Shown here one piece after another: positions 1 to 64,000 of a stretch of 64,000 bases of DNA; the first letter of the stretch is position 1; each line of letters starts with the position of its first letter. The notes under the pieces were generated by a model that made no database searches, was not told where the DNA came from, and was given only the letters and a program-made list of their open reading frames with translations. The DNA comes from Pseudooceanicola sp. HF7. GTDB taxonomy: Bacteria > Pseudomonadota > Alphaproteobacteria > Rhodobacterales > Rhodobacteraceae. The stretch is taken from contig NZ_JAATOW010000004.1 of assembly GCF_011806405.1 (NCBI RefSeq), positions 1 through 64,000 of the forward strand. The letters are read 5' to 3'. Position numbers and translations under genes: made by a program.

Positions 1-211
1 CCCCATACGGACCGCACTGTTCGATCAGGCCAATCCGCCCGACTCCCCGCGCACGCAGGCGGTCATGCAAGCCATCCCCGTCAAGCGCATCGGCACCCCA
101 GAGGACGTGGCCCATTCGGTGAGCTTCCTGCTGGATGACCGCGCGGGCTTCGTGACCGGCCAGGTCGTGCCGGTCTGCGGGGGCATGACAGTTGGCTCCG
201 GCAGCGCCTGA
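1..211 (+). CDS. SDR-family oxidoreductase, C-terminal part
   Basis: This is the 3' end of a short-chain dehydrogenase/reductase whose start lies outside the window; the reading frame begins at base 2 and 69 residues are visible. The motif RIGTPEDVAHSVSFLLDD followed by GFVTGQVVPVCGG is the classical SDR C-terminal block, in which the VTG segment closes the nucleotide-binding domain. The catalytic YxxxK and glycine-rich motifs are not in view, so the substrate cannot be inferred. It converges on rhaK with only 6 bases between the two stop codons. A sugar-related dehydrogenase is possible from the neighbourhood, but this is inference only. Confidence 0.9.
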   Translation, partial: PIRTALFDQANPPDSPRTQAVMQAIPVKRIGTPEDVAHSVSFLLDDRAGFVTGQVVPVCGGMTVGSGSA

Positions 212-217
212 AGCGGC

Positions 218-1594
218 TCACCCTAGGGCCAGCTCGGACACCTCGGCCTGCCAGTCTGCGGCATAGGCCCTGAGCGCCGCGGCATCCCGTGGCGCGACCG
301 GGCGGGTGCGCGGGGCCACCTGCGCCTCTGAAAAGAGCATGGCCGCCCCCGTGCTGGTGCCCGTGGCAGAGGTCGACAGTTCCACCCCTTCCGGCGAAAG
401 GGCGGCAAGCATTTCCGTGTAAGTCGCGTTGGCCGCAAAGGGCCCCTCGAGGATAACCGGCCCGGCCGCGCCGGTCAGGTCCAGACAGGTGCGGGTCATC
501 AAAGCCAGGTACCAGGACAGCGCCGCCATGCGCTGCGCGTCATTTGCAGGCTGCCGCGTCCAGCAATGGCGACGCCCGGGAAAGGGCCCGGATTCCGGAA
601 CCACAGAGGGCATCAGCATCACGCCATCGCGCAAAACGGCCTTCAGGTCTTCGTCCGTGGGCGTTGCGGTGCAGCCCTGCCGGATCACCTCGTAAGCGCG
701 TCCGCCCATGTAGCGGGCAGAGGGCACGGGCTGGCCAAGCGCGTTGACATTGACCAGCGTGTCGCGCGCGGCCGACAGGTGCGGGGTCTCTCCGCCGATG
801 GACATGGCCACCAGCCATGTGCCTGTGGACACGACGGAAAAGGCCCCCTGCCGCCCGGCTAGATGCGGAAAGAGAGAGGCATTGCTGTCATGGATGCCGC
901 AGAGCACCGGCGTATCGGGGGTCAGCCCGGTCGCCGCGCAGACGGCGGGCGTGACCGTGCCAAGCACATCGCCGGATTTGCGCGGCTCCGGGATCTTGCC
1001 CGCCAGCCCAAGGGCTTCGACCAGCGATGAAAACCGCCCTTCCTGCGGAGCCCAGAGATCGGTGTGGCACCCAAGAGAGGTCACATCCGTGGCGAAACGC
1101 CCGGTCAGCCGATATCCCCAGTACTGCGGATAGGTCACCACATGGGCGGTGCGCTCTGCCAGGCCCGGATCCTGGCGGAACTGCCAGAAAAGCTGCGCGC
1201 CCAGGTTCAGCCCCATCGCCAGGCGTGGAGAGCCGGTCTCCGCGAAATCGGGGCGGATCGCGTCATATGCACCCGCCAGGCTGTCCGGGCCGTCATGTTC
1301 ATAATCCAGCATCGGCGCAGCCAGCTCGCCCGCCGCGTCCAGCAGCACCGCGGATGCCCCATGGGTCGTGACGGAAATCCCGTCGATCCCGTGACTGGCC
1401 TGAAAGCTCTTCAAGGCTTCCAGGAAGAATGCCCAATGCCCCTCAAGATCGAAATGCGGCCAGGGCGGGCCCGCCAGCACGCGATTGGGGCGGGTGACCA
1501 CGGCCAGTTCCTGAAGCGTGGCGGCATCGACAAGGGCAAGCTTTGCATTGGTCTTGCCCACGTCGATGACGGCGATATGGCGGATCCTGGTCAT
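218..1594 (-). CDS. rhaK: L-rhamnulose kinase, FGGY family (RhaK)
   Basis: A 458-residue FGGY-family carbohydrate kinase, predicted to phosphorylate L-rhamnulose to L-rhamnulose-1-phosphate in the cytoplasm. The N-terminal phosphate-binding motif [15 protein letters not shown] (about residues 9-23), the central [13 protein letters not shown] block and the STGTW segment fit the family, and the length is normal. It is the last gene of rhaRSTPQUK; its start codon overlaps the rhaU stop as ATGA (1591-1594), indicating translational coupling. In Rhizobium leguminosarum the same gene order is known and RhaK activity is needed for rhamnose uptake by the cognate ABC transporter. The rhamnulose assignment comes from context, since FGGY kinases cannot be told apart by motifs alone. 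Confidence 0.9.
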
Positions 1595-1905
1595 GGCAGG
1601 TGAAACACCGTTTCCAGCGTTTTCGCCACGGGCTCGTTATCGGGGTGTACCTCCATGATATCGGCCATGTGGGCCCACCAGCGCTGCATCACCGGATGCT
1701 CCGGAAGGGCGTCCATGCCGTGATCCTTGCGCCGCCAAAGCACGCCGAAAAGAAGCCGCGTCTCCGCGTCGTAGTGGATCGAGTAATCCTCTACCCCGGC
1801 GTCCTTCAATAGCGCCACCAGCTCTGGCCAGATCTCGTCATGGCGGCGGCGGTATTCCTCAAGGCAGCCCGGGTGCAGGACCATGCGAAAAGCGTGTTTT
1901 TCCAT
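1591..1905 (-). CDS. rhaU: L-rhamnose mutarotase (RhaU)
   Basis: A 104-residue protein of the YiiL/RhaM mutarotase family, which interconverts alpha and beta anomers of L-rhamnose so that the isomerase receives the right form. The N-terminal block [20 protein letters not shown] and the later VEDYSIHYD and WRRKD segments are typical of this dimeric ferredoxin-like family, and the length matches (about 104 residues). It starts 14 bases after rhaQ and overlaps rhaK by four bases, so it is an internal operon gene. No oddities were seen. Confidence 0.92.
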
Positions 1906-1919
1906 TGTCCGACTCTCCT

Positions 1920-2918
1920 TCAGCGCCGCATGAGCTTCCAGAGCCGCGGCAGCGCCACGACCCCGATGAGCAGCATGCCGATGAAGATCGACATGACGAT
2001 GCCGGGCACGTTCAGCAGCCCCAGCCCGAAGGTCACCAGCCCCATGACGAAGGCCGCGATCACCACGCCGGGGATCGAACCGGATCCCCCTAGGATGTTC
2101 ACGCCACCAAGCACAACCATGGTGACCACCTCAAGCTCCATCCCCGATGCGATGGACGGGCGCGTGGAGCCAAGACGAGAGGTCAGGCAAACCGCCGCCA
2201 GCCCGGACATGAGGCCCGTCAGCAAAAACAGGATGAACTTCACCCGCCCCACCCGGATGCCAGAGAACAGCGCGCCGGTGGCATTGTTGCCCACGGCATA
2301 GACCGCGCGGCCGAAGTTGGTCCGGTGCAGCACGATGGCATAGATGACCGCCAGCAGCGCAAAGATCACCAGCTCGACAGAGATCACCCAGAAGGCATAG
2401 CCCTGCCCGAAAAAGGCAAAGCTGTCCGGGTAGCCCCGAAAGGCGCCATCGCCCAGCACGATGTAGGAGATACCGCGAAACAGGCTCATGGTGCCGATGG
2501 TCGCCACGATGGAGGGCAGGCCCAGGCGTGTGACCAGGAAGCCGTTGAAACCGCCGCAGGCCAGGCCCGTCAGCAGGCCCACCAGCACGATCACCGGGGT
2601 GCCCGCGCCCGCCTGCATCACCACGCCCATGGCCGTGGAGGCCAGCGCGATGATCGAGGCGACGGAAAGGTCAATCTCTCCGGCGATGATCAGCAGGGCC
2701 ATGGCGAAGGCGATCATCGCCTTTTCGGTGAAGTTGAAGGTTGCGTCGCTCAGGTTCCAGGCGTCCAGGAAGTAGGGCGAGGCGAAGCTGTTCAGGACAA
2801 AGATGCCGATCGCGACCAGCAGCAGAAGGCTTTCCCAGCTTTTCAGCGCCTTCTGCGCCGGTGTGGCCAGCTGATCGGGAATGCGGCGTCCGGTTCCCGT
2901 GCTCTCGGTCATGCTCAT
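1920..2918 (-). CDS. rhaQ: Rhamnose ABC transporter permease (RhaQ)
   Basis: A 332-residue inner-membrane permease of the ribose/xylose (RbsC, CUT2) class. The start was set at 2918, where ATG overlaps the rhaP stop as ATGA; the frame is open further upstream, but that part only shadows rhaP. About eight to ten hydrophobic segments follow a short polar N-terminus, and the conserved [10 protein letters not shown] motif sits after the third hydrophobic segment, with [11 protein letters not shown] near the C-terminus. It should pair with RhaP as a heterodimeric channel energised by RhaT. The gene is followed 14 bases later by rhaU. Confidence 0.9.
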
Positions 2919-3907
2919 TGCGCCTGCTCCGCGGATTTGAGGATAACGCGGCCCTTGGTCCGGTCGGCCCGCGTGTTGAAGGTGACGGCCAGGATGATCG
3001 CCGCGCCGGAGATGGCCAGCTGCCAGAAAGGAGAGACATCGATCACAGGCAGGGCGTTCTTGATCACGCCAAGGAAAAGCGCGCCCAGGACGGCCCCGCC
3101 CACGGTGCCAAGCCCGCCCGCGATGGAGATGCCCCCGATCACGCAGGCGGCCACCACGTCCAGCTCGAACCCGCCAGCGATATCCACGTAGGCCACGGCG
3201 TAGCGCGCGATCCACAGATAACCGGCCAACCCTGCCAGCATCCCCGAAATCACGAAGGCGATGAACTGGGTCTTGCCGACGTCAATGCCGGTATAGACCG
3301 CGGCGTGGGGATTGCCTCCAACGGCATAGAAACTGCGCCCAAGCGCGGTGCGGGTCATCACCAGCACCATGACACCCGCCATGACGATCGCAATCCAGCT
3401 AAGGACAGGAAGGCCAAGGATGACCTGCCGCGGGAAGCCAGTGAAATGGGCCGACATCTCATGGGAGTTCACCCAGCTGCCGTCCGACAACAGGAAGATG
3501 ATGCCGCGATAGATGGTCATCGTGCCAAGTGTCACCACGATGGGCGGGATGCCGAGCTTCCACACCAGGATGCCGTTGAACGCCCCCATCACGCCGCCCA
3601 GGAAGACGGCCAGCACCAGCGACACGACGATCGGCAGATCCGGGTAGGCGACGTTCAGCATGGCGCAGACCATGCCCGTCAGCGCCAGGTTCGCCGCCAC
3701 CGAAAGGTCGATGCAGCGGGTCAGGATCACCACCATCTGGCCAAGCGCCAGAAGAATCAGCGGCGAGGTGTCGTTGAAGACCGACACCAGGTTGGAGAGG
3801 GCGACGAAGCCTGGGAACCGGGTCGAGATCAGCACCATGACCAGCGCGATGACCGCGACCAGGATCGCCTCTCTCGATTTCAGCAGGGATGTGAGGGAAG
3901 CACTCAT
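2915..3907 (-). CDS. rhaP: Rhamnose ABC transporter permease (RhaP)
   Basis: A 330-residue CUT2-type permease and the partner of RhaQ. The signature RCIDLSVAANLALTGM (the family's GIDLSVG motif) and GGISIAGGLGTVGG are visible, together with the usual series of hydrophobic helices starting at residue 12. The start at 3907 overlaps the rhaT stop (ATGA) and the stop overlaps the rhaQ start (ATGA), so translation of the three membrane/ATPase genes is tightly coupled. The rhamnose specificity is inferred from the locus. Confidence 0.9.
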   Translation of the reverse strand: MSASLTSLLKSREAILVAVIALVMVLISTRFPGFVALSNLVSVFNDTSPLILLALGQMVVILTRCIDLSVAANLALTGMVCAMLNVAYPDLPIVVSLVLAVFLGGVMGAFNGILVWKLGIPPIVVTLGTMTIYRGIIFLLSDGSWVNSHEMSAHFTGFPRQVILGLPVLSWIAIVMAGVMVLVMTRTALGRSFYAVGGNPHAAVYTGIDVGKTQFIAFVISGMLAGLAGYLWIARYAVAYVDIAGGFELDVVAACVIGGISIAGGLGTVGGAVLGALFLGVIKNALPVIDVSPFWQLAISGAAIILAVTFNTRADRTKGRVILKSAEQAQ

Positions 3908-5436
3908 GCCGCGTCCTCCTTCAGGCCGATACCGGCGGCGTGCCGGACCAGGGTTTCGGGGGTCAGCGCATCGCCTTCCAGCTCAGCGGCGATCCGGCCT
4001 TCGCGCATGACGATCACGCGGTCGGCCATGCCCATGATCTCCGGGATCTCGGAACTGACCATGATGACGGAAAGGCCTTCGGCGGCCAGTTCGGACATGA
4101 AGTCATGCACGGCCGCCTTGGAGCCGATGTCGATCCCCTTGGTCGGTTCATCCAGGATGATGACCTTGGGCCGGGTGGCCAGCCACTTGGCAATGACCAC
4201 CTTCTGCTGGTTGCCGCCCGACAGGCTGCCGACATGGGTATCAAGCGAGGCCGCCCGCAGATCGAGCCGCTGGGTATACTTGCGCGCCAGGGCGAATTCC
4301 TCAGCCAGCTGGGTGAAGCCATGCTTCGATGTCTGGCCAAGCGAGGGCAGCGTCACGTTCTGGAAGATCGGCAGGTCCAGGATGGCCCCCTGCCTGCCGC
4401 GATCCTCGGGCACGTAGACGATCCCGGCGTCGATGGCATCGGCGGGCGAGCGGATGATCTTGATGCGATCTTCCAGCCGCACCACGCCCTTCGAGGGTTT
4501 CGTGATACCGATCAGGCTTTGCATGAACTCAGACCGCCCTGCTCCGACAAGGCCGTAGAAGCCCAGGATCTCTCCGCGGCGGAGGGTGAAGTTGATGTCC
4601 TCGAACTCGGTCGGGTGGGAATAGCCCACGACCTTCAGCAGCTCGACCCCCAGCAGGGATTCCCGCTTGGGGAAGATCTGGTCGACGGAGCGGCCGACCA
4701 TCATCTGGACCAGCGCGCCCTCATCGGTGTCCCGCATCAGGCCCGCGCCGACGAACTGCCCGTCGCGGAAGACGGTGTAGCGATCGGCGATGCGGAAGAT
4801 CTCGTCGAACTTGTGAGAGATGAAAAGGATCGCCTTGCCCTGCGCCTTGAGGGTATCGACCAGCTCGTAAAGCTCCTCGATCTCCTTCTGGGACAGGGCG
4901 GCGGTGGGTTCATCCATGATCACGACGCGGGCGTCGATGGACAGCGCACGGGCAATGGCAACCAGGTGGCGCGAGGCAATGCCAAGGTCGCGCAGACGCA
5001 CGCCGGGATCGATCTCTGCCCCAATGGAAGCCAGGATTTCCCCCGCCCTGCGCTTCATGCCAGCCCGGTCGATCATGCCGAAACGGGTGCGCGGCGCATG
5101 GCCGATAAAGATATTCTCCGCCACGGACAGCTCATCGAAGAGCACGGTTTCCTGGTGGATGGCCGTGACGCCGGCATCGGCCGCCGCCTGGGCCGTGGGA
5201 AAGGCCGTGGGCTGCCCGTCGATCAGGATCTGCCCGCCGTCCGGCTGGTAGATGCCCGTCAGGATCTTCACCACGGTGGACTTGCCCGCGCCGTTTTCCC
5301 CGATCAGGGCCGTCACCTCGCCGGGATGCAGCTCAAGCTCCACACCGTCAAGCGCCCGGACGCCGGGGAATTCCTTCACGATACGGTCGAGCGCCAGCAC
5401 AGGTCTCTCTTGGGCGCCATCGGGGGTCTCGGCCAT
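3904..5436 (-). CDS. rhaT: Rhamnose ABC transporter ATP-binding protein (RhaT)
   Basis: A 510-residue tandem-ATPase subunit of the sugar-import (RbsA/MglA) class. The N-terminal half carries Walker A GENGAGKS and Walker B VIMDEPTAAL. The C-terminal half has a degenerate P-loop region (GLVGAGRSE) with intact signature SGGNQQK and Walker B VIILDEPT, as is usual in this family. I chose the ATG at 5436 because a GAGG element lies about five bases upstream; an in-frame ATG at 5463 is possible but lacks a convincing ribosome-binding site. It is separated from rhaS by 81 bases that contain a strong stem-loop. Confidence 0.9.
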   Translation of the reverse strand: MAETPDGAQERPVLALDRIVKEFPGVRALDGVELELHPGEVTALIGENGAGKSTVVKILTGIYQPDGGQILIDGQPTAFPTAQAAADAGVTAIHQETVLFDELSVAENIFIGHAPRTRFGMIDRAGMKRRAGEILASIGAEIDPGVRLRDLGIASRHLVAIARALSIDARVVIMDEPTAALSQKEIEELYELVDTLKAQGKAILFISHKFDEIFRIADRYTVFRDGQFVGAGLMRDTDEGALVQMMVGRSVDQIFPKRESLLGVELLKVVGYSHPTEFEDINFTLRRGEILGFYGLVGAGRSEFMQSLIGITKPSKGVVRLEDRIKIIRSPADAIDAGIVYVPEDRGRQGAILDLPIFQNVTLPSLGQTSKHGFTQLAEEFALARKYTQRLDLRAASLDTHVGSLSGGNQQKVVIAKWLATRPKVIILDEPTKGIDIGSKAAVHDFMSELAAEGLSVIMVSSEIPEIMGMADRVIVMREGRIAAELEGDALTPETLVRHAAGIGLKEDAA

Positions 5437-5471
5437 GGTTGCCTCGCACGGGTCGAAAGTCATTGGGGAAA

Positions 5472-5493
5472 GGGGCGGCCCGCAGGCCGCCCC
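5472..5493 (-). promoter_or_regulatory. Intercistronic stem-loop between rhaS and rhaT
   Basis: A perfect 9-bp GC stem (5472-5480 with 5485-5493) closes a CGCA loop directly after rhaS. There is no T-run in either direction, so it is more likely an mRNA-stabilising or attenuating element than a full terminator. Its placement after the binding-protein gene resembles the known malE-malF arrangement. Confidence 0.6.
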
Positions 5494-5517
5494 GGATCGC
5501 GATCGCGCATCAGGAGA

Positions 5518-6510
5518 TCAGAAGATGTCCTTGAAGTCGTCGATGTTGCTTTCGTCGTAGACGAAGGGATCGGCCATGGCGGCAGCGCCGGTTTCGTCCA
5601 GGGTCACTTCACCCATGCGCCCGATCGGGATCACGGTGCCCTCACCCACTTCGGCATCCGCGTTGGCGGCCAGGAAATGCGCCATCATCGTCGCGGAGTA
5701 GCCCAGGTCGATCGGGTTCCAGATTGCAAAGGACTTCGACGCGCCGCTTTCGATGGCCCCGGCCATCTCGGACGGCAGGCCCAGGCCGGTGACGTTCACC
5801 TCGCCGACCTTGCCCGCATCCACCACGGCCTGCGCCGCAGCCACGATGCCGACGGAAGTGGGCGCAATGATCGCATCCAGCTCCGGGTAGCTTTGCATCA
5901 GGCCGGTGGCCTCACGGTAGGATTTGTCCGCCAGGTCATCGCCGTAGACGGTGCCCACAACCTCGATGCCGGGGTAGTCCGGCAGCACCTTGGTCATCTC
6001 CTCGATCCAGATGTTCTGGTTGGTGGAGGTGGTGGTGGCCGACAGCACGGCCACTTCGCCGCCGTCGGGCAGCTCATCGGCGGCCAGCTTGATGATCATG
6101 TTGCCGATCAGCTCGTTGGACGAGGGGTTCAGGTGCGCCATGCGCCCGTCTTCCGCCACGCCGGAATCCCAGGAGATCACGGTGATCCCACGCTGCATCG
6201 CCTTCTTCAGCGTCGGCACCAGCGCATCGGTGTCATTGGCAGAGATCGCGATCGCGTCGACCCGCTGGGCGATCAGCGAGTTGATCACCTCGATCTGGCC
6301 TTCGGCGGTGGTGTCGGTGGGGCCGGTGTAGATGATCTCTACATCGCCCAGCTCTTCCGCGGCTTCCTCTGCGCCTTTCGCGGCAGCTTCGAAGAAACCG
6401 ATGCCAAGCGCCTTCACGACCAGCGCGATGCGCATGTCATCGGCGGCGGCGGCATTGGCGAACAGACCCGTGGCAATCGCCACGCTGGTCATCAATCTGG
6501 ACAGTTTCAT
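5518..6510 (-). CDS. rhaS: Rhamnose ABC transporter substrate-binding protein (RhaS)
   Basis: A 330-residue periplasmic sugar-binding protein of the ribose-binding (PBP1) fold. Residues 1-23 form a Sec signal peptide ending in NAAAA-DD. The mature protein starts with the typical DMRIALVVKALGIGFFEAAAKGAEEAA strand-helix unit (read in two parts, DMRIALVVKALGIGFF and EAAAKGAEEAA), followed by INSLIAQRVDAIAISAND. A GGAGG ribosome-binding site lies just before the ATG. It is the second gene of the operon, 50 bases after rhaR, and delivers rhamnose to RhaPQT. The substrate is inferred from the whole locus. Confidence 0.92.
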   Translation of the reverse strand: MKLSRLMTSVAIATGLFANAAAADDMRIALVVKALGIGFFEAAAKGAEEAAEELGDVEIIYTGPTDTTAEGQIEVINSLIAQRVDAIAISANDTDALVPTLKKAMQRGITVISWDSGVAEDGRMAHLNPSSNELIGNMIIKLAADELPDGGEVAVLSATTTSTNQNIWIEEMTKVLPDYPGIEVVGTVYGDDLADKSYREATGLMQSYPELDAIIAPTSVGIVAAAQAVVDAGKVGEVNVTGLGLPSEMAGAIESGASKSFAIWNPIDLGYSATMMAHFLAANADAEVGEGTVIPIGRMGEVTLDETGAAAMADPFVYDESNIDDFKDIF

Positions 6511-6560
6511 GGTACTCCTCCCTGAATACGGTATCCCGAGTTATCTCCTCCACCCCGATC

Positions 6561-7364
6561 TCACGGGGCAGCTGCGTCCTGTTTCGCGGCGCTCGGGTGC
6601 GCCACGATCAGCTTCACGCCTGCCGTTTCCAGCATGGCGGCGTCACGGTCGCTGATCCCGTCATCGGTGATCAGCACATCGATCCGGTCCAGCGCGCAAA
6701 GCACCAGGCTAGAGCGAATGTCGAATTTCGAGGAATCGACCAGCAGGATCAGCTCATCCGCTTGCCCGATCAGCTTCTGTTCGGCCTGGATCAGCAGCGG
6801 GTCTGCCTCCATCAAGCCCAGTGGCCCCACGCCCTGCGCGCCCATGAACATGCGGCGGGCGTAGAAATTGCGGGTCACGTCGTTGTCGAAGGGGGACAGC
6901 ACGATGTTCTGTTCGCGGTAGATCACCCCGCCAGAGATCAGCACCGTGTTCTTGGAATGCTTCAACAGGTGTTCTGCGATGGGAAAGGAGTTGGTGAAGA
7001 CCTGGCAGCGCCGGCTGGCCAGCGGATGCACCATCTGGAAGGTGGTCGTGCCGCCGTTGATGATGATCGGCTCACCATCCTCGCACAGCTCCACCGCCGC
7101 GCGCGCAATTGCCTGCTTCTGAGCGATCCTGATCGTTTCGTTCACAGAGAAGGGCCGCCCGGCAAGGCCGGGGAAGTTCGCGGGCTGCAAGGCCTCGGCC
7201 CCGCCACGCACCCGGCGCAGCCTCTTCTGCACGTGAAGCGCGGCGATATCCCGACGGATCGTCGCCTCTGAAGCGCCTGTGAGCGCACAGAGATCCACCA
7301 CCGTCACGACGGGCCGGTCCTGGACCGCGGATAGGATGATTCTGTGGCGTTCTTTCTCGTGCAT
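6561..7364 (-). CDS. rhaR: DeoR-family transcriptional regulator of rhamnose genes (RhaR)
   Basis: A 267-residue DeoR-type repressor: an N-terminal winged helix-turn-helix (TGASEATIRRDIAAL, about residues 28-42) followed by a sugar-phosphate-sensing DeoRC domain with IINGGTTTFQM and the GGVIYRE segment. It is the first gene of the rhaRSTPQUK transcript and lies next to the divergent rhaDI promoter, as in Rhizobium leguminosarum, where RhaR represses the locus. A GGGAGGG ribosome-binding site precedes the ATG. The likely inducer is a phosphorylated pathway intermediate, as usual for this family. Likely operators lie immediately upstream (7401-7481). Confidence 0.92.
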   Translation of the reverse strand: MHEKERHRIILSAVQDRPVVTVVDLCALTGASEATIRRDIAALHVQKRLRRVRGGAEALQPANFPGLAGRPFSVNETIRIAQKQAIARAAVELCEDGEPIIINGGTTTFQMVHPLASRRCQVFTNSFPIAEHLLKHSKNTVLISGGVIYREQNIVLSPFDNDVTRNFYARRMFMGAQGVGPLGLMEADPLLIQAEQKLIGQADELILLVDSSKFDIRSSLVLCALDRIDVLITDDGISDRDAAMLETAGVKLIVAHPSAAKQDAAAP

Positions 7365-7400
7365 ATTGCCCTCCCTGTGGCTGGAGCGTCGCGCAAAACT

Positions 7401-7481
7401 TCAATCATTGTCAATCATATTTTGCCATTCCGATCATTATGCAGGTGCAGCATGATCGAATTTGATCGAATCTGATTGACA
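7401..7481. promoter_or_regulatory. Divergent rhaR / rhaDI operator-promoter array
   Basis: The 189-base intergenic space holds two opposed sets of TGATYGA-like half-sites. TCAATCAT occurs at 7401 and 7411 with a related CGATCATT at 7431; TGATCGAA occurs at 7453 and 7463 with TGATTGAC at 7473. Spacing within each set is 10 or 20 bases, that is, in helical phase. A TTGACA hexamer that could serve as -35 is built into each side (7476-7481 for rhaD; complement 7409-7414 for rhaR). No good -10 hexamer was recognised. Binding by RhaR is inferred. Confidence 0.7.
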
Positions 7482-7553
7482 TTCTGGCGCACGCCCGGCA
7501 GGCTCTCGATGTAACCGACCCTTTATCAAGGTACGACCGGGAGGAGCACATCC

Positions 7554-9662
7554 ATGACGACCGTCGATAAAAAGCTGCATACGCGGCTCCAGTCCCTGTG
7601 GGATGACACCAAGGCCCAGAGCATGAGCGAGCCGGAGAAGCTGCTCTATCGCTCGAACCTCCTGGGCTCGGACAAGCGCGTGACCAACTACGGCGGCGGC
7701 AACACATCTGCCAAGGCGATGGAGGTCGATCCCCTGACCGGCAAGGAGGTCGAAGTGCTCTGGGTCAAGGGGTCCGGCGGCGACGTGGGCACCATCAAGA
7801 TGGACGGTTTCGCGACGCTCTACATGGAAAAGCTTGAAGCGCTGAAGGGCAAGTACCGCGGCGTGGAATTCGAGGATGAGATGGTCGGCTACCTGCCCCA
7901 CTGCACCTTCAACCTGAACAGCCGCGCGGCCAGCATCGACACGCCGCTTCATGCCTATGTGCCGAAGAAACACGTCGATCACATGCACCCCGACGCGATC
8001 ATCGCCATCGCCGCCTCCAAGAACTCCAAGGAGCTGACGGCAGAGATCTTCGGCGATGACATCGGCTGGCTGCCCTGGAAGAAGCCGGGCTACGAACTGG
8101 GCCTCTGGCTGGAAGACTTCTGCGTCAAGAACCCCGATGCCAAGGGCGTAGTGCTGGAATCCCACGGGTTGTTCACCTGGGATGACGACGCCAAGGCCTG
8201 CTATGAGCTGACGCTGGCGACGATCAACAAGGCCATCGAATACTTCGAGGAAAAGACCAAGGGCGTTCCGGCCTTCGGCGGCGCGGTCCATACCTCCCTC
8301 CCCGCAGAAGAGCGCAAATCCGTCGCCTCCCGCCTGATGCCCGCGATCCGCGGCTTCGTCTCGGGCAACCAACACATGGTCGGTCACTTCGAAGACAGCG
8401 ATACTGTGCTGGAGTTCGTCAACTCCGCCAAGATGGAGCCCCTCGCCGCCCTCGGCACCTCCTGCCCCGACCACTTCCTGCGCACCAAGATCCGCCCCCT
8501 GGTCGTCGCCTTCGACCCCGCCAAGGGCAACCTTGAAGAGGTCCTTAACGGCCTGGCCGACCAGGTCGCGGCCTACCGAGAGGATTACGCTGCCTACTAT
8601 GAGCGCTGCAAGCATGACGACAGCCCCGCGATCCGCGACCCCAACGCGGTGGTCTACCTGGTCCCCGGTGTCGGCATGATCACCTTCGCCAAGGACAAGG
8701 CCACAGCGCGGATCTCGGGCGAATTCTACGTCAACGCGATCAACGTGATGCGCGGCGCCTCCTCGGTCAGCGACTATGTCGGCCTGCCCGAACAGGAAGC
8801 CTTCGATATCGAATACTGGCTGCTCGAAGAGGCGAAGCTGCAACGCATGCCCAAGCCCAAGTCCCTGGCCGGCCAGGTCGCCCTGGTCACCGGCGGCGCC
8901 GGCGGCATCGGCGCGGCCACGGTGGAACGCTACCTCTCCGAAGGCGCCTGCGTGGTGCTGGCCGATATTGCCGAGGATGCGCTGGCCTCCACCGCCGACG
9001 CCCTTGCGGCGCGCTATTCCAAGGATGTCGTGCGCACGGTCACCATGAACGTCACCAGCGAAGAGGCAGTCGATGCCGCCTTCACCGCCGCTGCGGTGGA
9101 GTTCGGCGGCGTGGATATCCTGGTCTCCAACGCCGGCATCGCCTCTTCCGCCCCGATCGAGGAAACCTCGCTCGAGCTCTGGAACAAGAACATGTCGATC
9201 CTGTCGACGGGCTATTTCCTGGTCTCCCGCGCGGCCTTCAAGCTGATGCGCTTGCAGGGCATCGGCGGCGCGGTGGTCTTCGTGGCCTCCAAGAACGGCC
9301 TCGCGGCCAGCCCCAATGCCTCGGCCTATTGCACCGCCAAGGCGTCGGAGATCCACCTGGCCCGTTGCCTGGCGCTGGAAGGCGCCGAAGCCGGCATTCG
9401 CGTCAACGTGGTGAACCCGGACGCGGTCCTGCGCGGCTCCAAGATCTGGGAAGGCGAATGGCTGGACCAGCGCGCCTCCACCTACGGCACGGACAAGGAA
9501 GGCCTGGAGGAGATGTATCGCAACCGCTCCATGCTGAAACGCTCCGTCCTGCCCGAGGACATCGCCGAGGCCGCCTATTTCTTCGCGTCGGAGAAATCGG
9601 CGAAATCCACCGGCAATATCCTCAACGTGGACGCCGGCAACGTTCAGGCCTTCACGCGCTGA
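7554..9662 (+). CDS. rhaD: Bifunctional rhamnulose-1-phosphate aldolase / short-chain dehydrogenase (RhaD)
   Basis: A 702-residue two-domain enzyme. Residues up to about 430 form a class II aldolase/adducin domain, including SHGLFTWDDDAKACYE; the C-terminal part is an SDR domain with the nucleotide motif VTGGAGGIGAATVERYL (from about residue 442) and the catalytic SAYCTAKAS. It cleaves L-rhamnulose-1-phosphate to DHAP and L-lactaldehyde and is expected to oxidise the lactaldehyde to lactate. The fusion is the usual form in Rhizobiales, Rhodobacterales and Bacillus. It is divergent from rhaR and followed by rhaI; a GGGAGGA ribosome-binding site precedes the ATG. Confidence 0.95.
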   Translation: MTTVDKKLHTRLQSLWDDTKAQSMSEPEKLLYRSNLLGSDKRVTNYGGGNTSAKAMEVDPLTGKEVEVLWVKGSGGDVGTIKMDGFATLYMEKLEALKGKYRGVEFEDEMVGYLPHCTFNLNSRAASIDTPLHAYVPKKHVDHMHPDAIIAIAASKNSKELTAEIFGDDIGWLPWKKPGYELGLWLEDFCVKNPDAKGVVLESHGLFTWDDDAKACYELTLATINKAIEYFEEKTKGVPAFGGAVHTSLPAEERKSVASRLMPAIRGFVSGNQHMVGHFEDSDTVLEFVNSAKMEPLAALGTSCPDHFLRTKIRPLVVAFDPAKGNLEEVLNGLADQVAAYREDYAAYYERCKHDDSPAIRDPNAVVYLVPGVGMITFAKDKATARISGEFYVNAINVMRGASSVSDYVGLPEQEAFDIEYWLLEEAKLQRMPKPKSLAGQVALVTGGAGGIGAATVERYLSEGACVVLADIAEDALASTADALAARYSKDVVRTVTMNVTSEEAVDAAFTAAAVEFGGVDILVSNAGIASSAPIEETSLELWNKNMSILSTGYFLVSRAAFKLMRLQGIGGAVVFVASKNGLAASPNASAYCTAKASEIHLARCLALEGAEAGIRVNVVNPDAVLRGSKIWEGEWLDQRASTYGTDKEGLEEMYRNRSMLKRSVLPEDIAEAAYFFASEKSAKSTGNILNVDAGNVQAFTR

Positions 9663-9667
9663 CCCCG

Positions 9668-9691
9668 GAAGGGAGCGCCCCCGCTCCCTTC
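9668..9691 (+). terminator. Stem-loop after rhaD
   Basis: A perfect 10-bp stem (9668-9677 with 9682-9691) with a CCCC loop begins six bases after the rhaD stop and is followed by TTCTTG. It could be a weak terminator or processing barrier that lowers rhaI relative to rhaD; rhaI is 112 bases further on the same strand. Confidence 0.55.
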
Positions 9692-9745
9692 TTCTTGCCA
9701 TGAATACTCCGGGGGAGTCGGCGCAGCCGACGGGGGCTGGCCCCC
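9692..9745. repeat. GC-rich intergenic element with nested palindromes
   Basis: The segment contains GAATACTCCGGGGG, then two adjacent small palindromes (9717-9731 with a GCA loop; 9732-9745 with a CTGG loop). The string CCCCCGGAGTATTC on the opposite strand resembles a very common intergenic element of Rhodobacteraceae genomes that I know from general experience; only this one copy is in the window, so its repeat status must be tested on the full genome. Confidence 0.4.
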
Positions 9746-9774
9746 ACCCCGGCCCGAACAGGGAGGAGACCCGC

Positions 9775-11049
9775 ATGCTCGACCAGGACGCCATCACCAC
9801 CACCAACGAGGCCGCAGAAACCGCCCTGCGGGAAGACTACGACGCGCTGGCGCAGAAGCTTGCCCGCGCCGGCACGGATATCGAGGCCATTAAGGAGCGC
9901 GCCAAGTCCTTTGCCGTCGCCGTCCCCTCCTGGGGCACCGGCACGGGCGGCACCCGCTTTGCCCGCTTCCCCGGCGCAGGTGAGCCGCGCAATATCTTCG
10001 ACAAGCTCGATGATTGCGGCGTGATCCAGGCCCTGACCCGCGCCACCCCCTCGGTCAGCCTGCACATCCCCTGGGACAAGGCAGATCCGGCGGACCTGCT
10101 GGCCAAGGCCGAGGAACAGGGGATCGGCTTTGACGCCATGAACTCCAACACCTTCCAGGACCAGGCAGAGCAGGCCCATAGCTACAAGTTCGGCTCGCTC
10201 TCCCACACCCAGGCGCCGACCCGCAGCCAGGCGGTGGAACACAACCTGGAATGCATCGAGATCGGCCGGCAGATCGGCTCCAAGGCTTTGACTGTCTGGA
10301 TCGGTGACGGCGCGAACTTCCCGGGCCAGACCCACATGGGCCGCCAGTTCGATCGCTACATGGACTCGATGAAGGCGATTTATGCCGGCCTGCCAGAGGA
10401 CTGGCGCCTGTTCTCCGAACACAAGATCTACGAACCCGCCTTCTACTCAACAGTCGTGCAGGACTGGGGCACCAGCCTGATGATCGCGCAGGAGCTGGGC
10501 GACAAGGCCGCCTGCCTTGTCGACCTTGGCCACCATGCGCCCAACGTGAACATCGAGATGATCGTGTCGCGCCTGATCCGCGCCGGCAAGCTGGGCGGCT
10601 TCCACTTCAACGACAGCAAGTACGGCGACGATGACCTGGACAGCGGCACGATCGAACCCTACCGCCTGTTCCTGGTTTGGAATGAGCTGGTGGAGGCCGA
10701 GGACACGCCTGGGCTGAACCTCAGCCACATGATCGACCAAAGCCACAATGTCACCGACCCGATCGAGAGCCTGATGATCTCTGCCTGTGAGATCCAGCGC
10801 GCCTTCGTTCAGGCAAGCCTGGTGGATCGGAAAGCCCTTGCGGGCTACCAGGAAGAGAACGACGCGCTCATGGCATCGGCCACGCTGCGCGCCGCCTTCC
10901 GCACGGACGTGGAGCCGATCCTGGCCATGGCCCGCCTGGAAAGCGGCGGTGCCATCGATCCGGTCGCGGCCTTCCGTGCCTCTGGCTACCGTGAAAAGGT
11001 GGCCCAGGAACGGCCCGCCATCGCGCCGGGCTCCAGCGGGATCGTCTGA
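9775..11049 (+). CDS. rhaI: L-rhamnose isomerase (RhaI type)
   Basis: A 424-residue TIM-barrel sugar isomerase of the Pseudomonas/rhizobial RhaI type rather than the Escherichia coli RhaA type. It converts L-rhamnose to L-rhamnulose. Recognisable blocks include WGTGTGGTRFARFPG near the N-terminus, WIGDGANFPGQTH, LFSEHKIYEPAFYSTVVQDW and GGFHFNDSKYGDDDLDSG, which supply the metal-binding Glu/His/Asp residues. The ATG at 9775 was chosen because GGGAGGAG lies just upstream; the frame is open back to 9700, but that stretch is the intergenic palindromic element. It completes the catabolic half of the locus and is followed by a strong terminator. Confidence 0.93.
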   Translation: MLDQDAITTTNEAAETALREDYDALAQKLARAGTDIEAIKERAKSFAVAVPSWGTGTGGTRFARFPGAGEPRNIFDKLDDCGVIQALTRATPSVSLHIPWDKADPADLLAKAEEQGIGFDAMNSNTFQDQAEQAHSYKFGSLSHTQAPTRSQAVEHNLECIEIGRQIGSKALTVWIGDGANFPGQTHMGRQFDRYMDSMKAIYAGLPEDWRLFSEHKIYEPAFYSTVVQDWGTSLMIAQELGDKAACLVDLGHHAPNVNIEMIVSRLIRAGKLGGFHFNDSKYGDDDLDSGTIEPYRLFLVWNELVEAEDTPGLNLSHMIDQSHNVTDPIESLMISACEIQRAFVQASLVDRKALAGYQEENDALMASATLRAAFRTDVEPILAMARLESGGAIDPVAAFRASGYREKVAQERPAIAPGSSGIV

Positions 11050-11097
11050 TCTGCCGCTCGCCCGTGGGGCAGGACCGCAGGTGTGCAAGACAGCTTC

Positions 11098-11126
11098 AGG
11101 CCCGTGGAATGCTCCGCGGGCCTTTT
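11098..11126 (+). terminator. Rho-independent terminator after rhaI
   Basis: A 10-bp stem (11098-11107 with 11114-11123, one G-T pair) with a six-base loop is followed by TTT. It lies 49 bases after the rhaI stop and probably ends the rhaDI transcript. Confidence 0.75.
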
Positions 11127-11289
11127 GCATGGCCCCAGCCGATCCGGCCCGGCCTCACGCCTCAGCATGATCGGTCGAGCGCCCCCTCAGTCTGACCAGA
11201 AGCTCCGCCTGGGCCACGGCGCAACCCACGCCCTCCAGCACCGCTGCGCATCTACTCTATGGCCCCCCAGGACATGGCCCCCCCCCCTG

Positions 11290-11805
11290 GGCTTCGAAGC
11301 CACGATCCTGCCTTTCGCGGAAATCCCGCAGGCTTTCGCCACCGGCTTGATCGATGCGCTCTTCATCCCTCCGCAGACCGGCATCGATGTCCGGGCCTAG
11401 TATAACACCGAGTACTTCACCGCTGTCGGCGCCATGCACACCAAGAACGCCATCATCGTGAACAAGGATGCCTCCGAGGCCCTAAGCGAAGATGAACAGG
11501 CCGCGCTGATCGCCGCCGGCGAAGCCGCCACCGCCCGGAGCCGGGAGATGAGCAAGGCCACCTATGCCGGGCAACTGGGCATCTTGGCAGAGATCGGCAC
11601 GACGTTCGAGGCCGCCCCGGCCGAAGTCATGGACCTGCTTCTGATCACCGGGGGCATCGGGTCCATTTACGGCGGCTATGCCACCCCGACAGAGGCCGCC
11701 ACGCGCACCTGCTGCATGATCACGGCGATCATACTGGGCGTCACCCTGCTGGCCCTGGTGCCGGAACTGGTGACTTTCCTGCCAGACCTGATGCTGTCGC
11801 GCTAG
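11290..11805 (+). pseudogene. TRAP transporter remnant (dctP fragment joined to dctM fragment)
   Basis: One reading frame resembles the C-terminal half of a DctP-type solute-binding protein: FAEIPQAFATGLIDALF, then a TAG stop at 11398-11400, then YNTEYFTAVGAMHTKNAIIV and EALSEDEQAALIAAGEAA in the same frame. From about 11640 the frame continues without a gap into sequence resembling the C-terminal end of the DctM large permease (IYGGYATPTEAATR and a hydrophobic tail). The start of dctP, the small permease dctQ and most of dctM are missing. This looks like a deletion-fused, decayed TRAP locus. Its 3' end overlaps the last codons of the convergent GntR gene by four bases. Confidence 0.75.
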
Positions 11806-12536
11806 ATCCGGCCGGGGGTCGCCTCGGCCAGGTTGCGGTAGCCATCGTTGATCACGCGCTGCATGGCCACCCGGGCCTCCTGCGCGCCGCCAGAGGCGAT
11901 GGCACTGGCGATGGCGCGGTGGCGCACCGCGACCACGTCGCGCCGTTCGGGAAAGGTCTGCACGGAATCCGAGGTGAAGAGCGTGTAGAGCGCGGTCTGC
12001 ACCAGGTCCCCCAGCGACTGCAGGAAGCGGTTGCCGGACAGACGCAGCACCTGCTTGTGGAATTCGTAATCCGCCACGGCGAACTCCGCCCGGCTGTCGG
12101 CACGGGCCAGGCTGTCGCAAAGCTCGAACAGGCGATCGACCTCGACGGAGTTGGCGCGCCCTGCCGCCTGGGCGGCGGCGGCGGGTTCGAAGATCAGGCG
12201 GATCTCGAAGAGCTCTTCGTAAAAGCGGGTGGGGTTCTTGACCGAGGCATGCCAGCGCAGCACGTCCTGGTCGAACATGTTCCATTCGTCGGCCGGGCGC
12301 ACATGGGTGCCCACCTTGGCCTTGGACTGGATCAACCCCTTGGCAATCAGTGTTTTCTTGGCCTCGCGCACCACGGTGCGCGAGACGCCGTACATTTCAC
12401 ACAGGTCCGGATCCAGGGGGATCATGATGCCCTCGGGGTATTCCCCCGCGACGATGGCCCGGCCGAGCTGCTCCACCACGAAGAGCGTGTGATTGCTTGC
12501 GCGCTCCGCCCCGCCCCCGGCCTGGACCAGTGTCAT
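11802..12536 (-). CDS. FadR/GntR-family transcriptional regulator
   Basis: A 244-residue regulator with an N-terminal GntR winged helix (CEMYGVSRTVVREAKKTL, preceded by GRAIVAGEYPEG) and an all-helical FCD/FadR-type ligand domain (EIRLIFEPAAAAQAA, then DYEFHKQVLRLSGN). The start at 12536 overlaps the stop of the upstream permease as ATGA. Being the last gene of the sugar-importer operon, it probably autoregulates that operon in response to its substrate or a breakdown product. Sugar-acid- and sugar-responsive members of this family often sit with such transporters; the actual ligand is unknown. Confidence 0.88.
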   Translation of the reverse strand: MTLVQAGGGAERASNHTLFVVEQLGRAIVAGEYPEGIMIPLDPDLCEMYGVSRTVVREAKKTLIAKGLIQSKAKVGTHVRPADEWNMFDQDVLRWHASVKNPTRFYEELFEIRLIFEPAAAAQAAGRANSVEVDRLFELCDSLARADSRAEFAVADYEFHKQVLRLSGNRFLQSLGDLVQTALYTLFTSDSVQTFPERRDVVAVRHRAIASAIASGGAQEARVAMQRVINDGYRNLAEATPGRI

Positions 12537-13528
12537 GAGGGGGCGGCGGAGCCAATCACCGTTCTTCTTCGTCTTGCCTGCGTCGCCCACGTCAGCCCTT
12601 TCTGCAGGAGGATGAACGCAAAGAGCAGCCCCCCGATAACGATCTTGGTCCACCAGCTGGACAGCGTCCCGTCGAAGACGATGTAGGTCTGGATGAGGCC
12701 CATGATGAGTATGCCGAAAAAGGTCCCGGCGACAAAGCCATAGCCGCCGGTCAGCAGGGTCCCCCCGATCACCACCGCGGCGATGGCATCCAGTTCGACC
12801 CCCACCGTGGCCAGCGAATAGCCCGCCGAGGTATAGAGCGAAAAGACGATCCCTGCGAGGCCGGCCAACCCGCCGGAGATCGCGTAGATGCCGATGGTGG
12901 TCCGCGCCAGCGGAACGCCCATCAGGCGGGCGGTCTGTGCGCCGCCCCCCAGGGCATAGACGTTCTGCCCGAAGCGGCTGCGGTGGGCGACCAGGATGCC
13001 GACAAGGAAGGTCAGCACCATGATCCCGCCGATCAGCCGGAAGCGCCCGCCGCTGGGGGCCTTCCAGTAGAGGCCCTGCAGGAAGTCGTAGAACTCATGG
13101 GTGATCGGCACGCTTTCGGTGGACAGCACATAGGCCGCCCCCCGGGCCAGGAACATGCCGGCCAGGGTCACGATGAAGGGCGGCATCTCAAGATAATGGA
13201 TCAGCGCGCCCATGGCGGCCCCGAAGACCGTGGTGATCACCAGAACAATGGCAAAGGCCATGAGCGGGTGGATCGAGGTATCGCGCAGGATCACGGCCAG
13301 GAAGACGCCGGTGAAGGCAATGACAGACCCGATGGACAGATCGATCCCCCCCGAGAGGATGACGAAGGTCATACCCACGGCGGCGATGCCGAGAAAGGCG
13401 TTGTCCGTCAGCAGGTTGGAGATCACGCGGGTCGAGAGCATCGCCGGGTAGGCCGAGGCACAGAGCGCATAGGCCAGCAGGAATGTCGCCAGGGTGATCA
13501 GAAGCGGCAGATGGGTGGAGCGGATCAT
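12533..13528 (-). CDS. yjfF: Sugar ABC transporter permease, YjfF type
   Basis: A 331-residue CUT2 permease with the hallmark SGGIDLSIGSVIAF motif and the C-terminal GGTLLTGGYGFVAG block, in a frame rich in hydrophobic helices. It is the second permease of an operon whose binding protein is close to Escherichia coli YtfQ, so the best parallel is YjfF of the galactofuranose importer. It overlaps the upstream permease stop (ATGA) and the downstream regulator start (ATGA). The short basic C-terminal tail (ARRRRTVIGSAAPS) is unremarkable. Confidence 0.87.
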   Translation of the reverse strand: MIRSTHLPLLITLATFLLAYALCASAYPAMLSTRVISNLLTDNAFLGIAAVGMTFVILSGGIDLSIGSVIAFTGVFLAVILRDTSIHPLMAFAIVLVITTVFGAAMGALIHYLEMPPFIVTLAGMFLARGAAYVLSTESVPITHEFYDFLQGLYWKAPSGGRFRLIGGIMVLTFLVGILVAHRSRFGQNVYALGGGAQTARLMGVPLARTTIGIYAISGGLAGLAGIVFSLYTSAGYSLATVGVELDAIAAVVIGGTLLTGGYGFVAGTFFGILIMGLIQTYIVFDGTLSSWWTKIVIGGLLFAFILLQKGLTWATQARRRRTVIGSAAPS

Positions 13529-14574
13529 TTCGCTTCTTCCTTCCGGTTTGCGTGGATCGGCGGGGTATCGGGCTGCGGTTGCGGGCCAGAGGCGCGCAGC
13601 ATGTAGACCAGGTTGCCGATGCGCGGCGACTGGATCACCAGGATCGCCAGGATCAGCACCGCCTTGATGACCAGGTTGAACTCCGGCGGCATGCCAGACA
13701 GCAGGATGACCGAGTTCACCGACTGGATGATCATCGCCCCCAGAAGCGAGGCCAGAATGGAAAACCGCCCGCCCAGCAGGGAGTTACCGCCGATGACCAC
13801 GGCCAGGATCGCGTCCAGCTCAAGCCAGAGCCCGGCGTTGTTGGCATCCGCCCCCTTGATGTCGGCCGCCACGATGACACCGGCCAGCGCCGCGCAGAGG
13901 CCGGAGACCAGGTAGACGCAGATCAGCAGCACGCGCGAGTTGATACCCGCCAGTCGCGAGGAACGTTCGTTGATCCCGATCGCCTCGATCAGCATGCCGA
14001 GCGCGCTCTTGCGCACCACGAAGATCACCGTCGCGCCAAGGGCCATCCAGATCAGGATCGGGGTCGGCACGCCCAGCACGGTGCCCGCGCCCAGGTGGAT
14101 CAGCCCTTCGTTGGAGAAGGTCAGGATCTTGCCCTCGGTGATCAGCTGGGCAACCCCGCGCCCGGCGACCATCAGCACCAGCGTGGCCACGATGGGCTGG
14201 ATGCGCAGCACCGCGACAAGGATGCCGTTCCAGAGCCCGCAAAGCGCGCCGGTTGCCAGGGCGGCGATCAGCGCCGTGCCCCAGCCATGGCCTTCGACCA
14301 CGACAGAGGCCGCCGTGGCACCGGCAATCGCCATGACCGCGCCGACCGACAGGTCGATGCCCTTGGTGGCGATGACAAGCGTCATGCCGATGCACAGAAG
14401 CGCCACAGGCGCGCCCCGGTTCAGCACGTCGATCAGGTTGCCGAACAACCGCCCGTTACGGAAGTCGACATGGAAAAAGTCCGGGAAGACCAGGACGTTA
14501 AGCAGAAGGGCCGCCGCAAGGATCAGCAGCTGCGGCGTGATCCGCTTGAGGGTGGAGGGCTTCGGGCCGGGCAT
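13525..14574 (-). CDS. ytfT: Sugar ABC transporter permease, YtfT type
   Basis: A 349-residue CUT2-class permease with TKGIDLSVGAVMAIAGA and GGNSLLGGRFSI signatures and about ten hydrophobic segments. Its ATG overlaps the ytfR stop as TGATG and its stop overlaps yjfF, so the two permeases and the ATPase form one translationally coupled block. It should pair with the YjfF-like protein. Galactofuranose import is the function known for the Escherichia coli counterpart; substrate range here is inferred. Confidence 0.87.
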   Translation of the reverse strand: MPGPKPSTLKRITPQLLILAAALLLNVLVFPDFFHVDFRNGRLFGNLIDVLNRGAPVALLCIGMTLVIATKGIDLSVGAVMAIAGATAASVVVEGHGWGTALIAALATGALCGLWNGILVAVLRIQPIVATLVLMVAGRGVAQLITEGKILTFSNEGLIHLGAGTVLGVPTPILIWMALGATVIFVVRKSALGMLIEAIGINERSSRLAGINSRVLLICVYLVSGLCAALAGVIVAADIKGADANNAGLWLELDAILAVVIGGNSLLGGRFSILASLLGAMIIQSVNSVILLSGMPPEFNLVIKAVLILAILVIQSPRIGNLVYMLRASGPQPQPDTPPIHANRKEEAK

Positions 14575-16076
14575 CAGGCTGTTTCCTCGGCGATGGCATG
14601 AACGATATTGTCGGGGGTGATCCGGTCGCCTGTCAGCTCACCGACCTGGCGGCGGTCGCGCAGCACGACGACGCGGGTGGAATAGGCCACCAGCTCTTCC
14701 AGTTCCGAAGAGGCGACAAGCAGCGCCATGCCATCGGCACGCAGCTGCTCGATCAGGGCGATGATCTCTGCATGGGCGCCCACGTCGATCCCGCGGGTCG
14801 GCTCATCCAGGATCAGGAAATCCGGGTTGGTCGCCAGCCAGCGCGCCAGAAGCGCCTTTTGCTGGTTGCCCCCGGACAGAAGCCGGATCGGCATATCCAG
14901 GCTGGCAAGGCGGATATCCAGCGCCCGCACGTAGTTTTCCGCAATTTCGTTAATGCGGGCCTTCGGGATCGGACGCATCCAGCCCTGGCGAGCCTGAAGC
15001 GCGATGGCGATGTTCTCTCTGACGGAAAGATCGCCCACGATGCCTTCGGTCTTGCGGTCCTCGGGACAAAGGGCAAAGCGGTGGGTCACCGCCTCACGCG
15101 GGTTGGAAACGGAGATCTCCTTGCCGCGCAGGTGGATGGAGCCGGAATCGGCCTGGTCCACCCCGAAAACAAGGTTCGCGGTCTCTGTCCGGCCAGAGCC
15201 GAGCAGCCCGGCAAGGCCAACGACCTCTCCCTCGTGGACGGTCAGATCGAAGGGGGCAATGCTGCCGCGCTTGCCAAGGCCACGGAATTCCACCAGCGGT
15301 TTCCCGGCGGCTCCGGCGCGGCGTTCATGCACGCGGGCCTCAAGCTGGCGGCCCAGCATCAGGGTCACCACGTCCTTCTGGCTGACCTGCGACAGCACCC
15401 GGGTGCCGACCACCTGGCCATTGCGCAGAACCGTGGCGCGGTCGGAGATATCGAAGACCTGGTCCAGGAAATGGGTAATGAAGACAATGGCCAGCCCGCG
15501 ATCCTTCAACTGGCGGATGACTGAGAACAGCAGTTGCACCTCGTCCCGATCAAGGCTGGCTGTGGGCTCATCCAGGATCAGCACCTTGCCCGACATCTCG
15601 ACCGCGCGGGCGATGGCCACGACCTGCTGGATCGCCACGGAATAGGCGGTCAGCGGTTCGGCCGGGTCGATCTCCAACCCGTAGCCGCGCAGCAGCTCAC
15701 CCGCCTGGGCATTCATCTTGCGCCGCGACACAAGGCCGGCGCGGCGGGGCTGGCGCCCCAGGAAAAGGTTCTCTGCCACGGTCAGGTTGGGCAGCAGGTT
15801 GACCTCTTGATAAACCGTGCCGATGCCAAGGCGCTGGCTGTCGGCGGTGCTTTGGGGATCAACCTCTTGCCCGTCCAGCTCTATCGTGCCGCCGTCGCGC
15901 CGGTAGGCCCCGGTCAGGCACTTGATAAGCGTGGATTTTCCGGCACCGTTCTCCCCCAGAAGGGCGTGGACCTCTCCGGGGTGAAGGCACAGCTCCACCT
16001 CGTCGAGGGCGATGGTACCGGGGAAAAACTTGGAAATACCCCTGGCGTGAAGCATCGGGCGCATCTGGTCTTGCAT
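14574..16076 (-). CDS. ytfR: Sugar ABC transporter tandem ATPase, YtfR type
   Basis: A 500-residue double-ATPase subunit. The first domain has Walker A GENGAGKST, a signature region reading YSVAIQQVVAIARA (degenerate compared with LSGGQ) and Walker B VLILDEPTASL. The second has LSGGNQQKALLARWLA and FLILDEPTRGIDVG with an atypical P-loop (LLGSGRTE). This pattern is normal for CUT2 ATPases. The ATG has AAGGGG upstream. It follows ytfQ after 116 bases containing stem-loops and overlaps ytfT by one base. Confidence 0.9.
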   Translation of the reverse strand: MQDQMRPMLHARGISKFFPGTIALDEVELCLHPGEVHALLGENGAGKSTLIKCLTGAYRRDGGTIELDGQEVDPQSTADSQRLGIGTVYQEVNLLPNLTVAENLFLGRQPRRAGLVSRRKMNAQAGELLRGYGLEIDPAEPLTAYSVAIQQVVAIARAVEMSGKVLILDEPTASLDRDEVQLLFSVIRQLKDRGLAIVFITHFLDQVFDISDRATVLRNGQVVGTRVLSQVSQKDVVTLMLGRQLEARVHERRAGAAGKPLVEFRGLGKRGSIAPFDLTVHEGEVVGLAGLLGSGRTETANLVFGVDQADSGSIHLRGKEISVSNPREAVTHRFALCPEDRKTEGIVGDLSVRENIAIALQARQGWMRPIPKARINEIAENYVRALDIRLASLDMPIRLLSGGNQQKALLARWLATNPDFLILDEPTRGIDVGAHAEIIALIEQLRADGMALLVASSELEELVAYSTRVVVLRDRRQVGELTGDRITPDNIVHAIAEETA

Positions 16077-16126
16077 GGAAACCCCTTGTCGGGCCCGCTT
16101 GTCAAAGGGGCCGGGTCAGGCAGGCA

Positions 16127-16167
16127 GACCCCGCGCCGGGGCACGGGGTCCGCTTCGGGCAGCGGAC
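16127..16167 (-). promoter_or_regulatory. Overlapping stem-loops between ytfQ and ytfR
   Basis: Two inverted repeats share three bases: GACCCCG at 16127-16133 pairs with CGGGGTC at 16144-16150, and GTCCGCT at 16148-16154 pairs with AGCGGAC at 16161-16167. Because they overlap they cannot both form fully. They lie just after the binding-protein gene and probably stabilise its mRNA or attenuate read-through. Confidence 0.5.
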
Positions 16168-16192
16168 GGGACTGGCCCGCCCGGCCCGGTGA

Positions 16193-17146
16193 TCAATAGC
16201 CGAGATCCTTCTTGATCTCGTAGATCGCCTGGTTGTCGTCTTCCGCGGTGAAGAGCTTGGATTCCGTCTGGATCCATTTCGGCGGCGTGGTGCCATCGGC
16301 CAGGTAGGCTTCCAGTGCGTCAAGCGCGGGGCCTGCCATGTTGGGCGTCAGTTCGATGGTCGCGTTCATCTCGCCGTTGGCGATGGCCTGGTGGGCATCC
16401 GGCACGGCATCGATGGCGACGATCAGGATATCCTCACCGGGTTTCAGACCGGCTTCCTTGATCGCCTGGATGGCGCCGACGGCCATGTCGTCGTTATGGG
16501 CATAGAGGGCGCAGATGTTCTCTCCGCCTTCGGCCTTCAGGAAGCTTTCCATGACGACCTTGCCCTGGGACCGGGTGAAATCGCCGGTCTGCGAGCGGAT
16601 GATCTCAAGGTTGTCATTGCCCTCGATCGCCTGTTCGAAACCGGTCTTGCGGTCGATGGCGGGCGAGGAGCCAGTGGTGCCCTGAAGTTCGACGATGGGG
16701 CAGTCTTCGCCGGCCATCTCATCGACAAGCCACTGACCTGCAACGGAACCTTCATGCACCAGATCCGAGGTGACGGCCGTCAGGTAGAGGCTTTCATCGG
16801 CATCAACGGTGCGGTCCAGCAGGACCACGGGGATCTCTGCATCCTGTGCCTCCTCAAGCACTTCGTCCCAGCCGGTGGCCACGACCGGGGCGATCAGGAT
16901 CCCGTCAACGCCCTGGGCGATGAAGCTGCGGATGGCCTTGATCTGGTTTTCCTGTTTCTGCTGGGCATCGGCGAACTTGAGGTCGATCCCGCGGCTTTCC
17001 GCCTCTTGCTTGGTGACGGTGGTTTCCGCCGCCCGCCAACCGGATTCAGACCCGATCTGCGAGAAGCCGATGGTCATGTCAGCGGCCATGGCCGTGACAG
17101 GTGCGAACGCGACAACGCTCGCCAAAAGCGCTTGTTTGGTGAACAT
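16193..17146 (-). CDS. ytfQ: Galactofuranose-type sugar-binding protein (YtfQ)
   Basis: A 317-residue periplasmic binding protein with a Sec signal peptide (residues 1-21, ending MAA). The mature N-terminus MTIGFSQIGSESGWRAAET, the QQKQENQIKAIRSFIAQG segment and the stretch with IAPVVATGWDEVL match Escherichia coli YtfQ closely as I remember it, as do GDFTRSQGKVVMESF and YAHNDDMAVGAIQAIKEAG. It is first in the operon, with GGGAGGAAATT before the ATG. The region upstream (17180-17235) is unusually AT-rich and is a good promoter candidate. Confidence 0.92.
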   Translation of the reverse strand: MFTKQALLASVVAFAPVTAMAADMTIGFSQIGSESGWRAAETTVTKQEAESRGIDLKFADAQQKQENQIKAIRSFIAQGVDGILIAPVVATGWDEVLEEAQDAEIPVVLLDRTVDADESLYLTAVTSDLVHEGSVAGQWLVDEMAGEDCPIVELQGTTGSSPAIDRKTGFEQAIEGNDNLEIIRSQTGDFTRSQGKVVMESFLKAEGGENICALYAHNDDMAVGAIQAIKEAGLKPGEDILIVAIDAVPDAHQAIANGEMNATIELTPNMAGPALDALEAYLADGTTPPKWIQTESKLFTAEDDNQAIYEIKKDLGY

Positions 17147-17863
17147 AATTTCCTCCCTAGAAGAGCATCTCCCTGCTCCTGAGAGGATTAAGTATTATTT
17201 TATTAGTTTTGTAAACAGGCTTTGTTCTGTTGGGTTTTTGGCCTGTATCACAAGCGATTAAGCGGAAAATGGCCGATATTCCGCCAAGTTTCCGCGATCC
17301 GCCAAACACAACCTATGGCAGATTTTCGACAAGCTGCACAGAGCGGGGCGACTCAGCGCGCGTGCCCCCTGCGAGTCCTGCGCGCTTGGGGTGAAAGACG
17401 CCCTGCCCCGGCGTGCGCAGGTCGCACCGCGAGACAGCCCAAGAACCAAGGGGTTTGGGCCCGCCTTTGCGGGCGGATTAAAAAAGGGTACCGGGGCGCG
17501 CGGGGGTGTCGCTGCGCCAACTGGGCCGAATCAGGGTCAAGTTGCTGGTTAACGGGGTTAATCCACCGCCTTGGCGACGTCTGCATCACGTCGGTATTAC
17601 GTCGGTATCGCGTCGGTGCGCATGTCGGTATCGGGCCGGGTTAACGCAGCGCACGATGGCCCGACGCCCCCGCGGGAGGGCGCCCTGTGCCAGCCGCTTT
17701 TTACCGGGTGGGACGGGGATTTTGACCGGCGCATGTCAGGCCATTTCACTTCAATGCGATGCATTTCTCGGTGCGAATTCACCGGACAGTAAGTTTCGTC
17801 GGGCTTTTTGCGTACATCAGAGCCGCCTTCCGAGGTGGCGCAACTCGTGCCAAGGAGCCCGAC
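17147..17863. other. Intergenic region between ytfQ and the chemoreceptor gene
   Basis: I see no convincing gene in these 717 bases. The part next to ytfQ is AT-rich (17180-17235) and likely holds its promoter. A GCCCGC/GCGGGC hairpin (17459-17474) is followed by an A-run rather than a T-run. Several GGTTAA words occur (17546, 17555, 17639), and an 11-base-period repeat lies at 17579-17632. Short open frames here have atypical composition and no recognisable family. Confidence 0.5.
17579..17632. repeat. Short tandem repeat with 11-base period (GTCGGTAT core)
   Basis: The core GTCGGT recurs at 17590, 17601, 17612 and 17624, with a degenerate GTCTGC at 17579; spacings are 11, 11, 11 and 12 bases. 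Two units are nearly identical (ACGTCGGTATT at 17588 and ACGTCGGTATC at 17599). The helical phasing would suit a cooperative DNA-binding protein, but simple slippage repeats are equally possible. Confidence 0.6.
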
Positions 17864-19222
17864 ATGAAACTTTGGTCCGCCTCCCGGACTCCGTCGCAGG
17901 AGACGATTTCCAACGATGAAGCCATCTGCCAGATGGTCGAGGCCACCCAGGCGGTCATTCATTTCAAGCCCGACGGCACCATCCTTCATGCCAATGCCAA
18001 CTTCCTTGAGGCGCTCGGCTACCGGCTGGAAGAGGTCGTCGGACAGCATCATTCGATGTTCGTCGATCACGAATTCCGCAACAGTGAACAATACCGTAAA
18101 TTCTGGGAAGACCTGCGGGCCGGCAAGTCTATCACCCGCCAGTTCCCGCGCATCCGCAAGTCTGGCGAGGTGATCTGGATCCAGGCCACCTATGCGGCGA
18201 TCCGCGATGCGGAGGGCCGGATCACCCGCGTGACCAAGATCGCCAGCGATGTGACCATGCGGCGACGCTGCATCGAACGGGTCTCCCAGGCGCTGGAAGC
18301 GCTGGCAGAGGGCAATCTGAACGACCGGGTGCCCATGTCCGGGATCGGGGATCTGGATGTCCTCGCCACGGCCTTCAACGACTCTGTCGACAAGCTGGCC
18401 AGCATGATCAGCCACGTCGGCTCTGTCGCCGGAACGATCGAAGCGGTCAGCGGCCAGATCACCGCAACCGCCAACAGCCTGTCCAAGCGGACAGAGACCC
18501 AGGCGGCCACGCTGGAGCAGACCGCCGCCGCGGTCGAGGAACTGACCGCCAACGCGCGCGCCGCCACGGATAACGCCCGAGAGGTGGGCGTGGATGCGGG
18601 CAATACCCGCGCCTCTGCAGATGGCAGCCGCCAGCTGGTCCAGGACGTGACAGAGGCGATGAAACGCATCGAGGGATCCTCTGACGCGATTTCGCAGATC
18701 ATCGCCGTCATCAACGAGATTGCCTTCCAGACCAACCTGCTGGCGCTCAACGCCGGGGTCGAGGCCGCCCGCGCGGGCGAGGCCGGGCGCGGCTTTGCCG
18801 TGGTGGCCACCGAAGTGCGCGCACTGGCCGCGCGCACGGCGGATTCCGCCAGCCAGGTGAAATCCCTGATCGAGCAAAGTACCAGCCACGTCGGCGAAGG
18901 GGTCAAGCTGGTGGACCGCACCAGCATGGAGCTGACGACGATCTTCGAAGGGGTCGGCAAGATCACCGACCGGATCGACGAGGTGGTGCGCGCCCTGGGC
19001 GAACAGACCACCACCCTGGGAGAGATCAACTCTGCCGTGAACCAGCTGGACCAGGTGACCCAGCGCAACGCCGCCATGGTGCTGGAATCCAATGATGCCA
19101 CGCAGGAGCTGTCGCACAACACCGCGACCCTGCGGGAAAGCATCGCCGTGTTCCGCACGGATCACGCCCGGGGCGACCAGGGCTGGTCCTCTGGCGGACG
19201 CTCAAGCGCACGATCCGCCTGA
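17864..19222 (+). CDS. Soluble PAS-domain methyl-accepting chemotaxis protein
   Basis: A 452-residue chemoreceptor without transmembrane segments. A PAS domain occupies roughly residues 20-130 ([32 protein letters not shown]), then a HAMP-like linker ([21 protein letters not shown], read as [11 protein letters not shown] then GIGDLDVL), then the signalling domain with the conserved hairpin tip [19 protein letters not shown] and [20 protein letters not shown]. The Gly in LNAGVEAAR replaces the more usual Ala. The start at 17864 has AAGGAG upstream; the frame is open further 5' but without a better site. It probably senses redox or oxygen in the cytoplasm. No che genes are nearby. Confidence 0.9.
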
Positions 19223-19346
19223 CCACGTCGGGGCAAGGCTCCGGCCGGCATGCCCTGTGATGTGGTCTCAGGGGGGGGGGTGAGCGCGGTCCAAACCGAT
19301 GCGCTCCAAGTCAGCGCAAAGACCAGACGAAGGGGCTGAAATGCGA

Positions 19347-19374
19347 ACACCCGGGCCCTTTCGGACCCGGGTGT
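19347..19374 (-). terminator. Stem-loop between the chemoreceptor gene and aspS
   Basis: A perfect 9-bp stem (19347-19355 with 19366-19374) and ten-base loop lie between convergent genes, 44 bases beyond the aspS stop. There is no long T-run, so termination strength is uncertain; it may serve either strand. Confidence 0.5.
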
Positions 19375-19417
19375 CAGCATTTACGGCGCCGGTGCGATAT
19401 TTACCGCACTGGTGCGA

Positions 19418-21199
19418 TCACTCCTGCGGGATGACCCGCAGGTTCAGCTCCATCAGCTGCTCGGGCAGCGGTTCGGAGGGCGCTGCCATCATCAGGTCTT
19501 CGGCGCGCTGGTTCATCGGGAACAGGATCACTTCGCGGATGTTCTGTTCTTCCGCCAGCAGCATGACGATACGGTCGATGCCCGCCGCGCAGCCACCGTG
19601 GGGCGGTGCGCCATACTGGAAGGCGTTGACCATGCCGCCGAAGCGCTTGATCACTTCATCCTTGCCGTAGCCGGCGATCTCGAAGGCCTTGAACATGATC
19701 TCTGGCTTGTGGTTCCGGATCGCGCCGGAGACCAGCTCATACCCGTTGCAGGCCAGGTCGTACTGGTAGCCCTTGACCTCAAGCGGGTCGCCCTCAAGCG
19801 CCTCCATGCCACCCTGGGGCATGGAGAAGGGGTTGTGTTCGAAGTCCAGCTTGCCGGTTTCCTCGTCCTTCTCGTAGATCGGGAAGTCCACGATCCACGC
19901 AAAGGCAAAGCGGTTCTTGTCGGTCAGCCCCAGCTCTTCGCCGATGACGTTACGGGCACGGCCCGCGACGGCTTCGAAGGACTTTGGCTTGCCCCCCAGG
20001 AAGAAGGCCGCGTCGCCGACGCCAAGGCCCAGTTGCTGGCGGATCGCCTCCGTGCGATCCGGGCCGATGTTCTTGGCCAGCGGGCCAGCCGCTTCCATTT
20101 CACCGTCCTTGTCGCGCCAGAAGATGTAGCCCATGCCGGGCAGACCCTCTTTCTGGGCGAAGGCGTTCATGCGGTCGCAGAACTTGCGCGAGCCGCCGGT
20201 GGGCGCGGGGATGGCGCGGATTTCCGTGCCGTCCTGCTCCAGCAACTTGGCGAAGATGGCGAAACCGGAGCCGGCGAAATGCTCGGACACGACCTGCATC
20301 TCGATCGGGTTGCGCAGGTCGGGCTTGTCGGAGCCGTACTTCAGCGCGGCGTCCTTGTAGGAGATCTGCGGCCAGCTTTCCGGCGCATCGACCGTCTTGC
20401 CGCCGCCGAATTCCTCGAAGATGCCGCCGATGACCGGGCTGATCGTGTCGAAGACATCCTGCTGCGTGACGAAGGACATCTCCATGTCGAGCTGGTAGAA
20501 ATCGGTGGGCGAGCGGTCCGCGCGCGGGTCTTCATCGCGGAAGCAGGGCGCGATCTGGAAATACTTGTCGAAGCCCGAGACCATCAGCAGCTGCTTGAAC
20601 TGCTGCGGCGCCTGGGGCAGCGCGTAGAACTTACCCGGGTGCAGGCGCGAGGGCACGAGGAAGTCGCGCGCGCCTTCAGGCGAAGAGGCCGTGATGATCG
20701 GGGTCTGGTATTCGCGGAAGGCCTTGTCCCACATCCGCTTGCGGATAGAGGCGACCACGTCCGAGCGCAGCGTCATATTGCGCTGCATCTGTTCACGGCG
20801 CAGGTCCAGGTAGCGGTAGCGCAGGCGGGTTTCTTCCGGGTATTCCTGATCGCCGAAGACCATCAGCGGCAGTTCCTTGGAAGCGCCGAGCACTTCGATA
20901 TCGCGCACGAAAACCTCGATCTCGCCGGTGGGCAGCTTGGCGTTCACCAGCTCCGCGTCGCGGGCCTTCACGGTGCCGTCGATACGGATGCACCATTCGG
21001 AGCGCACTTTTTCGACTTCGGCGAAAACCGGGCTGTCGGGGTCACAGAGCACCTGGGTGGTGCCGTAGTGGTCCCGCAGGTCGATGAAGAGGATACCACC
21101 GTGATCGCGCACCCGGTGCACCCAGCCGGAGAGGCGGACGGTATCGCCCACGTTGGCCTTGGTCAGGTCGGCGCAGGTGTGGCTGCGGTACTGGTGCAT
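19418..21199 (-). CDS. aspS: Aspartyl-tRNA synthetase, probably non-discriminating (AspS)
   Basis: A 593-residue bacterial-type class II aspartyl-tRNA synthetase, full length. It shows the OB-fold anticodon domain (residues about 15-100), motif 2 ([19 protein letters not shown]), the bacterial insertion domain, and motif 3 near the C-terminus ([15 protein letters not shown]). In the anticodon domain the sequence VRDHGG places His at residue 33; a His here is the known hallmark of non-discriminating enzymes that also charge tRNA-Asn, which need GatCAB to finish Asn-tRNA. Discriminating enzymes usually have Leu. It stands alone on the minus strand; a GAGGAAATGAAGAACC stretch provides the ribosome-binding site. 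Confidence 0.96.
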
Positions 21200-21740
21200 G
21201 GTTCTTCATTTCCTCTGGCATCGGGTCTGGGTGAGGCGCGCGGTGCCTCGGCTGAACCTGCGCCGGATCACATGGAGGTGGCCGAAAGTCAAGGGAGGCA
21301 GGCCCCACCTGCGCCACCTGCCCCGCAGGTCGCGGGGCCCGGGCGGAGGCTTCCGGCGCGCCCGGTGCGGCATTCGGCGGCCGGATCCGGGGGGCGCGAG
21401 GCCCCGGGGGCCACCCGCGGCGGGAGTCTCGGGCAGGCGACGGGGCGGTAGGAAAACGGCAGGGGTGGTTAACGCGGTCGGGCACATTTCGGGCCGGGAA
21501 TGGAGGTTGGAGGCGGGTTGGCCCGCCAAAACGCTGCAAATTTCCGCACAAATCGTTCAATATCAAGGCAGTCGTGCAGTGAAGCACAATCCGCTCTGCT
21601 CAGACGCGATTTACTTTTTGTTTAGATTTGGCATTCTGCAGTCACGCGAAAGCGCCGGGAAAGCGGATCCTGGCTGACGCAAACTTCCGCTTCCCCGTCT
21701 CTCGCGCAAGGAAAACATCCCGGTCGAGGGGAGACGACGC
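21200..21740. other. Intergenic region between aspS and cfa (divergent promoters)
   Basis: These 541 bases separate two divergent genes and must hold both promoters. The stretch 21605-21640 (TTTACTTTTTGTTTAGATTT) is clearly AT-rich against its surroundings and is the most likely cfa promoter zone. I recognised no gene, riboswitch or sigma-54 site. Confidence 0.45.
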
Positions 21741-22979
21741 ATGTGGGAAAGTCTGCTCAATAAATTCCTGGAACGCGCCATTCGCAAAGGCAGCCTCGTG
21801 GTGACCTTTGCCGATGGTTCGGCCAAACGCTACGGCGGCGGGCCCGGTGCGCCGGACGTGGAGGTCACGCTGCATGACCCCGAGCTGCCCAAGAAGATGA
21901 TCATGGATCTCGAGCTGGCGGTCTGCGAGGCCTACATGGACGAACGCCTGACCATCAAGGATGACGATCTTTACGGGCTGGTCAGCCTGGGCATCCTGAA
22001 CCTGCGCGGGGCCAGCAAGGCCTGGTGGCAGAGGCCCGTGGGCCTGGTGCGCCACGGCTTGCGCCGGCTGGCGCAGTTCAACCCGGTGGGCAAGGCACAG
22101 CAGAACGTGGCCCATCACTATGACCTGTCAGGTGCGCTCTACGATCTGTTCCTAGACGCGGACCGGCAGTATTCCTGCGCTTACTGGCCCAGCCTCGACA
22201 TGACCCTGGAAGAGGCCCAGGCGGCCAAGAAGGCCCATATCGCGCGCAAGCTGCGCATCGAGCCGGGCATGAAGGTGCTGGATATCGGCTGCGGCTGGGG
22301 CGGCATGGCCCTGACCCTGGCGCGGGATTACGGCGCGCAGGTGGTGGGCGTGACCCTGTCCAAGGAACAGCATGCTATCGCCGTGGAGCGGGTGAAAAGC
22401 GCCGGGCTGGAAGGCCAGGTCGACATCCGCCTGCAGGATTACCGCCACGTGGAGGAGCGCTTTGACAGGATCGTCTCTGTCGGCATGTTCGAACACGTGG
22501 GCGTGCCGCATTACCGCGAGTATTTCCGCCATGTGAAGCAGTTCCTGACAGAGGACGGGATCGCGCTGATCCACACCATCGGGCGCAGCGATCCGCCGGG
22601 CACCACCGCGGCCTTCATCACCAAGTACATCTTCCCGGGCGGCTATGTCCCCGCGATGTCCGAAGCCATGGCGGCGGTGGAGAAGGAACGGCTGGTGACC
22701 ACCGATGTGGAGGTCTGGCGGCTGCATTACGCGGAAACGCTCAAGCATTGGTATGACCGCTTCATGGAAAACGCCGACAAGGCCGAAGCGCTTTACGATG
22801 CGCGCTTCGTGCGGATGTGGCGGCTGTACCTGATCGCCAGCGAGATGACCTTCCGGCTGAATGACCAGGTGGTCTTCCAGTTCCAGCTGGCCCGGGACCA
22901 GGAGGCCGTGCCGCTGACCCGTGACTACCTCTATGAACAGCCGGTGATGGAGCAGGTCCACGCGACGGCGGCGCAGTAG
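21741..22979 (+). CDS. cfa: Cyclopropane-fatty-acyl-phospholipid synthase
   Basis: A 412-residue enzyme of the CFA synthase/mycolic acid methyltransferase family, which adds a methylene from S-adenosylmethionine to unsaturated acyl chains of membrane phospholipids. The SAM-binding motif VLDIGCGWGG is at about residues 179-188. Other conserved blocks are QNVAHHYDLSGALYDLFLD, QYSCAYW and SVGMFEHVG. The N-terminal 100 residues form the family's lipid-binding domain. Length is normal. A GAGGGGAGACG ribosome-binding site precedes the ATG. It is monocistronic as far as can be seen. Confidence 0.94.
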   Translation: MWESLLNKFLERAIRKGSLVVTFADGSAKRYGGGPGAPDVEVTLHDPELPKKMIMDLELAVCEAYMDERLTIKDDDLYGLVSLGILNLRGASKAWWQRPVGLVRHGLRRLAQFNPVGKAQQNVAHHYDLSGALYDLFLDADRQYSCAYWPSLDMTLEEAQAAKKAHIARKLRIEPGMKVLDIGCGWGGMALTLARDYGAQVVGVTLSKEQHAIAVERVKSAGLEGQVDIRLQDYRHVEERFDRIVSVGMFEHVGVPHYREYFRHVKQFLTEDGIALIHTIGRSDPPGTTAAFITKYIFPGGYVPAMSEAMAAVEKERLVTTDVEVWRLHYAETLKHWYDRFMENADKAEALYDARFVRMWRLYLIASEMTFRLNDQVVFQFQLARDQEAVPLTRDYLYEQPVMEQVHATAAQ

Positions 22980-23364
22980 CGCGGGATAAAGCGGGAGCGC
23001 CGGGGAGCGGCCTGGCTTTTGGTGGTGTTTGTTCGGGGGTGTCTTTCCGGGCAGCGGTGGCGCGGGTTGAGGGCGCCTCCGGCGGGAGTTTTTCGGCAAG
23101 AAGAAAGGGCAAGGGCGCGCGCAGGCTGCTGGCGGGGAGCGGCTGGCTGTGGCCGGGTTTCCGGGTGCGTTTCCTAGACGGGCGTGGCGCGCGGGTCCGG
23201 GGACGGGAGGCGCAGCCGACGATGGGCGCGGCCCCCTCGATGGGGGGCAAGGCCATTTCGCCGGGGTGGCTTGCCGAGGGTGCGGCGGGGCCGCTTGACA
23301 GCTTGGCGAAATCTGCGCCCCGGAGTGCGACGGAATGTGCGGCTGGGCGTTGCGCCATTGGGGG

Positions 23365-23392
23365 TTGAACCCCCGCGCGTCATGGCTATAAC
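23365..23392 (+). promoter_or_regulatory. Probable carB promoter
   Basis: TTGAAC at 23365-23370 and TATAAC at 23387-23392 are separated by 16 bases, giving a good sigma-70-type promoter with an expected start near 23399 and a leader of about 55 bases before carB. The rest of the 474-base gap between cfa and carB (22980-23453) is very GC-rich and shows no recognisable gene. Confidence 0.6.
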
Positions 23393-23453
23393 CGCGACAA
23401 TTTGCGCGGGGAGAGTCCTTTCCGCGTCGTTCGTCCCGCCAAGAGGTCCTGTC

Positions 23454-26400
23454 ATGCCAAAGAGAACCGATATCAATTCCATCATGATCATCGGAGCAGG
23501 TCCCATCGTCATCGGACAGGCTTGCGAATTCGACTATTCCGGTGCCCAGGCCTGCAAGGCGCTGCGCGAGGAAGGCTACCGGGTCATCCTGGTGAACTCG
23601 AACCCCGCGACCATCATGACCGATCCCGGGCTGGCCGATGCCACCTACATCGAGCCGATCACCCCAGAGATCGTCGCCAAGATCATCGAGAAGGAGCGCC
23701 CCGACGCGCTGCTGCCGACCATGGGCGGGCAGACCGGGCTGAACACCTCTCTCGCGCTGGATGACATGGGCGTGCTAGAGAAATTCGGTGTCGAGCTGAT
23801 CGGTGCGAACCGCCAGGCCATCGAGATGGCCGAGGACCGCAAGCTGTTCCGCGAGGCCATGGACCGGATCGGGCTGGAAAACCCCAAGGCCACCATCGTC
23901 ACCGCGCCGAAGAAGGCCGATGGCCGCTATGACATCAATGCCGGCCTGGCCGATGCCATGGACGCGCTGGAAGACATCGGTCTGCCGGCGATCATCCGCC
24001 CCGCCTTCACCCTGGGCGGCACCGGCGGCGGCGTGGCCTATAACCGGGACGATTACGAGTATTACTGCCGCTCGGGCATGGAAGCCTCGCCCATGGCGCA
24101 GATCCTGGTCGACGAGAGCCTGCTGGGCTGGAAGGAATACGAGATGGAGGTGGTCCGCGACAAGGCGGACAACGCGATCATCGTCTGCTCCATCGAGAAC
24201 GTGGACCCGATGGGCGTGCACACGGGCGATTCGATCACCGTGGCCCCTGCCCTGACGCTGACGGACAAGGAATACCAGGCCATGCGCTCGGCCTCGATCG
24301 CCGTGCTGCGCGAGATTGGCGTGGAGACCGGCGGGTCCAACGTGCAATGGGCCGTGAACCCCGAGGACGGCCGCATGGTCGTGATCGAGATGAACCCGCG
24401 GGTGTCGCGCTCTTCCGCGCTGGCTTCCAAGGCGACCGGTTTCCCGATTGCCAAGATCGCGGCCAAGCTGGCCGTGGGATACACGCTGGACGAGCTGGAC
24501 AACGACATCACCAAGGTGACGCCGGCCAGCTTCGAGCCGACCATCGACTACGTGGTCACCAAGATCCCGCGTTTCGCCTTCGAGAAGTTCCCCGGCTCCA
24601 AGCCCGAGCTTACCACCGCGATGAAGAGCGTGGGCGAGGTCATGGCGATTGGCCGGACCTTCCACGAGAGCCTTCAGAAGGCGCTGGCCAGCATGGAAAC
24701 CGGGCTGACGGGTCTGGATGAGATCGAGATCCCCGGTGCCGATGGCGGCGCGCCCGACGAGGCTGCGGTGATCAAGGCCCTGTCCCAGCAGACGCCGGAC
24801 CGGATCCGGGTCATTGCTCAGGCCATGCGTCACGGGCTGTCGGATGACCAGATCCAGGGCGCGACCTCCTTCGATCCCTGGTTCCTGTCGCGCATCCGCG
24901 AGATCATCCAGGCCGAGGCAGAGGTCCGCGTCAACGGCCTGCCGGTGACCGAGGAAGGGCTGCGCCATCTCAAGATGCTAGGCTTCTCCGATGCCCGTCT
25001 GGCCGCGCTCTCCGCACGGGACGAGGACCAGGTGCGCCGGGCTCGCCACAACCTGGGTGTCACCGCCGTCTTCAAGCGGATCGACACCTGCGCGGCGGAG
25101 TTCGAGGCCCAGACCCCCTACATGTATTCCACCTACGAAGAGCCCATGATGGGCGAGGTGGAATGCGAAGCACGGCCCAGCGACAAGAAGAAGGTCGTGA
25201 TCCTGGGCGGCGGTCCGAACCGGATCGGCCAGGGGATCGAGTTCGACTATTGCTGCTGCCACGCCTGTTTCGCGCTGACCGAGGCGGGGTACGAGACCAT
25301 CATGGTCAACTGCAACCCCGAGACGGTCTCGACCGACTACGACACATCGGATCGCCTCTACTTCGAGCCGCTGACCTTCGAACACGTCATGGAGATCCTG
25401 CGGGTCGAGCAATCCAGCGGCACCCTGCACGGCGTGATCGTCCAGTTCGGCGGCCAGACCCCGCTGAAGCTGGCCAATGCGCTGGAAGAGGCCGGGATCC
25501 CGATCCTGGGCACCACGCCCGACGCCATCGACCTGGCCGAGGACCGCGAGCGGTTCCAGGACCTGGTCAACCGCCTGGGCCTGAAGCAGCCGCGCAACGG
25601 CATCGCCCACAGCGACGCGGAAGCGCTGGAAATCGCGCAGGAAATCGGCTTCCCGCTGGTGATCCGCCCGTCTTACGTACTGGGTGGCCGCGCCATGGAG
25701 ATCGTGCGCGAGATGGAGGGCCTGAAGCGCTACATCCGCGACGCCGTGGTCGTGTCCGGCGACAGCCCGGTCCTGCTGGACAGCTACCTCTCCGGCGCGA
25801 TCGAGGTCGACGTGGATGCGCTTTGCGACGGTGAGGACGTCCACGTGGCCGGCATCATGCAGCACATCGAGGAAGCCGGCGTTCACTCGGGCGACTCGGC
25901 CTGTTCGCTGCCGCCCTTCTCCCTGTCCAAGGAGATCATCGCCGAGCTGAAGGTGCAGTCCCGCGCGCTGGCGCTGGAGCTGGGCGTCGTCGGCCTGATG
26001 AACGTGCAATACGCGGTCAAGAAGAACGCCGAGGGTGGCGACGACATCTACCTGATCGAGGTGAACCCGCGTGCATCGCGCACCGTGCCCTTCGTGGCCA
26101 AGGCCGTGCTGAGCCCCATCGCCTCCATCGCGGCGCGGATCATGGCGGGCGAGAAGCTGAGCGCCTTTGACCTGGTCGATCCGCAGATCGAGGGCTTCGC
26201 GGTCAAGGAAGCCGTGCTGCCCTTCGCCCGTTTCCCGGGCGTCGACACGATCCTGGGGCCGGAAATGCGCTCGACCGGTGAGGTCATGGGCTATGACAAG
26301 AGCTTCGCCCGGGCCTTCCTGAAGGCGCAACTGGGCGCCGGCACCCTGTTGCCGCGCGAAGGCCGCGTCTTTATCTCCATCCGGGACGAGGACAAGCACG

Positions 26401-26750
26401 ACGCGATGCTGGACGCCGCGCAGACCCTGACCGACCTGGGCTTTGAACTGGTGGCGACCAAGGGCACGGCGGCCTGGCTTGAGGCGGCGGGCCTGACCTG
26501 TGCGCTGGTCAACAAGGTCTACGAGGGCCGGCCGAACATCGTCGACCTGCTGAAGGACGATGCCATCGCGCTGGTGCTCAACACCACCGAGGGCGCGCAA
26601 TCGGTTTCCGACAGCCGGGCGATCCGCAACATCGCGCTCTATGACAAGATCCCCTACTTCACCACCGCTGCCGGCTCCATCGCCGCGGTGCAGGCCATGA
26701 AGGCCCGCGAGGAAGGCGATCTTGAGGTCGAGAGCCTGCAGGAAAGCTGA
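23454..26750 (+). CDS. carB: Carbamoyl-phosphate synthase large subunit (CarB)
   Basis: A 1098-residue large subunit. It contains the two homologous ATP-grasp halves: the first begins [20 protein letters not shown], the second [20 protein letters not shown] at about residue 580. A C-terminal MGS-like allosteric domain follows ([14 protein letters not shown], then [17 protein letters not shown]). It makes carbamoyl phosphate for arginine and pyrimidine synthesis. I chose ATG 23454, which opens MPKRTDINS as in other alphaproteobacteria and has AAGAGG upstream; the open frame extends upstream only through shadow sequence. The small subunit gene carA is not adjacent, which is common in this group. 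Confidence 0.97.
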
Positions 26751-26779
26751 GGCTGACGCCGCAGGCAAGCTTCTTTACA

Positions 26780-26810
26780 AGGAAGGGCGTCCCATCGGGG
26801 CGCCCTTCCT
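26780..26810 (+). terminator. Terminator-like hairpin after carB
   Basis: A long stem (26780-26789 with 26801-26810, extended inward by the TCCC/GGGG pairing to an ATC loop) starts 30 bases after the carB stop. The T-run is lacking, but the hairpin is very stable; it sits directly before the small lipoprotein gene. Confidence 0.6.
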
Positions 26811-26845
26811 GCATCTGAGTGCCTTCATCTGACGGAGCCCGCCCC

Positions 26846-26929
26846 ATGAACCTGTCCCTGCGCCTTGGCGCCCTGGCCCTGCTGATGACCCTGGCGGCAT
26901 GCGACGTCCCGCTGGTGCCCCTGATCTGA
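26846..26929 (+). CDS. Tiny predicted lipoprotein (27 residues)
   Basis: An ATG at 26846, preceded by CGGAG, opens a 27-codon frame ending at TGA 26927-26929. The product is a basic N-terminus, a hydrophobic core and the lipobox LAAC with Cys at residue 19, leaving an eight-residue mature tail (CDVPLVPLI counts nine with the Cys). This is a textbook type II signal peptide with almost nothing after it. Such minute lipoproteins exist (entericidin-like), but I cannot name a family. It lies between the carB hairpin and the next gene on the same strand. Confidence 0.6.
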   Translation: MNLSLRLGALALLMTLAACDVPLVPLI

Positions 26930-27163
26930 GCCTGCCGGACCTGCATCACGCGGGTTGAAAGCCGGGCGACCCGAGGCCCGAAATGCCCGCAAGAGCAGGC
27001 ACGGCGACCGCATCGAGCGGTCTTCGCGCCTTGGCGGCCCGGCCGCCTGCCCCGGCCCCACCGGCTGATCCTTGCCGGCACAGCCTAAGAACCTGAACAT
27101 CCCGGGGAACATCCCCCCGCCCCTCTTCGTTGGATATGCAACGCCACCGAAAAGGAGGATATC

Positions 27164-27646
27164 GTGAAAGATTCCAAAAACAGCACCGCCCATGATTTCT
27201 GGAAACGCCTGGATGATGTCACAGCCGGTATGCTGAAGACCGGCCCAGAGGACTTTGCCCCCATGGCGCCGCATGGCGACGAAGAGGAAAAGGCGATCTG
27301 GTTCATCACCGCCAAGGGCACCGCGGCCCACCAGGCGGCCATCGAAGGGATGTCGACCCATTTCGCCATCTGCGACCAGTCTGCCAAGCTTCATGCCGTC
27401 GTGAAGGGCAAGTTGCAGGAAGTGAGCGACCCCAAGAAGGTGGATGAGCTCTGGTCCCGCGTGACCGGCGCCTGGTTCGAAGGCGGGCGCGACGATCCCG
27501 ATGTGCGCCTGATCCGCCTGACGCCCTCCCAGGCAGAGGTCTGGCTGACCGATGGCGGCGCATCCTTCTTCTACGAGATCGCGCGCGCGAACATCCAGGA
27601 AGAGCACACGCCCGATGTGGGCACGCATGAGGTCGTCAACTTCTGA
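27164..27646 (+). CDS. Pyridoxamine 5'-phosphate oxidase-like (general stress protein 26 type) protein
   Basis: A 160-residue protein with a GTG start, chosen because AAAGGAGGATATC lies immediately upstream. The pattern of strands, WFITAKGTAAHQA, AIEGMSTHFAICDQSAK and WSRVTGAWFEGGRDDPDVRL matches the split-barrel flavin-binding family typified by general stress protein 26. Such proteins bind FMN, FAD or haem-like cofactors and often respond to oxidative stress; the actual substrate is unknown. It stands alone, converging with the serine hydrolase gene across a bidirectional terminator. Confidence 0.8.
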   Translation: MKDSKNSTAHDFWKRLDDVTAGMLKTGPEDFAPMAPHGDEEEKAIWFITAKGTAAHQAAIEGMSTHFAICDQSAKLHAVVKGKLQEVSDPKKVDELWSRVTGAWFEGGRDDPDVRLIRLTPSQAEVWLTDGGASFFYEIARANIQEEHTPDVGTHEVVNF

Positions 27647-27719
27647 GGCCTTGCTGCCGCCGCGTGACACCTATGTGATCCGCGCGGAACGCAGAACGAA
27701 AACCACTTACGGTCAAGAA

Positions 27720-27740
27720 GGGGGCGGGATCACCGCCCCC
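27720..27740. terminator. Bidirectional terminator
   Basis: An 8-bp GC stem (27720-27727 with 27733-27740) with a GATCA loop lies between convergent genes. It is followed by TTTCGC on the plus strand and by TTCTTG on the minus strand. Confidence 0.7.
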
Positions 27741-27748
27741 TTTCGCAT

Positions 27749-28882
27749 TCAGAAGCCGCTGATATCCGCCAGCAGGCCGTTGGCCACATCGGCCATCAGG
27801 TAGGCGGATTCAAAGGCATATTGGTTCATGGTGATCACCACGCCGGTGCCGCGCTCCGGCGCGAAGGCGACATAGGACATCTGCCCCTGCAGGGCGCCGG
27901 ACTTTTGCAGGACAAAGGGATGATCCGCATTGGGATACATCGCCACCCAGCCCAGGCTCATGGCATCCATGTGGCCGGATTCATCCATCGACAGCACCGT
28001 GTGCTTGCCCTCTCGCTGGACGTAGACACCGTGATCGATGAAGCGCACCTCGCTGCTTTGCTGATCGTCCAGGTGCCAGGAGAGCCATTTCAGCAGGTCA
28101 TTGGCAGAGCTGTAGAGCCCGCCGGAGCCAAGGATCACATCCCCCGTCGGCACCACGTCCATGGCAGAGCCATCCGGCGCATGGCCGATGAACATGTTGT
28201 CCCGCTGCACGGGCGCGAAACCGGTGGAGCCCATGTCGAGCGGCCCGAGGATCCGGTCCTGGATCAGCTCGGCGTAGGACGCCCCGCCGCTGTTGGAAAG
28301 CGCCTGTGCCAGAAGGTCGAAGCCAACGTTGGAATAGGTGATGGCCGAGCCCGGCGCGAAAAGCAGCGGTTGGTTTTCAAGATAGGTTTCGAAGGCCGCG
28401 AGGGTCACGGTGCTGAAGGGATCCTCTGCCGGACCCCAATCCTCGATCGCTTCGCGGGGCAGGCCCGCCGAATGGGTGGCCAGTTCGACCAGCCGGATAT
28501 CGGGGTGCTGCGCGGCGGCCTCTTGCAGGCTGCCCTCCAGGTGATCGGCAAGCGGATCGGTCAGCCCGACCTCCTTCCCGGCAACGGCATGGGCAAGCAT
28601 CTCTCCGGCGAAGGCCTTGGTGATGGAGCCGATCCGGAAGATCGTGTCGCCGTCCGGCGTGCCGCCCGAGGCGGTCTCTCCGAAGCCGGCGACATGGGTT
28701 TCGCCATTGCGGATGGCGCCAATGACGATGCCCGGCACGCCGGCGCTGAGATAGAAGATCTGGCCGGAGAAATCGACGGCATCCTCAAGCAGCGGATCGG
28801 CGGCCCGGGCGGGTTGAGACAGGAGCGTGGACGCCGCTGCGGCGATGAAAATATGTGAAGAGAAACGGGTTATTTTGTTCAT
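27749..28882 (-). CDS. Periplasmic class C beta-lactamase-related serine hydrolase
   Basis: A 377-residue penicillin-binding-protein-like serine hydrolase with a Sec signal peptide (residues 1-27, ending ARA-AD). The active-site SxxK is SITK in RIGSITKAFAGEML, the YxN motif is YSN in ITYSNVGFDLLA, and a KSG triad (LQKSGALQGQ) occurs near the C-terminus in place of KTG. The closest named relatives are AmpH-type D-alanyl-D-alanine carboxypeptidases and esterases; true beta-lactamase activity is less likely. It stands alone; its upstream side opens into a gene-free stretch. Confidence 0.85.
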   Translation of the reverse strand: MNKITRFSSHIFIAAAASTLLSQPARAADPLLEDAVDFSGQIFYLSAGVPGIVIGAIRNGETHVAGFGETASGGTPDGDTIFRIGSITKAFAGEMLAHAVAGKEVGLTDPLADHLEGSLQEAAAQHPDIRLVELATHSAGLPREAIEDWGPAEDPFSTVTLAAFETYLENQPLLFAPGSAITYSNVGFDLLAQALSNSGGASYAELIQDRILGPLDMGSTGFAPVQRDNMFIGHAPDGSAMDVVPTGDVILGSGGLYSSANDLLKWLSWHLDDQQSSEVRFIDHGVYVQREGKHTVLSMDESGHMDAMSLGWVAMYPNADHPFVLQKSGALQGQMSYVAFAPERGTGVVITMNQYAFESAYLMADVANGLLADISGF

Positions 28883-29460
28883 GCTGATTACCAGTACCGT
28901 GAAAATTCAAAAACTGACCGGAAAATAGGCGGCGGCCTTCCGTTTGGGCAAGCCCCAATTGTGTGCGGGGGTCAATTGCCGGTTTGAAACTTGGACCTGC
29001 AGGTAGAGCTGGATCCGCGTAGAATGCGCCTTTGCACGGTGAAAGCCGCGTTTTGCACTGTATTTGCGAAAATGAGATCGGATTTACAGGCCCTTGGAAT
29101 TCCGGTAGTACGTTTGGGGGGTGCCCGCCTATTCGGAGAAGAGTGGCGGGTTGAATGCGATACTGGGATTGCAGGGTTACCCAAGATCCAGCATGCGAAA
29201 ACAGCCCGTCCGGAGCCGAGAAATCAGGAGGCGATAGAAGCGCCAGGCTCTCTTTAAAAATGGCCCCTTAAATGGGCCTCACGGATCCCACTATTCGGAG
29301 CATTTCAAATCTACGAAGCAGGCTTTGAGACCCGCTTTACGGATGCTTCCCGTCGCTCCTGAAAAGCCCTGGTAACCGGCATCGCGCCCTGACGGCCTCG
29401 GCACGGCCCCCGGCAGAGTATCTGCTTGTGCAGCATCGCGAAGCTTGGCAAATCCCGGTC
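28883..29460. other. Gene-free stretch of lower GC content
   Basis: These 578 bases have visibly lower GC than their surroundings. An open frame at 28991-29257 would give 88 residues but has no ribosome-binding site or recognisable domain. TTTGCACGGT (29032) and TTTGCACTGT (29051) form a 19-base-spaced direct repeat. No RNA gene was recognised. It could be eroded foreign DNA or simply a long pair of promoters for the serine hydrolase and tdk. Confidence 0.4.
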
Positions 29461-30051
29461 ATGGCCAAGCTCTACTTCCATTATTCGACCATGAACGCCG
29501 GCAAGAGCACCGTGCTCCTGCAGGCCTCTCACAACTATATAGAACGGGGGATGCAGACCTACCTGCTGACCGCGCGTTTCGACAATCGTGCCGGCGAGGG
29601 CCGCATTGCCAGCCGCATCGGCATCGGCGTGGAGGCCGATACCTTCGACGTGGAGGACGACCTGTTCGCAAAGATCGCGGCCCGGCTGGAGGCAGGCCCC
29701 TGCGCCTGTATTTTCCTGGACGAGGCGCAGTTCCTGACAAAGGATCAGGTCTGGCAGCTGGCCCGCGCGGTGGATGACCTGGGCGTGCCGGTCATGTGCT
29801 ACGGTCTGCGGGTGGATTTTCGCGGCGAGCTTTTCACCGGCTCCGCGGCGCTTCTGGCCTTGGCCGACGAGATGCGCGAAGTGCGCACCATTTGCCATTG
29901 CGGGCGCAAGGCGACCATGGTGGTGCGGCGCGGGGTCGATGGCGCCGCCCTGCGCGAAGGCAGCCAGATCCAGATCGGCGGGAACGAGACCTATGTCTCT
30001 CTCTGCCGCCGGCACTGGCGCGAAGAAATGGGTGACGACGCCCCCTGCTGA
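29461..30051 (+). CDS. tdk: Thymidine kinase, type II
   Basis: A 196-residue thymidine kinase of the bacterial/poxviral type. MAKLYFHYSTMNAGKSTVLL contains the P-loop, FLDEAQFL the catalytic carboxylate, and CHCGRKA with a later CRRHW provides the four zinc-binding positions. The ATG at 29461 matches the start of Escherichia coli Tdk; an in-frame ATG 33 bases upstream is less likely. The ribosome-binding site is weak in either case. It is followed 26 bases later by the DUF900 gene on the same strand. Confidence 0.95.
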   Translation: MAKLYFHYSTMNAGKSTVLLQASHNYIERGMQTYLLTARFDNRAGEGRIASRIGIGVEADTFDVEDDLFAKIAARLEAGPCACIFLDEAQFLTKDQVWQLARAVDDLGVPVMCYGLRVDFRGELFTGSAALLALADEMREVRTICHCGRKATMVVRRGVDGAALREGSQIQIGGNETYVSLCRRHWREEMGDDAPC

Positions 30052-30077
30052 GGGGCAAGCACGGACAGGAGAGGCGG

Positions 30078-31166
30078 ATGCGACAGGCAAGCGGATCGAA
30101 GGGTCACCGGGTTTCAGGGCGCCGTTTTTCCCCGAGGCTGCTGGCAAGCCTGATGCTGGTTCTGCTGCTGCCCGCCTGCGCAAGGGCCGGGCTGGAGGAT
30201 CTTGCCCCCCGCCCCGAAGAGGCCGTGCCGGACGCCACGATCCTGAGCGTCTATGCCGCCACCACCCGCTCAGAGGCCTCTGGTTTCGGGGGCGGCGCAG
30301 GGCTTGAAACCAGCTATTTCCGCTTCGACGTGGCCGTGCCGCCGGGGCTCGACAAGCTGACGCGAGGGTTGCCGGATCTTTCCGATTACCGGATCATGGA
30401 GCGCGAGCGGATGCCGCGGGATGGCTGGCTGCGCGCCGTGAAGGCGGCAGATGTTGCGGCAGGAGAGCCCACGCTGGGCGTCTTCGTGCATGGCTACAAC
30501 ATGGACTTTCAGAAATCGGTCTTCCGGCTGGCCCAGATCGCCGCGGACAGCGACAGCCGCGGGGTGCCGGTGCTGTTCACCTGGCCCTCGACCGGCAAGG
30601 CCACCGATTACCTGCAGGACCGCCCCGCCGCGCTGTTTTCCCGCGACGGGTTGGCAGAGCTGCTGACCGATCTTGCCAGCCAAGGCGAAGTCGTGACCCT
30701 TTTCGGGCATTCCATGGGTGGCTTCGTCAGCGGAGAGGCGCTGCGCACCCTGGGCCTGCAGGGCCGGCGGGACGTGCTGGACCGGATCGATCTTGTGCTG
30801 GCCGGGCCGGACATGGATCTGGCGGTATTTGCCGGGCAGATGCGCGCCATCCAGCACCTGCATGCCCCCGTGGTGATCCTGACCGCGGCCGATGACCGGG
30901 CGTTGGCGACCTCGGCCAGGATCTGGAACGGCAATACCCGGCTGGGGGCGCTGGATGCGACCGACCCGACGATCAAGGCCCTGGCAGAGGCCCATGATCT
31001 GCAACTGCTGGATATCAGCGCGGTGGAGGCCGATCCGCTGGGCCACCAGCGTTTCATCCGCCTGGCCCAGGTCTATTCCTGGCGGCGGGACGGGCCGCGG
31101 GACCTGACCCTGCCCGGCGCCTATGTCTATGACGCGCTGACACGGCACTTCGTGCATCTGGACTAG
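30078..31166 (+). CDS. DUF900-type alpha/beta hydrolase lipoprotein
   Basis: A 362-residue protein of the DUF900 alpha/beta-hydrolase family. The N-terminus is long and basic and leads into LLASLMLVLLLPACARA, a lipobox with Cys at about residue 34, so it is probably membrane-anchored. The oxyanion-hole motif VFVHGYNMDFQKSVFRLAQ and the nucleophile elbow GHSMGG are intact; a late His in LGHQRFI could complete the triad. Substrate unknown. It sits 26 bases after tdk and may share its transcript; AGGAGAGG precedes the ATG. Confidence 0.85.
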   Translation: MRQASGSKGHRVSGRRFSPRLLASLMLVLLLPACARAGLEDLAPRPEEAVPDATILSVYAATTRSEASGFGGGAGLETSYFRFDVAVPPGLDKLTRGLPDLSDYRIMERERMPRDGWLRAVKAADVAAGEPTLGVFVHGYNMDFQKSVFRLAQIAADSDSRGVPVLFTWPSTGKATDYLQDRPAALFSRDGLAELLTDLASQGEVVTLFGHSMGGFVSGEALRTLGLQGRRDVLDRIDLVLAGPDMDLAVFAGQMRAIQHLHAPVVILTAADDRALATSARIWNGNTRLGALDATDPTIKALAEAHDLQLLDISAVEADPLGHQRFIRLAQVYSWRRDGPRDLTLPGAYVYDALTRHFVHLD

Positions 31167-31212
31167 CGCGCAGAGGGGGCCGCAAGCGCCCTGGCCCCCG
31201 AAGGGGGACAGA

Positions 31213-31247
31213 AGGGGCGCCCCGGTCTCGATGGCCGGGGCGCCCCT
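31213..31247. terminator. Strong hairpin between convergent genes
   Basis: A perfect 13-bp stem (31213-31225 with 31235-31247) with a nine-base loop lies between the DUF900 gene and the convergent dehydrogenase. A CCCTTGCTGTT tail follows on the plus strand; it probably terminates both transcripts. Confidence 0.7.
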
Positions 31248-31284
31248 CCCTTGCTGTTAATTGTCCGTCCTGAAGATGGCAGCA

Positions 31285-32244
31285 TCAGTTCACCCGGTTG
31301 GGCACCTCTTCACCCGCGAAATGCGCGCGCAGGTTCTCTACCGCCATGGCGCCCATGTCCTCGCGGATATTCAGCGCGGCGGTACCCAGGTGCGGCAGCA
31401 GCACGGCGTTTTCCTGGGCGATCAGCGCCGGGGGCACGATGGGTTCGTGCTCATAGACATCCAGCCCCACCCCGGCGATCTGGCCGCCCTGGAGCGCGGC
31501 GATCAGCGCCGCCTCTTCCACGATGTCGCCCCGGGCGATGTTCACCAGGATCCCGTGCGGCTGCATCGCTGCAAAGACATCCGCGTTGACCAGGTGATGC
31601 GTCTCCGGGCTGGCCGGGGTTGCCACGACAAGGATATCGGCCCAGCCGGCCAGATCCCTGATCGTGTCGAACCGGGTCGCGGGATGCTCCACCTGCTTTT
31701 CGGAGCGGTTGAAATAGCCAACCTCCATCCCGAACCCCAGGTGGCAGCGCCGCGCGACCGCTTGGCCGATCCGGCCCATGCCGATCACGCCAAGCTTGCG
31801 CCCGGTCACATGGGTGCCCAGCATCTGCGTCGGGTGCCAGCCGCTCCATTGGCCCGATCGCACAAGGCGCTCTGCCTCTCCGGCGCGGCGGCAGGTCATC
31901 AGGATCAGCGTCATGGCCACGTCCGCCGTGGCATCCGTCACTGCGCCCGGCGTGTTGGAGACCGTCACCCCATGGGCGCGGCAGGCCTCTGCATCGATGT
32001 GGTTATATCCGACCCCGAAGTTCGCCAGGATCTTGCAGCGCGGGCGACCGAAATCGCGCAGCACCTCTTCCGTCACCATGTCGCCCAGGGTCAGCATCAT
32101 GCCATCAAAGACCGCCAACCCCGAGCGCAGCTCGGCACGGGTCATCGGCTGGGTGGATTCCCGCACCTCTACCTCGAACAGGTCGGAGGCCGCGCGGATG
32201 GTGCCCGGAGGCATCGGGCGGGACAGCAGGACACGTTTCCTCAA
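31285..32244 (-). CDS. D-2-hydroxyacid dehydrogenase (glyoxylate/hydroxypyruvate reductase-like)
   Basis: A 319-residue NAD(P)-dependent D-isomer 2-hydroxyacid dehydrogenase. The Rossmann motif LGVIGMGRIGQAVARR, the arginine-containing VNIARGDIVEE loop, the Glu in GVGLDVYEHEP and the catalytic His in LLPHLGTA are all present. The ANFGVGYNHID segment is typical of glyoxylate reductases (GyaR). It overlaps the csaA stop by four bases, so it is the third gene of a proC-csaA-dehydrogenase operon. The natural substrate cannot be fixed from sequence. Confidence 0.88.
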   Translation of the reverse strand: MRKRVLLSRPMPPGTIRAASDLFEVEVRESTQPMTRAELRSGLAVFDGMMLTLGDMVTEEVLRDFGRPRCKILANFGVGYNHIDAEACRAHGVTVSNTPGAVTDATADVAMTLILMTCRRAGEAERLVRSGQWSGWHPTQMLGTHVTGRKLGVIGMGRIGQAVARRCHLGFGMEVGYFNRSEKQVEHPATRFDTIRDLAGWADILVVATPASPETHHLVNADVFAAMQPHGILVNIARGDIVEEAALIAALQGGQIAGVGLDVYEHEPIVPPALIAQENAVLLPHLGTAALNIREDMGAMAVENLRAHFAGEEVPNRVN

Positions 32245-32582
32245 TGCATCCGCTCCCCTGGCGCCACCTCCTGGTCAGGGGCGATCAGGACGATCCCCCC
32301 TTCGCTGTCCGAAACGCCCAGTGTCAGCACCTCGGACATGAACGGGCCGATCTGGCGCGGCGGGAAGTTCACCACCGCCATGACCATCTTACCCACCAGG
32401 GTCTCGGGCGTGTAATGCGCGGTGATCTGGGCAGAGGTCTTCTTTTCCCCGATCTCCGGTCCGAAATCGATCCAGAGCTTGAAGGCGGGTTTGCGGGCTT
32501 CCGGGAAGGGTTCGGCGCGGGTCACCTTGCCGGCACGGATATCGACCTTGAGGAAGTCGTCAAAGGAGATCTCGTCAGCCAT
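32241..32582 (-). CDS. csaA: tRNA-binding protein CsaA
   Basis: A 113-residue stand-alone tRNA-binding domain of the CsaA type, related to the C-terminal domain of methionyl-tRNA synthetase and to Arc1p/EMAP II. The family segment FLKVDIRAGKVTRAEPFPEA and the NFPPRQIGPFMSEVLTLG block are clear. CsaA is described as having chaperone-like, export-related effects. Its start overlaps proC by eight bases and its stop overlaps the dehydrogenase start. Confidence 0.93.
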   Translation of the reverse strand: MADEISFDDFLKVDIRAGKVTRAEPFPEARKPAFKLWIDFGPEIGEKKTSAQITAHYTPETLVGKMVMAVVNFPPRQIGPFMSEVLTLGVSDSEGGIVLIAPDQEVAPGERMH

Positions 32583-33390
32583 TTGCCAACTCCCGCGAAC
32601 GATCCGCGGCGGCCGTCACCGCGCGCTTGAGCAGCGGCGGGAAGCCGGCGCCCTCATCCATCAGCACCTCAAGCGCGGCCTGGGTGGTGCCATTGGGGCT
32701 GGTGACATTGACGCGCAGCTGGGTCGGGCTTTCCTCCGTCCCTTCGGCAAGCGCCCCTGCCCCGGCAACGGTGGCCTTGGCCAGTTGTAACGCGAGCTCC
32801 GCAGAGAGGCCCTGGGCCTCGCCGGCGGCGGCCATGCTTTCGATCAGGTGGAAGACATAGGCAGGACCGGAGCCCGAGACGGCGGTGACCGCATCCATCT
32901 GCTCTTCGCTTTCCAGGCGGACGACCTGGCCCACGGCAGAGAGCAGCGCCTCGGTCAGATCAAGCGCGGCGGCGTCGACCTGGGCGTTGCCAATGATCGC
33001 GGTGATGCCCCGGCCCACGGCAGCGGGCGTGTTGGGCATGGCGCGCACGATCGGGGAGGAGGCGCCGAAGGCGGCCTCGAATGCGGCGATCTGGGTACCG
33101 GCCGCGATGGAGACGAAAAGCGTTCCGCCCCCGCCAAGCGCCTGCAGGGACGGCAGGGCCGCGCCCATCATCTGGGGTTTCACGGCCACGATGGCAACGG
33201 CGGGCGTGCCGGTGATCTCTTCATTCAGGTGAACGCCGGTGCCTTTCAGCCAGTCCGACGGATTGGGATCGATCACCCAGACAGATTGCGGCGGTACCCC
33301 GCTCTTGAGCCAGCCCGCAAGCATCGCGCCGCCCATCTTGCCACATCCCAGAAGCACGAGCCCCTTTTCGGCCACCACGTCCAGTACCAT
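32575..33390 (-). CDS. proC: Pyrroline-5-carboxylate reductase (ProC)
   Basis: A 271-residue enzyme of proline synthesis. LVLLGCGKMGGAMLAGWL is the N-terminal dinucleotide motif, VAIVAVKPQMM the second strand block, VRAMPNTPAAVGRG the substrate loop, and AVSGSGPAYVFHLIE with NVTSPNGTTQAAL the C-terminal dimerisation/active-site region. The ATG at 33390 was chosen for its AGGGGG upstream; a longer frame to 33456 would add 22 atypical residues. It leads a three-gene operon with csaA and the dehydrogenase. Confidence 0.95.
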   Translation of the reverse strand: MVLDVVAEKGLVLLGCGKMGGAMLAGWLKSGVPPQSVWVIDPNPSDWLKGTGVHLNEEITGTPAVAIVAVKPQMMGAALPSLQALGGGGTLFVSIAAGTQIAAFEAAFGASSPIVRAMPNTPAAVGRGITAIIGNAQVDAAALDLTEALLSAVGQVVRLESEEQMDAVTAVSGSGPAYVFHLIESMAAAGEAQGLSAELALQLAKATVAGAGALAEGTEESPTQLRVNVTSPNGTTQAALEVLMDEGAGFPPLLKRAVTAAADRSRELANG

Positions 33391-33421
33391 GTCACCCCCT
33401 ATGGTTATTCGGGGGTCAGTG

Positions 33422-33922
33422 TTACGCCCGCCCGTAGGCCTCTGCAATGGCGACATCGAGAGAGGACCGGGCTGAGCGGCCTCCCCACACGTTCATCTGG
33501 AAAGCCGGGTAATAGCGCTCTGCGGACATGACCGCCGCAGAGATCAGCGTATCCACCTGTTCCGGGCTTGCCATCTGCTCACCCGAGAGGATCAGGCCAT
33601 AGCGGTAGACCATGAGCTTCTGCTCTTCCCAGTAGGTGAAGCTGCCGGCCCAGAGCTGGTCATTGACCAGGTTGAGCAATTCGTAGAGCCCCGGAAGCGC
33701 CTCTGCGGGGGGCTCCATCTCGAAGGTGCAGATCATGCGCAGGGTTTCGTCGTAGCCGGACCAGGCGAGGGTCACGGAGTAGGTGCGCCACTGGCCTTCG
33801 ACGGCCATCGCGATCTGGTCGTCGCCGATCCGGTCGAAGTCCCAGTCGTTGAGCTCGGCGAGCGTTTCGACGATGTCGATCGGATGCAGTTCTTCGGAAA
33901 TGAAGGATTCAGACAATGCCAT
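33422..33922 (-). CDS. YbjN-domain protein
   Basis: A 166-residue acidic protein of the YbjN (DUF1790) family, putative sensory or chaperone-like proteins found throughout Alphaproteobacteria, here without a named role. Visible blocks are WDFDRIGDDQIAMAVEGQW, LRMICTFEMEPP and NLVNDQLWAGSFTYWEEQ. The ATG at 33922 has GGTGGC upstream; the frame is open further 5' but the extra 51 residues look non-coding. It ends 31 bases before the proC start and may be co-transcribed with it. Confidence 0.85.
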   Translation of the reverse strand: MALSESFISEELHPIDIVETLAELNDWDFDRIGDDQIAMAVEGQWRTYSVTLAWSGYDETLRMICTFEMEPPAEALPGLYELLNLVNDQLWAGSFTYWEEQKLMVYRYGLILSGEQMASPEQVDTLISAAVMSAERYYPAFQMNVWGGRSARSSLDVAIAEAYGRA

Positions 33923-34612
33923 GGCGCCACCTCTTTTATGTGTAGCGCGTGGGGCTGGCAGCGCCCCAAGCGCTAGGTGCCTGCTCGAAGGACAGGGCGA
34001 TTTCCCACATCCCATACCAGATATGGTGGTCCCGCGACGATGACCTGTAAAGACAATTCTTGGGGATAACCTCAATTTGTTGTGGATATGGCTGTGTACA
34101 CCGCCACATATCGCACATTTGGATCGCAGCGGGATATCGGGGCCGTCGCATCGCCTAAAAGGCGAAAGCGGCGGGCCAGAACGCAGGATTCGCCGCGGTT
34201 TTGGCGGGGTTTTCGCCGCCGGAGGGGGGCTTTCGCATGGAACGCGGGCAGAGGACAGCGCAATCGGAGCAGGCTTCCCCAGTGTGACTTAGCCACCCCT
34301 GATCTGAGGCGAGCTGCCCGCGATTCGACCCCGCGAAAGCGCTTACCGCGCCACCACTTATGCGTGCATTCCGCACTCCGGGGACACGGAGACCGCACCC
34401 CCACGCGATGGCCCAAAAGCCGATCCGCTTTCCGGGGGCCCAGTGAAGGGACACTCCCTGCCCGGTCTCAGGGTATCATTGCCAAGGCTCCCGCGGGCGG
34501 CAGGCTGGCCACAGGCCATGGGGAATGCATGCAACGGGCCTTCTTAGAACCCTGACAACACGGTAGAGCTTTCACATCGGCCAGGTGGGGCCGGCGGGTG
34601 AAGGATGTCGTG
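33923..34612. other. Intergenic region upstream of cardiolipin synthase
   Basis: No gene is supported in these 690 bases, although frames are open on both strands. A moderately AT-rich zone near 34050-34110 probably holds the ybjN promoter. TTGTGGATAT at 34079 resembles a DnaA box imperfectly, but there is no cluster, so an origin is not suggested. Confidence 0.4.
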
Positions 34613-36067
34613 ATGGAAGAGTTTTCCTATTGGCCCCTGTTGGCTGTGCTCTACACGCTGGCACAGCTGGGGTTCCTGCTGCGTGCCCTGACCCGCCCGG
34701 GGCGTGCGCCCTCCTCCCGGCTGGCCTGGCTGCTGGTCATGCTGGCCGCCCCCGGTGTGGGCATGCTGGGCTACCTGTTCTTCGGAGAGACCAATATCGG
34801 CCGCAAGCGCGCCGCCCGGTACAAGGGGATCCAGGACTACGTGCGCCTGGGCGCGCAGCGGCAGGCCGAGGTGGTCGAGGCCGGGGCGCATCATGCCTCT
34901 GAAGAGGTGCGCCATCTGTTCAGCTACGTCGAATCCGTCTGCGGCTTCCTGCCCGTGCGGGGCAACACCGCAGAGCTTCTGGCGGATTCCGAGGCGGTGA
35001 TCGACGCGATGGTCGCCGATATCGATGCCGCGCAGGATCATGTGCACATGCTGTTCTACATCTGGCTGGATGACGGCAGCGGGATCCGGGTGGCCGATGC
35101 GGTGATCCGGGCGGCCAAGCGCGGCGTGACCGTGCGCGCCATGGCCGATGACATCGGCTCGCGGCGGATGATCCGGTCGGACCACTGGAAGCGCATGGGT
35201 GCGGCGGGGGTCAAGCTGACCCGTGCCCTGCCCATCACCAACCCGCTTCTGCAACCGGTCCGCGGCCGGATCGACCTGCGCAATCACCGCAAGATCGTGG
35301 TGATCGACAATCGCATCACCTATTGCGGCAGCCAGAACTGCGCCGATGCGGCCTTTGAGGTGAAGAAGAAATACGCGCCCTGGGTCGACCTGGTGGTGCG
35401 CTTCGAAGGGCCGATCGCGATCGAGAACCAGGCGCTGTTCATCTCTGACTGGATGGCGCACCGGCGCGAGGACCTGCGCCCGATCCTGGATGCCGCCCGC
35501 CCGCCGCATCCGACCGGCGGCGTGCTGGCCCAGGTCATCGGCACCGGCCCCACGATCCATGCCGAGGCCATGCCCGAGATGTTCGAGCTGATGATCCACG
35601 CCGCCCGGGAAGAGCTGGTGCTGACCACGCCCTACTACGTGCCCACGGAAGCCATGCAATCGGCCATCTGCATCACCGCCCGGCGCGGCGTGAACTGCAC
35701 CCTGGTCGTGCCGGCCCGCAACGACAGCTGGATCGTGGCCGCCGCCAGCCGCAGTTACTACGAGGATCTGCTGAACGCCGGGGTAAAGATCTACGAATAC
35801 CCCCACGGGCTTCTGCACGCGAAGAGCCTGACTCTGGATGGCCATGCCGCCCTGATCGGATCGGCCAACCTGGACCGGCGCAGTTTCGAGCTGAACTACG
35901 AGAACAACATCCTGCTGGAAGACGTGGCGCTGACGACCGCCCTGCGCGAGCGCCAGCAAAGCTATATCGATGCGTCCCTGGCCGTCGATCCCGCCCAGGT
36001 CGCGCAGTGGCATTTCGGGCGCCGGCTCTGGTACAACACCGTCGCCATGCTGGGGCCGGTCTTCTGA
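34613..36067 (+). CDS. cls: Cardiolipin synthase, phospholipase D family
   Basis: A 484-residue membrane enzyme that condenses phospholipids to cardiolipin. Two N-terminal hydrophobic helices (about residues 5-25 and 35-55, the second ending LFFGETNIGRKR) precede two phospholipase D motifs, HRKIVVIDNRITYCGSQN and HAKSLTLDGHAALIGSANLD, both with intact HxKxxxxD. The length is normal. The ATG at 34613 has AAGGA at a good distance; an in-frame GTG at 34598 is an alternative giving 489 residues. It converges with tonB. Confidence 0.93.
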   Translation: MEEFSYWPLLAVLYTLAQLGFLLRALTRPGRAPSSRLAWLLVMLAAPGVGMLGYLFFGETNIGRKRAARYKGIQDYVRLGAQRQAEVVEAGAHHASEEVRHLFSYVESVCGFLPVRGNTAELLADSEAVIDAMVADIDAAQDHVHMLFYIWLDDGSGIRVADAVIRAAKRGVTVRAMADDIGSRRMIRSDHWKRMGAAGVKLTRALPITNPLLQPVRGRIDLRNHRKIVVIDNRITYCGSQNCADAAFEVKKKYAPWVDLVVRFEGPIAIENQALFISDWMAHRREDLRPILDAARPPHPTGGVLAQVIGTGPTIHAEAMPEMFELMIHAAREELVLTTPYYVPTEAMQSAICITARRGVNCTLVVPARNDSWIVAAASRSYYEDLLNAGVKIYEYPHGLLHAKSLTLDGHAALIGSANLDRRSFELNYENNILLEDVALTTALRERQQSYIDASLAVDPAQVAQWHFGRRLWYNTVAMLGPVF

Positions 36068-36104
36068 GACGCGGCCCCCGGCTGGCCCTTGAAGAGGTCC
36101 GCTT

Positions 36105-37103
36105 CTAGCTGAAGCCCATCGGCAGGTTGAAGGTGTGGCTGGACTGGGTGATCCCTTCAGGCGCCGCGGGCATGCGGCCTGCCCGCCGGATCGCCTGAAG
36201 CGCCGCGCGGTCGAATTCCGCGTGGCCCGAAGAGCGCACCACCTTCGCCCCCAGCACATTGCCGTCCCGGGAGACCGTCAGCCGCACGATCACGCGCCCG
36301 CTCTTGCCGCGCATCCCGCCGGGGAAGCGCTTTTTCCGCTCGATCCGCACCCGGATCTGGTTGCCCCAGACAGCCTGAAGCCTGGCCGTATCGCCGCCGG
36401 AACCTGCCCGGACGCTGCCATTGTCGCGGCCGGCCTGTTGCGATCCGCCATTGCCTGCCGCGCGTTGCGTCGCTGCACCCGCGCCACCGGCCCGGCTGGC
36501 TTGCTGGCGCGGGCCGTCCTCTGCCTTCTCGGGGCGCTTGGCAACCTGGGGCGTGAAGTCCCGGGGCCGCGCCTGCGGGCGGCTGGAGGTCGTGGGCGTC
36601 ATCTCGTTCAGCTGTTCCTGGGCCACCTCATCGGGCTGGTCCTCGGGGGTTTCCTGCGGTGTTTCCTCGGCCACTTCGGGCTCCGGTTCCGGCTGTTCCT
36701 CTGGCTCCGCCTCCGGTTCGGGGGGCGGGGGCACGTCCATTTCCACCTGCGGCAGGGCGGTGGTCTCCGGCATGGCGTCCGGCAGCGTGACACTGGGAAA
36801 GGCCGGGCGCGGCGCGGGCGGCGTGGGCGTGACGGGCGTGACCGGGCTTTGCATCGCCACGGGCTCGACGATCTCCACCTCTTGCGGGGTCTCGGTGACC
36901 TCGGGCGGGGTTTCCCATCGTTCGACCATGTCGACGGTACCCGGAGGCGCGCCCTGCAGGGTCACGAAGGCCTGCCCGCCCTGCCCGCCGGCATCGGTGC
37001 CCCCCTTATCCGGGACGCGGATCGCGAGCACCACGTGAAGGCCCACGGCCAGCGCCACGAAGGCGGTGCCTTCCGCCAGGCGTTTCAAGGTTGTGCCGGT
37101 CAT
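36105..37103 (-). CDS. tonB: TonB-family energy transducer
   Basis: A 332-residue TonB-type protein. One N-terminal transmembrane helix (about residues 14-29) is followed by a long Pro/Glu-rich periplasmic spacer (about 60-170) and a C-terminal TonB domain (GRVIVRLTVSRDGNVLGAKV, then RSSGHAEFDRAALQAIRRAG). It couples the proton motive force, via ExbBD, to outer-membrane siderophore receptors; no receptor gene is in the window. It overlaps the upstream exbD stop by four bases and is the last gene of exbB-exbD-exbD-tonB. Confidence 0.9.
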   Translation of the reverse strand: MTGTTLKRLAEGTAFVALAVGLHVVLAIRVPDKGGTDAGGQGGQAFVTLQGAPPGTVDMVERWETPPEVTETPQEVEIVEPVAMQSPVTPVTPTPPAPRPAFPSVTLPDAMPETTALPQVEMDVPPPPEPEAEPEEQPEPEPEVAEETPQETPEDQPDEVAQEQLNEMTPTTSSRPQARPRDFTPQVAKRPEKAEDGPRQQASRAGGAGAATQRAAGNGGSQQAGRDNGSVRAGSGGDTARLQAVWGNQIRVRIERKKRFPGGMRGKSGRVIVRLTVSRDGNVLGAKVVRSSGHAEFDRAALQAIRRAGRMPAAPEGITQSSHTFNLPMGFS

Positions 37104-37492
37104 TGCGGAGCCACCACTAGGGCGACGTTCTGCACCCCGGCCTCTGTCAGCTCGCGCAGAAGGCGCGCGAGGGCGGCGGCTTCGGTCTTGCCATCCGCGC
37201 GGATCTGGGGCGCGCCTTCCTTGTCGGCGTTCTCTGCCACGTAGGCGGCCACGGCATCGGCGCCGCGCAGCTCCTTGAAGCCCGCTTCGCCTTCGGAGGA
37301 CAGGAAGAGCACGGCGGTCTCCTCGGCTTCCGCGCCTTCTTCGGCCTTGGGCGGCTCCACCTCGAAGGGTTCGGGTGGGGTGAGGCGCGAGGTCATCAGG
37401 AAGAAGATCAGCAGCAGGAAGACCACGTTGATCATCGGGACGATGGATTCGGCCCGTGGGCGGCGGGGCGGGGCGGTGAAATCAAGCGACAT
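37100..37492 (-). CDS. exbD: ExbD/TolR-family protein (second copy)
   Basis: A 130-residue ExbD/TolR protein with one transmembrane helix (IVPMINVVFLLLIFFLMTS, about residues 17-35) and a periplasmic domain. The essential aspartate usually found in the helix (PMIDVVF) is replaced by Asn here (PMINVVF), whereas the neighbouring copy keeps Asp. This suggests that the two ExbD proteins are not equivalent and that this one may not carry protons by itself. It lies three bases after the other exbD and overlaps tonB. Confidence 0.9.
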   Translation of the reverse strand: MSLDFTAPPRRPRAESIVPMINVVFLLLIFFLMTSRLTPPEPFEVEPPKAEEGAEAEETAVLFLSSEGEAGFKELRGADAVAAYVAENADKEGAPQIRADGKTEAAALARLLRELTEAGVQNVALVVAPQ

Positions 37493-37495
37493 GGA

Positions 37496-37876
37496 TCACT
37501 CCACCAGCACGAGGTTCGTGAAGCCGCCGGCGCGCAGAATGGCAGCCACGTCGACCACGCGTTGCAGCTGCGCCCCGTCGGCCCCCCGCAGGATGATCGT
37601 GTCCTGCGGCTTCTCCGTCAGCTCACCGATCGCGGTTGCCAGCTCTGCCTGGGGGATTTCGCGTCCGTTCACTTTCAGCCCTTCCGGCAGGATGTCGACA
37701 AGGCGCGGCGGGCCCTCATAGCCCTGCCCGGCAGAGGCCAGCGGCAGGGGCAGCACCTGGTCCGTGCCGAAACGCGAGGCCAGCATGAAGAAGACCAGCA
37801 GCAGGAAGACCACGTCGATCATCGGCGTGAGCGACGGCTTGCGGCGTGGCCTTGGCGTGGTGGACAGGAAACTCAT
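37496..37876 (-). CDS. exbD: ExbD/TolR-family protein (first copy)
   Basis: A 126-residue ExbD/TolR protein with the canonical helix SLTPMIDVVFLLLVFFMLAS containing the proton-carrying Asp (about residue 20). The periplasmic part ends in VVDVAAILRAGGFTNLVLVE. It begins six bases after exbB and ends three bases before the second exbD. Together with ExbB it should form the motor energising TonB. Confidence 0.92.
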   Translation of the reverse strand: MSFLSTTPRPRRKPSLTPMIDVVFLLLVFFMLASRFGTDQVLPLPLASAGQGYEGPPRLVDILPEGLKVNGREIPQAELATAIGELTEKPQDTIILRGADGAQLQRVVDVAAILRAGGFTNLVLVE

Positions 37877-37882
37877 GGCGGC

Positions 37883-39004
37883 TTACTGGGCGGCCAGTTT
37901 CGACACGTTCTCACCCATGCCCTGCCCCGGCAGATCGGCCACGAAGATTCGTGCAGAGAGGTCCTCCATGTCCATGCGCAGGTTCTCCACCACGGCTTCG
38001 AACCAGGTCAGCGCCATGGAGGCTGGAATCGCCACGGCCATACCGGCAGCGGTGGTCAGCAGCGCTTCCCAGATACCGCCGGCCAGCAGCGAGGGATCGG
38101 CATTGGAACCGGCGGCCTGAAGGGCCTGGAAGGCCGCGATCATGCCCATCACGGTGCCGAGCAGACCCAGCAGCGGGGCGATGGTGGAGATAAGCTCAAG
38201 CGCGCGCAGCGCAGAGCCCTGCGCCCCAAGCAGGCGCTTGGCGATGCGGGAGGTTTCCTCTCGCGCGGCGTCTTCGTTCAGGGACAGGCGGGCGCGCATG
38301 GCGGCGGTCACCAGGCGGGAGCGCACGCCTTTGCGGTCCTTGACGATGGTGAGGGCCAGAGTGGCGTCGCCCTCTTCCCAGGCTTGCACGGCGCGGCGCG
38401 AGGTGCGGCGCGACCAGGCGCCTTCCAGCACCAGGCGCCAGATCTTCCACAGGATAAGCGCCACGGTCACCACGGAGAGGGCCGCGATGGCCCAGATCGC
38501 CGGGCCGCCGTTAACTAGGAACTCCATGCCCCGGCTGGAGGCATCTTCGACCACTTCCACCAGGGTTGCAGGCTGTTCGGGAGCCGCCGGCTGCGCGGCG
38601 GGAGCCGGTTCACTTGCCGTGTCGACAGCGCCATCGGTCGCGGGCTGCTCGGCTGCGGGCGCTTCGCCTGCGGGATCGGTTTGCGTGCCGCCCACACCGG
38701 CCTGCGCCGGGCTGTCCACGGCAGTGGGCGCGGCCTCCTGCGTTTCACTTGCGGCCCCTTCCTGCGGCGCATCGGCGGCAGGGTCGGCAGCGGGGGCGTC
38801 GACCGTGGGGGCCTGCGTGGGTTCGGGCGTCACGGCCGGCTGTTCGACGACGTCGCCGATGACCGGCGCGCTGTCGCTGGCCTCTGGCGCGGATTGCGCC
38901 CAGGCGGGACCAGTGAGCGCCGCTGCCGAGACCACCGCCGAAATCGCTGCCGTCCGGGCGAGGGTCAGAAAGCCCCTGGAGCCCTCCGCGTGAAGCCTTG
39001 CCAT
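37883..39004 (-). CDS. exbB: ExbB/TolQ-family proton channel with long N-terminal extension
   Basis: A 373-residue MotA/TolQ/ExbB protein. Residues 1-36 look like a signal peptide (ending AWAQ), residues about 37-150 are a low-complexity Ala/Pro/Glu spacer, and the ExbB core follows with transmembrane helices at about 169-187, 260-282 and 312-332 (IAPLLGLLGTVMGMI; TTAAGMAVAIPASM). Such N-terminal extensions are known in ExbB proteins of alphaproteobacteria. The ATG at 39004 has AAAGGAG upstream; the frame is open another 84 codons 5' but is implausible. First gene of the exbBDD-tonB operon. Confidence 0.9.
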   Translation of the reverse strand: MARLHAEGSRGFLTLARTAAISAVVSAAALTGPAWAQSAPEASDSAPVIGDVVEQPAVTPEPTQAPTVDAPAADPAADAPQEGAASETQEAAPTAVDSPAQAGVGGTQTDPAGEAPAAEQPATDGAVDTASEPAPAAQPAAPEQPATLVEVVEDASSRGMEFLVNGGPAIWAIAALSVVTVALILWKIWRLVLEGAWSRRTSRRAVQAWEEGDATLALTIVKDRKGVRSRLVTAAMRARLSLNEDAAREETSRIAKRLLGAQGSALRALELISTIAPLLGLLGTVMGMIAAFQALQAAGSNADPSLLAGGIWEALLTTAAGMAVAIPASMALTWFEAVVENLRMDMEDLSARIFVADLPGQGMGENVSKLAAQ

Positions 39005-39235
39005 GTCCAAACTCCTTTCGGAAACCGATGACGCCGCGCGCCCTGTTTCACAAGTAAAGACCGAAGGGCGCGATGCCTTCGGCGCTATCATCCACCGGGT
39101 GAAATGACGCCTGCCGCTGGCATGGGGACGGGAAGGTCCGCACGCTGCTGCGGCGTCATTCACGAAATGCTGGCACCACGGGTGAGTGATCGAGGAAGAA
39201 ACCCCCACGGTGGCTGGCGTCGACCACGGGTTAAG

Positions 39236-39256
39236 ATAACCTAGTAATACAGTCAA
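39236..39256 (-). promoter_or_regulatory. Candidate iron-responsive site upstream of exbB
   Basis: The 14-mer at 39236-39249 (ATAACCTAGTAATA on the plus strand) recurs with 12 of 14 identical bases at 42993-43006 before the siderophore-binding-protein operon. Here it lies directly downstream of a TTGACT hexamer (complement 39251-39256), that is, within the -35 to -10 spacer of a possible exbB promoter. Function as an operator is inferred. Confidence 0.45.
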
Positions 39257-39296
39257 CTATATTCCGATGGATGCCGCCGCCCGGGCGAAACCGCCG

Positions 39297-40049
39297 TCAG
39301 ACCATCACGTAAGGGCGGTCCCCGATGAGTGAAATGCGGGCGTCGCTGCCGAAGACATCAGCCAGCAGGGCATCGTTCACGACCTCCACCGGGGTCCCCT
39401 GGGCTGCGATGCGCCCGTCCTTCAGCGCGACGATCCGGTCGGCAAAGGCCGTGGCGTAGTTGATGTCATGCAGCACGATGACGATGGTCTTGCCGTCTTC
39501 ATCCGCCATCTCGCGCAGCAGCCGCATCAGGCTGCGGGCCCCGGCGATGTCGAGGTTGTTGAGCGGCTCGTCCAGCAGCAGGTATTCGGTGTCCTGGGCA
39601 AAGGCCATGGCCACGAAAGCGCGTTGGCGCTGCCCGCCCGAGATCTCGTCCAGGAAACGCTCTGCCATCTCCGACAGGCCGAAGCGGTTGATCGCGGTTT
39701 CGACAAGCGCATGGTCCGCGGCGGTGGGATGGCCCTGGTGCCAGGGATAGCGCCCGAAGCCCACCAGTTCGCGCACACGGAGACGGGCCGAGACGTGATT
39801 GCTTTGCGCCATGATCGCCAGCACGCGGGCCAGGTCCCTGTCAGAGGCCTGACCGATTTTGAGGCCCTGGACGTCGATCTCTCCACGCTGGATGCGGGTG
39901 AGTCGGGCGATGAGCGACAGCAGGGTGGATTTCCCCGCCCCGTTCGGCCCCACCAGCGCGGTGATCCCGCCCTTGGGCAGGTCCAGGTCGATGCCGGTCA
40001 GGATCTGGTTGCTGCCGATGCTGTGATGCAGGTCGCGGATACGGATCAT
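39297..40049 (-). CDS. Siderophore ABC transporter ATP-binding protein
   Basis: A 250-residue FecE/FepC-type ATPase. Walker A is GPNGAGKST, the signature EISGGQRQRAFVAMAFAQD and Walker B YLLLDEPLNNLD. The family is that of catecholate/petrobactin-type importers (YclP, VctC, CeuD). It overlaps the upstream permease by four bases and ends the four-gene importer operon. Iron-siderophore specificity is inferred from the family and from exbBD-tonB next door. Confidence 0.9.
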   Translation of the reverse strand: MIRIRDLHHSIGSNQILTGIDLDLPKGGITALVGPNGAGKSTLLSLIARLTRIQRGEIDVQGLKIGQASDRDLARVLAIMAQSNHVSARLRVRELVGFGRYPWHQGHPTAADHALVETAINRFGLSEMAERFLDEISGGQRQRAFVAMAFAQDTEYLLLDEPLNNLDIAGARSLMRLLREMADEDGKTIVIVLHDINYATAFADRIVALKDGRIAAQGTPVEVVNDALLADVFGSDARISLIGDRPYVMV

Positions 40050-41011
40050 GCGCGTCGCCTTTTCAGAAGGAGCGCCAGGAAGAGCAGCCCCCCGATGAGT
40101 TCGATGATGACGGAAAGCGGCGTGGACAGGTCCAGCAAGCGCTCCATGACGGTCTGCCCGCCGACAAGGATCAGGCAGCCGGTCAGCGCGGCCGAGGGCA
40201 GCAGGACGGCATGGCGCTCTGTCGGGGTTAGCACATGGGCCAGCGCGGTGACGATGAGCCCGAAGAAGCTGCCGGCCCCGCCGCCCATGCCCGACATCGG
40301 CCCGACCAGCGCCGTCGCGGCGGCCACAAGAATGCAGATCAGCACCAGCACCTGGGCCTGCCCCTGCGCGGGACGTGCGCCCAGGCCGGTGGCCGGAACT
40401 TCCCCCAACCCCAGCACGTCGAGCCGGGCGCGCATCCGCCAGGCCAGCAGCACCGCCGGCACCGAAACCAGCGTGGCGAAGCCCAGCAGCGCCGGTTCGA
40501 CACTGGTGAAGCGCGCAAAGGAGATGGACTGCACCATCTGGAACTCTGCCGGATCGATCAGGCGCTGGATGAACTCCGTCACCGACCGCAGGAGCGTGCC
40601 GAAGATGATACCGGTCAGGACCAGCCGCATCATGTCGCCCCGCGCGCCCTTGCGCAGCAGCGTGAACAGCCCCAGGCCCAGCAGCGTCATGAGGCTGACG
40701 TTGATGGTGAAGATCAGCGCGGTGGGCATTCCGGCATACCCCGATGAGCCGAAGACATGCACCATGATCGTCAGCACCAGCATGTAGAGCGCATCGAACC
40801 CCATGACCGAGGGCGTCAGGATCCGGTTCGCCGTGATGGTCTGGAACAGCACCGTGGCGACCGACAGGCAGACCCCCACCAGCAGCATCGCCGCCAGCTT
40901 CGTGGCGCGGAAGGGCAGCAGGAATTCCCAGGCCGCCCCGGCGCCCGCGAAGACGTAGATCGCGGCAAGGCTCAGCAGGGCCAGCGACAGGAGGGTGATG
41001 CGCCTAGCCAT
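40046..41011 (-). CDS. Siderophore ABC transporter permease (FecCD family)
   Basis: A 321-residue FecCD permease with the N-terminal helix, RATKLAAMLLVGVCLSVATVLFQTI (the family's region beginning RxxRxxAAxxxGxxLxxxG is modified), NRILTPSVMGFDALYMLV and the GPMSGMGGGAGSFFGLIVTALAHVL block that contacts the ATPase (quoted here in parts: GPMSGMGGGAG and FFGLIVTALAHVL). It overlaps the first permease by eight bases and the ATPase by four. It pairs with the preceding permease. Confidence 0.88.
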   Translation of the reverse strand: MARRITLLSLALLSLAAIYVFAGAGAAWEFLLPFRATKLAAMLLVGVCLSVATVLFQTITANRILTPSVMGFDALYMLVLTIMVHVFGSSGYAGMPTALIFTINVSLMTLLGLGLFTLLRKGARGDMMRLVLTGIIFGTLLRSVTEFIQRLIDPAEFQMVQSISFARFTSVEPALLGFATLVSVPAVLLAWRMRARLDVLGLGEVPATGLGARPAQGQAQVLVLICILVAAATALVGPMSGMGGGAGSFFGLIVTALAHVLTPTERHAVLLPSAALTGCLILVGGQTVMERLLDLSTPLSVIIELIGGLLFLALLLKRRRA

Positions 41012-41951
41012 GCCGCGGCTCGCTGTAGAGCAGGAACAGGAAGACCCCTGCCCCGGCGATCCCCACGAGGGAGGCGACGGGGATCTCGAACGGGGCGCGC
41101 AGGACGCGGCCCAGGATATCCCCGCTCAGCACCAGCATCGCACCGGCATAGGCCGCCACCGGCAATGCACGTCGCAGGTTGTCGCCCATCCGGCGGGCGA
41201 CGATGTTGGGCACAACCAGCCCCACGAAGGGGATGGCCCCCAACGTCACCACGACCATGGCCGTGGTCAGAGAGATCGCCGCAAGCCCAGCCCCCGTCAC
41301 CAGCCCGACGTTGACACCCAGCCCGCGCGCGGCGTTTTCGCCCAGGCCCAGCACCGTGATCCGGTCCGCGATGAACCAGGTCAGACCGGCGGCGAAGGCC
41401 CCGACCCAGAGCAGCTCGTACCGCCCCTGCAGCACACCTGAGAGCTCTCCGGTCAGCCAGGCGCCGAGGAACTGCATCATGTCGCCTTGGTAGGCGAAGA
41501 AGGTCACGAAGGCCCCGATCACGCCGCCGTACACCAAGGCCACAAGCGGCACGAGAAGCGGCTGCGTGGGGGGCAGCGGGCGGATCAGAAGCAGCAGGCC
41601 GGCGCTGCCGACAAGCGTTGTCAGGGCGGCGATGCCCATCTTCGCCCAGATCGCCGTGGCCGGGAAGAACAGGGTGGAAATCAGGATGCCAAGAGCCGCG
41701 CTCTGGCCCGCGCCGGCCGTCATCGGCTCCACGAAGCGGTTGCGGGCAAGGATCTGCATGATCTGGCCAGAGACCGCCAGCGCCGCGCCGGCCAGCAGGG
41801 CCGCCAGCGTGCGTGGCAGGCGGCTGACCAGCAGAAGCTGCTGACCCTGGGGATCGGTCAGAAGGTCCCGGAAGGTCACGGGAACGGCGCCGATGAACAG
41901 CGACAGGACCGCCAGCGCCGCCAGCGTGAGAAGAGCCAGGGTCCAGCGCAT
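41004..41951 (-). CDS. Siderophore ABC transporter permease (FecCD family)
   Basis: A 315-residue FecCD permease. The conserved RLPRTLAALLAGAALAVSGQ, ILARNRFVEPMTAGAGQSA and GAIPFVGLVVPNIVARRMG blocks are all clear, the last being the ATPase-coupling loop. It starts four bases after the binding-protein gene and overlaps the second permease by eight bases. Confidence 0.92.
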   Translation of the reverse strand: MRWTLALLTLAALAVLSLFIGAVPVTFRDLLTDPQGQQLLLVSRLPRTLAALLAGAALAVSGQIMQILARNRFVEPMTAGAGQSAALGILISTLFFPATAIWAKMGIAALTTLVGSAGLLLLIRPLPPTQPLLVPLVALVYGGVIGAFVTFFAYQGDMMQFLGAWLTGELSGVLQGRYELLWVGAFAAGLTWFIADRITVLGLGENAARGLGVNVGLVTGAGLAAISLTTAMVVVTLGAIPFVGLVVPNIVARRMGDNLRRALPVAAYAGAMLVLSGDILGRVLRAPFEIPVASLVGIAGAGVFLFLLYSEPRHG

Positions 41952-41955
41952 GTGG

Positions 41956-42900
41956 TCAGGAACCGCCTGCGGTCAGGGCCTTGGTGATCTCGTCCAGCGT
42001 GAAGAGCAACGATTGCACGCCGCCGGCAGAGACATAGGCCGCCGGCGGGGACAGGTAGATGACCCGCCCCTCCTGCCAGGCCTTGGTGTTGTGGACCAGC
42101 GCGTTGTCGAGCGTGGCTTCAGCGGATTGGGCGCCCTCGCCCACCGTGGTACCGCGGTCGATCACCAGAAGCGTGTCCGGATCGGCCTGGGCGACATATT
42201 CGAAGGAGACGGGCTCGCCATGGTTGGAGGTCTGGATCCCCTCGACCGCCTGCGGCCAGTCCAGCCGCTCATGAAGCCAGCCGAAGCGGCTGCCCCGCCC
42301 GAAGGCCGAGATCTTGGGACCATTGGCCAGCAGGATCAGAGCCCGCCCGCCCTTGTCCGCCACGGCCTCGCGGGTGGTCTCCAGTGCCGCGTCCAATTGC
42401 GTCTGAAGCTCTGCCGCCTCTGCCTGCTTGTCGAAGATCGTACCGTAGGCCGCAAGCCGGGCTTCCCCGTCCCCGAAAGCGTCGGGCCCGATGGTCATGT
42501 CCGCCACCGGTGCCAGGCGGCGCAGCGCCTCTGCCTGGGCAGCGGCACGGGAGCCGACGATGATCAGGTCCGGACGCAGGACCGCCAGTTTCTCGAAATC
42601 CGCTTCGAAGATCGTGCCCACGGAGGGGACGCCTTCCATCTGCGGCTCAAGGAAGTCGGTGTAGAGCGGCGTGACGATCCCGTCCGGCTCAACCCCGAGG
42701 GCGCTGAGCGTGTCGATCGCGGCGATATCCAGCACGGCGATGGTCTGCGGCGGCTCCGGCAGCTCCATCGACCCGGTGGCCGTCTGGAAGGTCACCAGAT
42801 CGGCCATGGCCTGCGCGCCGAGAAGCCCGAGACCAAGGGCAAGAAGGGTCGCGCGAGCGGCCTTTACGGGGGTTCTGGCGGTCTGGGTCATGGCTTTCAC
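41956..42900 (-). CDS. Siderophore-binding periplasmic protein
   Basis: A 314-residue class III (FepB/CeuE/YclQ-like) binding protein with a long basic signal peptide (residues 1-33, ending AMA-D) and no lipobox. EPPQTIAVLDIAAIDTLSAL and the region ending RPDLIIVGSRAAAQ match the petrobactin/catecholate branch. FGWLHERLDWPQA and PDTLLVIDRGTTVG are further family blocks. It is the first gene of the importer operon and is divergent from the DUF2218 gene. No stem-loop separates it from the permease, unlike in the other importer operons of this window. Confidence 0.88.
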   Translation of the reverse strand: MKAMTQTARTPVKAARATLLALGLGLLGAQAMADLVTFQTATGSMELPEPPQTIAVLDIAAIDTLSALGVEPDGIVTPLYTDFLEPQMEGVPSVGTIFEADFEKLAVLRPDLIIVGSRAAAQAEALRRLAPVADMTIGPDAFGDGEARLAAYGTIFDKQAEAAELQTQLDAALETTREAVADKGGRALILLANGPKISAFGRGSRFGWLHERLDWPQAVEGIQTSNHGEPVSFEYVAQADPDTLLVIDRGTTVGEGAQSAEATLDNALVHNTKAWQEGRVIYLSPPAAYVSAGGVQSLLFTLDEITKALTAGGS

Positions 42901-42992
42901 CTGGCTGAAAAATGGCGCGATATCCGGCCCGCCCCGCAGGGTAGGCAGCGTTGCGTTCGGGGCTAACCCGTTGCCAACAAGGGGTCAAGCTC

Positions 42993-43006
42993 ATACCCTA
43001 GTAAAA
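42993..43006. promoter_or_regulatory. Candidate iron-responsive site in divergent siderophore/DUF2218 promoter
   Basis: ATACCCTAGTAAAA differs at only two of 14 positions from the sequence upstream of exbB (39236-39249). It sits between the divergent binding-protein and DUF2218 genes, where it would overlap a possible -10 of the DUF2218 promoter (TTGCCA at 42971, then 17 bases) and lies just upstream of TTGACC (complement 42982-42987) for the importer. One regulator could therefore act on both genes. Confidence 0.45.
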
Positions 43007-43029
43007 GAATCGGAGAAAGGAATTGCCGA

Positions 43030-43335
43030 ATGCTTACAGCCAGCGCCAGCTTCGAGACGGCCAATGGGTCAAAGTATCTTCAGCAGCTTTGCAAGCACTT
43101 CGCCCACAAGGTGTCGGTTGAATACGACGCGACCTCCGGCCGGGCAGAGATGCCCACGGGCCCGGCGCTGCTGAGAGCGGACGAGGCCGGCCTTCACATG
43201 GTCGTGAGCGCCCCGGACGAGGCAAAGATGGAACGCGCGAAATTCGTGGTCGAGGATCACCTGAAGAAATTCGCCTTCCGTGAGCCTTTCGACACCCTGA
43301 ACTGGTCCGAAAGCCGGGAAGAGGCGGCAGCCTGA
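43030..43335 (+). CDS. DUF2218 protein associated with siderophore uptake
   Basis: A 101-residue DUF2218 protein. YLQQLCKHFAHKVSVEYD and LVVEDHL-like FVVEDHLKKFAFREPF are its recognisable blocks; the Cys-His pair in LCKHFAHK is usual in the family. Members are regularly found beside siderophore importers and iron reductases, and a cytoplasmic role in iron release or reduction has been supposed but not shown to my knowledge. AAAGGA precedes the ATG. It is divergent from the importer and ends ten bases from the convergent LuxR gene. Confidence 0.85.
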   Translation: MLTASASFETANGSKYLQQLCKHFAHKVSVEYDATSGRAEMPTGPALLRADEAGLHMVVSAPDEAKMERAKFVVEDHLKKFAFREPFDTLNWSESREEAAA

Positions 43336-43345
43336 TAATCGGGGC

Positions 43346-43951
43346 CTAACTGCGCCCCACGATGTGTTCCTGATAGACACCGGCGAGGCAGTTGAGCAGC
43401 CCGCTAGTGTTGCTGACGCCGAATTTCTTGAGCAGTTTCGCCCGGTAGACCTCTACCGTGCGGTGAGAGATATCGAGGGTGAGCGCGATCTCCTTTGAGG
43501 TCTTGCCGTCCGCCAGCAGCGCGACGATCTCTCTCTCGCGCCGGGTCAGCGGGATGTAGGGGCGGGTCTGGCTGAGGTCCGCAAAGCTCCAGACCGCCTG
43601 GGCCAGGGGGTCGTCCGGTGTGAAGGAATGCCCCCGCACCCGGCACCAGAACAGCGTACCGTCGCGGCGCGCCATGATCCGTTCATCCCAGTAGGAATTG
43701 GTTTCCCGAAGCTGGTCGACGCCGCGATTGCGGATGTTCGAGAACTCCGAATCGCTGGGATAAAGCTTTGCAAACAATTGATTTTGCAGCTCTTCCCGCG
43801 TGTACCCGAACATGTCGGCAAAGGCGAAATTGCAGTCCCGGATCACCCGGTTCTCCGTCACTACCAGCCCCACCGGCGCGTGCAGGTAGGCCAGTTCGGC
43901 GAAGGCGCCGTCCTGGAAGGCGGCGGCGGGATCGGGGGTACGTATTTTCAC
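43346..43951 (-). CDS. PAS-LuxR transcriptional regulator
   Basis: A 201-residue regulator: a PAS domain (about residues 18-130; ENRVIRDCNFAFADMFGYTR, then RRDGTLFWCRVRGHSF) and a C-terminal LuxR helix-turn-helix (LTRREREIVALLADGKTSKE, then LDISHRTVEVYRAKLLKKFG). There is no receiver domain, so it probably senses a small molecule directly. The GTG at 43951 is the preferred start because the coding pattern begins there; the frame is open to 44311 but runs into the divergent gene. It is divergent from the Liv-type importer and presumably controls it. Confidence 0.82.
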   Translation of the reverse strand: MKIRTPDPAAAFQDGAFAELAYLHAPVGLVVTENRVIRDCNFAFADMFGYTREELQNQLFAKLYPSDSEFSNIRNRGVDQLRETNSYWDERIMARRDGTLFWCRVRGHSFTPDDPLAQAVWSFADLSQTRPYIPLTRREREIVALLADGKTSKEIALTLDISHRTVEVYRAKLLKKFGVSNTSGLLNCLAGVYQEHIVGRS

Positions 43952-44054
43952 GATATTGCCCAGGTTGCCAAAGCGGTGATGCTTGGGAGTGCAAGGTAAA
44001 CGACAGGCGCGCCGCGGGCAACGCGGACGGCCTGAGCGCTCTCGGGAGGAGACC

Positions 44055-45263
44055 ATGAAACCATTTGCAAGCGCCTTTGGCGCCGCCATGACCGCATTGA
44101 GCCTGACAGCAGGTGCGGCCTTCGCGCAGGATGCCGATCCGATCCGGATCGCCCTGATCCACGGGCTTTCGGGCTCAAGCTTCGAAGCCTTTTCCAAGCA
44201 GTCCCAGACCGGGTTCGAGATGGGCCTGGAATATGCCACCGATGGCACAAACGTGGTCAACGGCCACCCCATCGAGATCATCGTCAAGGACACCCAGTTC
44301 AAGCCGGACATTGCCCGCGCCGTCCTTGAAGAGGCCTATGGCGATGACGACGTTCTGCTGGCCGTGGGCGCGACCAGCTCCGGCGTGACCAAGGGCATGC
44401 TGCCCATCGCGGAGGAATACGAGAAGCTCCTGATCGTGGAGCCCGCCGTGGCCGACAGCCTGACCGGGCCGGATGGCAACCGCTATGTCTTCAAGACCTC
44501 GCGCAACTCCTCCATGGACATGCAGGCGCAGGCCCTGGCCCTGCAACCGGACGAAACGCTGCACGTCGCCACCCTGGCCGAGGATTATGCCTTTGGCCGT
44601 GACGGGATCGAGGCATTCAAATCCGCGCTGGAAGGCACCGGCGCGACCGTGGTGACAGAGGAATACGTGCCCCAGGGCACCGCGGATTTCACCGCTGCCA
44701 CCGAACGGATGTTCAACGCGCTGAAGGATATCGAAGGGCGCAAGGTGATCCTGGTCTACATCGCCGGGGGCGGTGACGCGCCGGGCAAGATCCAGGCGAT
44801 GGATCCGGCCCGCTACGGCATCGAGATCTCCATGGGGGGGCATATCCTGCCGGTTCTGCCGACCTACAAGCGCTTCCCCGGCATGGAAGGCGCGGTCTAT
44901 TACTACTACGAATCCTATGACAACCCGATCAACAACTGGCTGGTCGAGGAACATATGGCGCGCTTCGAAAGCCCGCCCGACTTCTTCACCGCAGGTGGCA
45001 TGGCCGCCGCGCTGGCCGTCGTGAAGGCAATCGAGACCACCGAGAGCCTGGACACCGAAGACCTGATCGCGGCCATGGAAGGCATGTCCTGGGACACGCC
45101 CAAGGGCGAGATGACCTTCCGCCCCGAAGACCACCAGGCGCTGCAGTCCATGGTGCACTTCAAGATCAAGGTCGATGACGAGGTCGAATGGGCCATCCCC
45201 GAGCTGGTCCGCATCATCGAACCCGGCGAGATGAACATCCCGCTTGGCCGCGACGGCGACTGA
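44055..45263 (+). CDS. Liv-type ABC transporter substrate-binding protein
   Basis: A 402-residue periplasmic binding protein of the branched-chain amino acid/amide class, with a signal peptide ending FAQ-DAD (about residue 25). IRIALIHGLSGSSFEAFSKQ replaces the usual GP(L/F)SG, and VGATSSGVTKGMLPIAEEYE and TLAEDYAFGRDGIEAFK are normal fold blocks. YYYYESYDNPINNWLV is distinctive. The ATG at 44055 follows GGGAGGAGACC. The substrate is unknown; the operon contains an alpha/beta hydrolase, so an ester, lactone or amide is more likely than leucine. Confidence 0.85.
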   Translation: MKPFASAFGAAMTALSLTAGAAFAQDADPIRIALIHGLSGSSFEAFSKQSQTGFEMGLEYATDGTNVVNGHPIEIIVKDTQFKPDIARAVLEEAYGDDDVLLAVGATSSGVTKGMLPIAEEYEKLLIVEPAVADSLTGPDGNRYVFKTSRNSSMDMQAQALALQPDETLHVATLAEDYAFGRDGIEAFKSALEGTGATVVTEEYVPQGTADFTAATERMFNALKDIEGRKVILVYIAGGGDAPGKIQAMDPARYGIEISMGGHILPVLPTYKRFPGMEGAVYYYYESYDNPINNWLVEEHMARFESPPDFFTAGGMAAALAVVKAIETTESLDTEDLIAAMEGMSWDTPKGEMTFRPEDHQALQSMVHFKIKVDDEVEWAIPELVRIIEPGEMNIPLGRDGD

Positions 45264-45282
45264 GCCGGACCGCGCCACGCTG

Positions 45283-45310
45283 CCCCGGTCGCGCTTCGCC
45301 GTGACCGGGG
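45283..45310 (+). promoter_or_regulatory. Intercistronic stem-loop after the Liv-type binding-protein gene
   Basis: CCCCGGTC at 45283-45290 pairs with GACCGGGG at 45303-45310, with further GCG/CGC pairing inside. It lies 19 bases after the stop and 46 before the next start; no T-run follows. Confidence 0.55.
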
Positions 45311-45356
45311 TCCTTCCCCCCGGACTTTTTCCCGGACATTTCACCCGGAAGACCGC

Positions 45357-46142
45357 ATGACCCTTTCCGCCACATCCCCTGCCCCCTCTCTCAGCACGCA
45401 AGACCTGACGATCCGCTTCGGCGGCCATGTCGCGGTCAATGCCGTCAGCTGCGATTTCCACCCCGGCGAGCTGACCGTGATCGTCGGCCCCAACGGGGCG
45501 GGCAAGACCACCTATTTCAACCTGATCTCGGGCCAGCTGACCGCAAGCTCCGGCACGGTGACCAAGGACGGGCAGGACCTGACCCGCATGTCGCCCTCTG
45601 CCCGCGCCCATCACGGCATCGGCCGGGCCTTCCAGCTGACCAACCTCTTTCCCGCGCTCACGGTGCTTGAGAACATCCGCCTTGCGGTGCAGGCCCGCGC
45701 GCACATGGGCTGGCGGATCTTCCGCCCCGTGCGCCATTACCGCGCCCTCACGGAAAGGGCGGAACATTACCTGGAAGCTGCCAAGCTGGGTACAAGGGCT
45801 CATGACCTGGCGGCCAACCTGCCCCATGGCGACCAGCGCAAGCTTGAGGTCGCGCTGCTGATGGCGATGGAGCCCGATATCTACATGTTCGACGAACCCA
45901 CTGCCGGCATGTCCCTGGACCACGCGCCGGACGTGCTGGAACTGATCGGCAGCATCAAGTCCGACCCGACCAAGACCGTCCTGCTGGTCGAGCACAAGAT
46001 GAGCGTCGTGCGCAGCCTCGCCGATCGGATCATCGTACTGCACAACGGCGAGCTGGTGGCAGAGGGCGACCCCGCCACGGTCATGTCCAGCGCCGTGGTC
46101 CGCGAGGTCTACCTGGGCACCGCGACGGAGGAAGTCGCATGA
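45357..46142 (+). CDS. Liv-type ABC transporter ATPase (LivG-like)
   Basis: A 261-residue LivG-class ATPase. Walker A is GPNGAGKT, the region FQLTNLFPALTVLENIRLAV is typical of the class, the signature is degenerate (NLPHGDQRKLEVALLMAMEP, as usual for LivG), and Walker B reads IYMFDEPTAGMS. It overlaps the next ATPase gene by four bases. Confidence 0.9.
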   Translation: MTLSATSPAPSLSTQDLTIRFGGHVAVNAVSCDFHPGELTVIVGPNGAGKTTYFNLISGQLTASSGTVTKDGQDLTRMSPSARAHHGIGRAFQLTNLFPALTVLENIRLAVQARAHMGWRIFRPVRHYRALTERAEHYLEAAKLGTRAHDLAANLPHGDQRKLEVALLMAMEPDIYMFDEPTAGMSLDHAPDVLELIGSIKSDPTKTVLLVEHKMSVVRSLADRIIVLHNGELVAEGDPATVMSSAVVREVYLGTATEEVA

Positions 46143-46843
46143 GCCTGCTGTCTCTCAATGCCATGAAGACCGATATCGAGCAGTACCACGTGCTGCATGA
46201 CGTGACCTTCGACGTGCCCGAAGGCGGTGTCTTTGTCCTGCTGGGCCGCAACGGGGCGGGCAAGTCCACGACCCTGCGCTCCATCATGGGGCTCTGGTCG
46301 CCCTCGCCCGGCTCCGTGACCTTTCGCGGCAAGGACATAACCGGGATGCACACCGCAGATATCGCCCGGCTGGGCATTGCCTATGTGCCCGAGAACATGG
46401 GCATCTTCGGCGGGCTGACGGTGGAAGAGAACATGATCCTTGCCACGCAGAACGGCAGCTTCAGCAAATCGCGGCTTGAGTTCGTCTACGGCATCTTCCC
46501 GGCGCTGGAGCGCTTCTGGGACAAGCCCGCGGGCAGCCTTTCGGGCGGGCAGAAGCAGATGCTGTCTGTCGCCCGCGCCATCATCGAGAAACGGGAACTG
46601 ATCCTGATCGACGAACCGACCAAGGGCCTGGCCCCCTCCATCGTGGATGCCATGGCCGGCGCCTTTGCCGAGATCAGCGCAGAAACGACGATCCTGCTGG
46701 TCGAGCAGAACTTTCACTTTGCCCGCCGTCTGGGCCGGGAAATGGCGGTGATCGACGACGGCCGCGTGGTCCATCGCGGTTCCATGGAAGCCTTCGTCGC
46801 GGATACCGAATTGCAGGACCGGCTGCTGAGCCTGTCGGCCTGA
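46139..46843 (+). CDS. Liv-type ABC transporter ATPase (LivF-like)
   Basis: A 234-residue LivF-class ATPase with Walker A GRNGAGKST, signature SLSGGQKQMLSVARAI and Walker B LILIDEPTKGLAP. It is the second nucleotide-binding subunit of the importer. The start overlaps the LivG-like stop (ATGA) and the LivH-like permease follows after nine bases with GAGGGGGAAC as its ribosome-binding site. Confidence 0.9.
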   Translation: MSLLSLNAMKTDIEQYHVLHDVTFDVPEGGVFVLLGRNGAGKSTTLRSIMGLWSPSPGSVTFRGKDITGMHTADIARLGIAYVPENMGIFGGLTVEENMILATQNGSFSKSRLEFVYGIFPALERFWDKPAGSLSGGQKQMLSVARAIIEKRELILIDEPTKGLAPSIVDAMAGAFAEISAETTILLVEQNFHFARRLGREMAVIDDGRVVHRGSMEAFVADTELQDRLLSLSA

Positions 46844-46852
46844 GGGGGAACA

Positions 46853-47836
46853 ATGAACGCAACACTGGAAAGATTTGGCGGCGTGAACCTGCTGCCGCTG
46901 GCGGTGGCCGCCGTGGCCTTCGTGCTAATCGGCGCACCGTCCAGCTGGGTGACCCTGACCGTGGCGGGCCTTGCCATGGGCATGATGGTCTTTCTCATGG
47001 CCTCCGGCCTGTCGCTGGTCTTCGGGCTGATGGACGTGCTGAACTTCGGGCATTCGGCTTTTGTCAGCCTTGGTGCCTTCATCGCGGCAAGCGTGCTGGC
47101 GGCCCTTGGCGGCTGGCTGGGCTCGCCCTCCGTCCTGATGAACGTGGCCGCTCTGGCCGCCGCCCTTGGCGCGGCGATGCTGTTCGGCCTGCTGGCCGGG
47201 CTGTTCTTCGAGAAGGTGATCATCAAGCCGGTCTATGCCGACCACCTGCGCCAGATCCTGATCACCATGGGCGCGCTGATCGTGGTCGAGGAAGCGATCC
47301 TGGCGATCTGGGGCGGCACGCCCATCACCGTGCCCCGCCCTGCCTTCCTTGAGGGGGCCTGGATCATCGGGGATGTCTCTATCGAGATCTACCGGGCCTT
47401 CGCCTTTGCCCTGGGCCTGATCGTCTTCGGCGGGCTTTACTGGGTGCTGAACCGGACGCGCCTTGGGCTGCTGATCCGCGCCGGCGTCGAGAACCGCGAG
47501 ATGGTCGAGGCACTTGGCTTCCGCATCGACCGGCTGTTCGTCGGGGTCTTCATGCTGGGCTCTGCACTGGCGGCCCTGGGTGGGGCCATGTGGGCGGGCT
47601 ACCAGACGCTGATCACCCCGGCCCTTGGGGCAGAGATGATGATCGTGGTCTTCATCGTGGTGATCATCGGTGGCCTCGGCTCCATCGAGGGCACCCTTCT
47701 CGGCGCGCTGATGGTCGGGCTGGTGGCCAACTACGTGGGCTTCCTTGCCCCGAAACTGTCCCTGGCCTCGAACATGATCCTGATGATGATCATCCTCATG
47801 TGGCGGCCGTCCGGCCTGCGACCAGCGGTGAAGTGA
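46853..47836 (+). CDS. Liv-type ABC transporter permease (LivH-like)
   Basis: A 327-residue LivH-class permease with about eight hydrophobic helices. GLSLVFGLMDVLNFGHSAFV is the family hallmark (GxxxIFGxxxxxNFAHG), and VIIGGLGSIEGTLLGALMVG is the conserved C-terminal motif. It forms the membrane channel with the LivM-like protein, whose gene starts two bases after its stop. Confidence 0.9.
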   Translation: MNATLERFGGVNLLPLAVAAVAFVLIGAPSSWVTLTVAGLAMGMMVFLMASGLSLVFGLMDVLNFGHSAFVSLGAFIAASVLAALGGWLGSPSVLMNVAALAAALGAAMLFGLLAGLFFEKVIIKPVYADHLRQILITMGALIVVEEAILAIWGGTPITVPRPAFLEGAWIIGDVSIEIYRAFAFALGLIVFGGLYWVLNRTRLGLLIRAGVENREMVEALGFRIDRLFVGVFMLGSALAALGGAMWAGYQTLITPALGAEMMIVVFIVVIIGGLGSIEGTLLGALMVGLVANYVGFLAPKLSLASNMILMMIILMWRPSGLRPAVK

Positions 47837-47837
47837 C

Positions 47838-48905
47838 ATGAAACAGAGCTACGGAACCCTTGGCGTGAAACTGGCGGTGCTGGCAATCTGGGCCGCGCTG
47901 CTGTTCGGCCCCTTCCTGTTCCAGGACGTGCGCTCCATCCAGGTGGCGGCACGGATCTGCATCTTCATCGTGCTGGTGGCCAGCTATGACCTGCTGATCG
48001 GCTATACCGGCATCGTCAGCTTTGCCCATACGATGTTCTTCGGCTTCGGCGCCTATGGTGCGGCGATCCTGCTGAAACAGATGGGCCCGGGCTGGACACC
48101 GGTGCTGCTGGGCGCCGGCGCGGGCGCGGCGCTGTCGCTGGTGATCGCAGCGGGCATCGGCCTGCTGTCCCTGCGCGTCAAGGCGATCTTCTTTGCCATG
48201 ATCACCCTGGCGGCCGCCTCTGTCGCGCTGGTGCTGGCCTCTCAGCTGTCGCATCTGACGGGGGGCGAGGACGGGATCACCTATCGCGCGCCGGACCTGT
48301 TCAAGCCGGCAACCAAGCTGCTGACCGACGGTGACGGCAAGGTGCTCAAACTCTGGGGGGTCAGCCTGAACGGCAAGGTCGCGGCCTATTACTTCGTCTT
48401 CCTGAGCTGTGCGGCGCTGTTCTGGCTGATGCTGCGGCTGGTCGGTTCGCCCCTTGGCACGGTCCTGAAGGCCATCCGAGAGAACGAGGCCCGCGCCGAG
48501 GCGATCGGCTATCGCGTGGTGGCCTATCGCACCTTCGTCTTCTGCATCTCCGCGGTCATCGCCTCGCTCGCCGGGACGGTCTACGCGGTCTGGCTGAAGT
48601 ACACGGGCCCGGAAACCGCGCTGAGCTTCGACATCATGATCGACATCCTGCTGATGGTGGTGATCGGCGGCATGGGCACCATGTTCGGCCCAGTGATCGG
48701 GGCGGTTCTGCTGGTGCTGGCGCAATACTACCTGCGCGACCTGATGGGCGCGGCCTCTGAGGCGGTCAGCGCCATCCCCCTGCTGCCGGAGCTGCTGAAC
48801 CCGGATCGCTGGCTGTTCTGGCTGGGCATCCTGTTCATCCTGCTGGTCTATTTCTTCCCGAAAGGGATCGCAGGCACGGCGATGCTGAAAGGCAGCCGGA
48901 CATGA
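47838..48905 (+). CDS. Liv-type ABC transporter permease (LivM-like)
   Basis: A 355-residue LivM-class permease. LLIGYTGIVSFAHTMFFGFG and LKAIRENEARAEAIGYRV are the class signatures, and IGGMGTMFGPVIGAVLLV the C-terminal motif. Its stop overlaps the start of the hydrolase gene by four bases, so the hydrolase is certainly part of the same transcript. Confidence 0.9.
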   Translation: MKQSYGTLGVKLAVLAIWAALLFGPFLFQDVRSIQVAARICIFIVLVASYDLLIGYTGIVSFAHTMFFGFGAYGAAILLKQMGPGWTPVLLGAGAGAALSLVIAAGIGLLSLRVKAIFFAMITLAAASVALVLASQLSHLTGGEDGITYRAPDLFKPATKLLTDGDGKVLKLWGVSLNGKVAAYYFVFLSCAALFWLMLRLVGSPLGTVLKAIRENEARAEAIGYRVVAYRTFVFCISAVIASLAGTVYAVWLKYTGPETALSFDIMIDILLMVVIGGMGTMFGPVIGAVLLVLAQYYLRDLMGAASEAVSAIPLLPELLNPDRWLFWLGILFILLVYFFPKGIAGTAMLKGSRT

Positions 48906-49750
48906 GCCCCCGATTTTCGCTGGTCCCGATCATGGATCATGAGATCCACGTGACCGAATGGGGCGATCCCGCAAAGCCCGGGCTGGTCATGTGGCATGGC
49001 CTGGCCCGTACGGGGCGGGATTTCGATGAGCTGGCCGCGGCGCTTTCCGACAACTACTTCGTGATCTGTCCCGACACCCTGGGCCGGGGGTTTTCAAGCT
49101 GGGCCGGCACCGCGGAAACCGAGTATTCGGTGGCCTATTACGCCGGCATCGCCGCCGACCTGCTGGACCATTACGGGTTGGAAACCACCTGCTGGCTAGG
49201 CACCTCCATGGGCGGGATGATCGGGATGCGCCTGGCCTCTGGCCCACAGAAGGACCGGGTGGCCGGGTTGATCATCAACGATATCGGCCCTGAGATCCCC
49301 GATCCGGCCATCAGGCGGATCCTCGACTACGTCGGCGACCTGCCACGCTTTGACACGCTGATCCGGGCAGAGTCCTGGCTGCGCGAGACCTACCGCCCCT
49401 TCGGCCCGGCCACGGATGATTTCTGGCGGCGCATGACGCTTAGCTCTGCCAGGCGCAATCCCGATGGCAGCCTGACCCTGCATTATGATCCGCGCATTAT
49501 CCTGCAGTTCTCGCAATGGCCAGAGGAGCTGACCACCTGGGATCGCTGGGACAGGATCACCGCCCCTTGCCACGTCTTCCGGGGGGCGGAGTCCGACCTG
49601 CTGACCCGGGAGATCGCCGAGCGCATGGCCGAAAGCGGCCCCCGTCCAGAGGTGACGGAGGTCGCGGACTGCGGTCATGCCCCCACCCTGACCCGGCCCG
49701 GCGATATCGCACAGGTCCGGGAGGTGCTGGCGGGGTTCAGAAGGCCTTGA
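48902..49750 (+). CDS. Alpha/beta hydrolase linked to the Liv-type importer
   Basis: A 282-residue alpha/beta-fold hydrolase, no signal peptide, hence cytoplasmic. The oxyanion region is MWHGLARTGRDFDEL, the nucleophile elbow is GTSMGGMIGM with Ser in place, an acid is likely in RGAESDLLT, and the His is in DCGHAPTL. It overlaps the permease stop by four bases and its end overlaps a convergent Lrp-like gene by 14 bases. It probably hydrolyses the imported compound; esters, lactones or amides are all possible. Confidence 0.85.
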   Translation: MSPRFSLVPIMDHEIHVTEWGDPAKPGLVMWHGLARTGRDFDELAAALSDNYFVICPDTLGRGFSSWAGTAETEYSVAYYAGIAADLLDHYGLETTCWLGTSMGGMIGMRLASGPQKDRVAGLIINDIGPEIPDPAIRRILDYVGDLPRFDTLIRAESWLRETYRPFGPATDDFWRRMTLSSARRNPDGSLTLHYDPRIILQFSQWPEELTTWDRWDRITAPCHVFRGAESDLLTREIAERMAESGPRPEVTEVADCGHAPTLTRPGDIAQVREVLAGFRRP

Positions 49751-49976
49751 AGGTGAGGGTCGTGAGGGTCCGTTCGATCCCCTCGATCCCGCCGAAGCTC
49801 TGATCGACGAAATGGCCAATGTCCTGCCCTTTGGGTGGGTAGATCTTGACCAGAAGATCGAACTCTCCGGAGGTCGAGTAGAGCTCGGAGTGGAATTCAC
49901 GCAGGTTGATCGCTGCGGCGACGTCATAGGTGGTGCCGGGCTTGCAGCGCACCTGCACGAAGAGCGGGGTGGTCAT
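49737..49976 (-). CDS. Stand-alone Lrp/AsnC ligand-binding (RAM) domain protein
   Basis: A 79-residue protein consisting only of the Lrp/AsnC effector-binding domain, without a helix-turn-helix. LFVQVRCKPGTTYDVAAAI, LHSTSGEFDLLVKI-like LYSTSGEFDLLVKIY and a C-terminal RTLTTLTFKAF are visible. Such small proteins may bind amino acids or modulate full-length Lrp relatives. The ATG at 49976 was chosen for the AAAGGACAG upstream. It lies 67 bases after the His-rich gene on the same strand and could belong to the guanidine operon. Confidence 0.82.
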   Translation of the reverse strand: MTTPLFVQVRCKPGTTYDVAAAINLREFHSELYSTSGEFDLLVKIYPPKGQDIGHFVDQSFGGIEGIERTLTTLTFKAF

Positions 49977-50043
49977 GATCTGTCCTTTCCTCCTGCGCCT
50001 GCTCCCAGAGTGCTCCGGGAGCGGGCGGGATTTCAAGGATGGC

Positions 50044-50490
50044 TTACAACCGGTCTCTCAGGAAGTCACGGATATCCCAAAGGACTTTTTCCCGCATGGA
50101 GACGTAGACAAGCGACATGTTGGTCCGCTCCGTCACCATCTGGCCGGGAAAGGGCAGATAGGACAGCTCAGCCGCGCCGAAGCTGGGCGAGGCGGTGCCC
50201 ACCTGCCATTCGGTCTTGAGCTCCACATCCACCAGTTTCAGCGCCGTGTCGCCGCCCTTTCCGGGCCGCTCCAGCGGTACGCCCGCCAGCTTGAGGTAGC
50301 TGGCCTTGTCTGCGGCAGAGACAAACCCGTCGATGAACTGCGCGGTCAGGACCTGAAGATCCGCGGCCTCGTCCCGGTCATGCATGTGGGAATGCAGGTG
50401 ATCGGCCTCATGGGGGTGATTGTGGTCATGGGGATGAAGGTGGTCGTGATCATGTCCGTGGTGGTGATGATGCGGGTGGTCATGGGGCAT
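50044..50490 (-). CDS. Histidine-rich protein, candidate metallochaperone of the guanidine operon
   Basis: A 148-residue protein that I do not recognise as a named family. Nineteen of the first 37 residues are His, mostly in HD/HP/HH alternation, then comes an ordinary globular part (LTAQFIDGFVSAADKASYLK; FGAAELSYLPFPGQ; REKVLWDIRDFLRDRL). The ATG at 50490 has AGGAGG at an ideal distance. It follows the guanidine-hydrolase-like gene by 141 bases. Known guanidine hydrolases need nickel supplied by HypA/HypB-like factors, which are absent here, so a role in nickel binding or delivery is a reasonable inference. Zinc or copper buffering is the alternative. Confidence 0.75.
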   Translation of the reverse strand: MPHDHPHHHHHGHDHDHLHPHDHNHPHEADHLHSHMHDRDEAADLQVLTAQFIDGFVSAADKASYLKLAGVPLERPGKGGDTALKLVDVELKTEWQVGTASPSFGAAELSYLPFPGQMVTERTNMSLVYVSMREKVLWDIRDFLRDRL

Positions 50491-50631
50491 GGGTTGCCTC
50501 CTGTAGAATGAGGGCTGCGCGCTTCCGTCTTCCTGAACCTCCGGGCGACGGCGCCCCAAAGGCGCGACGGGAAGGGCGGGCGCGACCCGGCATGCCGCCG
50601 GGCCGGATGCTAGGGCGAGGTCGGGGCAGGA

Positions 50632-51876
50632 TCACCTCTTGTTCGACCAGCGATTGCCCTCGAATTCCCCGTGAGGGATCTCGACCGGCTTGTCGATGTG
50701 GCGCTTGTGATTGCCCAGCACCCCGGCCGAAACCATGGAGCCGAGCACGTCCACGATGACTCGCGTGCCCATCAGCGCGGTGATGTCCGAGGTGTCATAG
50801 GGCGGAGAGACCTCGACCAGCTCCATGCCGCAGATACCTTCGGCCGCCACCTTGGAGGCCAGCGCCAGAGCCTCTCGCGGCAGGAAGCCGCCGGGTTCGG
50901 GCCAGCCGGTGCCGGGCACGAAGCCGCAATCGATGCTGTCGATGTCGAAGGACATGTAGACCATGTCGACCCCGTCCCAGGCCATCTCGAGCGCCATCTC
51001 GGCGGTCTTGTCGATGCCCATGCGCTCCATGTCGGACATGGTGATGATGTTGGTCTCGCGCTCGCGCGCCACCTTCACCGCGTCGCGGGGCACCTGCCAG
51101 CCGCCGATGCCGACCTGCACCAGGTTCTTGGCCGGCACGTTGGGCAGGTTCGTCGAATGGAACCAGGGCGTGGTGTGCATCCGCTCGTCCAGGTCCTTTT
51201 CCTGGATGTCGGCGTGACGGTCGAAGTGCACGATGCCGATCTTCTTGCTGGTGCACTCCGCGATCCCGCGCACGCAGGGGAAGCCGATGGAGTGATCCCC
51301 GCCGATCATGATGGGCAGCGAGCCCGAGGAAAACACGTGGCTGACCGCGCGGCTGATCTGGTCGAAGCTCTTCTCGATATTGGCGGGGATGGTGAAGACG
51401 TCACCCGCGTCGCACAGCGTCATCTGCTCGCGCAGGTCGACGCCCAGTTCATAGTTGTAAGGCGTGTAGAGCGCCGAGATCTTGCGCAGCCCCTGCGGCC
51501 CGAAGCGGGTGCCGGGCCGGTAGGTCGTGCCGCCGTCGAAGGGGATGCCAAGCACGGTCGCGTCGTAATTGGCGACCTCAAGCACGTCCTCTGCATAGGG
51601 CGCCTTGAGGAAGGTGTTGATGCCCGCGTAATGGGGCAGCTCACCGCGCGCAAAGGTGGGGATCGACTTGTCGTCGATGCTGTCGGCGCCGGTCAGCCCC
51701 ATGCGCAGGGCCCATTTACGCTCTTCCGCCCAGCCTGAGCCGGACAGCTCCGCCTCTTTCTGCATGGCCTTCCAGCCCAGCAGCTTGGTCAGGTCCGGGT
51801 GGTGCGCGCGCCGGTCCGGGGACCGGCGATCGGCCGGGTGATGCGAGCGGCTGCGCTCATGCGGAAAGCAGAACAT
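50632..51876 (-). CDS. gdmH: Guanidine hydrolase-like ureohydrolase (GdmH type)
   Basis: A 414-residue arginase/agmatinase-superfamily enzyme. All six metal-ligand positions are present: His195 (GGDHS), Asp219, His221 and Asp223 (HFDRHADIQ) and Asp311 and Asp313 (SFDIDSID). It differs from agmatinase in having DRHAD instead of DAHTD and an N-terminal extension of about 100 residues (KLLGWKAMQKEAELSG; DSIDDKSIPTFARGELPHYA). That extension is typical of the nickel-dependent guanidine hydrolases. The start at 51876 follows GGAGG and overlaps the ATPase gene by 20 bases. With the upstream riboswitch, the reaction guanidine to urea plus ammonia is strongly suggested. Confidence 0.85.
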   Translation of the reverse strand: MFCFPHERSRSHHPADRRSPDRRAHHPDLTKLLGWKAMQKEAELSGSGWAEERKWALRMGLTGADSIDDKSIPTFARGELPHYAGINTFLKAPYAEDVLEVANYDATVLGIPFDGGTTYRPGTRFGPQGLRKISALYTPYNYELGVDLREQMTLCDAGDVFTIPANIEKSFDQISRAVSHVFSSGSLPIMIGGDHSIGFPCVRGIAECTSKKIGIVHFDRHADIQEKDLDERMHTTPWFHSTNLPNVPAKNLVQVGIGGWQVPRDAVKVARERETNIITMSDMERMGIDKTAEMALEMAWDGVDMVYMSFDIDSIDCGFVPGTGWPEPGGFLPREALALASKVAAEGICGMELVEVSPPYDTSDITALMGTRVIVDVLGSMVSAGVLGNHKRHIDKPVEIPHGEFEGNRWSNKR

Positions 51877-52624
51877 TGTGTTCCTCCATGATATCTTGGA
51901 AGGGAATGCCACCATTTCTGGCGTCGAAGTCGTAGGTGATCGTGGCGCCGTAATTATCCGGGTAGTCCGCGTCCCAGCGGGTCTTGTCGAAGACCAGCAC
52001 GCGGTCGCCCAGCTTGAACCCCTCTTCGAGGTCATGGGTCACCATGAAGACGGTCATGCGCGTCTGGGCGCGCAGTTCCATCAGGAAGTCATGCATGGCC
52101 AGGCGCGTACCCGGATCCAGCGCGCCGAAGGGTTCATCCAGCAGCAGGATGCGCGGGCGGGCCACGAGCGCCTGTCCGATGGCAAGGCGCTGCTGCATGC
52201 CACCCGAAAGCGTGGCCGGATAGGCATCCGCCACATGGGCCAGCCCGATCCGGTTCAGCGTTTCATCGGCGCGGTCAAGCGCCTGTTTCTTGCCGGCCCC
52301 GTAGAAGCGGCCCCAGCAGCGGTGAAAGCTTTCCCCCGCCACGATGTTTTCGCGCACGCTCATGTGCGGAAAGACCGAGTAGCGCTGGAAGACCACGCCG
52401 CGTTCGCGCCCCGGCTCCACCGCCGGATCATTGCCGTCGATGCGGATGGTACCGCGCGTCGGCACCTCCTGCGCCAGAAGCAACCGCAGGAAGGTAGACT
52501 TGCCGCAGCCCGAAGCGCCGACGATGGAGATGAAGTCTCCTTTGGCCACGTCCAGGTTGACGCGTTCAAGGATCGGGCGACTACCGTAGCTCTGGAAGAT
52601 GTTTCGAACCTCGACGAAGCTCAT
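51857..52624 (-). CDS. ABC transporter ATPase, guanidine/urea-carboxylase-region type
   Basis: A 255-residue NitT/TauT-class ATPase. Walker A is GASGCGKST, the signature TLSGGMQQRLAIGQALVARP and Walker B ILLLDEPFGALDP. The C-terminal tail DYPDNYGATITYDFDARNGG is characteristic of ATPases encoded next to guanidine/urea carboxylase genes. The ATG at 52624 overlaps the permease stop (ATGA); a longer open frame upstream only shadows the permease. Confidence 0.9.
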   Translation of the reverse strand: MSFVEVRNIFQSYGSRPILERVNLDVAKGDFISIVGASGCGKSTFLRLLLAQEVPTRGTIRIDGNDPAVEPGRERGVVFQRYSVFPHMSVRENIVAGESFHRCWGRFYGAGKKQALDRADETLNRIGLAHVADAYPATLSGGMQQRLAIGQALVARPRILLLDEPFGALDPGTRLAMHDFLMELRAQTRMTVFMVTHDLEEGFKLGDRVLVFDKTRWDADYPDNYGATITYDFDARNGGIPFQDIMEEHNVLLSA

Positions 52625-53433
52625 AGCGCGGCCTCCGTCCAGGGGAAGGCCTTCCGGGACAGGAGACGCAGGGCGTAATCCATGAGGAAGGCCAGCAGGG
52701 TGATCCAGATGACGTAGGTCAGGATGACATCCATCGCGAGGTACCGCCGGACCAGGAAGATGCGATAGCCCAGCCCCAGCTGCGCCGCGATGGCCTCTGC
52801 CGCGATCAGGAACAGCCAGGCGGGGCCAAGCGCCAGGCGCACGGATGCGATCAGCCTTGGCAGGATCTGCGGCAGCACCACGCGCATGGCGATCACCGCC
52901 GACGAGGCCCCGAGCGTCTCTGCCTTGACGATCATCTCGCGGGGGATTTCCAGCGTGCGCGCTGACAGGTCGCGGATCATCACCGGGGTGATGCCGATCA
53001 CGATCAGCGCCACCTTGGAGACCTCTCCCAGCCCGAAGATGATGAAGAGGATCGGCAGGATCGCCAGGGGCGGCACCATGGAGATCACGCCGACAAAGGC
53101 ATTCAGCGTCCGCCGGGCATAGGGCAACATGCCGATGGCCATGCCGAAGGCCAGCGCCGACAGGGCGGCGATGCCCACGCCGATGGCCAGCCGTGCAAGG
53201 GAGGCCCCGGTGTCGTACCACAGCAGGATCCGACCGGAGCGCCTGTCGCCTTCCGTGAACAGCCGGATGGCGGTCTCAAGGATCTGGGCCGGGGCCGGCA
53301 GCAACTTGTCCTGCGGGTTCTCAGCCAGCCGCACTTCAGACCCGATGGCATAGGCCGCGAGTACTGCCACGAAAGGCAATGCCATCAGGACCAGCGCCGC
53401 GGGGCGTCCCGGACTTCGGTTGATCAGGCGCAT
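52621..53433 (-). CDS. ABC transporter permease, guanidine/urea-carboxylase-region type
   Basis: A 270-residue permease of the nitrate/taurine class (SsuC/TauC-like) with about six hydrophobic helices. The cytoplasmic coupling loop is VKAETLGASSAVIAMRVVLP, the region AFVGVISMVPPLAILPILFI the typical TauC-like segment. It follows the binding-protein gene after 55 bases containing a stem-loop. Confidence 0.9.
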   Translation of the reverse strand: MRLINRSPGRPAALVLMALPFVAVLAAYAIGSEVRLAENPQDKLLPAPAQILETAIRLFTEGDRRSGRILLWYDTGASLARLAIGVGIAALSALAFGMAIGMLPYARRTLNAFVGVISMVPPLAILPILFIIFGLGEVSKVALIVIGITPVMIRDLSARTLEIPREMIVKAETLGASSAVIAMRVVLPQILPRLIASVRLALGPAWLFLIAAEAIAAQLGLGYRIFLVRRYLAMDVILTYVIWITLLAFLMDYALRLLSRKAFPWTEAAL

Positions 53434-53458
53434 GGGTGACCTCCTGCTTGCAAGGGAA

Positions 53459-53480
53459 CCCGGACGGCAGACCGCCCGGG
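53459..53480 (-). promoter_or_regulatory. Intercistronic stem-loop after the guanidine-type binding-protein gene
   Basis: CCCGG-A-CGG (53459-53467) pairs with CCG-C-CCGGG (53472-53480) around a CAGA loop with a single A-C mismatch. It begins eight bases after the binding-protein stop, as in the other importer operons. Confidence 0.55.
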
Positions 53481-53488
53481 CAGAAGGG

Positions 53489-54553
53489 TCAGAGCGCGCC
53501 TTCGGCCGCCATGCTCACGTAGGTCGTGTCGTAGCGCATGTTCACGTTGCCCGCGTCCCCGGTGGTCGAGCCATCGGGATAGGTCACGCCGACGAAATCG
53601 GGACTGGGGGCACCTTCGCCCAGGATGCCCTTGTCAAAGAGGAAGTTCGCGACGGAAACCATGGTGTCGGGCAGCGCCGCGTCCTCAGCAAAGGCCTTTG
53701 CACTTTCGGGCGTGTAGAACATCGCCGTGGCGGCCAGCTGCGCCTTGTAGCCGGCAAGATCGGTGCCCGCGGCCTCTGCCATGGCGCTCAGCGCCTTGTC
53801 GCCTTCCGCCGTGCCGGAGGCCATGAGTGCCATGGTTTCATACCAGGCCCCGGTCACGGCCTTGCCGAAAGCGGGATTGGCTTCCAGCACGTCGGTATTC
53901 ACGAAGAGGCAGTCGATGATCTCTCCCGGAATGTCGCTGGAATCATAGAGGCTGAAGGCCTCCGGGTCCTCAAGGATGGCAGAGACCAGCGGGTTCCAGG
54001 TCACCACAACCTCAACATCCGGCGTCTGGAAGGCGGCAATCATGTCCGCATCAGAGGTGTTGATCACCCCACCCAGGTCGCGCTCGGAAAGCTCGACGCT
54101 TTCAAGCGCGCGGGCCAGCAGGTAATGGGAGACGGAGAGTTCCACCAAGTTCACCGGCTTGCCGGCAAGATCGGCCAGCGCCACCTCTCCCTTGGTGATG
54201 ATCGCGTCGTTGCCGTCCGAGTAGTCCCCGACGATCAGCGCGGTGCTGTCCACCCCTCCCCCAGCCGGAATGGAGAGCGCATCCATGTTGGTCGCCGTCA
54301 CGCCATCGAAGGCGCCCGCCGTGTATTGGTTGATGGATTCGATGTAATCGTTGAGCTGCACGACCTCCACGTCGATGCCGTATTTCGCGGCCCATTTGTC
54401 CATGATGCCGGAATCCTCGATATAGCCCCAGGGCATCCAGCCGGCGTAGATTGTCCAGGCCAGTCGGAAATCGGTCTTTTCCTGGGCCTGAAGGGTCGGA
54501 GCAGCCAGAACGGCGGCAAGGGTCGCAGCAGTAAGAACCTTTTTCTTCAGCAT
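53489..54553 (-). CDS. ABC transporter substrate-binding protein, guanidine/urea-carboxylase-region type
   Basis: A 354-residue periplasmic protein of the NMT1/TauA-like group formerly called 'putative urea ABC transporter, urea carboxylase region'. A signal peptide (residues 1-23) is followed by FRLAWTIYAGWMPWGYIEDS, GIDVEVVQLNDYIESINQY and FDGVTATNMDALSIPAGGGV, all hallmarks of that group. Family members are regularly controlled by guanidine-I riboswitches, and one lies just upstream here, so guanidine (or a guanidine derivative) is the likely ligand. The ATG at 54553 is preceded by GGGGAG. First gene of the operon. Confidence 0.9.
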   Translation of the reverse strand: MLKKKVLTAATLAAVLAAPTLQAQEKTDFRLAWTIYAGWMPWGYIEDSGIMDKWAAKYGIDVEVVQLNDYIESINQYTAGAFDGVTATNMDALSIPAGGGVDSTALIVGDYSDGNDAIITKGEVALADLAGKPVNLVELSVSHYLLARALESVELSERDLGGVINTSDADMIAAFQTPDVEVVVTWNPLVSAILEDPEAFSLYDSSDIPGEIIDCLFVNTDVLEANPAFGKAVTGAWYETMALMASGTAEGDKALSAMAEAAGTDLAGYKAQLAATAMFYTPESAKAFAEDAALPDTMVSVANFLFDKGILGEGAPSPDFVGVTYPDGSTTGDAGNVNMRYDTTYVSMAAEGAL

Positions 54554-54570
54554 GTTACATCTCCCCGTTG

Positions 54571-54607
54571 GTTCCGCCGATAGTATTGGTTTCCCCACTG
54601 GCGGAAC
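54571..54607 (-). promoter_or_regulatory. Hairpin between riboswitch and ribosome-binding site
   Basis: GTTCCGCC (54571-54578) and GGCGGAAC (54600-54607) form a perfect 8-bp stem with a 21-base loop, directly 5' of the GGGGAG ribosome-binding site and 34 bases 3' of the riboswitch core. There is no T-run. It may be part of the expression platform. Confidence 0.5.
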
Positions 54608-54640
54608 GAAAAGAGTAAGGGCGCGGGGCAAACCTGCGCA

Positions 54641-54745
54641 GTACTCTCCCGGGATTTTGGCCCGCCGTGTACCTGCCCGGAATTTGCCGGGAAGGCGGTG
54701 CTTCTTGGACCAGGCTTCGCGGTAAGCGAACGGAACCCTAAGCGC
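54641..54745 (-). ncRNA. Guanidine-I (ykkC-yxkD) riboswitch
   Basis: On the minus strand the leader reads, in order, UUAGGGUUCCG (54733-54743 region), a UUCGC/GCGAA hairpin, CUGGUCC, a CCCGG/CCGGG hairpin, and UACACGGCGGG then CAAAAUCCCGGGAGA. The strings UAGGGUUCCG, CUGGUCC, ACACGG and the closing CCCGGGAGA are the conserved core of the guanidine-I riboswitch. The usual GAGAG after CUGGUCC is AAGA here, a small deviation. It should switch on the downstream importer and guanidine hydrolase when guanidine binds. Confidence 0.92.
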
Positions 54746-54870
54746 CCTGCCCTTTCAGACCAGCATCGCGAGGCCCCTGTGGGCAAGCGCAAATGAGGCG
54801 GCTGGGAAGCAGCCGGGGCAGAAAGGTCAAGAAACAAGCAGAAACAGGGGAAGATCCCGCTGGAGGGTTC

Positions 54871-54909
54871 CCCGGCTCCGGACTGCCATCATGACAATCC
54901 GGAGCCGGG
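54871..54909 (-). terminator. Hairpin downstream of opgH
   Basis: A perfect 12-bp stem (54871-54882 with 54898-54909) with a 15-base loop lies 73 bases beyond the opgH stop and upstream of the guanidine riboswitch. It probably separates the two minus-strand transcripts. No T-run follows. Confidence 0.6.
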
Positions 54910-54982
54910 TCTACCGACCGGGCAGACAGGACCGCCAGGGGAGGGGCCCTGTCCGGGGGATTCCCGGTGGCAAGTTTTCGGC

Positions 54983-56767
54983 TCAGGCGATGGCGCCAAG
55001 AGCCGGGGGGACGGGGATCGCGTCCTCGGGGCCGTTGTCATCACGGGTCCAGCGGTCATGGATGGCGCGGTAATGGCGGATGACCGGACTGGGTGCCGCC
55101 TCTTCCGGGGTCTGAAACAGTCCGGAGATCCCAACGCGAGAGGTCAGCGCGATCAGCAGCGGCGCAAGCAGCATCGGCACGGCCACCGGCAGCAGCCAAA
55201 TCAGCAGACCGGGCGCAATCCACCAAGTGGCTGTCAGCGCGGCAGCCCCGAAAAGCGTGATCCAGAACCCGGCGGCGATGCCCTGCCCGATGGTCAGGCG
55301 ACCTTCTCCGCGCTGGTTGGCGGGCCAACCGCCGTCCCGGCCCATCAGAACCTGAAGCACGGCGCGGGACTGATACATCAGCATGACCGGGGCCAGAAGA
55401 GACGAAAGCAGCAGCTCCACCAGGACCGATCCCGCAGCCTTGAGGCTACCGCCAAAGCCGACGGCGCGGCGGGTCATGGCGGACTCGATCAGGATGGAAA
55501 GCTTGGGCAGCACCAGCAACCCGACAACCCCGATCCCAAGCGCGATGATCTGCTGGGTCTGGTCAGAAGGGAACACCGGGAAAAGCTGGTAGGTGTCCGG
55601 GAAGTAATCAGGTGCCGGCGCGAAGACAGCTCCGGCGACGGAGGCAATAAGGAAAAGCCCCCAGACCAGCGAAACGAGATAGGCGAAGATCCCCTGCACG
55701 AAGACAAAGCGGCTCCAGGCGCGCAGGCCGGGCGCTGTCAGCAGGCGGATGTGCTGCAGGTTGCCCTGGCACCAGCGGCGGTCGCGCTTGGCGAAGGACA
55801 GGATGTTCTCAGGCCCCTCTTCGTAGGATCCGTCGATGGTTTCATCGACGCGCACGGACCAACCGGCGCGGGCCAGCAGCGCTGCTTCAACGTAGTCATG
55901 CGACAGGATGTGCCCGCCGAAGGGCGGTTTGCCGGCGAGAGGCGGCAGGGCACAGCTTTCCGCGAAGGCGCGCGTTCGAATGATCGCGTTGTGCCCCCAG
56001 AAGGGACCGGTGGTGCCTTGCAGGCGGGCCAGCCCGCGCGCGAAGACCGGCGAAAAGAAGCTGGCGGAGAACTGCATCGCCCGTCCGAAAACAGAGGTCG
56101 CACCGGTGATCTTCGGCAGGGTCTGGAGGAGACCAAGATCGGGGTCGGCCTGCATCTCGGCGATCATGCGGCGAATGGCTTGGCCTTCCATCAGGCTGTC
56201 GGCATCCAGGATGACCGCAAGCTCATAGGCCGCGCCGGAATTGCGGATGAAATCCTCGATATTGCCGGCCTTGCGGCCCCGGTTGTCCTGACGACGGCGA
56301 TAGAAGATGCGACCCTGCCCGGCGGTTTCATCCAGCAGGTGGGCAAAGGCATTCCGCTCACCACTCGCCGCGTCTTCATCGCGCGTGTCAGACAGCACGG
56401 CGATATCCGCGGCCACGCCCGCCGCCTGGATGGAATGATCCATGGCGGCGATACGGGCGAAGGTGGCAACCGGGTCTTCATTGCAGATGGGCACAAGCAC
56501 GATGCAGCGCGGCTGCGGCATCATCATGGCCGGTTCCGCGCGGCGGCGGCGCGGCATCAGGCCGACAAGCGAAAGGGAGGCCCCCCAGGCAAGCCAAGCC
56601 GTGGTCAGGAAGATCAGCACAGAGCGAGCGATGTCCCAGACGTCTGTCCCGTCTTCCAGCGCGGCGTCGGTCAGCATGATGGTCGCGATTGTGGCGGCCA
56701 GCAGGGCAAAGCCGATCGCCAAGCCCCGGTACAGCCGCGTCACGGCCATCTTTGCGTCATCGCCCAT
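54983..56767 (-). CDS. opgH: Glucans biosynthesis glucosyltransferase H (OpgH/MdoH)
   Basis: A 594-residue inner-membrane glycosyltransferase that builds the beta-glucan backbone of osmoregulated periplasmic glucans. Two N-terminal helices (about residues 12-30 and 45-65) precede the GT2 domain: VPICNEDPVATFARI, RRRQDNRGRKAGNIEDF, the catalytic LDADSLMEG, SHDYVEAALL and the KRDRRWCQGN motif (QxxRW-like). Several C-terminal helices follow. It lacks the long N-terminal cytoplasmic part of Escherichia coli MdoH; a possible remnant is encoded separately just upstream. The ATG at 56767 has AGGGGACA upstream, part of a GTCCCCTGT direct repeat. Confidence 0.93.
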   Translation of the reverse strand: MGDDAKMAVTRLYRGLAIGFALLAATIATIMLTDAALEDGTDVWDIARSVLIFLTTAWLAWGASLSLVGLMPRRRRAEPAMMMPQPRCIVLVPICNEDPVATFARIAAMDHSIQAAGVAADIAVLSDTRDEDAASGERNAFAHLLDETAGQGRIFYRRRQDNRGRKAGNIEDFIRNSGAAYELAVILDADSLMEGQAIRRMIAEMQADPDLGLLQTLPKITGATSVFGRAMQFSASFFSPVFARGLARLQGTTGPFWGHNAIIRTRAFAESCALPPLAGKPPFGGHILSHDYVEAALLARAGWSVRVDETIDGSYEEGPENILSFAKRDRRWCQGNLQHIRLLTAPGLRAWSRFVFVQGIFAYLVSLVWGLFLIASVAGAVFAPAPDYFPDTYQLFPVFPSDQTQQIIALGIGVVGLLVLPKLSILIESAMTRRAVGFGGSLKAAGSVLVELLLSSLLAPVMLMYQSRAVLQVLMGRDGGWPANQRGEGRLTIGQGIAAGFWITLFGAAALTATWWIAPGLLIWLLPVAVPMLLAPLLIALTSRVGISGLFQTPEEAAPSPVIRHYRAIHDRWTRDDNGPEDAIPVPPALGAIA

Positions 56768-56807
56768 GATTGTCCCCTGTGTTGTCCCCTGTCGGCGCGG
56801 CTGCTGC

Positions 56808-56978
56808 TCAGGCGTGGCGCCATGCACCGAAGAGACGCGTGAACAGCCCGGTCACCTCACGGTCGCTCTCCAGCTGCTGGCGCGGCATGTCCAGAGGCGC
56901 CATCGGGGGTTCCCAATGGACGGCCTCAACGGCGGTGGCGTTTTCGGCGGCAGCGTGCAAATTCATATCGGCTTTCAT
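56808..56978 (-). CDS. Small ORF between opgG and opgH, possibly a detached OpgH N-terminus
   Basis: A 56-residue frame whose ATG overlaps the opgG stop as ATGA (56975-56978) and which ends 40 bases before opgH. The segment HWEPPMAPLDMPRQQLES resembles the short Pro/Met-rich motif found near the N-terminus of many alphaproteobacterial OpgH proteins. Its position recalls opgI in the Rhodobacter sphaeroides opgGIH cluster, though I cannot confirm homology from memory. The tight coupling argues that it is translated. Confidence 0.65.
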   Translation of the reverse strand: MKADMNLHAAAENATAVEAVHWEPPMAPLDMPRQQLESDREVTGLFTRLFGAWRHA

Positions 56979-58630
56979 TCGATCACCCATTGATAAAGCC
57001 AGGTCTCCGAGAGCGTGCGCCCGTAGCCCGACAGGTTGGCTTTAATTTCCACCAGCTCGGCATCCTTTGCGGCGATCTCCACCACCAGACGCCAAATCCC
57101 GGTTCCTTCGACCCGCGACAAAATCGTCTCGACGATCTCGCCATCAGTGGCCGTGACTGAAGGAGTAACCTCTGTCTCTCCAGTTAGTTCCGTGAGAAGT
57201 CCGCCGGTGAAGTCGATCACGAATTTCCGGCGGCCTTTCGCCGGTTCAGTTCCGGCAACGCCGCCTTGGCCGGCGCGGCTGCGCAGGATCTTGGCCAGTT
57301 CCTGCTGCCCGTAGCCGGCTTCCATGCCCCACCGCATCCGGTAGGACAGCTCATAGGAAGACCCCTTGGCGAAGGTCGTTTCGGGCACCCAGAAGGCCAC
57401 GATATTGTCGTTGACCTCCAGGTCCGAGGGGATCTCCACCAGTCGGACAGAGCCTTCGCCCCAATCCCCGAGCGGTTCGATCATGAGCGAGGGGCGCAGA
57501 TCGTAGCGGGCCTGGGCATCGAGGTATTCGTCGAAGTTCCGGTTGCGCTGAACCAGCCCGAAGCCCTTGGGGTTATAGGCCCAGAGGTAGGAGCTGGAGA
57601 GGCGCTCAGGGTTCTTCAGCGGGCGGTAGAAGGTGTCTTCCCCGGTCACCAGCACAAGCGCCTCGCTGTCATGGACCGCGGGGCGGAAATCATCGAACTC
57701 ACCGGCATCCACACCCCCGAAGAGGAACATGGAGGTCAAGGGCGCGATGCCAAGCTGCTGCACGTCCTCGCGCAGAAAGAGCCGCGCGGTGACATCCATG
57801 ATCGTTTCTTCCCCGGGCTGGACCACAAAGCGATAGGCCCCGGTGACGGAGGTGCTTTCAAGCGTGGCGTAGATCACCGTCTTGGTTTCTCCCGCCGCCG
57901 GTTTCTCCAGATAGAACGAAGTGAAGCGCGGGAATTCCTCGCCCGGGGCCAGCGCCGTGTTCACGGCCAGCCCGCGTGCGGAAAGCCCGTAGCGGTTGCC
58001 GCGGCCCAGGGCCCGGAAATAGGACGCCCCCAGGAAGGCGACGACCTCATCAAAGACATCGGCGCGGTTGAGCGGCGCATTGAGGCGGATGCCGGCGACG
58101 CCGGGCAGCGCCAGGTCCTGGGGCACCTTCTGATCCACGGGGGCGTGGAAAATAAAGTCGTCCATGGAAAAGCCCACCGGGGTGGCATTGCCATCGGCCA
58201 CTTCGTATACCGCGACAGGATCCTTGAACAGCCAGCCGGGCGCAAAGGCGTTGAGCCGGAAGAAGCTTTTGGGATCGGACCAGCGCGCCCTGTCAGGGTT
58301 GAACTGGATGTGCTGGTAATCGTCGTAGCCAAGGGCTGCGAGCGGGCCATCCATTTCCGACGGCTCCTGCGGCGCTTCGGAGGCGCGTTGGCGCATCTTC
58401 TCGGTCAGCGCATCGAAGCTGAAGGGCATGGACTGGGGCGCATCCTGAGGGGCCTCCTGACCAAGGGCGGGTCCGGAAGCGGTCAGGGCAAAAGGCAGGA
58501 CCGCCGCAGACCCGGCCATGCGGGTCAGCAGTTGGCGGCGCGACAAGGGGGCGGTTCTTTCCCCTTGGCGCCGGGCGATCCCGGCCGGACGGCGATCTTG
58601 GGCACGCGGGCAGCAGTCACGTGGCAGCAT
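56975..58630 (-). CDS. opgG: Glucan biosynthesis protein G (OpgG/MdoG family), Tat-exported
   Basis: A 551-residue periplasmic protein needed for osmoregulated periplasmic glucan synthesis. A twin-arginine signal (SRRQLLTRMAGSAAVLPF, ending ALG-Q) implies Tat export, as known for OpgD. FDALTEKMRQRAS, RAGNRYG-like RGNRYGLSARGLAVNTA and YLWAYNPKGFGLVQRNRNFD are hallmark OpgG/D blocks. The ATG at 58630 follows GAGGAATTTAC; a longer open frame upstream is not supported. Being followed by opgH, it is named opgG rather than opgD. Confidence 0.93.
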   Translation of the reverse strand: MLPRDCCPRAQDRRPAGIARRQGERTAPLSRRQLLTRMAGSAAVLPFALTASGPALGQEAPQDAPQSMPFSFDALTEKMRQRASEAPQEPSEMDGPLAALGYDDYQHIQFNPDRARWSDPKSFFRLNAFAPGWLFKDPVAVYEVADGNATPVGFSMDDFIFHAPVDQKVPQDLALPGVAGIRLNAPLNRADVFDEVVAFLGASYFRALGRGNRYGLSARGLAVNTALAPGEEFPRFTSFYLEKPAAGETKTVIYATLESTSVTGAYRFVVQPGEETIMDVTARLFLREDVQQLGIAPLTSMFLFGGVDAGEFDDFRPAVHDSEALVLVTGEDTFYRPLKNPERLSSSYLWAYNPKGFGLVQRNRNFDEYLDAQARYDLRPSLMIEPLGDWGEGSVRLVEIPSDLEVNDNIVAFWVPETTFAKGSSYELSYRMRWGMEAGYGQQELAKILRSRAGQGGVAGTEPAKGRRKFVIDFTGGLLTELTGETEVTPSVTATDGEIVETILSRVEGTGIWRLVVEIAAKDAELVEIKANLSGYGRTLSETWLYQWVIE

Positions 58631-59053
58631 GTAAATTCCTCGAACAGAACAACTTTCCCCGGAAAGGGGCACGGCTTTATCTTTCGCTCCGGACGAATAG
58701 TTGCAATCCGAGGCGCACAGGGGTGGCGACCTTTTGCCAAGGCCGCCCATGCCGCAACGCGGAAAGCGGGTAGTTTGTTCAATGTGGGTGGGCAGAAAAA
58801 TGCAGCGATGGTTTCCGAGCGGTAGAAACCCTAGTGATTCCGGTAAGTTGTCGGCAGGCAAATTACTGCCAATTGGCAGCGCTGCGCTAGAGGGATTCTG
58901 CGGGAGATTGCCGAATATCTTGGGGAAACGTGCCTAGGGGATCCGGCCACCGTGCAAGCGCAGCACGATGGGCGATTTTTGGCCAGCGTGACGCAGGGAA
59001 AGTGGCCAAACCCGGCCCATCCCAAGCCACCACTCCGCTGAAAACGTGAAAAA
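58631..59053. other. Intergenic region upstream of opgG
   Basis: No gene, RNA or repeat is recognised in these 423 bases between opgG and the terminator of the aminotransferase gene. The opgG promoter must lie here, most likely in the less GC-rich part around 58650-58860. Confidence 0.4.
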
Positions 59054-59073
59054 CGCGCCCCTTTTGGGGCGCG
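59054..59073 (-). terminator. Rho-independent terminator of the aminotransferase gene
   Basis: CGCGCCCC (59054-59061) pairs perfectly with GGGGCGCG (59066-59073) around a four-base loop; on the minus strand the stem is followed by TTTTTCACGTTTT. It lies 33 bases after the aminotransferase stop. Confidence 0.88.
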
Positions 59074-59106
59074 CCTGTAATATCTCGTGAGCCTAAGGAA
59101 GGGAGG

Positions 59107-60486
59107 TCAGATTATGCCTTCGCTCTTGGCCCAGTCGGTCAGCCGGTCCAGGGCCCGTCCGAGGCGCGTCATGATCTCTGCGATATCCTCTTCGGTTACG
59201 ATCAGCGGCGGGCAGAGCGCGAGGGTTTCGTAGACGTTGCGCGCGATCAGCCCCTCTTCGGTACACAGCGCCGCGGCCTTGGCTGCGACGGAGCCCGCCG
59301 GAGCGTAATTGGCCTTGGTCGCCTTGTCCGCGAACTCGATCCCCGCAATCAGGCCGACGCCGCGGATTTCACCGATCAGCGGGTGATCGGCGAAGGCGCG
59401 CAGGCCGTCCTGGAAAGGCGCTTCCATGCGGGCGGCGTTGCCCATCAGGTCGTCCTCTTCGATGATCTTGAGGTTCTCAAGACCCACCGCGCAGGCCACC
59501 GGGTGACCCGAGCCCGTGAAGCCGTGGCCAAAGGTGCCCAGCTTGGCCGTGTTGTCCGCGATGGCGTCGTAGACGGCATCGGTGACCATGATCGCGGCCA
59601 GCGGCATGTAGGAAGACGAGATCTGCTTGGACAGCGTCATGATGTCCGGCTGGATGTCGTAGCGTTCGCTGCCGAAGGGCGTGCCAAGACGGCCGAAGCC
59701 GTTGATGACCTCATCCGCGACCAGCAGGATATCGTACTTGCGGCAGATCGCCTGCACGCCGGGCCAGTACCCTTCCGGCGGAACGAAGACGCCACCGGCG
59801 CCGATCACCGGCTCACCGATGAAGGCCGCGATGGTTTCAGGGCCTTCCGCGATGATCGTGTCCTCGATCTCTTTCAGGAGGCGCGCGGTGAAGTCCGCTT
59901 CGCTTTCGCCGTCCGCCCCTTCGCGCCAGTAGTGCGGCGTGGTGAGGTGGGTGACCGGGATCGCCGGCAGGTCGAAATCACGGTGGTTGCCACCCAGCCC
60001 GGTCAGGGAACCGGAGGCGATGGTGATCCCGTGATAGCCTTTGTGGCGCGCGATGAACTTCTTCTTCTCAGGCCGGCCAAGCGCGTTGTTCAGGAACCAG
60101 ACCATCTTGACGATGGTATCGTTCGCCTCTGAACCGGAGTTGGTGAAAAAGCACTTGGTCAGGTGATCGGGCGTCATCTCTGCCAGCTTCTCGGCCAGGC
60201 GGATGGACGGCTCATGCGACTTGTGGGCGAAGGTATGGTAATAAGGCAGCTGCAGCATCTGGTCGTAGGCCGCCTTGGCAAGCCGCTCTTCGGAGAAGCC
60301 GACAGCGACGGACCACAGGCCTGCCATGCCTTCGATGTAATCCTTGCCGGTATTGTCATAGACGCGGATGCCGTCACCCTTAGTGATGATCATCGGCCCC
60401 TTTTCCTCATGCGCGCGGGCATTGGTATAGGGGTGGATCTGGTGGGCGATATCGGCCGCCGCGAGGGAGTTGGACAATTCGTTCAT
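59107..60486 (-). CDS. Class III (omega) aminotransferase
   Basis: A 459-residue PLP-dependent class III aminotransferase. FFTNSGSEANDTIVKM, GYHGITIASGSLTGL, the Asp in LLVADEVINGFGRLG and the Schiff-base lysine at residue 287 (TLSKQISSSYMPL) are intact. The N-terminal HPYTNARAHEEKGPMIITKG is typical of the putrescine/beta-alanine/taurine-pyruvate group. The donor cannot be fixed. It lies 188 bases from the deaminase gene on the same strand, near an NMT1-type importer, which hints at nucleobase or beta-amino acid catabolism. Confidence 0.9.
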   Translation of the reverse strand: MNELSNSLAAADIAHQIHPYTNARAHEEKGPMIITKGDGIRVYDNTGKDYIEGMAGLWSVAVGFSEERLAKAAYDQMLQLPYYHTFAHKSHEPSIRLAEKLAEMTPDHLTKCFFTNSGSEANDTIVKMVWFLNNALGRPEKKKFIARHKGYHGITIASGSLTGLGGNHRDFDLPAIPVTHLTTPHYWREGADGESEADFTARLLKEIEDTIIAEGPETIAAFIGEPVIGAGGVFVPPEGYWPGVQAICRKYDILLVADEVINGFGRLGTPFGSERYDIQPDIMTLSKQISSSYMPLAAIMVTDAVYDAIADNTAKLGTFGHGFTGSGHPVACAVGLENLKIIEEDDLMGNAARMEAPFQDGLRAFADHPLIGEIRGVGLIAGIEFADKATKANYAPAGSVAAKAAALCTEEGLIARNVYETLALCPPLIVTEEDIAEIMTRLGRALDRLTDWAKSEGII

Positions 60487-60674
60487 GGGACCTCCAAGAC
60501 ATCATCCGCCGGGCAAGACCCGGACACGTGGATGGTATTTCATATGGCGGGAGCCTAGCGGCCCCGCAGCAGAGTTAGAAGGGCCGGTCCCCCCTTTATT
60601 TCAATGCAAACGCAACTTCTTCAGCCAGAGCGGCGGAAGGCAGCCGGGTTTGCCGGGTCCGGCCCGCTTGAGTA

Positions 60675-61175
60675 TCAGAGACCTTCCCAGAAGCCTTCGT
60701 GCACCGTCGCGCTTTCTTCGGACAGCAGCGGGCCGACGACCTCTACCTTGCGCTGCCCCGCCCCGAAGATGGTCGTGCAGGGCAGGTCCATGGTCAGGTT
60801 TTCCGGGTCAGGGCCGATCAGGTCCTTCAGGTCCTTCTCGCTCATGCCGTGCACCACGCGGCCGACGCCCGTCCAGTAGACGGAGCCCGCACACATCGCG
60901 CAGGGCTCGGCCGAGGTATACATCGTGCAGCCGCGCAGGAACTCGACGTCGTACTTGAGAGAGGCCGCCGTCATCAGGTTGCGCTCTGCATGACCGGTGC
61001 GGTCGCCCTTCGTCCCGCAGGTGTTCATCTCTTCCAGCAGGATTTCCCCGTCGGGACCGGCCAGAAGCGCGCCGAAAGGATGGTCGCCACGGGCACGGCT
61101 TTCATTTGCCAGCTCAATCGAGCGGCGAAGGAGGGCGAGATCCTGTTCCTGTGTCATGGGCTGCGTCATGGGCAT
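60675..61175 (-). CDS. Nucleoside/nucleobase deaminase (CDA-fold)
   Basis: A 166-residue zinc deaminase of the cytosine/guanine deaminase group. The zinc and catalytic residues are His62 and Glu64 (GHAERNL) and Cys92 and Cys95 (EPCAMCAGSVYW). The C-terminal block FGAGQRKVEVVGPLL and EGFWEGL is usual in this subgroup. The ATG at 61175 follows AAGAGGAAAACC. It is divergent from the NMT1-type importer, so it probably acts on the imported base or nucleoside. Confidence 0.88.
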   Translation of the reverse strand: MPMTQPMTQEQDLALLRRSIELANESRARGDHPFGALLAGPDGEILLEEMNTCGTKGDRTGHAERNLMTAASLKYDVEFLRGCTMYTSAEPCAMCAGSVYWTGVGRVVHGMSEKDLKDLIGPDPENLTMDLPCTTIFGAGQRKVEVVGPLLSEESATVHEGFWEGL

Positions 61176-61497
61176 GGTTTTCCTCTTTCCTGTTGGCAGT
61201 TTTATCGGCGGCCTAGCCCCGCCCCCGGCCCCACGCCAGTCGTCACGCAGCCGAAACGGGGCGAATTGCCCGTTATTCCGGCAGGAACCGCCCAATCTGC
61301 CGCCAAGACCAGCCGGATCTGCACAGTTTTTGGACAAACTCAGAGATAGCCAAACGTCACCCATATCGAAATCGTTCCTGAATCGCCCTCGCAGAGCTAG
61401 CAAGGATTGCGAGTAGAAGCGGTAGTGCCCCCGCCGGATGGCGGAAAAGGGAGCTGACATTGCTCATCGAAACCAGAGCTTGGGTTGAGGTGACCAA
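61176..61497. other. Divergent promoter region of deaminase and importer
   Basis: These 322 bases contain no recognised gene or riboswitch. The deaminase promoter and the promoter of the importer operon must lie here. A GTTCCC/GGGAAC inverted repeat lies slightly downstream at 61539-61554, inside the small leader frame. Confidence 0.4.
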
Positions 61498-61617
61498 ATG
61501 AAATCGCACTGCTTGATCCTGACGATCTGCCAAGACCTGTTCCCGGAAGGGAACAATGCCGCTTGCGTGGATCCGGGCAATACAAATCACGACAACATGA
61601 CAGGGAACCCACAATGA
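61498..61617 (+). CDS. Putative 39-residue leader ORF coupled to the importer
   Basis: ATG at 61498 preceded at ideal distance by GAGGTGA opens 39 codons ending at TGA 61615-61617, which overlaps the ATG (61614) of the binding-protein gene. The peptide begins MKSHCLILTICQDLF and is rich in Asn, Gly and Pro afterwards; no domain is recognised. The overlap would couple its translation to that of the importer. It could be a regulatory leader peptide or a chance frame. Confidence 0.4.
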   Translation: MKSHCLILTICQDLFPEGNNAACVDPGNTNHDNMTGNPQ

Positions 61618-62606
61618 CTCGACTTCGCGCCACCGCTCTTGCGGCCACGCTTGCAAGCACCGCCTTCGCCATGCCGGCCTCTGCGCTGGAAGAGATCACC
61701 TTCCAGCTTGATTGGCTGCCGGGCGGTGACAAGGCCCCGATCTACGTCTGCATCTCGCAGGGTTTCTGCGAGGAAGCCGGCTTTGACGTCACCATCTCCC
61801 CCGGACGTGGCTCTTCCGAGGCGATCACCAAGGTTGCCACCGGCGTGGCAGAGTTCGGTTCTGCCGGCATGGGGGCCGTGATGGCGGCCAAGGCCACGGA
61901 GAACGTGCCGGTCACCGCGGTTATGTCGATCTTCAACACCGGCCCGCATGCCTTCTATACCACAAAGGACAAGGGCATCGCCTCTATCGCGGACGTGAAA
62001 GGCAAGAAGATCGCCACCTCTCCCTTCACCTCTTCCAACGTCTTCCTGCCGCTGGTGCTGGGCGACAACGGGATGAGCGAAGCGGATATCGAGCTGACGA
62101 AGGCGGATCCCGGTGCCCTTGGCCCGCTGCTAGTGACCGGCCAGGCCGATGCCATCATCGCCTGGCTCACCGATGTGACGCGCTACACCAACCAAGCGAC
62201 GGAAGCGGGCAAGGAAATCGTCTACCTGCCCTGGGCCGACGCCGGCCTGGAACTGTACTCCGCCTCGCTGGTCGGCAATGACGCCTACATGGCCGAGAAC
62301 CCCGAGCTCACGAAAGCCTTTGTCGGTGCCTTCAAGAAGTCGCTCGAGTTCGCCTATGAGAACCCCGACCTGGCCGCCGATGCCGTGGCCGCCAACGTGC
62401 CCGAACTGACCGCGGAAGACGTGAAGGGCTCTTGGCTGGATGCCTCCAAGCTGGCCTTCAACGAGGTGACAGAGGCCAACGGGCTGGGCGCCTTTGAAGC
62501 CGGCCGCGTCGCCGCGACCTGGGAGCGCGTCGCCGCAAGCCAGGGCCTGGACGTCGAAAGCCTTGACCCTGAAACCGCCGTCTCTCGCGATTACCTGACC
62601 GAGTAA
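61614..62606 (+). CDS. NMT1/Thi5-type ABC transporter substrate-binding protein
   Basis: A 330-residue periplasmic protein with a signal peptide ending SALE (about residue 26). ITFQLDWLPGGDKAPIYVCI, SQGFCEEAGFDVTISPGRGS and GVAEFGSAGMGAVMAAKA match the NMT1/THI5-like family, used for pyrimidines, riboflavin precursors and related compounds. The ligand is unknown; the neighbouring deaminase points to a nucleobase. CAGGGAACC serves as ribosome-binding site. Confidence 0.85.
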   Translation: MTRLRATALAATLASTAFAMPASALEEITFQLDWLPGGDKAPIYVCISQGFCEEAGFDVTISPGRGSSEAITKVATGVAEFGSAGMGAVMAAKATENVPVTAVMSIFNTGPHAFYTTKDKGIASIADVKGKKIATSPFTSSNVFLPLVLGDNGMSEADIELTKADPGALGPLLVTGQADAIIAWLTDVTRYTNQATEAGKEIVYLPWADAGLELYSASLVGNDAYMAENPELTKAFVGAFKKSLEFAYENPDLAADAVAANVPELTAEDVKGSWLDASKLAFNEVTEANGLGAFEAGRVAATWERVAASQGLDVESLDPETAVSRDYLTE

Positions 62607-62622
62607 GCGGCGAAAGCCAACG

Positions 62623-62644
62623 GGGCGGCGGTGCGCCGCCGCCC
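62623..62644 (+). promoter_or_regulatory. Intercistronic stem-loop after the NMT1-type binding-protein gene
   Basis: GGGCGGC (62623-62629) pairs with GCCGCCC (62638-62644), and an alternative register gives GGCGGCG with CGCCGCC around GTG. It lies 16 bases after the stop and before the ATPase gene. Confidence 0.55.
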
Positions 62645-62692
62645 ATAGCCGAGCCCGCGGCCACGACGGCCCCGGACACTGGGGGAAGAACC

Positions 62693-63472
62693 TTGAGCAC
62701 TGAAACCGATGCCATCAGCTTTGCCGATGTCGGCCAGACCTTCCTGACCGACAATGGACCGCTGACCGCCCTGTCGGGTGTGAATGTGAACCTGCGCCGG
62801 CACGAGTTCGTCGCCGTCCTTGGCCCCTCGGGCTGCGGCAAATCCACCTTGCTGCGCCTGACCGCCGGCCTGATCAAGCCGACCGAGGGCACCGTTTCCG
62901 TCTTCGGGCATCCGGTCAGCCAGCCGCGCGACGATATCGGCATCGTCTTCCAGCAGGCGACCCTGCTGCCCTGGGCCACGGTCGAGGACAACGTGGTCTT
63001 TCCCGCCAAGCACAAGCGGGGCCGCGTCAGTGCCAAGGACCGCGCGCATGCCAGGGAGATCATCGCGACCTGTGGCCTGGCCGGCTTCGAAGAACGGCTG
63101 CCCGGAGAGCTCTCCGGCGGCATGCAGCAGCGCGTAGGCATTGCCCGAGCCCTGTTCCTGAACCCCGATATCCTGCTCATGGATGAGCCTTTCAGCGCGC
63201 TGGACGCCCTAACCCGCGATGCCATGGGCTTCGAGTTGCTGCGCCTTTGGCAGGCCAGCCCCAAGACAGTTCTTTTCATCACCCATTCCATCCCCGAGGC
63301 GGTCATCCTGGCGGATCGCGTGGTGGTCATGTCCGAACGTCCCGGACGCGTGATCGAGGACCTGAAAGTGCCACTTGGACGGCCCCGCGACGAAAGCTCG
63401 CTGCGCTCTGTCGAGATGCAGGATTTCCTGGCCCATCTGCGCGGCCTTCTGATCAAGGACAAGGTGGCCTGA
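62693..63472 (+). CDS. ABC transporter ATPase, nitrate/taurine/pyrimidine class
   Basis: A 259-residue NitT/TauT-class ATPase with Walker A GPSGCGKST, signature ELSGGMQQRVGIARALFLNP and Walker B ILLMDEPFSALD, plus FITHSIPEAVILADRVVVMS. The start appears to be TTG at 62693, preceded by GGGGGAAG. The permease gene begins one base after its stop. Confidence 0.88.
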   Translation: MSTETDAISFADVGQTFLTDNGPLTALSGVNVNLRRHEFVAVLGPSGCGKSTLLRLTAGLIKPTEGTVSVFGHPVSQPRDDIGIVFQQATLLPWATVEDNVVFPAKHKRGRVSAKDRAHAREIIATCGLAGFEERLPGELSGGMQQRVGIARALFLNPDILLMDEPFSALDALTRDAMGFELLRLWQASPKTVLFITHSIPEAVILADRVVVMSERPGRVIEDLKVPLGRPRDESSLRSVEMQDFLAHLRGLLIKDKVA

Positions 63473-63473
63473 C

Positions 63474-64000
63474 ATGACAGCCCAAGCCGATATCCCCGCG
63501 GAAAAAGCGCCACCGGCGAAACCAGCCCCTACAGAACGGCTGCCACTGGCAGAGCGGCTGATCCGCACGCCCGTCCTGCTTCCCGCGCTGACGTTCATCC
63601 TGATCCTGCTGCTGTGGGAATTCGGAACCCGCCTTTTCAACGTGCCCAGCTACGTCCTGCCCGCGCCGTCCCGCATCGTGGAAGGCTTCGGTGTCGTGAG
63701 CTTCGGGCGCTGGATGGAACATGTCTGGTCCACCCTGCGCGTGGCGCTACTGGGCTACCTGGTCTCCATCGCCGTGTCGCTGCCGATCGCCGTGGGCCTG
63801 TCCAAGTCCCGCTTCCTGTCCCGGTCGCTCTACCCGCTGCTGGTGGTGATCCAATCCGTGCCGGTCGTTGCCGTGGCCCCGATCATCATCGTGGTCCTGG
63901 GCACCGATGATGCGCCGCGCATCGTGATCACCTTCATGATCTCCTTCTTCCCGCTCGTGGTCTCCATGACCACCGGCCTGATGGCGACCCCGCCGGAGCT
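63474..64000 (+). CDS. ABC transporter permease, partial at window end
   Basis: The first 175 codons of a SsuC/TauC-type permease whose 3' end lies beyond the window. An N-terminal Pro/Ala-rich cytoplasmic stretch (about 30 residues) is followed by helices and by YPLLVVIQSVPVVAVAPIII, the conserved segment of this class. It completes the importer with the preceding two genes. Confidence 0.88.
   Translation, partial: MTAQADIPAEKAPPAKPAPTERLPLAERLIRTPVLLPALTFILILLLWEFGTRLFNVPSYVLPAPSRIVEGFGVVSFGRWMEHVWSTLRVALLGYLVSIAVSLPIAVGLSKSRFLSRSLYPLLVVIQSVPVVAVAPIIIVVLGTDDAPRIVITFMISFFPLVVSMTTGLMATPPE

Follow-up and report, generated by a model that had tools for sequence, protein, structure and literature searches.

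A guanidine-use operon in Pseudooceanicola whose last gene encodes a candidate nickel chaperone

RNAs of the guanidine-I class are established as sensors of free guanidine. In Synechocystis, an ABC transporter and a guanidinase behind such a riboswitch have already been described (cited sections of PMC12186494 and PMC8390497). For the guanidinase of comammox Nitrospira, no obvious nickel-loading protein is reported in the part of PMC11410670 cited here. That work leaves the question of how guanidinases without HypA/HypB neighbours are supplied with nickel. The histidine-rich (His-rich) protein described below, present in 51 of the 53 sampled alphaproteobacterial carriers, offers this clade an answer that can be tested directly.

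The locus lies in a window of 64,000 nucleotides, which is the whole stretch of DNA analysed (positions 1 to 64,000 of contig NZ_JAATOW010000004.1 from Pseudooceanicola sp. HF7). Its features are as follows.

54644..54752, minus strand: guanidine-I riboswitch aptamer (RF00442), from an Rfam covariance-model match
54554..54643, minus strand: leader from the aptamer to the first start codon, with a conserved helix; tentatively, the likely expression platform
53489..54553, minus strand: ABC transporter substrate-binding protein, 354 aa (TIGR03427)
52621..53433, minus strand: ABC permease, 270 aa (PF00528)
51857..52624, minus strand: ABC ATPase, 255 aa (PF00005), with a 4-base overlap with the permease gene
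50632..51876, minus strand: predicted guanidine hydrolase, a GdmH-type ureohydrolase of 414 aa (PF00491, PDB matches), with a 20-base overlap with the ATPase gene
50044..50490, minus strand: uncharacterised His-rich protein, 148 aa, just downstream of GdmH; candidate nickel chaperone of the hydrolase

The reading favoured here, and judged fairly likely to be right, is that of a guanidine-use operon in which the His-rich protein of the last gene loads the hydrolase with nickel. Free guanidine bound by the aptamer would switch the operon on, probably at the ribosome-binding site. The ABC transporter would import guanidine, and the nickel ureohydrolase, as its close homology suggests, would split it into urea and ammonia. 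The genome encodes urease alpha, UreG and a UreE whose tail is His-rich; thus, the urea formed could be used, being taken further by the urease.

A preliminary description of this DNA had placed a guanidine-I riboswitch on the minus strand at 54641-54745, with a search against RF00442 as the test that might refute it. The Rfam match bears out the class and the strand but sets the ends at 54752-54644. It scores 77.7 bits, above the gathering score of 63 (E 4e-12, full model 1-107), and the 4.27 Mb genome yielded no further Guanidine-I match. Related loci also carry the aptamer, which model R1 recovers at 72 of 74 named loci and Rfam at 15 of the 18 relatives' loci tried.

The leader at 54554..54643 is likely, on a tentative assignment, to be the expression platform. 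Within it, the helix GTTCCGCC/GGCGGRAC (the GTTCCGCC/GGCGGAAC helix) adjoins the ribosome-binding site and crosses a second helix; both helices rest on the author's reading and on pairing counts. Comparison was made over 70 leaders, those of the window and of 69 of the 72 aptamer-bearing loci (one duplicate, one leader of 138 bases and one without a binding-protein match were dropped). The helix columns are paired in 86% of cells. For the whole leader structure, taken from one alignment row, the covariation score is 0.194 against 0.156 when shuffled, and neither this score nor the paired cells are equalled in any of the 500 shuffles or any slid version. Pairs with two-sided change do not stand out, numbering 13 against 11.0 in the shuffles (68 of 500 reach this) and 12-15 in the slid versions; two-sided cells number 69, with slid versions as high as 84. 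RNAalifold predicts no consensus structure for the leaders. The fold of the whole leader is no more stable than its shuffles (z -0.44), promoter and terminator scans gave no signal above shuffles, and a run of five T occurs in only 2 of the 72 leaders.

Behind the riboswitch, the binding protein, permease and ATPase already named for this locus were all found (TIGR03427, PF00528, PF00005), the first of them (54553-53489) at 510 bits against a cut-off of 334. The gene overlaps reported at 52621-52624 and 51857-51876 are both exact. The proposal of a guanidine import and hydrolysis operon also holds, with the addition of a fifth gene, 50490-50044, which lies inside the same interval and had been left undescribed. 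The three transporter genes stand in order at 72 of the 74 named loci with the His-rich gene.

Enzymes of the arginase family are marked by the dinuclear metal motifs GGDHS, DxHxD and DIDxxD. The hydrolase has these as GGDHS (192), DRHAD (219) and FDIDSID (310). Its best PDB matches are Synechocystis GdmH (7esr/7oi1, 553 bits; 65.8% identity to 7esr) and the N. inopinata guanidinase (9fek, 536 bits, 63.2% identity), and the next PDB relative after these two reaches 177 bits. In a small ureohydrolase tree (FastTree, 12 sequences), a check that had been suggested earlier, the enzyme groups with the proven guanidinases, and the branch separating the window's clade and both guanidinases has a value of 0.946. 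The N-terminal extension and DRHAD motif noted earlier for the enzyme are present and common to both guanidinases, whereas three other solved ureohydrolases aligned have DAHxD in place of DRHxD. DRHxD and the Trp of PGTGWPEPGG are found in the window's enzyme, 7esr and 9fek, and are absent from 1gq6, 3nio and 3nip.

Sequence comparison of this kind supports a guanidine hydrolase of the GdmH type. It would be very surprising if the enzyme were instead an agmatinase or another guanidino-compound hydrolase. Its best NCBIfam matches are indeed agmatinase models, all under cut-off, and its gene is labelled agmatinase family in plasmid records, but its bit score to the proven guanidinases is about three times that to any other PDB ureohydrolase, DRHxD and PGTGWPEPGG are held in common with them, and a guanidine-I riboswitch lies upstream. 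Together, the bit scores, the motifs and the tree led to the agmatinase reading being rejected.

The His-rich protein consists of a His tail (MPHDH...GHN/DHN...HLHSH) and a domain of about 105 residues. It has no Pfam or NCBIfam family match. HypA and HypB models do not match this protein, nor do they turn up in the Pfam results for 43 aligned members, and UreE_N and UreE_C domains were not found in it or in these members. Foldseek comparison of the conserved domain with the PDB, using query models of mean pLDDT 75 and 84, gave no significant match (best E 0.31 and 0.61). The best match of a 43-sequence profile to the PDB, a cytidylyltransferase at E 0.17, was taken as chance. By family, profile and fold searches, the domain shows no resemblance to HypA, HypB or UreE, a point against the nickel chaperone reading. 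Searches of open-licence papers listed none on a His-rich protein tied to a guanidine hydrolase. A chance open frame was rejected on dN/dS and conservation: the core has a dN/dS of about 0.07-0.29 in six comparisons, which indicates purifying selection.

The gene is strictly tied to GdmH. At all 74 named chromosomal or draft loci, in both plasmid records that have it (each with the whole operon), and in 51 of the 53 sampled guanidinase genomes, it directly follows the guanidinase gene. Among 244 genomes of the window's order, GdmH occurs in 24, and it is these 24 that carry the His-rich gene beside it. In a second alphaproteobacterial order, the gene is present in 25 of 27 GdmH genomes and in none of 192 others. 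Beyond GdmH carriers, the genome samples hold it solely as one 33-residue remnant. A linkage this strict might also arise if the operon were inherited as one block; the genomes are not independent.

Further downstream, no genes are common to these loci; when downstream frames are clustered, the largest group reaches 22 of the 74 loci, at a median distance of 4.1 kb. Gene 49976-49737, with an Lrp/AsnC ligand-binding domain, was rejected as an operon member because it is not regularly adjacent. Among 84 loci, a gene of this kind adjoins the His-rich gene only in the window's genome (L002) and in L003, and in L013 and L031 it lies kilobases off. In one carrier, a HupE/UreJ nickel permease gene lies directly downstream, and HupE/UreJ adjoins one of the two GdmH-like enzymes that lack the His-rich gene; both cases point to a link with nickel. 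HupE/UreJ was not retained as a regular member, since tblastn matched it only in genome G464 among the loci searched.

Position and the His tail together suggest that the protein probably represents a new family and serves as a dedicated nickel chaperone. The tail would gather Ni2+, and the conserved folded domain would dock on the apo-enzyme and hand the metal over. It would thereby do the job of the HypA/HypB-like GhaA/GhaB of Synechocystis. Whether gene 50490-50044 founds a family of nickel metallochaperones that act as single proteins, with a fold unseen in the PDB, dedicated to GdmH and replacing the HypA/HypB-like pair in Alphaproteobacteria, is evenly poised.

HypA has no match in this genome, and its three typed PF02492 proteins are CobW, ZigA-like and UreG, none of them HypB. 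No HypA above cut-off was found in 41 of the 51 carriers of the His-rich gene. Against a dedicated chaperone, HypA is also present in the other 10, where it is never closer than 45 kb on a shared contig and in six cases lies on another contig. Chaperones do matter for related enzymes: activation of MefH/DmgH is dependent on HypA/HypB in the cited part of PMC11399263, and a metAB deletion strain does not grow on metformin (PMC11271267, section cited). N. inopinata GdmH was produced without any known chaperone, according to the passage cited from PMC11410670, and in E. coli metformin hydrolase activity did not differ significantly with and without MetAB (PMC11271267, likewise in part). These last two results indicate that a dedicated chaperone is not always needed. 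The genome's UreE and UreG could also serve both enzymes, which counts against a dedicated chaperone, and the UreE gene is located away from the operon. It is nevertheless highly improbable that this urease-cluster pair supplies the nickel and that the His-rich protein is dispensable or meant for another metal: urease alpha, tailed UreE and UreG are all encoded here, but purifying selection acts on the His-rich gene, which in the genome samples occurs without GdmH only as the single remnant.

Besides nickel, His-rich tails bind Zn, Cu or Co, and storage is another of their uses. With the operon otherwise as described, the protein might buffer or store nickel or metals in general, to protect the cell or keep a pool, without direct hand-over. 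Among 51 aligned proteins, the part before residue 40 has 26-74 residues and 7-27 His, with Cys in three. Tail length and His count differ widely among relatives, and one (L007) is His-rich at the C-terminus too. Such a tail, not fixed in length and nearly devoid of Cys, would suit a store. Conservation, however, is mostly in the folded domain rather than the tail, and the strict tie to GdmH also speaks against a store, which leaves storage unlikely.

In metformin hydrolase, a second subunit is needed for activity. The His-rich protein might likewise be a further subunit of the hydrolase, or help it to fold or stabilise it, with the His tail secondary; its conserved domain and its occurrence in 51 of the 53 genomes with GdmH would fit this. 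Such a role is distinctly unlikely, as none of the 51 aligned proteins has fewer than 7 His in its tail and the N. inopinata guanidinase is, in the part of PMC11410670 cited, a homohexamer like that of Synechocystis, without such a subunit.

If the nickel chaperone reading is true, one more family would join the few known nickel chaperones, and the protein could help in making guanidinase with its full metal content for work on the nitrogen cycle or on guanidine removal.

Among known chaperones, UreE and HypB have a His-rich segment beside a folded domain, and their genes lie in the operon of the nickel enzyme. The His-rich protein is like them in segment and domain, but a relation in sequence or fold was not detected. 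The mefH/dmgH and metCaCb operons also combine nickel-dependent ureohydrolases with operon-encoded nickel chaperones (cited parts of PMC11399263 and PMC11271267). They differ in having heteromeric enzymes, HypA/HypB-type chaperones and other substrates (metformin/dimethylguanidine), and their hydrolases are less similar to the window's enzyme (132-139 bits). Guanidine carboxylase operons of the Pseudomonas syringae type share guanidine riboswitch control and ABC import of guanidine (PMC11410670, as far as cited), but take an ATP-dependent carboxylase route instead of hydrolysis.

Comammox Nitrospira (N. inopinata, 9fek) has a guanidine-I riboswitch and a 63% identical guanidinase; it differs in using an APC permease, with no ABC transporter and no chaperone found in the part of PMC11410670 cited. 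Synechocystis PCC 6803 (sll1077 GdmH, GhaA/GhaB, ABC transporter, sll1080-sll1082) likewise groups a guanidine-I riboswitch, an ABC transporter and a nickel guanidinase in a single operon (cited sections of PMC12186494 and PMC8390497), and its hydrolase is 66% identical to the window's. It encodes HypA/HypB-like chaperones, whereas the present operon has none and carries the unrelated His-rich protein in their place. The plan of the operon is known from Synechocystis, and the new part is the His-rich gene 50490-50044.

The guanidine operon occupies the minus strand and is made up of the following features.

54752-54644, minus: guanidine-I riboswitch aptamer (Rfam RF00442, full model, 77.7 bits; gathering threshold 63)
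54553-53489, minus: binding protein (TIGR03427, 510 bits; cut-off 334)
53433-52621, minus: permease, downstream of the binding protein gene
52624-51857, minus: ATPase, downstream of the permease gene
51876-50632, minus: arginase-family hydrolase, downstream of the ATPase gene
50490-50044, minus: His-rich protein gene, starting 141 bases past the hydrolase gene

The aptamer and the gene order are thus established. The preliminary description had proposed a guanidine-I riboswitch followed by binding protein, permease and ATPase genes; the full-length RF00442 match confirms the first, all three transporter genes are present on the minus strand after the aptamer, and the gene overlaps had been given exactly. 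Its account of the interval holds for riboswitch, transporter and hydrolase, but left the His-rich gene inside it undescribed. In the proposed pathway, the ABC transporter would import guanidine and the hydrolase would convert it to urea and ammonia.

Several genes adjoin the operon. Directly after it lies a gene (49737-49976, minus) whose 79-aa product consists of a lone Lrp/AsnC ligand-binding (RAM) domain (PF01037) and lacks a DNA-binding part; among the loci compared it takes this position only in this genome and L003. Convergent genes at 46853-49750 (plus) comprise, by reading, two branched-chain-amino-acid-type permeases, together with an alpha/beta hydrolase (PF12697). Upstream, two long frames (54983-58861, minus) resemble, by reading, OpgH and OpgG, a membrane glucosyltransferase and a periplasmic glucan protein.

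The hydrolase is closely related to characterized guanidinases. In a PDB search it scores 553 bits against Synechocystis GdmH (7esr/7oi1) and 536 bits against the N. inopinata guanidinase (9fek), followed by proclavaminate amidino hydrolase at 177 bits. Identity over the printed alignments is 233/354 (65.8%) and 225/356 (63.2%), respectively. The ureohydrolase tree suggested earlier (FastTree, 12 sequences) places it in one group with both guanidinases and its relatives from Alphaproteobacteria (support 0.946), and the motifs DRHxD and PGTGWPEPGG are common to these three enzymes and absent from three other solved ureohydrolases in the alignment. Scores, tree and motifs together support guanidine as the likely substrate, and agree with the earlier reading of a guanidine-hydrolase type set apart from agmatinases. 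Among named organisms, Pseudooceanicola sediminis (L013) has the most similar hydrolase, at 93%.

No second RF00442 match turned up in the genome. Among relatives, Rfam RF00442 found the aptamer in 15 of 18 loci tried, the others being L014, L083 and L100. A model built from 16 aptamers (R1) detected it in all named loci but L014 and L081 (72 of 74), though weakly in L083, and in all but L148 of the larger loci with a divergent His-rich gene (11 of 12); 15 of the loci searched also contributed to the model. Since a run of five T occurs in just 2 of 72 leaders, control is probably translational.

Across 70 leaders, a conserved helix directly before the ribosome-binding site is paired in 86% of cells, and 5 of its 8 pairs show two-sided changes. 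It crosses a second helix further upstream, which is paired in 80% of cells in its inner part but in no more than 34-59% in its outer parts. The covariation score is higher than in shuffles and slid versions, whereas pairs with two-sided change are no more numerous than there, and RNAalifold predicts no structure on the same alignment, so the leader helices are proposed tentatively. The crossing helices, which follow the aptamer and adjoin the ribosome-binding site in the window (54554-54643, minus) and 69 relatives, could possibly form a pseudoknot or a switch.

Nearly every guanidinase seen is accompanied by the His-rich protein. A pattern-based scan of one genome per species (84,980 species), which detects close relatives only, gave 74 loci with the His-rich gene. 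In all 74 a same-strand hydrolase, 82-93% identical, lies directly upstream; the gap is at most 200 bases, overlaps counted and with start codons as chosen here, in 71, and all three transporter genes occur in the same order in 72. The biggest cluster of downstream frames within 6 kb covers 22 of 74 loci (median distance 4.1 kb); downstream genes are not common to the loci, so the conserved unit ends with the His-rich gene. A search of 60 relatives matched nine genomes, seven with GdmH beside the His-rich gene; G003 and G012 matched in the His tail only, and GdmH was not seen in their 3-kb loci.

The linkage is also established in samples drawn by taxonomy. Within the window's own order (244 genomes), GdmH is present in 24 (E up to 1e-130), and the very same 24 have an adjacent His-rich gene; one further genome holds only a 33-residue remnant of that gene's product. 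In an overlapping phylum sample of 398 genomes, all seven with GdmH (E up to 1e-110) have the gene, and the sole other match is the same remnant. Four of these seven come from different families, and their versions of the protein are divergent, with 31-34% identity in the alignment. In a second alphaproteobacterial order (219 genomes), searched with a profile that included two proteins from its genomes, 27 genomes encode GdmH or a close relative of it (E up to 1e-90); an adjacent His-rich gene occurs in 25 of these, and the gene in 0 of the 192 others. Over all samples this gives 51 of 53 distinct GdmH genomes. Fisher tests yield 1e-33 and 7e-31, which are not true probabilities because the genomes share ancestry.

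The remnant (L100 7275-7373, genome G071) corresponds to the C-terminus of the His-rich protein; this genome has no GdmH match and has apparently lost the operon. Among 72,556 plasmid records, two have a His-rich relative, both with the complete set of binding protein, permease, ATPase, "agmatinase family protein" and a His-rich "hypothetical protein". These are large plasmids of two Rhodobacterales strains (NZ_CP139692.1, CP049031.1) carrying the whole operon, which can therefore change replicons.

The two exceptions, L146 (6584-8508) and L147 (1362-3372), may represent a different enzyme, possibly acting on another substrate. Their enzymes are 58% identical to the query used, carry a His-rich insert of their own after the DRHxD region and have no tryptophan in the PGTGW motif, and R1 finds no riboswitch at either locus. 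A HupE/UreJ gene adjoins the L146 enzyme gene; its L147 counterpart neighbours a protein with a His-rich stretch and no match in Pfam or NCBIfam. By reading, a LysR-like regulator lies near both.

The His-rich gene product has 148 residues, a His/Asp-rich tail leading into a domain of some 105 residues. The tail begins MPHDH and has an invariant H-N pair; HLHSH is usual within the window's own clade. In an alignment of 51 proteins that includes the window's, the segment preceding the position of window residue 40 spans 26-74 residues with 7-27 His (median 15), and contains Cys in three; the L007 protein is His-rich at its C-terminus as well. Purifying selection acts on the core (dN 0.09-0.20 versus dS 0.6-1.3, six comparisons). 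In G020, of the window's genus, the sequence is identical to that of P. pacificus (L004, L052); with the hydrolase match to P. sediminis, this makes Pseudooceanicola the probable source of the window. An AlphaFold2 model from 51 sequences has a mean pLDDT of 84 and a pTM of 0.64, with ten-residue blocks at 89 or more from residue 41 onward. The window protein matches no family in Pfam or NCBIfam, 43 aligned proteins give no convincing Pfam match (best E 0.005, a ZIP transporter, on the His tail), and Foldseek finds nothing below E 0.3 in the PDB for either of the two models built. As far as these libraries and searches show, this is an undescribed family.

The protein is a strong candidate for the guanidinase's nickel chaperone, a role suggested by the metal used in the hydrolase's family, the candidate's own His tail, missing HypA and an occasional neighbouring nickel permease. 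Its tail would bind nickel and its domain would dock, loading the enzyme. HypA has no match in this genome (97% complete), and none above cut-off in 41 of 51 carriers. Ten carriers have HypA, four on the GdmH contig (nearest 45 kb off) and six on other contigs; one more falls below cut-off. In one carrier (G464, L104 8786-9397) a HupE/UreJ nickel permease gene lies directly downstream of the His-rich gene. The window's genome encodes five PF02492 proteins. Three of them could be assigned a type, namely CobW, ZigA-like (slightly short of its cut-off) and UreG, and the other two are weak matches. The genes for urease alpha, UreE and UreG lie on a different contig from the operon. This UreE (L101 10965-11525, contig C28) has a long His-rich C-terminal tail of its own.

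For the kin enzyme metformin hydrolase, co-expressed chaperones were needed according to PMC11399263; PMC11271267 reports no significant difference in E. coli, yet a need for them in the native strain. The operon itself is an ordinary member of an already known kind, and in Synechocystis the guanidinase GdmH is encoded together with proteins that deliver nickel (PMC12186494), their genes named hypA and hypB (PMC8390497) and the proteins GhaAB (PMC11271267).
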